Assembly: GCF_048128805.1 (NCBI RefSeq)
Contig: NC_136012.1
Location: 15,000,225-15,064,224, forward strand
Direction: 5' to 3'
DNA from: Centroberyx gerrardi
Taxonomy: Eukaryota > Chordata > Actinopteri > Beryciformes > Berycidae
Length of the DNA: 64,000 nt
A program made the position numbers and the translations under genes. Of the stretch, positions 1 to 64,000 are shown piece after piece. The notes beneath the pieces were generated by a model. That model was not told the DNA's origin and did no database searches. It worked only from the letters and a program-made list of their open reading frames with translations. Within the stretch, counting starts at the first letter, position 1; the number at the start of each line of letters is the position of its first letter.

Positions 1-924
1 GCTGAACAGAGATTTTGTCATTACATTACCACTCACTGCCAGAACCCCACCGTGGTTTCCAGGGAAACTGGAAATCTGAAGCTTTTCAATAGACACAGCC
101 ACAGCTAAAGAGCGAGGATTGCCTAAGATAGATTCTTCTAGAGACAAACCTGTAGCCACTGCAATCACTATCAATCAACAGGGGAGATATACGGACAGCT
201 GTGTGTCTTGATGAACAGTGAGATTTACAATGTTTGACCTAAATCAGAGAGTGGCTAATGGAGAGACTTCAGTCTGACTTGGACTGTTGAGGTATGTCTG
301 TGATTCTTAATATCCTACAATCTGTTTTTTTGTGTGTGTGTGTTTGTTTGCACAGTTAAGATTTGAGTACTACTCTGAATTCCTATGCATGCTTATGGTT
401 TCACATGATTACGGACCACAACAGAACTTGAATGTGGACTACGTGGGAATATTTTTAGGGCAAAGAGCCAAATGAGACAATTGCCATCTGAGATACAATC
501 AAACGCTAAGCTATTCTAAGAATCTCTGATTTCACATTTCAAAGGCAATTTGATCAAGTGTATAACCATTGTAAATATCCCAGTTTGCAATGTCCAATAT
601 GTACTATAATAACTATAAAAATAACCATGTGAATAATGTCTATTACGGGGTAGCAGTGACGTAACATGAGTACATGTCAGTGTATGAAGCAGCTAAAGAA
701 AGAGTTTTGATACTTGACACTGACATCATAATAGCTTATGATAGATATGATTGCATGTTTTTGTTATTATTATTATTATGAAAACAGCAGATGTTTAACC
801 TCTATTCATGCTGGGGCTGTTTTGATAGTTAGTCATTAAACTCTGAATAAACACAGATAAACAGAGTGTCAGTGTTGTGCTATATGCCCTGCAGGTACCT
901 GCACAACTTTAATGCAGTGAGAGA
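1..924 (+). other. Upstream region and possible 5' non-coding exon of gprin1
   Basis: No protein gene is recognised here. A plausible splice donor (TTGAG then GTATGTCTG) lies near 291. An acceptor-like TGCAG lies near 894, just before the gprin1 ATG, so the first 290 bases may hold a 5' untranslated exon. This is inference from splice signals alone. The middle part is AT-rich, with a short GT run near 332-345. Confidence 0.3.
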
Positions 925-3246
925 ATGGGAAGTCTTAAGGATGAGATGAAAGGTCTCACACAGGACCGCCAGCCTTGTGAGATGACAGAGGACAGAGGCA
1001 GCTCAGACAGCAGCTCTACCCCCCAGATAAACACCAGTCCAGAGTCAACAACTCAAGAGGACGATCAGCCAAAGCTCCATATGAATACCAGCTGTGTTGA
1101 GAAGAGCGACGGGGACCCAACATCCATAGACCCGGCCATCTCAGCAGGGGTTTGCGCTAATCATCCAGACTCTACACATGTAAAGGACTGTACCCAGACT
1201 GAAGAGACAATCTCGACCCAATCGACTCCTAACAAGTTCCCCAGTGATCTTTCACCGAATAATGGAGGCGCTGAACTTCAGGGGGAAAAGTCTGTGGACA
1301 AAAACACGGATCAGAGCGTAGAGAAAGAAGCAGAGAACAAGAATGAAAGGCTGCCAGTGTCATCTGCTCCAGACCCCTCTGTCCCACACACCCCAGCTCC
1401 TTTCGGCCAGCACCACATCCGCACCCAGGTGAGCCTGGAGGTGGTCCAGTGTCACTCGGTGGCCACCAGCCCCATGACCCCTCCTGAGGGGGACCATGCT
1501 TTCTACTTCCCAAACTCCTTCGGGAGGTCTGGGGCTGTGGGGACAGAGACCAAAGACGCTGAGCTGCAGGTGGGCCAGCAGGTCGAGTTTTGCTCTGTTG
1601 CCACATCACCCATGACCCCAAAAACACCCTCCACCACGGCTTTTCCAGAGCTTAGCGGGAGAGAGACGGGGCAGATGGAGGAGAAAATGATGAAGAGTGT
1701 GGAGCAGGGCCAAACTGACCATGTGCAAAAACAGAGTTTCCCTGTGACGAAGAGTCCAGCTGACGCTGAGTCAGGGTTAGTCCCAGCTTTGAAATTTACC
1801 ACACCAAAGCAGCTGACTGAAGGGACAGGCTCCGACTCCACTGCCTCTCCACAGAGCTCCATCAGCTGCCCTGCTGTTGGGTTAACAGTAACACTGGAGG
1901 ATAGTAATCAGCAGTGTAAGCAGCAAGCACAGAGGATGGGAAGTATGGATCAAGACATCACAATCCTGGTGACCCATCATGACAACACCGAGGCAGAGGA
2001 TGACGACAGCGGAGTGAAGATCGAGTCATCCATTTATCCCATTGGGGTGGAGTTGGTGAAGATAGATGAATATGTCGAGCTCAGCGCAAACAGCAGAGAG
2101 GCTGAGGAGAAAACCATCGACATAAAGGAAGAAACCATGAAAAAGATCTCCACAGAAATCAGCAAGGATGGGACTAATGTCGATCCTGGTCACGTACAGG
2201 ACGCCCCAATAACAAGCGCAAACCCTCCACAGAACAAAATCAAAATTGAAGAGCCCTCTCAAACAGATAATGACCCTTTGGCCCAAAGTAAGACATCTCA
2301 AAATTCAGGGGGCAAAGAAAATAAAGAAGATGCATGTTTTAGTGAGGAGTTGAAAGAAGTCTCCCAACCAGAATGCTCCCTGACAAAGCCTGCGGTCCCG
2401 AGTTCCCCAGCTCCCTCCGGCTGCCACCACATCCGCACCCAGGTGAGCCTGGAGGTGGTCCAGTGTCACTCGGTGGCCACCAGCCCCATGACCCCTCCTG
2501 AGGGGGACCATGCCTTCTACTTCCCAAACTCCCTCGGGAGGTCTGGAGCCGTGGGGGCAGAGACCAAAGACGCTGAGCTGCAGGTGGGTCAGCAGGTCGA
2601 GTTCCGCTCCATTGCTACAGCACCCATGACCCCCAAAACACCCACCATCACGGCTTTTCCAGAGATCAGGAAGGAAGAGAGCATAGAGGAGAAGACAGTG
2701 GAGGAGGAGGAAGAAGATAAAGACAAAAAGGAGTCAGTGACTACAGAGAGACCTGAAGACAAAGAGGAGGTATTAATAGAGCAAGAGAAATTAATCAAAG
2801 AGGAAAAGGCTGACGAGACTGCGGCAGAAAAAAAGGAAGAAGAAGAAATTAGCAAGGAGAGATCTGAGGAGGAATGCGAGGAGAAAAGCGAGGAGAAAAA
2901 CGAGGAGCCGGTGCAGGAGGTGAGCTGGGATGAAAAAGGGATGACATGGGAGGTGTACGGGGCGGTGGTGGAGGTGGCCGTGCTGGGCTCAGCCATCCAG
3001 AAACACCTGGAGAAGCAGGTGAAGAAGCACAGGAAGCAGGCCTCCTTGCCTCCTCCTCCTCCGCTCAACCCCTCGGCCATGCCCCTCCCCTCCGCCTCGG
3101 CCCAAGGGTGTTCGGGCAAGAGCCGGACGGGGAAGAGAGGAGAGCGGGACGGGAAGGTGAGCCGACGCAGACGAAACCCCTTCCGCTTGCTGTTGCAGAA
3201 CATGCAGCAGCCACACTGCTGCTCCAGAGCCCACACCACCGAGTAG
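925..3246 (+). CDS. gprin1: G protein-regulated inducer of neurite outgrowth 1 (GPRIN1-like), 773 aa
   Basis: The protein is a predicted membrane-attached partner of activated Go/Gi alpha subunits that promotes neurite outgrowth. The coding sequence is one uninterrupted exon. The first 580 residues are mostly disordered and rich in Ser, Thr, Pro and Glu. Two copies of a block beginning HHIRTQVSLEVVQCHSVATS start near residues 163 and 501. A Glu/Lys-rich stretch covers about 580-680. The C-terminal 90 residues carry the family signature WDEKGMTWEVYGA, the AIQKHLEKQ helix, a basic RRRRNPFR segment and a final CCSRA with adjacent cysteines, which are palmitoylation sites in this family. That ending, and its place next to cdhr2, favour GPRIN1 over GPRIN2 or GPRIN3. 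The start ATG has A at -3 and follows an acceptor-like TGCAG. A poly(A) signal AATAAA is at 4109-4114. Confidence 0.9.
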   Translation: MGSLKDEMKGLTQDRQPCEMTEDRGSSDSSSTPQINTSPESTTQEDDQPKLHMNTSCVEKSDGDPTSIDPAISAGVCANHPDSTHVKDCTQTEETISTQSTPNKFPSDLSPNNGGAELQGEKSVDKNTDQSVEKEAENKNERLPVSSAPDPSVPHTPAPFGQHHIRTQVSLEVVQCHSVATSPMTPPEGDHAFYFPNSFGRSGAVGTETKDAELQVGQQVEFCSVATSPMTPKTPSTTAFPELSGRETGQMEEKMMKSVEQGQTDHVQKQSFPVTKSPADAESGLVPALKFTTPKQLTEGTGSDSTASPQSSISCPAVGLTVTLEDSNQQCKQQAQRMGSMDQDITILVTHHDNTEAEDDDSGVKIESSIYPIGVELVKIDEYVELSANSREAEEKTIDIKEETMKKISTEISKDGTNVDPGHVQDAPITSANPPQNKIKIEEPSQTDNDPLAQSKTSQNSGGKENKEDACFSEELKEVSQPECSLTKPAVPSSPAPSGCHHIRTQVSLEVVQCHSVATSPMTPPEGDHAFYFPNSLGRSGAVGAETKDAELQVGQQVEFRSIATAPMTPKTPTITAFPEIRKEESIEEKTVEEEEEDKDKKESVTTERPEDKEEVLIEQEKLIKEEKADETAAEKKEEEEISKERSEEECEEKSEEKNEEPVQEVSWDEKGMTWEVYGAVVEVAVLGSAIQKHLEKQVKKHRKQASLPPPPPLNPSAMPLPSASAQGCSGKSRTGKRGERDGKVSRRRRNPFRLLLQNMQQPHCCSRAHTTE
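1405..2667 (+). repeat. Intragenic duplicated module in gprin1 (about 240 bp, two copies)
   Basis: The DNA at about 1405-1650 and 2419-2665 is nearly identical over about 200 bases in the same reading frame. Each copy encodes the HHIRTQ...SVATSPMTP...GDHAFYFPNS segment and ends in a second SIATAPMTPKTP or SVATSPMTPKTP motif. Most differences are single bases. Confidence 0.85.
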
Positions 3247-5300
3247 CAGAGGAGTCTCAAGGCGAGCAGTCACTTCACTCTCCACAGGCAACAACTGGCT
3301 GTACCACAGTCTTGGGAAAAAAAAATTGATGTACTGTAAAATCACATGACATCTACATCTGATCTACATGACAGCGATACAGTGCATTTACTCTGATTTA
3401 TTTCAATGTGTCTTTGTAAAGGGTAAGAAACAAATTGCCTTCTCAGACAAAAAAAAAAAAAGCACAAGAGCATTTCATATACAACTTTGTAACATAGAAC
3501 ACCAGTAATCAGAGAAAACGAGCCATACTAGATGGATTTCTTTTTGTTGTTTTTTTGGATAACTCTTTTTCACAAATTTCCTGCGACTTTTCAAATGTGA
3601 TCACTGCACAGATGAGAGAGACAGATAAATGGCTTCCATATTTAGAAAAATGGGGGTGATAAGTCAGTGTCATCTTTATCTCTTCTCCTTTAATGTGTTT
3701 CAAACGAACCATCTAATTGTCCGCTGAATCATTTTGAACTGTGAATGCTTTTTTGTTTTATGCACCTCAGACAATATGAAGCCATGGCAACCAACAATCC
3801 TTTTTCTGGTTGCTAACATGCTTAGCATAGCTTTGACTGATATAGATAATGGTAGAGTGACGGGTTTAATAGTTTGATTTATGGCCCTATAGTTATACAG
3901 TACAATCTTTCTCTTTAAGGACTGGTAGCTGGAGGTCGTCTTGTTTAGGATGAAATAGCAATCTAAATTGATCTAAGTGTCAATCACCTTGATCTGTGTA
4001 TGAGAGGAATCTCTACCATTAATGCAGTCTTTTGGATGTCTTTTATTCTGCATATAATTTTGGCGCAATATTTTGACTTAAGATATGTGTACTTTGTATT
4101 GTGAAAATAATAAAGATGTGCTTATGACAATTGTACAATCATAACCACTGAGAAAAGTAATAATTCCCAATATGAGGGTATTCAATCATTACTACTTAAG
4201 TTCATTATCATGATTAGTGATTCTGTTGTAAATTGTGTGGTGAAAATGATTTTAAATGTGTTTCAATTCAGAGGTCTTTTAACCAGTAGTTACAGTGTCA
4301 TTGATGTTGGTGTTTATACATTAACCTCATAAATTAGGCAGCAAAACCACATTTGAAGAAATTTGTTTTATTCAAAGATTGCACTTGTGTTACATTCATT
4401 TATACACCAATACACAGTGAAACACTCAATTGAACTTTCAATCTGCCTCCACACAACTGTATGAAAGCTATAAGTCACATTGCGTCTTTATTGCGTTTTA
4501 TTTCAGCAACTAATATCTCAAGCGCAAAGCAAAGAGAGACCAATGAATCATGCAGAAAGTTCAACTTTTTGGTCGATAAAATGAGTGATTTCATTCACAC
4601 ATTGACGGTATGCAATATTCTTTTTTCTCCAATGATGATATTCCATATTTGTCTTTTTAAGAAGTGTATCAATTGCAACAAACTCCCCTATTGTATTGTG
4701 TGTTGACAAAATGCAAGGCATAAACAGGAAATTCAAATCTATTTCAAAGCAAACCAAACATTTTTTAAACCATTGCATAATATATTAAGAAAAATAAAGT
4801 GATTCAACATGTGCAACAACAAAGATTTGTTCTGTTTGTTTTCCCACAGATGTTCAAGCTTTTATTCATTTTTCAGTGTCTAGATGTTGGCTTATATAAA
4901 AACAACAGTATGGTAGAAGTTTTTGGCCAAAACAAACAGGCCATGATTCACACTATACACTAAAAACCAGATTATGTAAGATCACTACACTATGTGGTAG
5001 TGTTAAATTATCAGGGAGTGGTCATCTGAAAATAAATACTGCTGCTGTTGTACAAGAAACTCCCATTTTAATTTAGATTTTTGTTTTTACCTGAATTGAA
5101 AGTTGATGTGGTCCTTTATAGGCTAAGCAACTTTCATGGCCTTAGGTCCCATAAGTCCCATGCAAAATCCATACCAGAATTTCAAAAATGCATTGCTGTA
5201 AATCTGAAAATAAGGCTATTTGAAGACACAAAGTCTTCATCCAGCAGCACTTTTGTCCTCCTGAGGCCTCTGGTCGGCGTCTCTCCCTCCACCTCGGCCC
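3247..5300. other. Convergent 3' untranslated regions of gprin1 (+) and cdhr2 (-)
   Basis: No coding region is supported here. gprin1 has a poly(A) signal at 4109-4114 and a later one near 4793. On the minus strand, cdhr2 has a candidate AATAAA (plus TTTATT at 4367-4372). The two transcripts therefore probably end within a few hundred bases of each other. Confidence 0.5.
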
Positions 5301-8300
5301 TCACAGGTCTGTGGTGCTGAGCGTGGGGTTATCAAACGCTAGATGAGTGTTGTCAGGGCCTTTCTTCTTGCCCCGCTGGGCGAGTGCAGCCCCCAGAGGC
5401 TCGATGTACTCTGGTGCCCCGTTGTCCTCGTCCTCCTCTTGGATCATCTGGTGAGGAGGAGCAGACGCACTCGTAAACCACCAATTATATTCAGCAAAGC
5501 ATTGTTCAGCCAATTCAATGCACAGAAAAAGATTGTAATAATCATTCAAAATAGGACAGATTCTAATATGCATGTGCACCGATGACGAGGATGGATTTTA
5601 TAATGTAACCTCACCATCATAGGCCTTGTATCCTTGTCAGACATGGTCATGTCAACGTTGTAGTCCAGAGAATTGAGGCTTGGGTGGAAAAGAACAAAGA
5701 GCTTTTAATGCGACCTCCATATGCGCAACGAAGAGTAGTGTCAATATAGACAGATAACCATGATGCAAGTTCTGCGAAACTCTTACATCACTTGAGAAAG
5801 AGAGAAGAGAACATGCGGGAGGTTTTTTTCTGATCTACCTCAAATTAGTGTTTAGATTTCTGATTAGCATGGAGGCCACGTGTCATGCGGGGAATTACAA
5901 GCCAGTTCTCCATCACAACACGGGAATCATGCTGTCGTGAGCACACTGTGACAAAATGTTCAACTGGAATCAATCCCAGTTTATTGCTGCGTAGTGGAAA
6001 GCAAGGTTTCCATGTCACTGCGAGCCACTGTGGAGAGAGAGCTATCTATAGACAGCGGAAACAGTCAAGACAAGGTTTTTTTTTATTTTTTTATACCTGA
6101 TTCTGTCTGCATTCATGTTTTCCTCGTCCGTGGCTGTGTCGATGTTGAGGTTGAGCACAGGATTAGCTCTGTCAGCAAACAGTGACACACACACACAAAC
6201 ACACACAGAGTCAAAAACAAATCACATTCCACATCAGTATGTTGAACATGCTGTGATGAGGATTTTCCTGTCGGTGTCCTGGAAAAGGTTGACTGATTCC
6301 TTATTAATGCAGATGATGTGGTTGTCCTCACCCCTCCATGGTGTACTTGTTGGTTCCAGGGACCACAGGGCCACTTTTCTGGTTCTCAGACGCCACCGTG
6401 GCTGCAGAGTTCATGGCTTTGGCTGCCTTCAGCTTCGTCCTGTAGCTGCAGGGTCAAGGGAGTGGATTAGTGAAACAGACACAGTGCCTATCGCAGTCTT
6501 TTGATTAGATTGATGACAGTTGGGACACTTTTTGAGATAACGGAGATGGGCAATGTGGTTAACAGTGTCCCGTCCTCTCCCGTCCTGTCATGTCATGTCC
6601 TGTCCTGTCCCGTCCTGTCCTGCCCTGTCCCATCATGTCCCATAATGTCCCATCATGTCCCGTCCTGTCCTGTCCCATTATGTCCCATAATGTCCCATCC
6701 TGTCCTACCCTGTCCCATCATGCCCCATCATGTCCCATCCTGTCCTGCCCTGTCCCATCATGCCCCATCATGTCCCATCCTTTCCCGCCCTGTCCTGCCC
6801 TGTCCCATAATGTCCCATAACATCCCGTCACGTCACGTCCCGTCACGTCCTGTGATGTCCTGTCCTGTGATGTCTTGCCCTGTCCTGTCCTGTCCGTCTT
6901 TCTATTTTGAGAATCCAAATCCCTCCACTTCCTCCTCAAGTCCTGTCTTACGTTCTCCGGGTGCACAACAGGGAAGTGGTGAGGACAGCCAGCACGATGA
7001 TGAGGCCCGCCACCATACCCAGCAGGCCGTATATAATAGGGTTTTGTTTTGGATCCTCCACAGTGATAGCTCCCTGAAACACAAACAGAGAAGAAGACGG
7101 ATCTCAGAATAAAAGACCATACGCCTCTCCTCATCACACTGGTGTCTGTAGAACTTTGAAGCTTCTTTCATTTACATTTTACACCGTCATATTTGTCTTT
7201 TTATGAAACGGTTAGTTGTGTTGTCCCTGTTGTAATAATGATACATTTTGTAAGCATTCCTCACAAAAAACGCTCAAAGTAAAACAAAAACATATTTCTG
7301 TCTAATAATACAAACAAATAGATTTTGGCATCATTTGTGTATGCTCAATCGATCGTATTTCAAACATGAAGAAACTGTTTGCTAATTTGACCCTAACCCT
7401 AAATCCTTCAGTCAAGAAATTATGAAAGTCAGATTATTGAAATAAAATGTACATTTGTGTAATGGAAATGTGTGGAGGACATTTCATTTCATGTCTTTTG
7501 TAATGTTAAATAATTTTTACAGACCAAATTTTTGACAGTTTTGTGAATGTTGCCAAAACCAAACATTGCTAATCTGAACTACTGTCCTGCAGTCAGACTT
7601 TGGTAGCCAGTTAAAATGAGCCGTATTCCTTCCAAACTACACAAAAACAAACAACCAAAGGCTCCAGGAGTAAGTTTTGACTCCCCTCACGACAAATAAA
7701 ATCACACTGATTTGAAAGGTATGTTATTTGTTGTCAAGGCATGCCATGGAAACCTATTTGTCTAGGAGTTGTATGTGTATTTAGGACCATTTCTCTCTAT
7801 GTAATATATGAAAGGGCACAGAAATACTTCAGTTTAGGACAATCGTTAAGTGAAGATTGGACTCAACAGAGAAAAATCTGTGCCTTGGAAGCAAAATAAC
7901 GTATAATCAGTGTTGTGATAATTAATAAAATAGGTCTTCATTTAAGTGTTCTCAGGCACAACAAATGTATGTATCATATGTATTATAAATGTTTGAATCA
8001 GAATCGTTTTGAAGCAATATTTAATCAATTTATGGAATTATATGTTTTTCATTTTCTGCTACCAATGAGGCTCAATATGTTGCAGTTTTGCTCAATATGT
8101 TGCACATTTGCAGAAAGCTTTCAAAGAAACAGATTTTCCTCATTAGTGCACTAAAGCAAATATTTCTAATGGGTGTTTCAGTTTTTTTTTATTCATTTAG
8201 ATCAGCGCTCACTACACACAGGGTTTTCTCCTCAATGATTTGCTATTAAATTAGGTGTGACGACAAATTCTGATACTAGAAAAAAAGACAAAAACAAACA

Positions 8301-11300
8301 AAACACAGTGACTGTTGCCGTCAACAGTAGCCTCACTGATCTGCTTCTTGCTTTAATTAAGTCAAACTCTGGAGTTCTCAGACTCGTTGTCCCGTAAAAA
8401 ATCTCTTCCAGCAGACTGAAAAATTATGCATCAAACACAGCAGGAGAACAAATCATGGAAATGATAAAAGAAAGCAATTCACAAAGGTCATGCAATGCTG
8501 CATTTTTACCATTAATTTGTTAAAGATAGATATAGAGAAAGTGCTGCTAGGGTTACCTGTAAGTATATCATGACAGAGAAAAAGACACATGCTATCAGAA
8601 AATAAGATAAGAAAATAAGATCTAAAACTGCCATACTTACAATAAATGAGAGGCCAAACTGGCTCAGTATGAGAAAATGTGCAGGATCTGAGAGCATCTT
8701 TTCCACAGCATCATAAGTAACGGCAGTCCCATTGGAGTAGATGAAATACACCTCCATTATAGTGTCACTTAACTCCCTGAGAGAAGGATACAACTCACTC
8801 CAATCAATGCCAGGTGAAAGAGAGAAAGTGCAGACCTAAGAAGATAATGTGAGCTGTGGCAAGTTCCAAGACAAAGAATCATTACAGTTGTCATCTACCA
8901 TCACAAAGTAAATACAATGTGGACATTATAGTCTCATTGTTACAGGGAGGTTGGCACCACCTAGTGGAGAAACTTAATATATGTAAGTGAAAAGCTGAAG
9001 ATTTTCCTGTTCCAGTTTTTCTTAATTGTTCAAATGCATTTGTAGAAACAACAGTGCAGATTTTAGGAACAACTGACACAAACAAAACTGTTTTAGTTTG
9101 CAAAACAGCAAATACATATTCAAAGTTTAATACTGGTTTTTTTTAGGTTTTTTTTTTAAATTACATACCATTAACAAAATGATGATACTGATGTCTAAAA
9201 ATCAAATGAAATGAAAAACGGACATCTATTTTCAAAGCAGTATGTCAATTTTAGAGTTTACAGTTGCAACCGCGTCACCACAATTAAAATCAGTGAACAT
9301 AAAATTAACTAAATGTTTTAGGCTGCAGTGTCAATATTTTACATTTCTATTCAACAACATCTCGACTTTCATTGGCATTAGGCCATAAAATATCATCAGC
9401 CTCAGATCTTATATTATATAATATCATATAATATCATATATATATATATATATATATCTTATATTCTCCCTCTGTGATCACTGTGCCAACGCATTTGTAG
9501 TTTGTAACCACAGTTACCAGAAATGCATCTGAACAATCGAGAAAATCTGTCAATTAGCCAAAAACGCTAGACCAGTAGTTATATTCACAAACTGTAAAAG
9601 TAAAGCCAGGGAATTTAGTTTGATGTTGGATGATTTGGGGTTAGTGTGATGCGAACATGAAGATGTTTGATCATTTACTCACCTGGATTCTGCACTGACA
9701 GACCTGATAGCAACAATGTCAACAGCAGCGTTGGTAGCAGCAGTAAGCGCTCTGGGAATGGAAAGACCAGATAAATGACATAGCAAACATCAGACCCAGT
9801 GACAAATGTGTCAGGTCAAGTGTTTCTCAAATGAAAAAGTGATTAAAGTAATTCTTAAATAATCCTCTGCCATCAGACTCAGTATATACCCATCCTCTCA
9901 CATAAACACGACACTACAGTAGCTAATTAGCCTACTAAATTACAGTATATCATGTACAAAAAACATACGTTTCGATCTCATCGCGTTTTGCTATAACTTC
10001 TGAAACGGGAGATGCAAATCGAAGTTCCATTTTAAATGATTCGTCAACCGTGAAAATCTGCAACATAAAAAGAACAACAACAGAGTGCAGTCATATGTCT
10101 GTCTCCACTCAGACGGGAGACTGCTTGGTAATGAATGAACATCCAGTTGCATGATTTCAGTCACTCACCTCCACTACAGTGCTTGCGGAGAGGCCACCTT
10201 TGTCAGTTGCGGATACTGTTACCAAATATTTCCCTTTCAGTTTGTCACTAAGCTCTTCAATCGTTCTGTTGAAAGTTGGAGAAATTACTCGAGACACACA
10301 ATAAACATCAAAGCTATGATTTAAAGATGCACTGGAGAAAACCAGCTGCAAACGTATAGGGTGGAGTGATGCTGCATGTTCCAATCTGATGCTGACGGAT
10401 GACATTGTCTACTCACTGAATCAAGCCCACATAAAGTTCCCGTTGCTGTGTGGTGACGACCCCGAACACTTTCCTCTCAGGAGTCGTGCGATTGTCGTTG
10501 TGAAGGAAACGCACTTCTTTTACTTCAAACGTTATTTCCTTATTTATTCCAGAATCGCGGTCCGTAGCCTAAATGTAGCGAGTGATACATAAAACACATT
10601 TAAAGAATACCAAGATAACATCTCAAATATCTCACTAACACATCAAAATAATGTTGTTGTTGTTGTTTTTTTTCATTCATACTCACAGTGACCGCTGCAA
10701 CTGATGTATCCTTACTTACAGTTTCCGGCACCACAACTAAAGACCAAAGAAGGAAATCGGTATTGAAGTTGCACTGCTGAACTAGTATGACCTACTATCA
10801 GTGCACAGTTACACCAGTAGTTAATTATAATATTGTGCCATTTTTTTTTCCACAGAAAAGACAAAAGTGAAAGTTAAGTTTACACATACACTGCAAAACA
10901 CGTCCATCTTAACAAGTAGTCTTATATTCTGTTTTAAAATCGTATTTTCCAATGGTTGGAAATAATTGTTCTTGTTTCCAGTGTGAGTATCTTCAGCCAG
11001 AATACTCCACCAGTAGCAAGGAAATGACACTTGATTCAACAAAATTACTTAAAATCAGTTCATTTGCATTGGAAAAATGTGAAATTATCAAACTCAATTG
11101 TCAGATTTTTCCACTTGTTTCAAGAAATATAAGGTTGTAAGACTCAGCACTTGATTAAATGACTTCATAAATACACTCACCAAATACAGAATTTGAGGGA
11201 ATGAATTCTGGAACATTGTCATTGATGTCCTCAATATTGATCACCATTTCTCCTGAAATTATTTAAAGATTATTTTGGGGGGGAAATATTCACAAATACA

Positions 11301-11394
11301 TTGAAATTCAGTAAAAATAAAATAAAAAATAAAATCCCTCAGCAGCCAAGTTGGACTGGAAGAAGGATACAGTGGGACTACTTGTGTGCGTGCA

Positions 11395-11439
<45 letters not shown>

Positions 11440-14400
11440 TTGATCTATCATAGATCCAGCGCTGACCTGATGTGACACTGTTGTTCTCTCCTTTCTCTGT
11501 GTACTTGTCCTCCACCTGAGCCTTCATTATCACCTGGTCGCACAGTTCATAATCCACGGTGTTCTCTGGGTTGACTATGATTTCCCCCGTGGGCTCCAGT
11601 AGAAACCAGTCGCAGGGTTCCTCTGTGCCTTTGCATCGGCATGTAGTGGACTCCAACACGTAGACCAGTGAGTGGTTTCCGTCCCTGTCCAGGGCTGTAA
11701 AGTTCCCAACAAATCCGGCGATGGTGGTGTTCTCATTCACTGTCAGGGCCTCGGCAGGCTTGAACTCGGGCCTCTCGTCGTTCACATCCAGCACCTCCAC
11801 CTCCACCGTCACAACAGCTTTCTTCTGTCCCAGATCCGCCGCCTCCACCCGCAGCGTGAAGTTCTTGTGAGCGCTCTCGTAGTCCAGTTCGACGTCCGGG
11901 TCCACGGTGATGCTGCCCCTGTAACCCCGTTCCTCTGCGAAGGTGCGGATCATGAAACTGCCAATGCTTCCGTCGATGATAGTGAAAGAAATTCGGTTAA
12001 AGCCTGCGGTTTGGTCCAAATCCTCAGCATGGACAGAGCCAACATATGCACCTGTTGGGTTGAAGAAAAAACAAAAACACATTTTTGAATCCAGCTGTGT
12101 ACACACAGTACATGACACACAGTTATGTAGCTACAATTGAAAATCCTTTGCCACATGAAACACTTACCTCTCACCCCTTCCTTAACAGAGAATTTGTAAG
12201 ACGCTGCTTTAAACACTGGAGTATTGTCATTGATATCCTGGGATGAATCGACAAGAAACAAGGCAATTATCAGCATCGGTAGCAGCATAGTACCTGTAAT
12301 CTGGTGGAAATTGCTCAAGACTCACCTTTACATCGATGATAACTTTGACCATGCTGGACAAGGCCGGGGTGCCCTTGTCAGTAGCGGTTACGTTCAGCTC
12401 AATCCTCCCCATCAGCTCAGGGTCCAAGGCCTCGCAGTTCAGCTCGCCGTTGTTTCTCAACACACCGGTGTTAGGGTCAATGGTGAAGTTATCACTGTAC
12501 CTGCTTGGCACAATTCCATACACAATTTGGCTGTTTTCCGTCTCTGGGTCATCTGCATCAGTAGCCTGCCAAAATGAGGGGGCATTTGAAGAAACAGTAA
12601 AAAAAAAACAAAAAAACGAAGTTCTTGCTTCTTATTTCAATTACAGGGTTTATTCCATCCATAAAATAACAACAAAAACAATTGTATAATTTTCATAGCA
12701 GATTATGAGGACCAGCTGGTATGGTCTTCATAACCTTACACAAAGATAAATGCATTGATGAAGTACTTTTCTTGTGGTTAGCCTATTCCTTTAACATGAA
12801 ACCTCTGGGTCAATTTGGGTTCATGGCTTTATAGTGAAATTGCTGGGGAATCAGGAAATCAGAAATTGCATGCTGACTTAACATAGCATAAAAACTGTAA
12901 AATACCTATGAGACAGAAATATTGGTCACACTTTGTTTGGATAGTACAATGTTGATACTTGACTTCCTATCAAGCGACTATAATGTGTCACTATAAAGTC
13001 TAATGTCTACTGAGTTTCAAGTGATACTCATAATTGTGTGGAAAGTAGTCTATAGATATTCAATGTCTGGGCTAGGGTTAATGTTAGGGTTGGAGTTAAT
13101 GTGAAAAATAGGGTCAGGTGTAGGACTGGGTTTAGGTTTAAAAATGGGGTCAGGGTTAGGCTAAGGTCAGTTTTAGGGTTACATAGTCTGTGGAGATGCA
13201 CCAAATAGGCAAGTGGCACTTTGTTGAACATCTACTTTTTGTCACCTGATAGTTGAGTATCAACAATGGACTATCCAAATAAAGCGTTACTAAAATATTT
13301 ACATTTTACTGAATTGTGCTATTACTTGAAATCCACCTGTGGACATGGATAATTACCTGTATTGAAAGTTCAAGATTTTCACCCTCGTCAACAAAATCCA
13401 GGTAAGGGTCTCTGTTGAAGACTGGTGTCTTGTCGTTGATGTCAGTCAGTATGATCTCCAGTACTGCCGTGCCGGGGTTGCTGCTTGTGTCCTTGGCTTG
13501 CAGTGTCGCTGAATACAGAGATCTGACCTCCCAGTCAATCAAAGTGCTGTTTTTCACATAAATTGTGCCCGAATTTGGCTCCACATCAAAATAACTTCGT
13601 CTGAAACCCATTTATATGAAAACAGAAACACAAATGATCAACTGTGCAGTAGTATGTGTCAGTTGCAAAGACAAAGCAAGGATAAAAGATTGTTTCAAGT
13701 ATGGACTGGCTGCATTTACAATTACCACGATTTTACTCAAGGGAAACATACATGCTTTCTGGAAGAAGGCTGTAGGTGATTTTGCCTTGATCCATTGTGT
13801 CAGGATCCTCTGCCTGGGAAAACAAAAACCAGTGTGTGCTCCTGTGAGTACCAAGTAGCCCTCAGTAATGTCAAATTAGTTAGTGCAATACAATCAAAGG
13901 GTTAGTTACATGTAAGTTCAAAGTGTTTACGTGTGAATCAAGTGTGTAAAGGACTTACAGAAATTTTGGCGACTATTGTGTCATCAGGAGAGTGCTCAGG
14001 CAGACGCAGCTTATAGCTGTCCTCGGGGAATTTGGGGTTGTTGTCGTTGGTGTCCTTGATGTTAATAGTAACTGTGGCAGTAGAGCAGAAGCTGGTGTCT
14101 TCATCAGTGGCAATCACCTGCACCATAAAACAAGCAAACAAAATACATCAGACTTGTCAAGCATTTTACACATCGCCAATATAATAATATTGATTTCAAG
14201 CAGATTCATTAATTAATTCATAATGTTATTCATGTAATTGGCAATTTATTACACACACTGCTGAACGTCCTGCACATTATCTAACCATAACTGATGTCCC
14301 ACATTATCTGGGTAGAAATAGTTTCATGACAACAGTCTACACACGATCTCACCACCTTTGTGATGCGTGCCAATGTTTCCTTCTTAATGCCCGTAATCAC

Positions 14401-17400
14401 CCTTGGTGTAACAGATCTTAAAAGCTTTCCCCCGTCTTATCGCTGTAAAACCTGGCTCACCTAAGCTGGGATAATTGTGGTATTGGCATTTGCACTGGCT
14501 TGATACAGCATTTGTGCCTTTTCTGCCTCTCCTTACCTGCACAACCATCTGCTCTTTTTCTTCAAAATCCAGTTGCTGGGACTTGATGACCACAAGACGA
14601 ACTGGGCTTTCTGAAATGGCAGATGGAGGATCCACAGAAAACACCTCCTTGTCAGCTCCCTCCAGGGTTAGTTTGATTCTCGCACTCTATACAAGCCAAA
14701 AGAAGATGATTCATGCTTGGTCATTAGCATCACTCATCTCGTCATTTATCTTATTCTTGGCACACACACTCTATGAAAACCTAAGTTGAGGAGTGTCCCG
14801 TTTGTGTGGTTTATCTGACCTTATCCAGATCTTTGACCGTCATGTTGATGACAATACTGCCCAAAGAGTTCTCAAAGGTCTCTCCTACGAAGTTACTCTG
14901 CTTTACACACTCTTCCATATCTGCACACATGTAAAACTCGGGCTTGTTGTCATTTATGTCGATGATGGTGATCTCTACATCTGCAGTGGTGCTGGCTTCA
15001 GCCCCATGGATGTTTAGATTGGCCTCAGTGGCCTAGAAATAGAATAGAATAGAATAGAATAGAATAGGATAGGTCAGTGTTCCAAACCTTTAAACACTCT
15101 ATACTTTCATTATGCAATAGGTCATGTTCACTACAGCTTTAAAAGCTTTGAAAAAAATTATAAGGACAGCAAAAACTGTTACGCATTCATAAGTTCTAAA
15201 CTGTACCTATTGACATCAATAGGTACAGCGCTCCCAACCCCACTCCCACCGTCAACACTGATTCTATGTATTCTTGTATAAACTTGTTTCTTCCTGATTC
15301 TCCTCCTTATTCTTATTGGTTGTAGTATTACTTGAGAAAACTGTACCTTGACAATCAGGGTAACACTATCACCAATGACTTCTCGGTCAATTTCTGAATT
15401 TACGGATATGACACCATCTTTTTGTGAGATGTTGAACAGGCCATCTGCTGTGGAATCTGTCAGGGAAACACTTTCAATAGCAACATTTCCATTTCCATAT
15501 AAGAAACTAACTAACTCACTCACTCACTCACTCACTCACCCACTCACTCACTCACTGCAAACAACTTCAAATTGTTCTAGTTGTGTTCTTCAAATTGTTG
15601 AGGCTCACTTTCAATGCTATAGATCATATCATCATTGATTCCTCTGTCTTGGTCTATGGCAGTCACTTCAAACACAGACAGGTCCTGGCAAAAAAGAAAA
15701 AAAGATATATATTAGATTTCTGAAACTAGAACCAACTGAAACTCTATTCATTTACATGCATATGGCTACTAAATGCAGCGCAGGCGTACTGCACCTAGAT
15801 TCGGCAATCTCATGACATCACACCAGAATTTGCAGCAGCTTGGTCACACATAATGGGTGTGAAAATGTTTTTAAAAACTGGGCTCATACAATGTAATGTG
15901 TCAGGTCAGAGTTAACAGCAACTTTGACACACAAAATGAATGTGAAGATCCAAAAAAAAAAAAACAGTGGGCTTGTGTGATGTCTGGACATATACTTTAC
16001 TATGATATGCCATACACAGCAGTTCTCCACTTTTCAAAGTCATCATCTCATTCGCATCTCATTGCAGATTTGAACATCACCGTTAGACCTAGAGCTGTTA
16101 TTTTCTAAACATTTCAATGCATGGTGGAACATATTACATCATATATTAACAGTTAATCCCTTTCACTTCCTTTTCAATCGCCATTTGAAAATAAACATCA
16201 ATCCAGTTTATTATCTTTTCCAGTGGAGTACTATCCTCTCCTTTGCATCGAGTTAGCAGCACTTACCAGACGAGAGCCTTCTTGAACTCTGGCTGTGTAA
16301 GGAAGACTGATGAACTGTGGATCAAGGTCCGGGACGTCCAACACAGTAATGAAGGCAAAAGCAATGCTTGACTGGTTCAAGGTTTCACCCATGTACTCAC
16401 CTCCACCATCCTGTCACGGGACACACAATGTCATTGCAATTCAAAAGTGTTATGTAACATGCTATGGATGTTTTTAGTGTGCCATAGATTGGTTAAGTGA
16501 TTAATTACTATTGAGTAAATAATAGATCAATTAAAATACAATTTATGAAGTCATTCATAAATCTGCGTTTTGACCCAATTGATAAAAGTGTACATAAAAC
16601 AATTAAAATCGTAGTTAAATCAAAGTGGTAATCTCCAAGATGTTTTGATTTGTTTACTTTGGCAACATGTTTGGTGATAAGTGGTCATTGCTGTGGGGTT
16701 TTTGCACTTTGCAGAGATCACCAGTACTGTGACATGGCTATGTATATGTATATATATATGTATATGTATATGTATATGTATATATATAAATATATGGCTA
16801 AACCACAGTGGTTTAGCCATATATTTGGTAGCCAGTTAGTTGGCAAACACAATCACGTATTATTGCTATACTACATTCTGTCCAGACAGGCCTCCAGACA
16901 GTCAGTAAAGGGAAAATATATAGTATCATCATTGTATAAGAAACATACTTACAGACGCATTTATCTTTAGCCGATAGAAAGTGTCCAGAGAAGTAAAATT
17001 TAGTCTTCCATTTAGTTTGACTTCACCGGTACTCTCCATGATGCTAAATAGACTGAACCCATCGCTTGGAATAACCTAGAAATGACAGTGTAAATGAGCC
17101 TTAAATAAATTTCATGGAATATCACAATAAAATACTAATGAGATACAGGGTTTATTAAGAACACTTACTTCATCAATGTTGTATTTCACGAGAGAAGCAA
17201 CTCCAGTGTCATCATCCGTGGCATGGACCTTCAACAGAGACGTACCTACGGGGGCATTCTGATGAATTGGAAGGGGAAAAAAAGAAGAAGCAGAAGCACA
17301 AAATCAAAAACAATGATGCCTCTCATTGTTGACAATAACTAGCAAATTCTGACTTCATGAGGGGTGACAAAGTTATGCTTTTCTCTTACAGAAACGTAGA

Positions 17401-18659
17401 GCACAAGGTGAAACACAGATCATGCATACATAGGATTGGCTGCTCACATTAGCCTCCTCCTGAACACTACCTACACTAAAACAGCACATTTTTACAGAAA
17501 TGTAAAGATACTTAGGAACAGTCACATTGTACTCTGCCTGGGAAAATGCTTTATTGAAAAGCCCTGTACTAAAATGATCTCATATTCTGTGAAATGCCAC
17601 TTCATTCATAACATAATGTTCATCACATGTGATTCATCACAGGAAATTGCTACTCGCTACAGACATTATCAAAGCTAAAAGGGGATTATTCTTTGTTATT
17701 GAATTGTTAAGCTGCTGAATAACAATAAAATAACACAGACCAGCGTAACAAAGCTGATGTGCAGATGGATAAGGAAAGTGTTCAGTAACTTAAAGATGTT
17801 CAACTTACTTCTAAGACATCAGCATCATATGTGGACTGCTCAAATATGGGCCTGTTGTCGTTGGCATCAAGTAATATTAGCGTTATGTCTTTGACAGTCT
17901 GAAAGAAAATGCATGAAGACCAAAACTTCTATGAATACAACAGAACAAAATGAAATTGAAATTGTTGATGAACACTCACTTACATTTCACTTACTGTATA
18001 TTGAAGATCAGAGGCAGTAACTGTGAGTGTCAATACAGTCTGAGCCTAAAAAAACAAAACAAAATGAAGTCGATGACAATTTAAAGTTTTCGACTGTTGT
18101 GGCCTATTTAAAATATTGACAGCATAGTCTGGGAAAATTCAAAGCAAAAACAACCATACCTCTCTATCTAGCGTCATGTGGACTGATACAATTCCAGTGG
18201 CTGGGTCAACTCTAAAGAAGCTGGCAGTCGTCCCGCTGAGTGCATACTTCAATGGGTCGTTATCTGCATCAGTTGCTTCTATAGTAAATGCATAACCACC
18301 TATGACAGCAACAGCAGGGGGACAAAAAATTTCAGCAGTCAATGCAAAACATATATACTGATGCATGATATCACATAGGTGAAATAAAAGCTGTGAAATA
18401 ATTACTTGGACTGCGTCCAGTCTTTCAAACCAACCAGCAACCACAAATAATACATACATACCTTTGGGGATGTCTTCACGCAAACGTTCAACATTATTGT
18501 GGATCTCAGGCATGGTAGAGGCTGTAGAAAAACCAGAGTTTAAATCTTACATAGTGTGATAAAGACATGGAGACACAATGACAAAATTAACTGACTATAC
18601 TCACCATTAGTGAAGCTAATAAGGCACAACAGTAGTATGCTTCCTGCAATCCTCCCCAT
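5301..18659 (-). CDS. cdhr2: Cadherin-related family member 2 (protocadherin-24), 1306 aa, 30 coding exons
   Basis: In mammals this is the intermicrovillar adhesion protein of the intestinal brush border. Coding exons in transcript order: 18659-18605, 18521-18462, 18299-18160, 18045-17995, 17898-17809, 17258-17169, 17075-16953, 16410-16267, 15684-15609, 15510-15347, 15032-14820, 14686-14537, 14117-13959, 13813-13752, 13600-13357, 12565-12326, 12237-12168, 12051-11467, 11252-11181, 10736-10687, 10568-10417, 10265-10169, 10057-9969, 9751-9683, 8797-8641, 7073-6952, 6445-6332, 6168-6097, 5678-5615, 5447-5301. All phases join. The signal peptide is MGRIAGSILLLCLISFTN. Cadherin linkers include DANDNRP, DINDNKP, DTNDNNP, DINDKTP, DINDNTP, DVNDERP and DINDNVP, plus one degenerate linker, which fits nine repeats. 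One membrane helix lies near residues 1147-1171. The tail ends TTDL, a class I PDZ ligand as used for harmonin-type scaffolds. Human CDHR2 is close to this length. The acceptors at 15510 and 8797 are the least certain. Confidence 0.92.
6566..6896. repeat. Pentanucleotide minisatellite (TGTCC/CATCC) in a cdhr2 intron
   Basis: About 330 bases are built of five-base units of the form TGTCC, CGTCC and CATCC, roughly 66 units. They lie between the cdhr2 exon that encodes the membrane helix and the next cytoplasmic exon. The purine/pyrimidine strand bias is strong. The repeat reads through as Ser-Cys-Pro-rich false ORFs. Confidence 0.9.
10886..11165. repeat. Common teleost interspersed repeat in a cdhr2 intron
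   Basis: The block starts with ACACTGCAAAACACGTCC. It continues with phrases such as CTTAACAAGTAGT and CTTGTTTC that recur in a dispersed teleost repeat I recognise by its wording. It fills most of the intron between exons 19 and 20. I cannot assign a family. Confidence 0.45.
11394..11438. repeat. (GT)n microsatellite
   Basis: A run of about 20 GT units lies directly downstream of a cdhr2 exon donor. It adds a His-Thr tail to the unspliced reading frame on the minus strand. Confidence 0.9.
12923..13292. mobile_element. Small inverted-repeat element with telomere-like core
   Basis: The two ends are about 52 bp imperfect inverted repeats; both contain TTTGGATAGT followed by TTGATACT (the right end on the opposite strand). 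A possible target duplication AAATAT flanks both ends. The interior (13070-13182) is a degenerate array of GGGTTA/GGGTCA-type units. It lies in a cdhr2 intron and looks non-autonomous. Confidence 0.65.
15026..15072. repeat. (AATAG)n pentanucleotide repeat
   Basis: About nine tandem AATAG units lie just outside a cdhr2 exon boundary, on the intron side of the acceptor. Confidence 0.85.
15511..15557. repeat. (ACTC)n tetranucleotide abutting a cdhr2 acceptor
   Basis: On the minus strand this is a run of GAGT units that ends directly at exon 10 of cdhr2. It replaces the usual pyrimidine tract of the acceptor. Read in the exon frame it contains TGA stops, so it must be intronic. Confidence 0.8.
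16740..16826. repeat. TATATG low-complexity run ending in a perfect 39 bp palindrome
   Basis: A TA/TATG-rich run leads into arms 16788-16806 and 16808-16826. These are perfect reverse complements (19 bases each) around a single A. The arm contains TATATGGCTAAACCAC. Confidence 0.9.
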
Positions 18660-19443
18660 GTCTGCCACTGAAACTAAAACATAACAAAGGAAAAAAAAAT
18701 CAATTAAATTGGCTATGACATTTCCAAGAAAATTGTAACATTTAATTTTTCATCTGTCACACCTTTCTAGACAATTACTGGCTACAGATACAGACACTGA
18801 TATCCAATGCAACATGTAGCCTATAAAATAATTCCACTGTGTAAAACAGAAGTATTATCAATCAAGTACTTGATGATATTTAGTTTTTTAGCCAATTTCA
18901 CATAAGTAAAGGCAATTGAACCTACATTATGTGAAACGATATTTAACAAGTATTGATTTTTTACATATTGACACTGTCAAAAATCTAGGTAAATCAGTTT
19001 TTTTTCAGTGATTACTTAGAATATGAAATGACTGAACATCATGTGGAGCATTTTATTATTTCTTATACAACTTGATATCTCCCTACTTCCTCAAAAAGCA
19101 GATCAACTTTGATCTGTGATTATCACAAGACAAATAAAATTGTAGCCACCAATTATACAATACACAATGCTTCCCCTTGTAACATCCAAAACAGTAGCAC
19201 AATTTCTATATTTCGTATATGAATCTATTCTATATTGTTGTTAGTACATATATTTAGAGGAACTGCAATTGCCTTTTACATGATAGTCCATAGGCTATAT
19301 GGTAACTGAAACATCACACTTTACGTTTACTAGTAAAATAAATCTGATTCACACTAACACACACACTAAAAAAGTCGGCAAAACTGTGAATAAACTTGTG
19401 AAGTAGGTAAATCTGATATAAAATGCAGCACAGTTAGACTTAC

Positions 19444-19560
19444 CAGACAACATTCAGACAGCTGCCTCTCCCTAAGTGATGTCTAGATGAGACCTTTGCC
19501 TTGTCCTTCTGCCTGGTGATTGTCGTCTCCCAGCTGTAAATATGAATGATTAACAAGCAC
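19444..19560 (-). promoter_or_regulatory. Probable cdhr2 5' non-coding exon and proximal promoter
   Basis: On the minus strand a consensus donor (TCTG then GTAAGTC) lies at 19444, and the first coding exon has an acceptor (TTTCAG) at 18668. A 5' untranslated exon therefore ends here. An HNF1-like element (ATGAATGATTAAC at 19542-19554, 11 of 13 consensus positions) lies about 100 bp upstream of the donor. HNF1 factors drive many intestinal brush-border genes. The splice sites are seen; the regulation is inferred. Confidence 0.45.
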
Positions 19561-22500
19561 AAGAAACACACAGCCAATAACACAGCACTAAAACCTCCTC
19601 CCTGTTAGCAAAAAGCCACACCAAAGCTGCTTACTGATTACAGCACGGGATCTGTACTCCTAAAGCCAGGTGGATGACAGTTATGCTATCTAACCAAATG
19701 TCCTGGTGCATGACACAGCTAGGGACATAAGTCAAATCAATCAAATCTACAAATATCATCCAACTGTTCTGATTTACTCTCATACCACACGCGCACCACC
19801 AGTTCCCTGTACATGGAGGAAATTATGGCTGCGTCCGCCTGGTGAGTAATGAAAGGCAGGCCCCAGCAAACTTTCTCACCCCATTGGCTGTCCGGCCCCT
19901 TCACCAGCACCGCATGGCAGTGTGCCACACTGGGGTGACCAGTGTCCCGCCTGGGGAAGGGGAAGACACATACCAGCGCCCCAGGAACATCTGAACTGCT
20001 CTTTTGTTTGAAGGGGTGCTTCTGTTGTCACGGCATTAACAGCAGTCACTTTGCTTCTACTGGGAAAACGTGACGTGACCTGATTCTAATACACGTCTCA
20101 TCAGAACCAAGCAGTGGACCAATGCCTTTCTCAGCAAGCACAGATCCATCCACCTCCCTAATGAGCTCTTCCCAATAAGCCCCCCTCCCCATTTGGCCTC
20201 TCCTCGTAATTAAAGGGCACCACACAAAGGATTATCTCCTCTAGTATCCACTGGCTTCATTCATAATCAGACATTTGCCTCAAAACAAAAGCACGACATT
20301 ACACCTCTTTACTTTGACAGAAAACGTACAACAATACATCATCATCATACAGAATCATACAGATCATCATACAGAACCAACTGGTTCACTGAAAAATATT
20401 CAGCTGTTATTCACAAACTGTATTGAAGAGAGAGAAGTGAAAATTCATGAGGGATACAAGCCCAGGGCAGACGGAGGTCGTTTTTTGTATTTTAAAGATT
20501 ATTTTTTATGGAATTTTTGGTTCAATAGAGAGAATGGAGTTGAGAGGGACAGGAGAGATGGGAAAGAGAGAAGCAGATAACATGCAGTACAGGCCACAAT
20601 CAGGGCCAGAACTCGTGACGTCTCTAGCACAAGACACACATACTGGCCCACTGAGCCACCAAAACTCCACAGGAGACCACTAGGCCACCGCTCAGTGAGA
20701 TCCTGGGAAGGTCTTTTGGAGTTTAAAAACAGCTGAGTAACTAATTTAGTTCTGTAACCTGCAAATGCCAGAAGCCTACAGAACCACTAATGGTTCTTCA
20801 AACAGCAGGTAAGAACTATTTAGGGATTTAAATGCTTTTAAACCTTTTAAATATTTTAAAACTGTAATTGTTCAAAGAACCAATAGTACTGGAAAAGAAA
20901 AAACACCTAAAAACAACCAAATAGCATTATCTCTTTTATGCCTAAAAAGACAAAAAAAAAACAGCATGAAAGCCATTATGATGCCACTTTTATGGCTTGA
21001 TTTATATGTCAAACTTCTGAAAACTTGTTTAAAAGTCAATCATCAGTAAGATATGTCTGTCATAAGTGGGCCAGTTGGGTAAAGGGCAGGCTTTGTTCAC
21101 CTCAGAGGATGAAGCTCATACAGTGGGACTGTCATCCAGTTGGCCATTTATTTATTCCTGTGTTCACAAGAAGAGGTAACCTTTCTGTGACGTGGCTCTT
21201 ACCAATAGGCATGATCAGGAATAAAAAACAACCAACTACCACATATTAATATCGACTTCTCACACTGGCAAGCTTGTTCACTTAAATAAAATCAGGACAC
21301 ATCAACGGCCAGGACCTGCCAGGAAACTGCTCTTCTAATCTTATCCTGTAGACTTTGGTTTATGACTTATCGAACACAACTGATGTAGGAAGGAAAGTGT
21401 AGAAATGGGTGGGAACATGGTAATAAAACACTACCAAAGCAATTCCAGTAAACAGAAACAAATGCTTCAGGTTTTGAGCATAAAATGTGAGCTGAATAAC
21501 TGTTACATAATGACAAAAATTTGACTTCCCCTGTGCCATGTAGGCCTAAGTACACTGGACAAAACAGCTGAGTGAGATCAACAACAAAAAGTAAACTAAA
21601 TGACCCAGAAACAAAAGCACCTTCATACGAGACAGTGTTTGTTGTGGTGATATTACAAGCAGTGACAGCAGAGAAGCCATTTCACAGGTCAAAGAACCCC
21701 TGCATAATAAAACAAATCCTGATAACTAATGACACACCCTGGGTGGATCGTGCATCATGGAATATAATCATGTAATGAGAATGAGATAAGAATGTGATTT
21801 AAAACTGAATAAATCACCCCTGCAGTTGGGCTATGACTTATGCTCATAACTCAACATAATATCAGCTTGTTGAAAAGTCTATTGTAGTGGTAAAATATTG
21901 TAGTCTCACATAAACATTGACAGTTGTTACTATGTCAGTGATATTAGCTATCAACTGTACATCAACTGTACACTGTAGCATAACTGACTTATGACCTATT
22001 ATAAGTCTGTAGGCTAATTTCTTGTATGGACTTTTATTATTCAATATGCAATCACACAGCTAGAGGAAGACAAAAGCACACAAAGAAAACTTAAAGTTAA
22101 ACTAATACTATAAACTAAGGCCGGTTTGTCTGACTACCAACTCTGCTGACTCCATGTGTGGAAAATAAAGGCATAAGCCAAGTCCTGTTCCAAAACCATC
22201 CTCAGTGGTATATGGTGCAAATAAATAAATAATTAAATGGATAAATAATCATATGGTCCCTATAATATGCCAATAGGGACTTACAGTGTGTCTGTGGAAC
22301 TCATTAGTTTATAGTGAGTTTATCCTACTTTATGGTATTTTTTGGTATCACTAGGGTTATTTCATATTAGTATAATATTCCTATAGGATAGTATATATAG
22401 TTTAGTGATATTTGTATAGCAGCCTTCTAAAATATATTTTAGGATTACTATAGTAGTTTTTTCCTAGGGGAAACTACAAATATTCTGCTCCTATTAATCC

Positions 22501-24420
22501 CTAATCTCTAACCTCAACATAGTCTAGATATTACTCAGTATGGATCTTCCTGCCATGATTTGTTCCTGTCCAGGCGGCCTGCTCGCAGATATTCACAGAA
22601 TACAAATGAACGCTCTTGATAACCGACTCTTGACTTTTGAGGCAGATTGTCACACTTTATCTGTCCATTACGGTAAAAATGGCAGGCTGGCGTGTGCTCT
22701 GGAAATACGCAGAAATGGGGGTGTAACAGGGAACTGCAGAAACCCTAAACAACCATGGGGCTGGATTGCCATTTATGAAACGAAAAAGTGGAGATTGCAG
22801 GAATAATTTGGGGGATAGCAAAGCCATAACACCACGTAATATACCAGTAGAATGTGCTTTTATAACAAGAGGATCTAATGTTTAACACCTTTTTTTACAA
22901 CAGTGGTGAAATCCACGGAATGTTCCATACGGGAACAGCTGACCATAGGATGCCGCACTTAGCCTAACGAGATGTGAGAATTACAAGGAAATATATCAGT
23001 GATCAGATGCTTGCATATTAACAATCAGGTAACTATAGTCGTGCTCTTGTTTTTGCTTTGTCTCGGCAGAATTTTGGAGATTTACGGTGCGTGTTTATGG
23101 CAGATGGTTAGACGGGTTATTAGGGCTGTCATCCAGCTCAACCTCCAGCCCCTCCTTGTTTTGTTGCTACCGAGTGCGATGTTGTAATGTTTACATTTAG
23201 TCTATGGCTGCAAACCACTGCTCCTGTCCTTAGTCAGCTTTTCATTAGGTCCACAGTTTAGGGTGCAATGCTAAGACTAGAGCTACTGTAATGCTTTGTA
23301 GTGAGGTAATCGGAACAGGCGAAGAAATTATTTATTAACTCTTACTGGACACAATGGGGCCTGATAGGTATAGGCCTATGTCTGATGATCCTGTAGTGTA
23401 ACGTTTATCACAAAAAAACAAAACATGTTTTGCAGCGGCAATCGCTGGCCCTGCAGAAACATTTGAAAAACATAACTGAAGCGTTTTCGTATAATAACTG
23501 ATGGAGGAGGTTTTGCTCACTTGATCATGCAAGTGCAATATTATATAACCGGCTGGCTGGGTAGTCTATAGTAGGACATTGTGGCCTCCAGTGCGAGTCA
23601 AAACAGACTATGGGCTACAGTGGAGTGACACATGGGCATAGACCTAAGAAAGGCATTGTGTTGTAGGAATTTACTAATTGTGTTTAATGAACTGAAACCA
23701 AGTTAGTCGAAGTCATGTCCTCCCAAACCCCGCTTGTTTTCATAAACCTGTTTGCAGTGTGTGTGTGTGTGTGTCTTATTATTGTAAATGAGTTCAGTTT
23801 AACAGGCAGGTGTCTGTATGTCTAGCCTACTACTTGTCAGATATGCTAAGTTTGAGATGTTGCACACACTGCTGACTTGAGTGAGACACTTAAGTCTTAA
23901 AACTCGTAACCCTCGCAATAAAAGCAAAATTAAGCCTCTATGCTTTGGACTAAGGCTGAGAAACGGAGAGCTGATGTTTTGTTAAGGGGGGAGTGCGCCA
24001 ATTTACCATAACAAAGATGCTTAAGTTGAGGGGTTCCCAAACTTTTCATGTCAGTGAACCCCAAATGGATAAATATTAGACCGCGGCCCTCATTTGATTA
24101 GGTTGTTTCCTATGGAAAACTCATCTGAGATGATTTTGCACTTAGTTATTATTTAGAATAGAATTGCATAACTATACTGTAGGTGGTGTGATATCCACAG
24201 TGGAGACAGACAAACCTAAGGTCAGAGTGGTCATTCTTAATCGTTCACTCAGTGGGCTAACTTCTAGCACTGCAGTAATAGTGAAATTAATCAGTTTCTC
24301 ATTTTGCTGGAGACCCCCGGAATCCTCTCTGGGACCCTGTTATGAAAAAGCCAAAATAACAATATGAGCTGCTTATTTTGATACATTGTAGCAAAGACTG
24401 TCTGGATGTCTGCTGTCTGT
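19561..24420. other. Intergenic region between cdhr2 and rnf44
   Basis: The two genes are transcribed away from each other. I find no gene here. Contents are a tRNA-like SINE fragment on the minus strand near 20600-20700, an AT-rich patch at 22200-22450 with TAGTATA-like words, a short GT run at 23756-23775, and a hAT-like relic at 24028-24350. Confidence 0.5.
24028..24350. mobile_element. Decayed hAT-like repeat
   Basis: It begins GGGGTTCCCAAACTTTTC and ends near GACCCCCGGAATCCTCTC and GGGACCCTG. These phrases are typical of a dispersed hAT-related repeat in fish genomes. No coding capacity and no clean target duplication are seen. Confidence 0.4.
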
Positions 24421-24937
24421 GATTGGTGCGTGTTTATTGGTCCGAAAGAAAAGAAGGCGTGGCTTCGTCATAACAATGCAGTTCAAGCAACATACACGCG
24501 CCAAGGAATGTTTTCAATTAAACATAAACTTTGAATCTTGCTAGCTATCGTTAGTGTCGTCGAGGTTTAACGGTATAACCTGCTCAGGTTAACTCTAGCA
24601 TTAATGCCAATTAGCTGTCGATTTTGCGTTTTTTGGTAGAGAGCGGATTCCCCATGCAGTTGAGAACAATTGTTAGCTGGCTAAGTACAAAATAGCCAAC
24701 GTCAAGCTAACGTTAGCAAGCTAATACCAGCTCAGCGTTTCAGAAAGTCGTTGAAATCCTATAAGAGGAAACAGCAGCCGAATAAGAGTCAACAGTTAAC
24801 CAAACCGTTAACGTTACTTTCTAACCGATGACGTTAGTCGGCTAGAAGCAGCTGCATGCAAGGATAACTTGATGGGACACGACATTTCCGAAGCTGCCAT
24901 CTCCCCTTCTCACCGAACAAGCAAACTAGCCAATAAA
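24421..24937 (+). promoter_or_regulatory. rnf44 promoter and non-coding first exon
   Basis: Two inverted CCAAT boxes (ATTGG at 24422 and 24436) precede a CpG-containing stretch. A splice donor (AATAAA then GTAAGCTT) follows near 24937. The next exon starts after TTTTTACAG near 25671 and contains the ATG. The stretch also holds several AACGTTAGC-like words. Confidence 0.5.
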
Positions 24938-25757
24938 GTAAGCTTTGGGCTGTGTGCTGTTAACTAAGTCACATATTCAATGTTTGTGTCTGGCTGTGGT
25001 GTAACCTAAATACGTGGATCGAATATGCAATGATGCATGAACAAATTGTCCTAACCCTGTGTTAGCTGGCTGGCTAAATATCTTGCTAACAGTAACTGCA
25101 GCTGTTGGACAAAGCATTAGCTAGCCTAGCCTGGCTAAAGTTAGCTCTTCTTCAAGAAGGCACGTCGAATTTATCCTTATGATAGCGAACTAACGGTCGC
25201 GACGACGTTAATGTTTCTAAATGTTTTGCAATGATGTGTACAAGCCTCGTGCTTGTGTCTTAAAACTGTGTAACCGTGGCCGCTAAGTTGCATTGTTGCA
25301 AGCGGTCTTGTTAGCCTACCACCACATCTTTTGTTGTTGCTTTGTCTCTTGAGCACATGGCTTTCCATGTTTCTGTTCATGTAGGCTACAGCGACCCCTA
25401 TTAGGCAAAAATGTCATTCTGTCACGCCGATTCTACCTCATTAGTTAAAGCTTTATGTTTCACCCTTGATGTTTTTTATATCCATATCGCACTGAGTGAT
25501 TAAAATCAGTACTGTGACATTACTGTTATTATTATTATTATTATTTTTTTTACCTCACTTCATTCTGTAACGCCTAGACTGTGTGCCTTGTTTGATGGTC
25601 GTATGGTTAGCAAGCGGTTCCGTGGCACAAGAGACAGTGTTGTTGATTTGCGTATTGGTGTGTTTTTACAGGGTTAAGACAATCAGAGGCAACATACAAG
25701 TGCCTCCACTATACGGTTTCCTTTCCCAGAGCGTGACTCGTCTGCACGACGTCACCA

Positions 25758-31844
<6,087 letters not shown>

Positions 31845-34800
31845 GAACTGTCTGTGAGTGCTTGACTGGAAAGCTGCGCACATCAGAGTCTGTCCCAAAG
31901 CTGGGGACACCTGCCACCTAACCTACGTCCTCCAGTAAATATAGCTTACCAACCCACTACTCCTGCCCCTACCTAAATAATAAGCAATCCAGGATTGTTT
32001 CTGGAGCCTGTCGTACCTCTGCTGTGCTTCATTGTCTGAGTCTCATGAAACCCACTGCCTACTGCAGCCTATAGCCAGAGTTCTGGGATCGCCAGCCACT
32101 TCTTTCTCTGCCCCCTTGTTGCAGATTCCAAAGATTTTCCCTACAATGCATTGTTTGCTGCTTTTGTTTACAGGGTTTCATTTTTATCTAGCGGTTTTGG
32201 TTGTGGTATTCATGGATAGCAGGAGTCCTGCATTGGGAGAGGATAGAGGTGAGTCGGGGGCCTGGAGGATGATAGGCTGGACACCTTGTGCAATTAGCAG
32301 AAAAATAATAGGAATACTTCAACATGGGTATCTGTGTTTGGAGGCAACGCCTGACCATCATAGATGCATGTTTGTGTAGGTGTTGGGCAAAGTGACTTGT
32401 TAATAATGTATGTTCTGCAATAATGTATTGATCATTTCAATAGTTTTACCCCTTTTTCGTTTTAGATTTGCCAATGCTATTGTGAAAGTGTGACTTGCTG
32501 TGGTTAAATACCGATTCTGTTAAGCCTGAGGTTATGGACTGCAAATGATGGGACATGCACCTGTGGGGTGTCTCCTACCCCAGATAATCCACTCTGAAAC
32601 ACAGATCTGGACGAGAGCAGTCATGGATTAATGGACGGAAAGGAGACGACGAGGCGGTGAGGTAGAGGTTTCTTTGAGGAGGGCACTCACTTGCTCAGCA
32701 AAGTGAGCGGAGGGCACAGAGGACTGCTTCTTTTCGAGGTCATCTGGCATAACTGCACAAGTGCTACACCCATCCTCCACGTCAGCATTGTCCCTCTGGC
32801 AAGTGTGTACGCGCGTGTGCATATTTTGTGTGTGTGTGTGTGTCCTGTTCACAGAGCCGATGCATTGTGTAACCACTGGATACAGGGCAGCATGCTAGGA
32901 TTTGCATGGACTGTTGATTCAGACTAGCAATATTTTAATCAAGCATTGCCACCAAATTTATCAAATTCAAGAAAAAGAAAAGACAAAGAAGCATACTAAA
33001 AGAACTGCTTGCTTATTCAGAGAGCGCCATGAGGGAAGGCTAGCATGTGGTTCCACCTTGACAGCAGTTAAGGATGGGAGTCCTCATCTGACGGCTACGC
33101 TGATGCCGGAGAGTTCTGGAGGCCTGTGCAGAAAGCAATATGTGCAGTGAGTGGCGAGTTTTAAATGAACATTTTCTTCCCCTTTTAGGAAGACTGGGCT
33201 TTTTATTTCTTTGTTTGTGAGCCAAATATCCAATATACAGATATAGCCTACTGTTCAAGATTTCAGATCTGCCTTCTTATGACCTTGACAAGCACAAACC
33301 TATTACTAATCTTAAAAAAAAAAAAATCCTTTGTCATTTCCACTTGTTTTAAAAGTATGCTGTTTTTAAAAGGTGTTTATTTATTGGTTTTATCCTCTAG
33401 AGAAAATACATTGAAGGAAACAGTTGGAGCACTAACATTGTTTGTGTATGGTATGTGATATATTCTGGCAACTTGGTCAGGTCATTGTCTTAGGCCATGG
33501 TAATGGTGTTGTAAAAGAGAAATTGTATGTATAGCTTCAGTGTGAATGCTTTTAGATAAATGTTTGAAGACAGAAGAATGTTGAAAACCCTTGTAGAAGT
33601 CACTGGTGACACTCCACCGTGTGCCGGCTGTCTGTATCCCACGGTGATCAGGAAGGGATTCAAATGACACGCTCAGAGCCGGAGTGTTCAGTAGTGTAGA
33701 TACACTGTTAGACTTCTAGTTCCCTGCTTGTGTTCACACTTAAAAAAAACCCAGGATATATTTAGGGCGGGGGTAAAGAGAAACAAATGAATTTTTGCTC
33801 TGGATTCACTCCTGTCTATAACTGCCCCAGTAAGCACTAATAGGCAGTTGTAACCTTTGCTTTCATGTGTAAAGAGATCTTGCCTTTTCTTTACTTTGTT
33901 TTTTTTTTTTTCTTAAAGCGAATGTGAGTCTTTGACGTGTGTGCCACCTTCAAGAAAAAAAAAGCCATTTAATGAGTTAAACCCACAGCTTTGAGAATTA
34001 ACCTATGTGTACATATCTATTCGCTGGCATATATTGTAAGTTTAAAAAAAATCACTCAGGGCCTCTCGGTATATAAAAATAAAGGAAAACAGTCCATTTC
34101 AAATGGAAAGGATGCCATGAAAGGGGTATATTTGAATTTAGTTGGTCGTTTTCCTCAGACCATGAATAATTTAATGTAATCAATTCTAATATTCTGTTTT
34201 GTCAGGAGTAGTAGATATTACATCATTTAAAGACAGGCATGCAAGAAAAAAGATCAGTAAAGATGTTATGAATATTCACAGAAAAGAGGCAATGTATACA
34301 CTGCAACTCATTACAAGTGTATTATTCAAACCTGTTTAACTTTTGTTCTTGTACTCGAACCACATGTTCAAACATAGCGGTTGTGATCCCATTTCTAAAT
34401 GTGCCATGGTGCACACTATCCTACCTAAGTCACTTCCAAAACTACTTCAAAGGTGTTTGCATGACTTAACAAAAAAAAAAAAAACAACGTTAAACAAGCG
34501 TGTTATAAGTGGAGGATATCTAGAAATCTGGTGGGGACCTATTTAATGGTGCACAATATGCATGCTTGTCGACCAGATCCCAACTGATTTTTAGCTCTAG
34601 TTGGCTTTGGGTTCTGGGGGTTTGGATCTTAATGCTCAGCTGATAACTGCCATGCATTGTACTGCACACATTTGTAATAGAACTGAATGACTACAAGATT
34701 TTATTGCGCTAACTTCATTTTATAGGAGAAAAAAAAAACACTGAAAAAAAAAAAACTGGTCTTGAACCCAGGATTTGAAAATTCTTGAATACATTGTGTT

Positions 34801-35890
34801 AATGTTATTGCCCTAATGACTGAAAATTACATGCTCTGAAACTACTGTAGTTTATCAAAAGCCATAGTGAAAAGGTGCTAGATGTTCTGCTTTAGGTATG
34901 ATAACTCTCACTTGCGTGAATGCAATAGTTTGTCATGGATCCCATGTATTCTTAAAGCATGTTATACTAATACCCCTAAACAATGTCAGTGAAAATCAAT
35001 ATAGTTTAAGGAATAAAAAAATAAAATGTTGTCATACTTATTTCAGTGTAGTACTGTATCTGCCTATCGGGCTCTTGCTCTCAGTGTATCAATATCTTAA
35101 AATGTATTGTTCACATCTAGATACCTTCACTTAAATTTTAGCACTATTATTTTTGGGAGTAAGTATTTAATTGACAATATCCAGCTACCCTATTAAATAA
35201 AATGAAAAGAGAACCTCCCATTAAGGCCTAAGTAATCACAAACTTTTAAGAAGACAACTGAGAATAGAGTCTTGTAGTCTTTCTGTTAAAAAGAATTATT
35301 GAATAATCTCACAGCTTGTGTGGTGCAAAAATGTGTTCCAATAAGCAGCTAAAATTTATTTAGGATTTGTGATTGATTGCTCCGTAGATGCCATATATTG
35401 TTTACCAATGATTTTTGCTGTGGTGGGATAGTGGTTTACTGTTCTTACTCCCCCTGGCCTCTAGGGGTCCTTGCCTGAACACCAGACTACCCACCCGCCA
35501 ACAGAGCCAGGGGCATGTGTTCTGTGTTAGGCAGATATTTTGCTTTGGTACTTGCACATTTACAGTTACCTCATTTTTTCCATGTTTGTATTGGGGGTGG
35601 GGGGGTGGGGTGAGAAAACAACTAATATATATTATATATAGGAAATGGTTCTTAATGTTATAATTTTTCATTCCATTGGAATCATATTGTTTGTAGCATT
35701 TAACATAACTAGTTATAGTGTATTATATATACATCTGTATACTGTTTGAAATTTTTAAGATTTGTACTTTTTTTAAATGAAAGTTGCTAGTTATGCTTTA
35801 CCAAGTAGTGCAATCATATTTTTTTTTTAATTGTTGTGGCTGATTTGAGAGGGTTGTTCACTAATAAATGTATGATGTATACCAATATCA
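31845..35890 (+). other. Long 3' untranslated region of rnf44
   Basis: No further coding region is seen after the rnf44 stop. The segment is AT-rich, as vertebrate 3' UTRs are. It ends plausibly at the AATAAA of 35863-35868. It includes short GT and G-rich tracts (32829-32845 and 35590-35611). Confidence 0.5.
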
Positions 35891-37323
35891 CACTTGTGTC
35901 AGTATCTTATTTGACTTAAGGTATTCAAAGGTTAAACAAAAATGAAATGCTTAAGTCATTCTCAAAATTACCACCTCCACTAATGTCACTCCCATCAAAA
36001 TTATAGCTTACTCTCAGCATTTCTTCCATTCATAGGCGGCTATCAAATCAGTCATAACATTTACACGCAGGTGAAGAGAGAAAAGGTGCTGGTACGCCTC
36101 ATTACCACAAGCTTGAGTGCAAGTGCTGTACATTCTCAATGAATCCACATTTTTAAAATGTTTTAATTTATAGTTGGAAAATTACATCTTTACATGACGA
36201 GCCCATTCAGATGTTAGACAGGCAAAATAGGCATCTATGAATAACCACAGGCACACTATGGGCGGACTCGTACTATACTAGATACAGCCACATGTAAAAG
36301 CTGTGGCTTCCTTTCAATATTGTATTTTTAAACTTCGTTATGAGCTTGAGGCAGTCCGCCTCTTACATAGCAACCAACCTGCATTTGGTCATTTTATGAC
36401 ACAGAAGAGTCAACTTGTTTGCATAAAAAAAGAACAAAAACAAATGTTAAGTACGGTGAATCTCAGGTTTGTTCTTAAATATCTAACCTATATACAGGGC
36501 ATGGCTCATTTGAAACAGGGTTCCCACATTTCCTTTATGTCCAAATCCACCAACCTGCTCCCTGAAGTATTACATTTGCTCTCCACAGAACATGGATTAA
36601 CAATCACAGCAGTGCCAAACCCAAGTTACACCAGTTCTATGCTTCTCAGTCACTGTGGAGAAAGCACATGTGCAAACTTAAGGCAAAAAGGGTGTTGAAT
36701 TGGGACAAATGGATCAAACATCATGTCTTTAGTTTGTCTGGCTTTAACGATAGCACAAAGAAATAGCCTTGGAATTCACACCATCGCAAGAATCCATACA
36801 TATCCAATATCCATGCTGCATCCTACACGTATCACTTACTGTACAAGCAGCCTCCCTCAGTTGCCCAGACATGAATTAATTTGGAATCCGATTCCGGTTT
36901 TGCACATAAGCTAAGCTACTGTTTCAGTACATTTCAGCACATAATTAATCCTTTGGTGCAACAGTTACGGGAAAGGAAGGACAACTGGCTTTGAGAAGAG
37001 TAAACAGGTAGCTAGATACAGATAATGGAAAACAAACTCCTTCACCCTCACAGATACAAAGATGATGAGTTCAAGGAAAGACTTCAAGAAGCAATATTTA
37101 TTCGATAAAATTCAAGACTTTCCAGGCTATTGGGAACCCTGTAAACACAACCAAATAAGGACTGGATGCAGGGCGGTTTAAATTTTTCCAGGTTAGGATT
37201 TTATCTCAGTGATCCCTTGTGCATAATGGCCATTTAACAAAAGAAGAAAAAGGGAAAAAAAAAAAGGAGATGGGTGGGGGTGGAGAAAAATGCGTTTTCC
37301 ACGTAGAGGAGGTGTGCAATCTG
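35891..37323 (-). other. Region between rnf44 and faf2 3' ends
   Basis: rnf44 and faf2 converge here. A minus-strand AATAAA (plus TTTATT at 37097-37102) lies about 220 bp past the faf2 stop and could end that transcript. Nothing coding is recognised in the rest. Confidence 0.4.
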
Positions 37324-40300
37324 TTAATCGTCCGTAAGGTCCTGAACAAAAAGGACCTCGGAGCGGCTAAGTCCCGCCTCTTTCAGTGTGGGTGGGTTGG
37401 GCTGCTCCTCGGTTGGAAGGCAGGGCAAGACTCGGCGGGGGAAGTTTGTGACTATCTGAAACTTCTCTGGGGTTTCTTTCAAAGAGAAGAGGAAGTCATA
37501 TATTACCTGGGAAGGAAAGAAATATGTAAGTGAGCACTCTGATATGGTGTTCAGTGACATAAGAAATGCAACACTTATCCATAATGATGTGATGATACCC
37601 TCTCTGGTGCCATGAAACACAACAAAATTAAGCATTACTTAAACTACTGGACTTAGCAAACGCTTAACGGTTTGATTAGAAGCTTATTAAAATTAATTTT
37701 AATTATCCATCCATGGCACTGTATGCATGGCCTTGATGACTTTGGTCCTCACCGTCAGAGACTGCCCGAAGAGGAATCGTCTCTCTACTCGTGTGTCATT
37801 GGGCAACTTAAACACTATTTTGACACTGTCTGGATCATCTGCAGGCGGCTCTGGAGGAAGACATTCTGACTTCCTCTCCTTCTCCTCCTCCAGCGTCTAC
37901 AGCCATACAACAGACATTGTCACAACATGAATCAAATTAACTCAAATTTTAAAAAAAGAACATCACTACATTGAGTCGTCAGTCCCAAAAAAGAACACCG
38001 ATTAGTTTAAATCTCTGCGTAGGTGGGTAAATAGAACACAAAAGGAAAAGATGTCTCACCCGTCGTCTCCTCTCCTCAGCAAGAGCGCTCTGTCGGACCT
38101 TCTCCTCCTCTTGCCTCACCTGCTCCTCTTCCTCCCTCTTCTTTCGGTCCTTCTCCTGGTCGGCACGGAGGGAGGCCAGATAGGCTTCGTCCTGCTGCTG
38201 CCTCAGCACTTGGGTCTGGTTCCTCTCCTCCCTGAAACAAACATATGACTCTGTACTTGTACACCAACAACCTATGCTGGTACACCAACAATCTGGGGCA
38301 TCAAACCAAGGATGATTTAGTGTCGTTCTGCTTCAGTTCCAGTGAATTGAACTTTTGCTTAAAGGTAGTTTACCTTTTCTCTATAGAGATATAAAGTAAT
38401 GTGATTAATCAGGCCCAACCTGTAACTGCAGTATGGTAGTTGAAACTTTTACATTTAGGGCTAAAAATGTTTGTAATGTTTGAAAACCCCCCAAAAAATA
38501 AACCTGTAGTTTGAGTTAAAGAATATTGCCAGAATATTATAGTACTGCATTCTTCACTATCAAAATTGAACACATGAAAAACAACCAGTTTTAATATTAC
38601 AACACACTCATTTTCTAAATGTAACTATTTTTTAAATGTCCCTGGCAAAACAAAAAATGAGTGGCTGGTAGAATTTGAGCATCCACTAGCCCTTGTGGAT
38701 GATGGCTCTGGATCAACTGAGGCATTAGAATCCTTAAATAATGTTGACCCAATAAAGTTGTTCATTTCTTGTCTCAGCATTATTTCACTTTGGTTGAAGG
38801 TTTGGTCTGTTAGCACTGCTGCCTCACAGCTAGAAGGTCCTGGGTTCAAATCCCGGCCCTGGTCCTTTGTCTGTGGAGTTTGCATGTTCTCCCTGTGTTT
38901 GTGTAGGTTTCCTCCCACAGTCCAAAAACATGCAAGTCAGGTGAATTGAAGACTCTAAATTGCTCTATATCTGTTAGCCCAGCGATGGACTGTCTTTTGT
39001 TTGCATCCTGTATCACTTTGTGATAGGTAGGTAGGCTCATTCTCTGTAAAGTCCTGTGTGAAATGCTTTGTGATGAAGGGCTATATAAACTTGACTAGCA
39101 CACATGTCCAGACAGGATCATGAACAATAAACTACCAATACTACCAATGCCCCAGGTTATCTTAAAGTATGTTTTAAAGATCCAGTGCAATGATTTCAAC
39201 TCAGTCAAGAAACATTTGATGTTGATTTCTGTAGGTGTAGGTGACATCATCTGTTTGATTCTATTGAAACCAGAAGGAGGGTTTTTCCAAAAGAAAAAGA
39301 AAAAAATTTCTGCAATGCTGACAGTTTCAATGTAAAGTTAATGTAAAATTACCCTATTGGGTAACTGGTCCTTTGTTAAATTATACCATGAAAATCAGAA
39401 ATGTAATTCTTCTTGCACTGGACCTTTTAAAAACAGTCTAAAAAAACATACTTCTAACAAAAAAAGTCAAAAACCTTTTTGTTGCAAAGACATACTTTAG
39501 TGAGACCACTTCCCCAAGGTACACCAAATTTCTCAAACCTTGAAAATGTCACAACGCAGATCATGATAACCACAGGAGAGCTAATGAACACAGTGAACAA
39601 CTGGAATGAGCCCACTTCATGTAAAGTTCGAGGTTAAGGTTAACAGTTTATCAAATTAAACTGCAGTGGCATTTATGTCAAATTTATGTACGTTGATATT
39701 AGATCTTTGCAAAATCTCTCAGCACACCTGAGCTCTCCGAAAAACACACTTCTGCCTCAAGGAAGGATGGACTGAACTCAGTTACCAATCCTAGGGTGTC
39801 ACATTATGAGCTTCCATGCCAACCCCAAAACAATCATGATGTGTAACTTCCAATCATTCCCCTATGTAAATGGAAGGTCAGGTGTCTGAAATCAAGCAAT
39901 CCATTGAGTTTAATGAGCCTCCCTACCGTTCAAGGCGCTCCGACATCAGATATGTTTGGTTGGCATCCATGATGAAGGTGAGCTGGTTGATGAGGTCCTC
40001 TGGCTGGATGAGGCCCTCAAGTCTGCCGACCACTGTCATCTTACGGTCCTTCAGCATGATCATGGCCAGGAACGGGTAGGTGTTCTCCCGCAATGCCTGG
40101 GACACTGAAACAAACCCAACAAACAGGACCCATTACATAACTTCTTAATCAGACACGGTCGTCCTCTGATCACTGTAGCAGTGGGCGATATTTGTAACAG
40201 TATATATCACAGTATAGTTGTTTTTCCTGGTAATTTATACCCTGAGGGAATGCCTGTATTTTGCCGAGGGTTCAACAGTGCAGTTACTTTAACTTTTTGT

Positions 40301-43300
40301 TTTTGTTAATTTAAGGGAAGGTATCAATTAAGTATTCTGCCTTTTGTATTTGGAACACTTTTGGGTAAAACTGAAACAAAAGAAGCTTACAATATTCGTA
40401 CAACATTTGATGATAATTTCCTGCTCAAAGTCTGACTTTTTATAACCAAATTATGGCCACGTCATGAAAGATGCCCCCCTCTTATATACAATCGCTTCAT
40501 TGTTCTGTTGGCTTTCACTTTTTTCCACGGAAATTAGGAGGGGAGCTTGTTTCACTTTCGCTTCACTTAAGTTTCATGTCTGCTTAGGCCCACATAAACA
40601 ATTACACACAGGTGCTACAGCAGCCCTACATATGTGTTTTCAGCAATTTCGCTGAACTACTTTGAAAACTACTTTATGTTAAGTCTATAAAACGTAAATA
40701 CCCAAAGGTTGTTTGCTTCCAGCTTTTCTGGCTCATCCGGAAGAAATGATATGGGCAAATCTGAACTGTAGCACAGATTTCTACCAGTGAATCTTTTCCA
40801 CTGGTAAACCGCCCACCACAAAATCACTGAATGGAAGAATTACTAGAGATGGATGAGGAATGAGCTTATCCATCTAGTACTACATAGTAGCAATGATCCA
40901 GTAGGTATGAGCTCAAACAATCCAAATCACGTTTGATCAGAAGATTTTTTTTTTTTATTTGGATAAAAGACAGCTGACACTAAACCGATGAATATACACT
41001 GACATTATTGATATTCATATTGATCAGAACATCCCTTCTCCATACAGCTGCTGGTAAGGAGTTAGGTAAATTCAATCCATTGTGCATTTTGACTCCTGCC
41101 TTTATAATCATAAGACATGTTATAATAATAGCTGCCAGGAAACACAAGATTGGTACATAGTAGTAAATGTATCTACCTCTGTATCCCTCAGGCTTGGTGG
41201 TAGAGCATGCCCAAAAGAGCATTCGCGTGTTGAGGAAGGCTATGACCTCTTCTGTACATAACGTCGAGCTAGAAAGTGAGAAATCAGTAGAACAAAATAA
41301 ATTATTCAACAGAGCACAATGTTTTTATGTGCACATGGTTAGATAAATCAAAAAATATTAGCCTATACTTTCATATTAAATTGAAGCTTATGTGCCTTCA
41401 CAACATGCGGCACAGAGACTGTTCTGATAGCCTGGTGCTATGTAACAAATCACAATGTCTGATGTTCGGGCATCAAAACAAATAACATACCGGCAGAACT
41501 CGTCGGTGTCTTGGTGATCCTCCCCATGAAGGTACACTAACAAGTAGCGGAGCTCGCGTTTGGCATCATTCAGTGCCTACGTGTTTCAGGGTAAACAAAA
41601 GCAATGCAACATATTGGAATTTCACCTTGCTCAGCATTTTGTGGTTTGTGAAGCAAGGATAACGCAACATCCATATCATGTTTGTTAGCAAAATATTTTT
41701 TTTAAAATTCTGTAACATGTTGAGATAGGTAATAACTTTGTCGTGTCATTTCTGCTTACATTAATTCACCCATTTTAAGAACAGAACGACTGGCAAACGG
41801 GATCTAAAAATCCCATGAATTTTTGCCATAGGAAATGATGACAACACTTCACAAGCTTGTGAACTCACCTGGCTGTATGTTCCCTGGTAAAATACAGGAT
41901 GTGACCGACCATACTTCTCCTCAAAGCTATGAATAAAGGACACAACATCTCCGACAGGGTCTGTGACACGACCACGAGGATCTGGCCTGATGAACCGCAG
42001 GGCAAACCTTTGAGAAAAAAAAAGACATTGTGTAATCAATTATCCTCATCTATCCAGAGGTTCTAAGTGTCATTCAAAGTGCATGAATTACCTGAATATG
42101 TCCAGAAGTGTGTAATATGTAAATCTGAAAGGTAGCATTATCAAGTAGTAACTCCATCCTAGTAATCCCTGAAAAAACATTGGGGAGAAACAACAAAATG
42201 CGATTAAAAACGAAGCCACTTGGACTGAACTTTCCTTTAAAGATTGACTTCTTAAACTATGGTCCAAAGCGGAACAACCCTGGCTTTAACGTAGCATCTA
42301 GTCACTGTAGCCTATTTATTATGTCAAAATAATGTCTGAGTGACAACATTGTCCAGAAAAATATGGATTGATCAAGATCAAGTGTCTCCTTTACAATGTG
42401 GTTTTGTGGCAAGCCGGAAGAATATTTTTACACAATATTGTATCAAGAATCCCATATCTTCTATTGTGGAGTAAAAATATTGTTACACCCCCATACGACA
42501 ACAGTCAGTTTCATTCTAATGCACATACATGAAAGCCTGTAGACCTACCCTGGGTTGTGGCCTCGAGACGATGTAACTATATACTCTATGGTCTGCTGTA
42601 TTGACCTGTAAGGGTCTGGATGGTGGAGGGTTAAACACACTGGGAACTCCTTCCTGTTCATTGAGTCTGTCTTGTACTGCAGCCTGAAACACAAAGGATC
42701 ACTGTGTTAGCCCATCAGGCCTACATTAACTACTTCAACAAACCAGAAAAAAAATGAGGATGAAGCAAAGCAAGGCAACACACTTCACACTGTCTGTATA
42801 GGCTACATGACAAACAGACCCATGACAATGCATTTGTATATTCTCAGTGACTTTAACACCATGCTTTAACCTGTCATATGTGATCTTACCTCTATATTCC
42901 AATTATGCTGTTCTAATGTACGACGACATTGGTCCATTGATTCCAAACCAGTCAGGTCCTGCCGGATAGGAAAAGAAAATCAGACTGCAGGCCTTTACGC
43001 TTGAAAACGATTGAATCTGATATAGACTCAGATATTTGGTGGCTTACTAGCAACTGGTTTGCTGTCAAGTTCTCCATATGATCAGCAAGAATAGTATAAA
43101 TCTAGCTCGGTTAACAAAATTAAACACACAAGGGAATTGAGTTGTTTAACTATTTAGCTATATAGCTAGCTAACCTGGCAGCTAACGTCAATTTGTAGAA
43201 ACAAAATTCGTTAACCCCAAGTAGCATAGGTGACGTTAGCTTTCTGAGTAATCGAGCGATTTTAATGGTTAGCTAACTGTCCACTAGGATAGTTAGCAAG

Positions 43301-43894
43301 CGAAAGACGGGAGGGGAAGAAAAGTTATAGGTAGCACATATAACGTTACAAAAATCTACTTAGAAAACTTTAACAATTTAGTGTTATAGCTGATAACAGC
43401 ACAACAGTTGTGTGTCGCTGACAAACTCAACTGTCAGTTCATGATTTCCAAGCTAATGTTAACTTAGCAAATGTTTGATAGCTAACGTTAGCGTCAGGGG
43501 TAAAGTTAATGTCGACGTTAAAAACGCAGTCTGGTTAATAGGGGTTCACAAAGTTCGATCATTTTCTCTCAACAGTAAAAAGTATATATGTTATTCTGGC
43601 CCGCTAACTCGTTAGCTGGATTAGCTAATAGCTAGCTCTGCTAGCGTTAGCAGAGCTGTGGTTCAAGTTGACGGGTATCGTTAGGGGGCTGGGGTATCGA
43701 AGTTGACTGTGCAAAAAAGCGTTTTAACAGACATGGCTTTCATTGTATACAATAATTTAGTATACGCGATAATTTATTAACACATGAGGTTTAAATCAGA
43801 AACATGTTAGTGTTGAATTTAGGCTGTCTACCTGAAATTGGAGGAGTTTTTCGGTCTGCGCCTGAGATAATTCTTGCTCCTCTGGCGCCGCCAT
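37324..43894 (-). CDS. faf2: FAS-associated factor 2 (UBXD8/ETEA), 445 aa, 11 exons
   Basis: The protein is an ER and lipid-droplet adaptor that recruits p97/VCP to ubiquitinated clients. Exons in transcript order: 43894-43832, 42958-42890, 42683-42549, 42168-42092, 42007-41869, 41576-41491, 41268-41177, 40104-39927, 38231-38060, 37896-37753, 37506-37324. All phases close, and the length equals that of the human protein. Domains: UBA (about 12-48, containing LTGLESMDQCRRTLEQHNW), a membrane hairpin starting GLLGWSYYLIMLPFRF at residue 90, a UAS thioredoxin-like domain (about 140-275), a charged coiled coil (about 275-350), and a UBX domain ending VLFVQDLTDD. Intron 1 is rich in AACGTTAGC words. 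Confidence 0.96.
38770..39105 (+). mobile_element. tRNA-derived SINE (V-SINE-like) in a faf2 intron
   Basis: A tRNA-like head contains a B-box-like GGGTTCAAATCCCGG. The conserved phrase GAGTTTGCATGTTCTCCC and CCTCCCACAGTCCAAA follow, and the 3' part ends in GGGCTATATAAACTTGACT. This order is that of a widespread fish tRNA-derived SINE. It is antisense to faf2. Confidence 0.75.
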
Positions 43895-44742
43895 CTTACC
43901 TCGCCAATCATCTAGCAAGGCGTAACGTTACCGACGTCAACTTTCTTTCCCGGTGCTGCCTCTGTTGTCAAGACCACTGCTGGCTACTGCCGCCTATCTT
44001 TCAGGATGTGACCAGGAGGATCAGTGCTCAGAAGATGCTACACATCACTGACTAGTACTAACTGTAACCAGGGATTATAGTGTGTTTGTGTGTGTATTTG
44101 GGGATTTACGGATTTACCCATAATGTATCATCTTATTACATCATAGCAGTGAGTATCAAACCGATAATATAATACTTCCATGTATCAAACTGGCTATGCC
44201 TCCCTTTCCTAAAGACTTTCAAGCAGTAACGCCTTTTCGTGCTTTTGGGATTAACAAATTAGTTATTCGACCTCCCTTAGCTTCTTTCCTTAGGGTAGCA
44301 CACATTAAAACTATTTAACTAGAATAACATAACTCTCACACACAAACTCACATAGTGACCATTTACACATTTTGTACTTGTTAAGTGAAAATGCATTTAT
44401 TTAGACATTTTTGGTCTGAATTCCATGAATCTTGTCGGATTAAAAAGGAAGTTCTAGTGATTTATGTGAATGTCTAAAATGAAAAAGTTGGTAAAAAATA
44501 TTCACCCAGTTTCAACTTTTTTTCTGTCAGTGTGGTAGCGTACATAAAAAACAAACCTGACACTATTCCCACACCTTAATCTTTTAATTTTCTTGCTCTA
44601 TCAACTTCTCATGAGAAATAGAAACATAATGCAAAATATTAAGCCAACAATGCAATGACACAAAATGGATGAGATCAAGAAATAATCAGTTCCACAATAT
44701 CAATTTGCATGTCCTAATTTCCAAGCGATGAGGCCCCTCTGG
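43895..44742. other. faf2 upstream region and pin4 3' region
   Basis: faf2 starts at the right-hand end of its gene, and pin4 ends about 850 bp further right on the same strand. A minus-strand AATAAA (plus TTTATT at 44396-44401) is a candidate pin4 poly(A) signal. GC-rich sequence at 43880-43990 is the likely faf2 promoter. Confidence 0.4.
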
Positions 44743-47021
44743 TCACTTCTTTCCCTCCACCATAATGATATGGTACCCAAACTTGGTCTTGACGGGAGGG
44801 TCTGTGTAGACAGGTTTATCCATGGAACTGACAGCCAAGGCAAACGCTGCATCCTGAAAGGGTCCGACCATCGATCCCCGTGTCATCCAACCCAGATCAC
44901 CCTGTCATGACCAAAACAAAACAGTCATGATGCAAACAGATCTCAAAAGAAAGCTCATAATGTGCACCTAATATGCTTGTTTAGCAGGAAACAAATCAGA
45001 AACAAATCGGTGTGATTCAGTGTCTTGCTCATGGACACTTCACCCTGCTGCCAAATTTGTCAACAACTCCTCAATACGATGGAAAAGCTTGTGTTGTGCC
45101 ACCAAAGTCTTGCAACGTAAAAAGTTACTGTGTCTGGACAAATATCACATACTACCACAGGCAGCAGGGTGGCCTGGTGATTACAAAGACCATCCTGTAA
45201 CAGGAAGGTACAAGATTCAAGGGTAAAATGTATTTGTCCCATAATTGAGAACTTGTTTTTGCAGCAAGGTACAAGGAGGACAAAAAAACAAAGAACATAA
45301 AAGGGTCCCATGATTGATCCCTACAACAGCCAATGCTGTGTCCATAAACAGCCATGTGTCCTGTCAAAGTGTCCTGGAGTGAGACACTTCACCCGTAAAT
45401 GTTTATTCATTGCAAGTCACTCTGGATAGGAGTGTCTGCTGAACGGCTAAATTGGAATTGTAAATTTTAACACATTTTTACAATATCCAGCTATTTAAGA
45501 TACAAGTTTTATTGTGCTGACTTGACTTTCTGGATTCAATTTAGGTTGCACCAATGACCACACCACCCAAGCTTGACACAAGGTCGGTGAGCCAGCTAGG
45601 CTGGACACATGGCTTGCCATATCATAAAGGGTGACCAAGCAAATAATTACCTAGTAACAGAGGTTTTCAGTTCCTATATTACACTGTCAGAGGTGAAGCA
45701 CAGAGGAGGGTAGCTTGAATCAAGCAGCAACAGCAGCGATAATGGAACTAAAAGAAAAAGTGGAGATTTCATTGTGTGAAGTTGTGATCATGACTGCATG
45801 TTCTTACTCCTTGTCTGGCTTTGTCTTCGCTATACTGTGACGCTACTTCGCTGAAACGGACTCCGGCCTTCAACTTCTCCATTGCCTCCATACATTTGCC
45901 ATGTTTTTCACACAGGATATGCCGAACCTGGGGAAAAATCACAAAAGTCACAAAAGCATGACTCATGAGTTGTGAACAACATATGTGGGTCAGACATCTC
46001 GGGGAAAGGCTGTAGTTGAGATGTAGAATAACTGTTTCAAATCATTCTAGAGTTTATGCTTAGTTAATGTACATAAAACATCCTAGATCATGTATACCAG
46101 TATACATGCCAAAGCTCCAAAATTCACTCCTGCTTTCCCACAATACATCCTCTGTATACCAGGCTGTGACCCAAAAACTGATGTTTATGCAGCTGTGACA
46201 CTTATTTTCCCTGTAATGAAGATGAGACAAGCTGCTTGAAACATCTCCTGAGGTCTCCTTAAGTACAAGATACACTGGTGTATCCTCACTAGGAATGAAA
46301 TTACATCATGTTTGACTTGTGTCCATCATTGCCAAATGAAATACCCAGCTTCTCAGATGTGACAGGACTGGACCATCAATTAAGAGAAAAAGGCAACTTT
46401 TTGAATGATATATAGTGATAGAGAATAAAACCCTCCGGATTAATTAACTTGAATTTAAATATCTACTTTCTTCTCCTCCCTCTCTCCTCTTAACTCCTCC
46501 AAGTCATGTTGTGGTAGGAGACTAACTGTAGTGAAGGAGGAAAGGAAAGGAGGAGTGGTACTGAAGAGCTTTGGGAGGCACACTCCAAGAGGTTTGTTCA
46601 AAATTCATCAGTAATTTCTCCTTTGGACTTTGCATTACAATTCTGCCCAAATGTATACACCCAGGTTGTGTTACCTTCACAGAAGTGCCTCCTTTTTGTG
46701 CCTTTTCTTTCTTGTCAGTGTCTCCACCTCCTGAGGCAGCTGCTGCACAATAACAAGGTTTGTGAAATTCAATACCATGACAATACATTTAGACTAGTAC
46801 AACCGCCGTTAAACCAATACTCAACGTTAGATAAGGTTACCAGGCAACCTAACGTTACATGTCGTATGGAAGCATGTATTGTAGCTGTATGCTACTAACC
46901 TAATGTGGCTGTTTTATTAGCTAGCTAACGATAATCTAGACAGGCAGATTAGCAGAACACATGACTAATATTAAAAACACTAACCTTTACCACCCTTGCC
47001 ACCTTTCCCTTTTGGTGGCAT
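44743..47021 (-). CDS. pin4: Parvulin peptidyl-prolyl isomerase PIN4 (Par14), 127 aa
   Basis: The enzyme is a cis-trans prolyl isomerase linked to ribosome biogenesis, DNA binding and chromatin. Exons in transcript order: 47021-46985, 46742-46675, 45927-45808, 44901-44743, with phases closing. The N terminus [12 protein letters not shown] is Lys/Gly-rich and disordered. It is followed by a short acidic/basic linker. From about residue 36 the parvulin domain runs [44 protein letters not shown] and ends [15 protein letters not shown]. The active-site His residues of the VRHILCE and FGYHIIM strands are present. It is slightly shorter than human PIN4 because of linker length. It starts 970 bp from the divergent kinase gene. 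Confidence 0.96.
45165..45475 (+). mobile_element. tRNA-derived SINE in a pin4 intron
   Basis: The head reads GCAGGGTGGCCTGGTGATTA and then CAAGATTCAAGG, in the A-box/B-box arrangement of a tRNA promoter. The 3' end contains CAAGTCACTCTGGATAGGAG and TGTCTGCTGAACGG, the decayed form of the common fish SINE tail AAGTCGCTTTGGATAAAAGC. Confidence 0.7.
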
Positions 47022-47990
47022 TATAGAGGAACGTATAGTGAATTTCAAGCAATACTGAAAAAGGCAAAACTGCAGTAGTATGCGTCCATGCTATGTTGTG
47101 ATAAACATGCGGTAACCTGCGCAGAGAGCGCCAGTGAACTACAACTTCCAGCCAAACAGGAAGATCTCGCGCGTGCGCACGTCTGTGTACGACACGGACC
47201 ACAGTGGCACAGTCAGATCGCCTCCTTTCTGTATGATAAAAAAAATATATCACAATGGATATCAAGTGTATTTTAGGCGTCTCTCTGTTCGTTTTAAGTA
47301 ATTGGAACAGTGAACAGTATCAGACATTGTCACTTTGTGCGAGAAATGGGAGCAAAGTTGTTTTTTCACACGGGGGGACATCTCTAGTTCCCAGTGCTAG
47401 AATAAGTTACCATTAAGATATATTGCGCCAAATCAGTGAAATCAGATAAGCTTGACGTAAATAGAAAGATTTTGGACACAATCATTGACCCTCCGAAACA
47501 TCTGGTCTGGTTTGCATCATTGACCTAGTACATACGGAAATGACTGCGGCTTTCCCAAGGAGGGCTTCGCTTCTCCTGCTTCCCTCTCCGAGGAAACTGC
47601 GCAGCAGCCAATAGCCGCTAAGTTTAGATATTCATCAACGACCCCACAGTTTTTTTCACGCATCTCCAGCATTGCTGCCCTCAGCTGGTAGGAATAGGTA
47701 GACTATATTATATTATTTAAATATTAAATCACCATTCATACCGGTGCGTGTCGCTTTGCAACCATTTTTAGTGACTGTTTAAAAACTATTTAGCTAACTA
47801 TTATTAGGTCTTGACTATTTGAGGTCTGGGTCTGAGCTAGAGTGTTACTATGGCAACGAGGCTAAACACAAGAGGGAGATGACGTATCATTTGTTTTGGA
47901 TGACAGCTGGTCTTTCAGTGCTCGTTACCTCGACGCTGTTTCATTGATTAAAATAGCTTATTCGTTGGCTCTACGAAAAGTTTACAGATT
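47022..47990. promoter_or_regulatory. Divergent pin4/NEK promoter with NRF1-like and RFX X-box sites
   Basis: The interval separates two head-to-head genes. An NRF1-like site CGCGCGTGCGCA (47168-47179, 11 of 12) lies near pin4. An inverted-repeat X-box GTTACTATGGCAAC (47844-47857) lies 134 bp before the kinase ATG. A CCAAT box is near 47608. RFX factors at X-boxes control ciliary genes, and several NEK kinases act at cilia. Function is inferred. Confidence 0.5.
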
Positions 47991-50581
47991 ATGGAGAAGT
48001 ACGAGAAGGTTCTGTGTTTGGGCAGGGGAGGAGCAGCAGAGGTGTTCCTGATGAGGCACGCGGAGACCAAGACCCTGCATGCAGTGAAGAGGATAAAAGC
48101 AGACGAGTCCAGCAAAACAAAAACACAGAGGGCTATTCTTCAAGAGGCCGAAATCATAAGGAGATTGGAGCACCCTCACATAGTAAAATGCAGCGATGCC
48201 TTTGTGAACGGTGACGATGGATTCATTTACATTGTAATGAATTACTGTGACGGTGGAACATTAGATGACAAAGTTAAAGAGAGGAAAACAGAGGAGTATT
48301 TTGCAGAGAATACTGTAATGGAGTGGTTTGTACAGGTCACTACGGCAGTGAATTACATACACGTGGCAAAAATACTTCACAGGGACATCAAAACCTCAAA
48401 TGTACTTCTCACAAAAAGAGGTGTGGTGAAGTTGGGGGACTTTGGGATATCCAGAGTCATGACCAACACGGTGGACATGGCTTCCACGTGTGTTGGGACA
48501 CCCAGCTACCTCAGTCCCGAGCTGTGCCAGGATGTCCCGTACAGCTCAAAGTCTGATATCTGGGCTCTTGGCTGCCTGCTGTATGAGATCTGTTCTCTGC
48601 AGCCACCATTCGCAGCCACGAACCTCCTGAGTCTCTTCTACAAGATCACCAAAGGAGAGTACAGTTCTGTGCCCAACACATACTCAGACGACATCTCCTC
48701 TCTGATCCAGACAATGCTCTGCCTCAACCCAGAAAACAGGCCAAGTGCTGCCTGTATACTTGGCATTGCCTATGTGCGAGATCACCTTCGAGAATATGTC
48801 AGGCACGGAGAGACAAAGCTACGCATCTCAAACCATGATGGTGACTGTGTTTCTGTGATGCGACCTGCAGGGGTGAGCTGTGATGTGATTACAGAAGATA
48901 AAAACACAGGCATTGACACAACACCCGGGCCAGATCTTATCAGACCGGCCCTCTCATGGGAGGAGGGAGACCGCAGCATGGAGGCCTGTTCCAGTGACGC
49001 AGAGGAGGAAGACGCATTCAGTGTTGGTGGACAGAGCGACTACCCTGAGGACTTTGACGACGATGAAAGTTTGTCCTCTGTAGGGGAGCACAGTGAGCAA
49101 GGACGCTCTAGTCCTGTGAGGTCGCCAATAAGGGAGGTTTCTACTGAGCCTTTCGGTAATGGCTTACTTTCTACAGGAGTGTTTTTCAGACATTCATTGG
49201 TTATCCTTATCTTGTTTGAAGTGTAACAGGTTGACATGAATTTTGGACAGTAGAATAGATCTCTTGATGTTCTACTGGCCGTGTAATTCATAGACAGAAT
49301 ATTTCATGTAAATACTGTGCTGATAAACAGCTCTATTTGCATGTGAAACCCAATTGTTGTAGGTAGTACATGATACTCTCAAAGATCAGTCATTGAATGT
49401 GCGATGTCTCAAAAGGTACTCCAGTGATGATATATGATCATATTAATTATAATAAAACAGGGGTTGTCATATCTGCACTACCAAATGCATTTTTTTTTTA
49501 AATTCAAGAATATTTTGGCAACCTGAGAGCAAATTTCAGAATTAATTGTTGCTTCTGAATCAAGTCCAAAAACATGTTTAGTCTTGTGTCTACCATTTTT
49601 TATTTATTTAACCTTTATTTAACCAAGAAGTCCGCTTGAGATTCAGAATCTCTTTTGCGAGGGAGACCTGGCCAAGACAGCAGCAAATAACAGTGAGTAA
49701 CAGTGGACACTTCATCAATATCATTTTCATTGGTTAGAATTCAGGCCAATCTGTACCCCATTCAATACAACCTTTGTTGACGCTGGTGGCTGTCAGACAA
49801 GAAGGAATCAGCTGTACCAAGTTGTAGTTTAAGTTCCCCCCGGGTGCCCATTGGCGTAGGATAAGTCAGTGGTTTTATTTTTTGTATTCATTTTTTATTT
49901 CTTTCTTCCTTTCGTGCAGTTTTTGTGCACTCTTGTAGGTACACATAGGAGCACTCAAAGAATAGCTTGAGCGGATGTTTTCGTACAGGTTTCACTAGAA
50001 CAAAAGTCTGCAATCCTAGCATGAACTTTTCCTCTAGTACCTCAGTGGCGTAACACTCAGCACACCTTTGCCCTTTATCTGCAGTGGCTGCTGAGGTTTC
50101 AGAGCAAGGAGAGTATCCAGACGACTTTGAGGAAGATGAGGAGGAAGAAGACTATGGGGATGTGGCAGCCTCTGTCCACACTGCCCATGCTGCTCTTCAG
50201 CTGCCGGCTGAAAGCAACGACGACGTACTGGAGGAGGAGTTTCACCTATGCGATGCTGGAGGATTGACCATCACACTGAAAGCGTTGAGGGAAGAGTGCA
50301 TCGTGGGTAAGAACCTTGCATTGCGCTGCATAGTGGTGTGAAATAAAGGGAGTTAAATAGTTGGAACAGTAATATATAGGTCTGGTGGCTTGGTCATTGA
50401 GTGATTCTGTGTGTTTATCATTGCAGAGGACATCGGGCCTTCTCTCTTTGAGGAGATTAGAGGACAATTTGAAAAAGGTCTTGGTCCAAAAGACTTACCG
50501 CCGCAGTTTGAGCACAAAGTAGGAGCAGAGCATCTGGAAACGTGCTACCTCATATTTACTACTGACCAAGAGACAACATAG
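47991..50581 (+). CDS. NIMA-related serine/threonine kinase (NEK family, nek12-like), 513 aa
   Basis: Exons: 47991-49155, 50085-50306, 50427-50581, with phases closing. The catalytic domain covers residues 4-275: glycine loop GRGGAAEV (11-18), K33 in AVKRIK, HRD at 130-132, DFG at 150-152, GTPSYLSPE at 169-177. All catalytic residues are present, so it should be active. After the domain come two acidic motifs, [11 protein letters not shown] and [12 protein letters not shown] helical C-terminal segment (ALREECI...LFEEIRGQF) resembles the ends of NEK1/NEK4-type kinases. No intron interrupts the kinase domain. Retaining intron 1 would stop at 49226. Poly(A) signals are at 50806-50811 and near 50979. 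The exact paralogue is uncertain. Confidence 0.88.
49588..49712. repeat. Teleost dispersed repeat in the kinase intron
   Basis: The text ATTTAACCTTTATTTAACCA, then GTCCGCTTGAGATTCAG and GAGACCTGGCCAAGACAGC, is a very common fish repeat phrase. It lies in intron 1 of the kinase gene. Confidence 0.6.
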
Positions 50582-52603
50582 GACTGGAAGTGCTTGGCAA
50601 CGTACTGCTAGATGATAGTCAACAATCAAAACACTTGGTGGAGCTAGAGAGATTCAACCAAGTCCTGTTTAGTCTGTGCTGTTAGCGCTGTTGATCAGTG
50701 AAACTAATATTCCTGAATTATGTTTCTGATCAGTGTCCTAAGGAGAGGTGGTAATGATTAGGGGAACATGGGTCACTGGAATCTTTTAAAACAAGAATTC
50801 ATGTCAATAAAATCTGTATTCTGCACAAGCTTACATATAGATTCATTCAGATACATGGATCTAATAATATAAAAACTGTATTGTATATTGTATGTATTGT
50901 TTATCCTAGCACATAGCACATCTTGCATGTGAAACTGTAATTATTTAACGCTCTGAGATGAGGGTATGTGTTATGAATAAAGTTAATCTAAAGTTTCTAG
51001 TAGCAAGGCTTTATTGCATTGTATATTACAACCATAATCATGACTTTAAACCCCTGATATAAAGTCACCAGCTGTATATCCGCATAGGATACCTGCATAT
51101 TTTTACCTTTTATTCACAACCTTCCTTAATGGTTCTTATTCTATTATATGCACTTTGAACCTTCTCTTTAAGTATTGACTAGGTTTAACCACATATGTTT
51201 TAGAGCTTTGTACAAAAAGTTGGTCCCCCACATTGTTACGCAATATTAGAAATACCAGGTTTTATCTTATCTGCATAATATTTATTTTAGATAAACCATA
51301 ATCATACATGCATTTACAGGAAATCTGTTGGGGTGTGTCCATTTATATCCATTCCACCAAGGTTATTAACGGAAACTAAAGCTAAAATTAAGAGGTGTTA
51401 AAAAACCTTGTCGTAAACTGAAATAAAAATGAGTTTGTGAAAAAAAAGTTTCACAGGATTCCCATGGGCCTTAAAAATCCTTGAAAATTTGTGGATTTCA
51501 GAAGAATAAAATAAGTCCTTGAAGGTTTTTGAAAATGAAAGAATGGCCTTGAAAGTACTTGATTTTTATTAAAATGTATAGCACCCGAATTCATCAGCAT
51601 GCCTCGGCTCTCTGTAGCTCTCTCCGTCCTGACATGAACACTTCACATCCTGAGATTAAACCTTATGATGGAGATTTGTGTTGCTGTTGCCGCAGTGTTC
51701 AGTTTAAAAGTGAAGGATTTGACCATGATTTCTTGACTTGACTTTCTTGACAGTAAAAACAAGGCCTGTGTGAAGTCTATAATTTTAACCAACGTCCTGT
51801 CTTATATTGTAACCAGTGAGAGAACCTGGTGACTAAATATAACACTAATCACACACTAATCTCTCTTAGTGTCACTTCCACACACAGATTTTTAGCATTT
51901 GTTTGTCTGCATTGTGTGGATTGTTGTTCTGTCCTAAATGGTCTGAGTCCAGGTTGCTGTTGAGGCTGCTAGTGCTTTTCATTTGTGCAGGATGAAAACA
52001 AGAGGTCCCAACTTGACACAGTTAGGTATACTGAAATATTAATGTAACTAAATTTAACAGAATTTAATTTATTGTTTGTATTACACAATACCTTTGCAAA
52101 TGATGCAAAATACATGATCTGAACTTTTACCTGTAAACTTTAAGAAATACCACCCTACTTTTACTCTTGTATTGTATTCTATTGTATGTTTGTTTTACTA
52201 TTGTATTCAGTTTTTTTATTCTGTAAAGCACTGTGTAAACTCTGTTTAAGAAATTGCTATATAAATAGTTTGTTATTATTATTATTAGCAAGAATTCTTA
52301 GTAATGATGACATACTTTGTAATGATTAAGTGGTGTTGTGGGTGGAGGCGAGTCATTTACTAATGGTATTGGGCGTTTTATGACCGGAAAAACCCGATTC
52401 AACAGTTGAAATCAATAATATTAATGCCTATTAGAGAGACTGACATATAAAGCCAGAGGAAAGGCAAAGGAATTTACAAAAATATGGAATCCTTTAATTT
52501 CTTGAAGGTGAGAATAGACAGTCAACTTGAAAGTGTTTTATATTGCTGCTTGATTTTACTTTAGCTTTCATATTTACTCTTATTTATTTATCCATTTATT
52601 TTG

Positions 52604-52639
<36 letters not shown>

Positions 52640-52686
52640 GTCTTTGGGTTTTTGTCATCTTTTGTCAATTTCAATCAGTTTGTTCA

Positions 52687-52722
<36 letters not shown>

Positions 52723-53458
52723 GACATACAGACAATTGGTTTGTCAGCAAGCACACTCACATTTTCTAAAAGTGTGTGTCACTACAAAACCATCTTTGGA
52801 AAATGCACATAATCTAGTTAACCATCACTCTACTGTCAGTATTTTCTCCAAGAATCTATCAGTGTTGCTTCATGACAGTCTGCCTGTTCAGCCAGTGCAC
52901 TGTCAGTGGGAAACAGCAAAGAGGTGAAGTGGTGAAGGAGACTCTTACAGGAATCATGTTTTTCATGATGTGAGTCAAAATATCGTCTAAACCTATAAAT
53001 GAAGCTGATACCTCTAAAGCGCTGTATCATGGAGACAGCTTAAAGTTTTCTCTATGAAGTGAGTGAGCAATAGATCTGAGAGTGTGATAGGTTCAGAATT
53101 AGAAGTTGTCTCAACGGAAATGCACGATTCTTATCAACACACAATCTCTCATGAGTTGACCAAAGATTTCCCCACACATGCTCTGCAGTCTCACTTGCCC
53201 ACATTCACCCACTCACATTTGCACGCACAACGCTCCCTCTCCCACAGATAAAAGGCGCACATTTATGTCTCCATCAGCTCACGGCCACAGAAACCCACTG
53301 CAAAGGTATGCTGGTTTTCCCATGTGATTCACTGTCACACACATGGGAAAATGAGTAAAATGTTTCCCTGATGAACAGAAAGGATCAACTTGTCCCTGGT
53401 CACCAGCTGTGGAGGTGGACAGCTGTACAGGTTGTGCATGTACACTGCCCATCAAAAG
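50582..53458. other. Intergenic region with simple repeats and two TATA-like first-exon candidates
   Basis: No protein gene is supported. A dispersed-repeat fragment (CCTTGAAAGTACTTGA) lies near 51460-51570. An (AT)n run is at 52603-52636 and a (CA)n run at 52688-52720. TATA-like boxes at 52446-52451 and near 53245 each precede a short segment with a good splice donor (52508 and about 53308). No downstream coding exon was found. Confidence 0.4.
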
Positions 53459-54062
53459 TTTACGACCCAAAGTCAATTGGTGACCACAGTCCAGTACTCA
53501 TTCACAATGTACCCATAAATCAGGTTCCTTCATATAAATATCTTGGTGTCCACATTGACAGTTCGCTCACATGGCATGTTCATGTTGAAAACCTTTGTTC
53601 TAGGCTACAACAGAGGATGTACTTTTTGAGAAGGCTTAGACTCTATGGTGTAAATAGTAAACTTATGTTCTTGTTTTATCAAATGATTTTAGAGAGTGTA
53701 ATTCGATATGACATACAAGTATGGTATGGTAACCTGTCAGCACAGTTAAAGTCTAAGCTTGCACGTCTCATCCAAACGGCCATGAAGATCATAGGGAAAA
53801 AAGAACATCACTATCTTCAGTCTTTATATGAAAAATCTGTGCTCAGGGAGGCACAGAAGATTCTGAATGACCCAACACACATCCTGAACCCAGAATTCAA
53901 GGTGTTGCCCTCAGGCAGACGGTTCAGGATGCCAAATTTTGTATGTATGATCTATGTACTTGTATGCATGTGCATTGTGATGTGTTGTGTGTTGCAGTGG
54001 CTTGGAGCCCAAGACAAGTTTCCCTGCGGGACAATAAAGTATATCTTATCTTATCTTATCTT
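53459..54062 (+). mobile_element. 5'-truncated non-LTR retrotransposon (reverse transcriptase C terminus)
   Basis: The open frame carries the end of a LINE polymerase ORF: SPVLIHNVPINQVPSYKYLG, LCSRLQQRMYFLRRLRLYG, QMILESVIRYDIQVWYGNLS, KLARLIQTAMKIIG and LPSGRRFRMPNF. It ends with a tandem ATCTT tail at 54040-54062. The order fits CR1/L2/Rex-type fish elements. The 5' part of the ORF is missing and the normal C-terminal residues after RRFRMP have decayed, so the copy is dead. Confidence 0.85.
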
Positions 54063-55458
54063 TTCCCCAGTGCAAAGATTCCGCTGTCTTGCACAGAAGA
54101 GAAGCAATGTTCCCCTCAATCCTCTTCACGCTGACACCTGCATACTCATCTGATTCCTCCTCTACTGATGGTGTCAAGACAAAGGCTGCACACCAACCTC
54201 TATGATGACAGCTGCTAAACCCCGCAGCTTCATCCCCACATCGCCTATGAGTCATGAACCTGCTGCTACACGATTAACTCAAACATATTAGTAGTAACAT
54301 TTCATGGAAATTCAGTTAGCAGATGATTTATCACATATTTTGGAAGTCGGGTGATAAGAAAGCTGCCGGCAACATTTCTCTGTTTTGATATGTTATAATA
54401 CTGCCTTCAGAGATTAGAGAGTATTCAGTCAGCAGTGCTTGTTTAACACTACAAAGGCCAATCTGCAGTCAACTGACAGCAGTTTTGAATGCTAGAAATG
54501 AAATATTACACCTTTCAAAATGTCTCTCCATGACTTTTCCTTGACCCACTTTCTGTACAACCCAGTGTGTTAGATTTTCAAAGCATCACACAGAAATAGT
54601 AGTTACAGTTATATTTACCGCCTTCTTCTCAGCTTGTTGGTCTTCTCTTAGACGCCCAAAATCTACTGGCCTTTGTAGTTAAAGTTGCCATTTCATGAAA
54701 TTATAATGGACATCACAGACTGTCAACAACTGAATTCCCTCTGTGTTTTCTATCCCTACTGTATAAGGTAGAACTTGCTTAGCCTAGTTTCCAATAATAC
54801 AATAAGGGCACAGTAGAAGAAAAAATAATACAAGTTAGAATATAGGGAACATCCGACAAGTTCAACAATAGAAAGTTTTTAGTGGAAATTTAGGAATGAA
54901 ATTATGAAAAATAGAACTACAACCCAATGGTTTTCTTCCATTTTTTTAAGTGTCCAGACATAAAAAGAACCAACAAAAAACACAAACCAAGCAACAAAAG
55001 ATATAAAAACAAGAAACACCAAAAATAAAATACAAATATACATATACATATATACAGACATATACCCGTACATATACATTCATTCATACATACATACATA
55101 CATACAAACACACATACATACATATATACATATACACACATACATACATATACACATATATATATATACATACACACACACACACATACATATAAACTAA
55201 CTTGGAGCTCCCTTCCCCCCTGCAACACTTCCAAGTGTTTCCGGTCCTTCACCTTCATAGTTCTTTCTCCTATTGGTCTCCACGACAACAGACTAACGGG
55301 GCAGCTGACCCTGCTGGCTTGAAACAGCTGTAAGAAATAAAATGAATATTGTGCTTTTTATATGAATAACACACTCTGTTCTTTGTTCTCAGAGTAGAGT
55401 GTCTTTTCTTCTCTACATACCATAATCAGTGTAATCAGTGCATGTATGCGTGTACGTG
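54063..55458. other. Intergenic, low-complexity (ACAT/TATA)n tract
   Basis: No gene is seen. A tract of ACATACAT and TATACATA units covers about 55030-55195. It produces Tyr/Met/Val/Cys-rich false frames on the minus strand. Confidence 0.6.
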
Positions 55459-56230
55459 CAGTGATCCCCAGTAGGCGGCCCGCGGGCCAGGTCCGGCCCG
55501 CGAGAGCCAAATGTCTGGCCCGCGCCGACCCATTGGCACTTCCGTGAACGCACCTGTCATAACATGTTGATTTACTGCTGTTCTTTCTGATAAAGCAACA
55601 GTTTTATCACAACATACGACTCCATTGGTGTCAGAAAAAGACTTTTTGTTTTGCCCCCGCACTGACTGGGTCCATTTGTAATTTTCACCGCCGTACACCG
55701 AAACTGGCCCGGTTAGGCGGAGTCAGCACTTGATATAAAAATGGGCTGCGCCGCCAACATCAAGCCCGAGCGCCCCGGTGTAAATAACAAGCACATCCAT
55801 TCAAATTCTCCCGGAAAAACAGAGAACGTAATTGACGTTACTTACGTCAAATGCGCGAGCATGTGCAGAAAGAGGCGAGATAGTCCAACCAAAGAAAGTG
55901 ATCGGAATGAGTGTTTACATGACGAAATTTTACGTGTGTTAAGTCTCGTGATTGGGTGGGCCTGGGTTCCAAGTTCCAAGCGCCGCGTATGGTCAACTGT
56001 CATCATAACATTTATTTAGCTTCATATGTTTTTGCCAGATTTAAAGATAAGAGTCATTTCAGGTTATGATTCACACTTTCAGACCCATGTTTGATAGTTT
56101 GATTAGATGGCATTTTACCAAACTAATCCCATGTCATAACTCAATCCTAAAATATCATAACTCAAAATACAAGTCTTCATTTTCTTGTGTGACCCAATCT
56201 ACCCAGGCCTAAATTATTACTACCACCACC

Positions 56231-56276
<46 letters not shown>

Positions 56277-56423
56277 ATAATAATGGTAATAGCAGCAACA
56301 ACAACATCTGCACATAAAACAACTTTAATTGGCGCAATGGAAAAAAAACAACCTGGACGTTTTGGCCCTTGGCTTGGCATGCTTGACATAATTTGGCCCT
56401 TGGGGAAAACTATGGGAACCCTG
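55459..56423. mobile_element. Non-autonomous hAT-like element
   Basis: The left end reads CAGTGATCCCCAGTAGGCGG and the right end, on the other strand, CAGGGTTCCCATAG. These are similar imperfect hAT-type tips (CAG..TCCC). The left 70 bases are GC-rich (GGCCCGCGGGCC palindromes). The flanks TGTACGTG and GTGTAGTA do not form an exact duplication, so the boundaries are provisional. The interior has no convincing transposase. It contains an ACC/ACT triplet run at 56219-56275. Confidence 0.5.
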
Positions 56424-56722
56424 GTGTAGTATATATGGTTATGTGTGGTTTTGAGTGATTCTATAGGTGGACACATAGTTAGAAGTCCGAACTGGTGGGT
56501 TGGTTTTGAGCCAAGTGGGTTTGGCTCTGTGCTGAGATTTACGGTTTTGTTTACTTTAACCTATATAAGTGGATCCTCAACTCTGTTCTTTGTCACTTCT
56601 TTGTTGCTTATCTGAAACACTGAACTGAACCATGCATGTCTGAATAAAGAATCCACGGAAGACTCTTGAACCTTGCTTATTCATTTTGACCCACAAAGAG
56701 AGAAGTTAATTTTTCTTTTACA
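56424..56722 (+). mobile_element. Possible solo LTR
   Basis: A roughly 300 bp block starts TGTAGTAT and ends TTTTACA, with a TATA box CTATATAAG at 56561-56569. A poly(A) signal AATAAA is at 56643-56648, only 80 bp later. This spacing matches the U3-R arrangement of a retroelement LTR. No retroelement genes, primer-binding site or exact flanking repeat are seen. A lone RNA polymerase II promoter fragment is an alternative. Confidence 0.35.
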
Positions 56723-56850
56723 CAGCCCGCTCAGCATTGCAGAAACCAAACTGTAAGGTATATGCAATGTATAACAGAAGGATATGACGATATGAAGAAA
56801 ACAGTATGCATTGCAGCATGTGTACAAGATGTGCAAATGTGTATAATGTT

Positions 56851-57667
56851 CAGTGTTGGGGGTAATGTATTACACAGTAATGCGTTACTGTAATCACATT
56901 ACTTTTTCTTGTAACGATGATAGTAAAGTGAGGCATTACTGCTCCAGCTTCAGTAATCACATTACAGTTACTGATCTAACAGATAGATTGTTACTTGTGT
57001 TACATTCCTCAGCCTCTTTAACCTCTTTCTTGGTGTAAGATAGTCTGCCTTCAAGTCATGATGGAAATATTGGAATTATGAGTAAAACGCACATGAATGA
57101 GCCATGAAAATAGTAAATACAACTCGGAAAGTTGGAATTTAATGCTGGAGGCTTTATTAAAAACCTTAAAAGAAGGTTTTGTGTCTTTCATTATTTAGAC
57201 TACTTCTGCTGGTAATGTGGGGTTAGGTCTACAATATTTATTGGCCCAATGAATGCAAGTAATAATAATAATGATAATAACTTTATTTATATAGCACTTT
57301 TCTAAATAAAGTTTTAGTCAAAGTACCTTACATAAAAATAACAGACAAGAAGAATAGAATAAAAAATAATAGTTAAAACCAATAAAACCATAAAAACAAA
57401 GATAAAACACAAGTAAAAGGGAGTAGATAAAAGAATAATCAATAAATCAATAAAACTATGAGAAGGCCGTCATATAAAAGTGAGTTTTAAGAAGTGATTT
57501 AAAGATGATTTTGGTTGCCTGAGATGCTCGTTTTAGGGTGTAACACAAAAGTAATATAACAAGTAGTGTAAATAATAACTTTACTGTAAATAATTCATTA
57601 CTTTTAAGAAAAATAAGGAGTAATGTGTAATTTATTACTTTTTTTTTCAGTTACAACCCCAATACTG
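56851..57667. mobile_element. Non-autonomous hAT transposon with perfect 8 bp target duplication
   Basis: The ends are CAGTGTTGGGGGTAATGTA and, on the other strand, CAGTATTGGGGTTGTA. The 8 bp ATAATGTT is present at 56843-56850 and again at 57668-57675, exactly the length made by hAT transposases. Subterminal regions are rich in TTACTGTAAT-like words. A different repeat with the phrase CTTTATTTATATAGCACTTT is nested at about 57255-57540. Confidence 0.85.
57255..57540. repeat. Dispersed fish repeat nested in the hAT element
   Basis: It begins with AATAATAATAATGATAATAA and the phrase CTTTATTTATATAGCACTTT that is very common in teleost dispersed repeats. It ends around GTGAGTTTTAAGAAGTGATT. It sits inside the 56851-57667 element, so it is younger than that insertion or arrived inside its parent. 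Confidence 0.55.
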
Positions 57668-57675
57668 ATAATGTT

Positions 57676-59145
57676 CACATTAAAGGCCTACAAAAGGCCA
57701 GACATATGTACAGAAGGTGTCAAGGCATGTACCTAAATATAATACCTAATATCTTGTTGTTAGGCATCAGCTCTCCAGGGGCGAGCCAACAACAACCACT
57801 ATTAATTAAGCAACATTATATGTGTGGGGAAACCCCTTCCTCCTCCCCCTCTTTGACATATCCTTTGAAACGGCAGAAAATCACCATGTGAAAGTACCAG
57901 AGCCACGGGCATCTTTGATGACTCATCACTTTGATGGACAATCTTGTGTGTTAATATAGTGGTTGACAGTACCACTGAAACTATGATATCAGCCATAGTT
58001 GCCTATTATTAGGAGTCACTATGCTGAGATGTGAGTGAGAGAGACCAAAAAAGGAGAAGCAGGGTACATTGCATTAGTTTATTCATGGTTCCCGTTACTC
58101 TCTATGAACATGTCATGTCTTGTTTTCAATGCTTCCTCTGGTCAAAGAGAAACACTAAACGGCCCATTATACAACTGTAGTGATGGCAAACACTTCCTTC
58201 GATGCTGTGTATAGACTTTAAATTAGGTCAGATGTACTTGCAGCTGCACCATGATTGCATACGTGATAAGCAATGATCACACTTCAACGTATGCAGTGAG
58301 AGTTGACAGCGCTGAACTAATGGGAGCACCTACAGCAGGAAGGAGTGAACGGGACTGGGGGCTTGAGGTGTGAGAAACACGCAAGGTGACTTCATAAATA
58401 TAATGAGCTCATTGGCTTTTTTAGAATACCACTCACTCGTCAGCTGAGAACCACAATCTAACAACATAAAGGAAATTCTATTTGCCTAGTCATTTGTTAA
58501 GGTTTCATGGAAATTTGCATTGCTGAAAGTGTGTTGCAACTTGCTACTGTATATTCATGATGATTTGGTGCATCTGGACCTTGTGCGACCATGTACAAAG
58601 CATGTATGACATCTCATATTAGAAGAATGATTGGGGCCTCTGATGTTTGGTATTCATAGACACAATTCCTATATCTTGCATTTTCTTTTTACCTGGACAG
58701 GCAAAGCAAGGGAGGTTTCAAATGGAGGCATGCTGCTGTACACAAAGTGTTATCTCATCAAAATCATCTTCCTATAGAATGCAGTAAAACCAGATTTCAC
58801 TCACCACACATCAGATGTAAAGAAAAGAGGGCAATGTTTTTTTAAGCCCACATTGGTTTTGCTTCTTTGGGGGAAGATAGACAGTGGTGGCTTTGAAATT
58901 CTCTGCCACGATAAGCGATAAGACCACAGAGACAAAAGGCCTACTTTATACAAATGTCATCAACTTTGTTAATTGAGACACCCCTCTTTCTGATTCTCAT
59001 TTCCAAGTAGGCGTATGTTGATGACATCATGACTTCCTCTTTTTTAGGCCATAAAAAGAATGTGCAGATGCTAATCACATCACTACACACACTCAAGATT
59101 GCAAAGAGAAGCTGTAAGAAGGAGAGAGAAAGAATTTGCTCTAAT
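57676..59145 (+). promoter_or_regulatory. Upstream region of the candidate cytokine gene
   Basis: No gene is seen before 58900. A tandem GATA element GATAAGCGATAAG is at 58910-58922. An AP-1/ATF-like GATGACATCATGAC is at 59019-59032. A TATA-like GGCCATAAAAAG is at 59048-59059, about 90 bp before the ATG. This compact, TATA-driven layout is common for inducible cytokine genes. Factor binding is inferred from words only. Confidence 0.45.
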
Positions 59146-60080
59146 ATGATGAAGAACGTGTTTGTCCTTGTTGTCCTGCTGCATCTCTGCCAGGCTGAGG
59201 ATGATAACTTGAGGGGGGAGCTCATGGACGGCCTGAAGAAACTCAATCTAACGAACTTCACATTTGTAAGTATAGTGCATTAATATTGATTATCCCTCTT
59301 CATTTACACTAACACTTGAAACCCTGTGTTATGAACTGTATCATACTCTACTCTCTGGATGGCTCTTGTGGCTGTTCTCAGGACCTCCTGCTAGTCAAAC
59401 AGATATAATCTCCAGGAATGTAAATGTAATCATCTGCCTCTTGTAATAATCCTCCAGTGCATTAATAAATTAAATGTTCTGTTCCTATAGCCACCAAAAA
59501 TGAAAGCGCCATCAGAGCAAATGCGTATAAATGCAGTAAGTATTGCTTCTTTTAACCATTTGGACTTTGAATGGCCATGCTCCCATGTTTCTCCATCTCA
59601 TCTTGTTTTGTCCACTGCCCATTTGAGGCTCTTCTTGTTATGTTCTTATGATGATAGATTTATTCGTTTCAGTTGATAACAATGCGATGCAGTGCCTGAC
59701 CAGACCCTGTCATTTGTCCCATTGCAGTGTGACTGTAAAGGCGTCTTTGCTGAGGAGCTGAAGAAGTTTCTCAAATCTGTGACGCCAAAGAATCAAGAGG
59801 GCAACGATCTTCTCACAGAACTTCAGGCAAATGCTGAACGTCTGCCAACAGCTCAAGAGGTTAGTGATCAAAACTATGATTCAGTGTGTTTTTTCGACAG
59901 ATGTTGGACAGTATGAACAACGTTGTACCGGCTCTGGGTATTCAGACTAGACATAATCCTAAGTGTGCTGTGTTTCTCTTCCAGCTCAACATCACCTGCC
60001 CAATGGGAATGATATCTTCAAAGAGTCTTGTTAGGCGGTACATCTCATTCCTCAAGACACTAAACAACAAAGGCTGCTAG
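59146..60080 (+). CDS. Candidate secreted four-helix cytokine (IL-4/13-like), 130 aa
   Basis: Exons: 59146-59265, 59491-59535, 59728-59859, 59985-60080, all in phase 0 (120, 45, 132 and 96 bp). A signal peptide MMKNVFVLVVLLHLCQA is followed by four predicted amphipathic segments: around GELMDGLKKLNL, GVFAEELKKFLKSV, DLLTELQANAERL and SLVRRYISFLKTLNN. The mature part has four cysteines: CDC at the start of exon 3, ITC in exon 4, and the last residue. Potential N-glycosylation sites are NLT/NFT and NIT. A very short second exon with phase-0 introns is typical of IL-4, IL-13, IL-5, IL-3 and GM-CSF. The 3' UTR holds repeated ATTTA (60370-60437) and AATAAA at 60648. Family membership is inferred from architecture, not from sequence identity. 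Another class I cytokine is possible. Confidence 0.65.
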
Positions 60081-60369
60081 AGGAAAGCCCTGCTTTGAAT
60101 GTGCTGCGGCTTGTGACAAGTACGACAAGTACACATTTATAGAACACATTGTATAATTTGGCAATGTTTACACATTTTTATAACAAGCTTTTAGTTTCCA
60201 TCTTACCCACCAAAGTATTTTGAAGTATACCCTTTTTTTCAGTTTTGTGCCAGGCAGCTTCTATTGTTAATGGTTAGAGTACTATTTTTATTTAATGTTT
60301 TTACACTGATGAAATGATATATTTGATACATATATTTTCTATTTAGAATTTAAAATTGCAATCAGGGAA

Positions 60370-60437
60370 TTTATATATTTATTAGTCTATTTATCAGTCT
60401 ATTTATCTGTGTATTTATTTATTTATTTTATTTATTG
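60370..60437 (+). promoter_or_regulatory. AU-rich instability element in the cytokine 3' UTR
   Basis: Several overlapping ATTTA and TATTTATTTATTTATT pentamer arrays lie between the stop codon and the poly(A) signal. Such arrays mark short-lived cytokine mRNAs and bind TTP/AUF1-type proteins. Confidence 0.6.
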
Positions 60438-60660
60438 TTTTATTGTTGTTTTATTAGGATCCTGCCAAAGCTGCCAAATTAATGACAGCTAGTCTTCCTG
60501 GGGAAGACTCCTTATTTATGTATTTATCATCTCATGCAGATGATCTATCTAGTTGATTGGGTTGCATGTACTGGATGTTGTACCGAAGTAATATCCCCAA
60601 TTTGGAAGAGTTTATTTCAGTTCAGAAATATTGTGCTGCTGTCTTCAAATAAATCAACTA

Positions 60661-61077
60661 TTTTCATATTTGTTTGTAAACACTTTATTGAACTGCTGAA
60701 CAGAAATGTACACTGTTCGGATACCAAAAGGAAAAGGCACAACAATTAAGAATTTATCCATTCTGCCTTAACCCTTAACTTAAATGCTTCATGCTGTGCG
60801 CAGTATATACAAATAATAGAACGGTTTCTCTTTATGTCAGTGAATATTCAGTTATGCCATGGCTGGTGAGGAGGAGGAGGAAGTGGTGAAGGAGGAGAGA
60901 GCTAGAAGAGGTGGGATGAAACAGAACAGTCAGATAAGATGTGACAGTGTGGCTGCATTTTTCAAAGTTCCCCACCTTCTGTTTGACCCAAAACTGAGGA
61001 ACACGGCGAGGACAAGAGAGAAGTGTCATTACAAGCGAGAATACTTGCAATATGGAGAGAGAGAGAGACAGACAGAC

Positions 61078-61154
<77 letters not shown>

Positions 61155-61337
61155 CAAGACAAAGAGCTGTGGTGATTCACTGGTTCTTTTATCTATTCTA
61201 CCCATCTGGAGAGCAGACATGAGAGTGAGAGTTGACATGTTTGCATGCATGCGCACACAAACACTCATGCACTCACTTGAACCTGCATAAATATGCATAA
61301 CTTATAAATATGCAGGGCTATGTATCCACACGCACAC

Positions 61338-61387
<50 letters not shown>

Positions 61388-63082
61388 CAAGTGTAGAGAG
61401 AAAGCTGAGATTTACTTACATTTTGATTCCTAAAACAGCCCTATTTTGCTTTCAGCGATCTTACTCATAGCGCTCGTGCGTTTTGCGGGTGGCTGGGTAC
61501 CTGTCATCCCACATCAGGCGAAAAGCACTCAGGAGTTTTGTCATGACTTGAATGGTTGCACAGGAGATCTTAGGAAATTTAAAGCCATATCGGCCCAAGT
61601 CTCCAGAAGAGCAGAAGATGACTGACAGGCTTTGTGCACAAGTGTCCACAAGATGAGGTTTGCCTTATCTGCTCTTACAGCCTCACTCTGTCGGCTCGAT
61701 CTCTCACACGCCTCTTGTTACTTCCTTTTCACCACATAGAATCACACCTCGCTATCTAAAGAAAGCGAGTTGCTCAGAGACCCTTTCGCACCGTTAACAA
61801 AGTACGATTCGGAACATTTGACGATCAGCATGTGACTGTGTTTGGGAGTGGCACGGTCCTGTGTAGCAGCAGTAGCCGCTGTGCGCCAACGAGAGCCTTT
61901 GAACTGCGAGGGCCACGAGTTTAGAGGAGCAGCAGCTGCACCTTTGAACACGGAAGCCTACCAAGAGCCGTTTCTGGGCAGGAGGCAGCTGGAGAGAGAG
62001 ACGCTCTGAAGTATAGGACAGACCCACAGTGCGCTTCGGCTCGCCTGTCTATCCACGGCCTCACCTACGACCTCTGACCTCCTGACCCGGACCGGCCGCA
62101 GAGCCTTTGATGCCCTGACAGCATGCAGCACTCAGAGGTTGAGTCACAGGAAAGGGCCGGGAGGGACGGGGTGGGGGGGAGGGGGTGGGTGAAGAGCATA
62201 CCATCCCTTCCTGAGTATGATGAAAGCCTGCAGCATGTCACGGGGATTGATAGCAACAAGGGTGATCATAATAAAAAACTGCATAGTGGAGAAAAAACAA
62301 AACACACTCTGATATTTTCCCAATACACAGAATATGATGTAACAGTCCCTTCTGCTATTTTTAGACGAGTGGACAGTGGAAGGGGGGTGGTGGGTGTGGC
62401 AAGTAGACAAGATTAGTTGATATATTAAATATTAAATTGAATGATTGAGTCGATTTGAAGTGAACATTTTTCAGTGCATACTCCCTGGCCTCTTCAGTAG
62501 CTGTATTAGGAATCTATAATATTATCAGCTTGGACAGCAGGACGTTAAAGTGATGTTGGATGAGTTCATATTTATGATGCTGTGGGGAGAAGAGGAAGCA
62601 GCCTCAGTTTTCTCCTGTCTGAGACAGGTACTCAAAACAAGCCTGACAGCGCTGGCATTCAATAAGTTTTTGAATAAAAAAAGAAAAGAATTTTATTTCA
62701 GAGCCACTCTTATTCCTGAATAGATATTTGAAACATTCCCCCAGGTTTTTAGTGGGTGATTTGCAGTCACTTTTGTCACTTTTTCAACAACAAATGAATG
62801 TATCCTCCATTCCATTCCAACCCATGTAAGAAAATAAACGAACAAGGTAGTTATTTAACTTATAAATACTGTAGCCATACCATGAAATCAGAACCTTTCA
62901 AGCATTATTTGCCATGAATTCATATCTAATATTAACCTTACAAATTGGGTCTTTACATTCACCTTAGACTTGCTTATTGCTATGTAATTTAGAGAATGGT
63001 ATATGAGTGAGAGATAGAAGAAGGAAAAGTGATTGATGGAGATCTTTAGATTTCAAATCCAAATGGATTTGGGAAACACACA

Positions 63083-63139
<57 letters not shown>

Positions 63140-63710
63140 GCAAACACAAACAAGTATTTTATTTTTTCACTCATTTGGATCTGTCCTTGGGTCTTAAGGC
63201 GTTAACCCATCTATTATACTACTTTATAGATGTAGATGTTTGTGGGGGACAAGGTTAAAAGCTGTTTATTCTTCCTCCTGTCAAAATGAGTTAAGTCACT
63301 ATAAGGTGACACTTGGCATGTCACTAGCTGTGTTTCTGCATGTCGCCATGCTCTGCATGCAAGATAGCAGCTTGAACTGAATGCTGACAGATATTGCCAG
63401 GATTTTACAAGCAGTGCACGATTTATCGTCCAGAGCAGAACATTGCAGAAATGATGGCTGCGACTGAAGGTGACATTGGTCTGGACATGAAACTCTGGCA
63501 AGGATAGATGAAGAATGTGAGTTTCTGATCTAATCTTCTGTCTGGTTATAAACCTGTCTTTCATAGAATCTCTATTTCATTCATTAAAATCCTTAACAGG
63601 CATAAAATCCTTCACAGAGGGTTTATGCCTCTAGAAGCAACTGTTCTCTTCCTCCATTAGGTGGCCTCAGCAGCCCGCTGCCCTGCACAAGACATGAGAT
63701 GGGACCCATC

Positions 63711-63752
<42 letters not shown>

Positions 63753-64000
63753 AATTAAATAAACTACACTACAGTGCAGATTTAATGATGTCCATTTGGA
63801 GGAAAGTACTGTGTTGGAACAAGAGGTTGGTCGAACGTTTAATCATGTAATCACAGCACAGCAGGACTACAAGAGGAAGTGGACGACTATTATTACCTGG
63901 TGTTTCATACATGAGGCTGTGGCAGGGTCGACTGCCAAAGGCCACGGTCACATGGTTTCATTCCTACTTCACTTTCTCTTGAATGGGACAGCGTCACAGC
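60661..64000. other. Gene-poor right end with long simple repeats
   Basis: No gene is firmly supported. Simple repeats are (GA)n with (CAGA) interruptions at 61056-61156, (CA)n at 61330-61387, (CT)n at 63087-63127, and a pure C run at 63711-63747. The stretch 61740-62170 is GC-richer and could be a promoter. One possible minus-strand exon is at 61465-61600. Confidence 0.5.
61465..61600 (-). other. Possible unassigned exon on the minus strand
   Basis: An open stretch is bounded by an acceptor-like CTTCTGCTCTTCTGGAG and a strong donor (CTATGA then GTAAG). It reads LGRYGFKFPKISCATIQVMT and then LMWDDRYPATRKTHERY in the open frame. Without splicing it ends at TAA two codons later. I do not recognise the protein, and it could be chance. 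Confidence 0.25.

Follow-up and report, generated by a model that had tools for sequence, protein, structure and literature searches.

A small gene lying just upstream of DRD1 in the fish Centroberyx gerrardi raises the question of whether it encodes a cytokine and, if so, of which family. The gene occupies positions 59146..60080 of the window, the whole stretch of 64,000 nucleotides analysed here (C16:15000225-15064224, where C16 is NC_136012.1), in a genome of 779 Mb. A preliminary description of this DNA had proposed a fish Th2-type or related cytokine; the right group of families was thereby named, but the gene is neither the IL-4/13A nor the IL-4/13B of this genome.

Reviews of 2015, 2016 and 2018, in the portions available, present the beta-chain ligands of fish as doubtful, as confined to cyprinids among teleosts or as missing in zebrafish. 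The fish beta chain itself is known and its ligands are uncertain (PMC4929537), while Il-3, Il-5 and GM-CSF are listed as missing in zebrafish (PMC6306437). Genes designated ‘IL-5fam?’ are described from zebrafish, carp, goldfish and mahseer, the doubtful zebrafish and carp genes being linked with KIF3A, and, according to the accessible part of that source, its authors found no IL-5-family candidate in non-cyprinid teleosts (PMC4690019). No later report of a fish ligand was found in the open-licence literature, covered in part at the level of titles and abstracts, and one may exist.

We propose that the product is a short-chain, four-helix cytokine that is secreted, and that the gene represents the DRD1 side of locus B in the duplicated type-2 cytokine locus of teleosts. 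Its likeliest affiliation, across a wide divergence, is with the IL-3/IL-5/GM-CSF (beta-chain) family, and by position it would correspond to the cyprinid ‘IL-5fam?’ genes; to this reading we give slightly less than an even chance. It builds on the intact gene model, the AU-rich 3′UTR, the position and the lack of detectable similarity to IL-4/13A or IL-4/13B, each of which is directly observed.

Gene model and predicted protein

Direct reading of the window yields four exons joined in phase 0, of 120, 45, 132 and 96 bp (stop included in the last), every one a multiple of three, with GT-AG at all intron borders. Together they encode a 130-aa protein with a hydrophobic leader. The features of the gene, all on the plus strand, are as follows.

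58910..58922, +: tandem GATAAG-C-GATAAG, a possible GATA-3 type site, ~230 bp 5′ of the start codon
59050..59056, +: TATA-like CATAAAA, 96 bp 5′ of the start codon (direct reading)
59146..59265, +: exon 1, signal peptide (residues 1 to ~17, cleavage site by eye) and predicted helix A (20-32)
59491..59535, +: exon 2 (45 bp), A-B loop
59728..59859, +: exon 3 (132 bp), C56, C58 and predicted helices B (58-72) and C (78-91)
59985..60080, +: exon 4 with stop, C104, predicted helix D (111-127) and C130
60081..60660, +: 3′UTR with 14 ATTTA motifs and AATAAA at 60648

An in-frame stop at 59008 precedes the start codon. The N-terminus is hydrophobic, the signal peptide being assigned from hydropathy alone. 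Re-reading confirmed the gene model first described, with its four phase-0 exons, 45 bp exon 2, signal peptide and 130 residues. Besides Cys15, within the signal peptide, the protein has cysteines at 56, 58, 104 and 130, and its N-glycosylation sequons are N34 and N101; four cysteines and glycosylation sites had been reported earlier.

The candidate has the gene architecture of class I short-chain cytokines, namely four coding exons, phase-0 introns and a very short exon 2. It resembles teleost IL-4/13A and IL-4/13B in its four phase-0 exons, signal peptide, length (~130-150 aa) and type-2 locus neighbourhood. Human IL-3, IL-5 and GM-CSF likewise have a short exon 2 and phase-0 introns, and the length of exon 3 is near that of IL-5 and GM-CSF. 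Exons 2 and 3 encode 15 and 44 aa in the candidate, compared with 19/35 in the IL-4/13A and 17/36 in the IL-4/13B of the same genome, 14/42 in human GM-CSF and 11/43 in human IL-5; the lengths in the candidate are close to those of the two human genes and unlike those of the fish’s own IL-4/13 genes, which speaks for the beta-chain family.

A single-sequence structure model, of poor quality, predicts four helices, distributed over the exons as in cytokines. Predicted helix A contains Glu25. A glutamate in helix A contacts the beta chain in the IL-3/IL-5/GM-CSF family and occurs in IL-4 and IL-13 too.

The rarity of this architecture was gauged by searching for a signal peptide with four phase-0 exons behind it, the second of them 30-66 bp long. 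In the window, the scan returned 16 models, all from the start codons at 59146 and 59149 of the candidate, whereas only 1 of 200 dinucleotide-preserving shuffles of the window yielded any model. In the genuine flanking sequence, 100 kb to either side, four models arose, at one spurious place on the minus strand of the right flank. The scan thus shows the pattern to be rare, yet the control is not independent of the gene, because its cut-offs were relaxed after a stricter first run had missed it, and the control was therefore not blind.

Untranslated and upstream signals

The 580 bases past the stop codon hold the 14 ATTTA motifs, with TTATTTAWW matched four times. The preliminary description makes no mention of this AU-rich 3′UTR, of AATAAA, of the TATA-like box or of the tandem GATAAG. 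Across 1818 windows of 580 bases (both strands, 264 kb) the mean is 1.23 ATTTA, and the 3′UTR itself is the sole window with at least 12; a count of 14 was reached by none of 500 mononucleotide shuffles. AU-rich 3′UTRs are typical of short-lived cytokine mRNAs.

These features bear on the reading of a helical secreted protein, decayed or lineage-specific, that is no working cytokine, a reading we regard as improbable. It would fit the searches of Pfam and of PDB sequences with the candidate protein, which gave no useful match, and the protein search of the genome (seven candidates scored), which found no paralogue elsewhere; that sequence searches could miss this gene had been anticipated. However, a full frame, three clean introns, a signal peptide, an AU-rich 3′UTR and a poly(A) signal are unlikely to have persisted jointly by chance.

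The tandem GATAAG at 58910 is the sole such tandem within 264 kb. A GATA-3 motif is described, in the part of the source available, for the promoters of teleost IL-4/13A and as lacking from those of IL-4/13B (PMC4690019). The site thus also fits the alternative of a third, relocated IL-4/13 paralogue, an A or B copy stranded beside DRD1 by rearrangement and signalling through IL-4R-alpha and STAT6. On all the evidence, including that given below, we consider such an origin unlikely.

Genomic neighbourhood

The genes around the candidate are listed here, with coordinates in window numbering extended beyond its right end.

65108-66247 (C16:15065341): DRD1, 5 kb downstream of the candidate, 72% to human DRD1
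81.6-81.9 kb: MSX2, right of the candidate, 77% match
~101-107 kb: CPEB4, right of the candidate, by eye
left of the candidate: GPRIN (Pfam GRIN_C)
left of the candidate: a cadherin gene (Pfam Cadherin), which we take to be CDHR2
left of the candidate: a protein kinase gene (Pfam; NEK by eye)
left of the candidate: SNCB and FAF2, by eye only

The 5q35-type block said to lie nearby is thus present, with DRD1 starting 5 kb downstream, MSX2 beyond it and CPEB4 further on. Pieces of RAD50, KIF3A and POU gave no match at E ≤0.5 within 100 kb on either side of the window.

The type-2 loci of the same genome

In teleosts, IL-4/13A adjoins RAD50 and IL-4/13B adjoins KIF3A, as the available portion of the source has it (PMC5440397). 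Both neighbourhoods are present in this genome, their IL-4/13 models being known from the genome sequence alone.

C11:10352643-10351209, −: IL-4/13A, 145 aa, four phase-0 exons, identified by position just past the RAD50 3′ end
C11:10386213 down to 10354521: RAD50
C11:10406052: DRD1 copy, 20 kb from RAD50
C16:12955211-12957958: KIF3A motor exons, 2.1 Mb from the candidate
C16:12966616-12965654, −: IL-4/13B T1, 135 aa, four phase-0 exons, identified by position beside KIF3A
C16:12979476-12978511, −: IL-4/13B T2, 136 aa, four phase-0 exons, identified by position beside KIF3A

DRD1 is accordingly present in two copies, that on C11 and that beside the candidate at C16:15065341; the same genome search found more distant D1-like receptors on C5, C20, C15 and C3. 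The tandem T1 and T2 are identical in 124 of 137 aligned columns, stop counted. Chance matches lie at 12962.8-12963.6 and 12968.6-12969.4 kb, and because they recur in pairs ~5.8 kb apart, the duplication seems to take in part of the KIF3A tail region as well as IL-4/13B.

Since RAD50 and a DRD1 lie on C11, and KIF3A on the chromosome of the candidate, we assign the A locus to C11 and place the B locus on C16. The candidate adjoins neither diagnostic neighbour: RAD50 lies on C11 with a four-exon gene of its own, and KIF3A has its own two four-exon genes, 2.1 Mb from the candidate. The candidate is neither of the two known teleost IL-4/13 types: the genome’s own copies sit beside RAD50 and KIF3A and score z −0.3 and 0.7 against it. 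With the loci so assigned, the gene is a candidate third type, on the DRD1 side of the B locus. That it is a third cytokine of the type-2 locus, probably of the IL-3/IL-5/GM-CSF family, is put forward tentatively, as a prospect falling just short of even.

Published gene orders cut both ways, as far as the available portions of these sources go. DRD1, MSX2 and CPEB4 are at locus B with KIF3A in zebrafish, whereas in sea bass and pufferfish they are at locus A (PMC5440397), and the turbot order runs LARS, RBM27, POU4F3, IL-4/13A, RAD50, DRD1 (PMC11649633). Beside the locus-B DRD1, the candidate may lie on the IL-5 side of the type-2 locus; against this count the sea bass and pufferfish arrangement, the 2.1 Mb to KIF3A and the presence of RAD50 on the other chromosome. 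Spotted gar IL-5famA, by comparison, is found where IL-5 would be expected in a type-2 locus that includes RAD50 (PMC4690019), unlike the candidate, beside a locus-B DRD1 that lacks RAD50 nearby. The cyprinid ‘IL-5fam?’ genes, compared by position only, resemble the candidate in that those of zebrafish and carp are KIF3A-linked, while the candidate shares its chromosome with KIF3A and adjoins DRD1, a flanking gene of the zebrafish B locus.

For the relocated IL-4/13 paralogue, the flanking of the zebrafish IL-4/13B locus by DRD1 is favourable, yet both expected IL-4/13 positions are already occupied in this genome. Exon 3 of the candidate, at 132 bp, also differs from the 105 bp of IL-4/13A and the 108 bp of IL-4/13B. 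In the part of the source available, exon 3 of IL-4/13A is the shorter in salmonids and the longer in sea bass and stickleback (PMC5440397); this genome agrees with the salmonid order, which hints weakly at lineage.

A locus-A gene of IL-5 type would be expected in the 20-kb interval from RAD50 to DRD1 (C11:10386213-10406052), where the genome search with the candidate protein listed nothing.

Sequence relationships

Relationships were scored by exon-anchored alignment as z values against shuffles of the candidate; the shuffles leave uncorrected the amphipathic periodicity common to helical cytokines, and the fish IL-5 family is represented by a single comparator, spotted gar IL-5famA, with exon borders and cleavage site guessed. 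Over exons 3 and 4, which carry the similarity, the gar protein was the highest-scoring sequence compared, with exon-anchored z of 4.95 (0/2000), 4.86 (0/1000) and 4.68 (0/1000), and unanchored local z of 4.66, 4.38 (3/2000) and 4.62. The human sequences gave exon-anchored values of 2.19 (GM-CSF), 1.95 (IL-13), 1.66 (IL-4), 0.54 (IL-2) and −0.64 (IL-5). Among 11 cytokines in the unanchored local test, gar IL-5famA and human IL-21 (z 4.05, 9/2000) came top and the other nine reached at most 1.7; free alignment with eight cytokines gave 4.07 for IL-21 and 3.85 for gar IL-5famA. Similarity to human IL-3, IL-5 and GM-CSF hardly exceeded random expectation (local z 0.2, 1.7 and 0.0, respectively), a difference from those proteins despite the shared gene structure.

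Two observations in these scores count against the beta-chain family: human IL-21 scores almost as high as gar IL-5famA, and human IL-5, GM-CSF and IL-3 are not outstanding. The first raises the reading of another short-chain cytokine, IL-21-like or otherwise of gamma-c type, now beside DRD1, for which the IL-21 score speaks and which we hold to be quite improbable. Human IL-2 (−0.55) and IL-15 (0.58) lack similarity in the same local test, and the home of IL-2 and IL-21, human 4q27, is unlike the 5q35-type block found here.

The relocated IL-4/13 paralogue fares unevenly. The candidate shows no similarity to the genome’s own IL-4/13A (exon-anchored z −0.31) or to IL-4/13B T1 and T2 (0.66 and 0.66). 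IL-4/13 genes diverge fast, however, and the own A and B T1 themselves reach just 2.2 in sum and 0.2 in the local test. Their exon 3 alone gives 3.9, a signal that is absent from the candidate, whose exon 3 scores −0.6 against IL-4/13A and 0.9 against IL-4/13B. Exon 4 of the candidate does resemble exon 4 of human IL-4 (z 3.0, 15/2000 shuffles).

Controls set the reach of the method. In its favour, human IL-4 and IL-13 score 3.83 against each other, own IL-4/13B T1 gives a local z of 3.9 with human IL-4, and own IL-4/13A and IL-4/13B T1 sum to 1.18 and 0.27 against gar IL-5famA. To its detriment, own IL-4/13A gives a local z of 3.4 with human IL-5, and against gar IL-5famA human IL-13 (2.9-3.0) and GM-CSF (2.5-2.7) outscore human IL-5 (just 0.6). 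Since exon 3 scores equally against the gar protein in own IL-4/13A (3.6) and the candidate (3.56), exon 4 alone sets the two apart (0.1 and 3.8, respectively). The alignment test is thus a poor separator of families and does not recover membership reliably, because human IL-13 and GM-CSF outscore human IL-5 and the exon 3 of IL-4/13A equals that of the candidate. Within this resolution, the sequence points to a probable class I cytokine without a close tie to IL-4/13 and leaves the IL-5 family and IL-21 unseparated, while position favours the IL-5 family.

Cysteine pattern

With assumed cleavage sites, the mature cysteines fall at 39, 41, 87 and 113 in the candidate and at 36, 77, 87 and 113 in gar IL-5famA. 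Both proteins have a cysteine near the start of helix B, one in the C-D loop and one after helix D, the last two equally spaced; the candidate differs in lacking the gar cysteine at 77, in its additional CxC and in being shorter. The 87-113 spacing is not diagnostic, because turbot IL-4/13A has the same spacing in its C104-C130 pair (C8-C9), as the available portion of that report gives it (PMC11649633), a point of agreement with the IL-4/13 paralogue. By analogy with GM-CSF, mature C41-C87 is likely the family-type bond, and C39-C113 likely replaces the gar 77-113 pair. The disulfides of GM-CSF serve as the template for these assignments.

Proposed action of an IL-3/IL-5/GM-CSF-type cytokine

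As a member of the IL-3/IL-5/GM-CSF family, the gene would be transcribed transiently in activated type-2 lymphocytes under the control of GATA-3, and its AU-rich element would confer fast turnover on the mRNA. Judged from these motifs, an inducible, GATA-controlled, AU-rich mRNA and a secreted glycoprotein are the most likely products. The protein may be a glycosylated monomer of ~113 mature residues with two disulfides, in which C58-C104 would link helix B to the C-D loop and C56-C130 would tie the end of helix D. It would presumably bind a private alpha chain together with the common beta chain (CD131), and the JAK2-STAT5 output could expand or activate eosinophil, granulocyte, macrophage or mast-cell lineages.

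That a non-cyprinid teleost should carry an intact cytokine of the beta-chain (IL-3/IL-5/GM-CSF) family by the locus-B DRD1, in addition to a full IL-4/13A and IL-4/13B set, we view as rather doubtful. If true, the long-known common beta chain would gain a teleost ligand, and the implication would be that the teleost type-2 locus split after genome duplication, one copy retaining an IL-5-type gene and the other RAD50 together with IL-4/13A. A position ~5 kb before the locus-B DRD1 is offered as the place to seek the ligand in other teleosts, and a mature protein of this length could be produced and assayed on cells that bear the receptor.

Other features of the window

At 30382-30796, opposite-strand ORFs have a common 17-residue peptide and seem to form a long inverted repeat, perhaps the remnant of a DNA transposon. 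An open frame at 53359-54153 resembles, by eye, the tail of a non-LTR retrotransposon reverse transcriptase and matches Pfam ALKBH8_N at E 7.1e-5.
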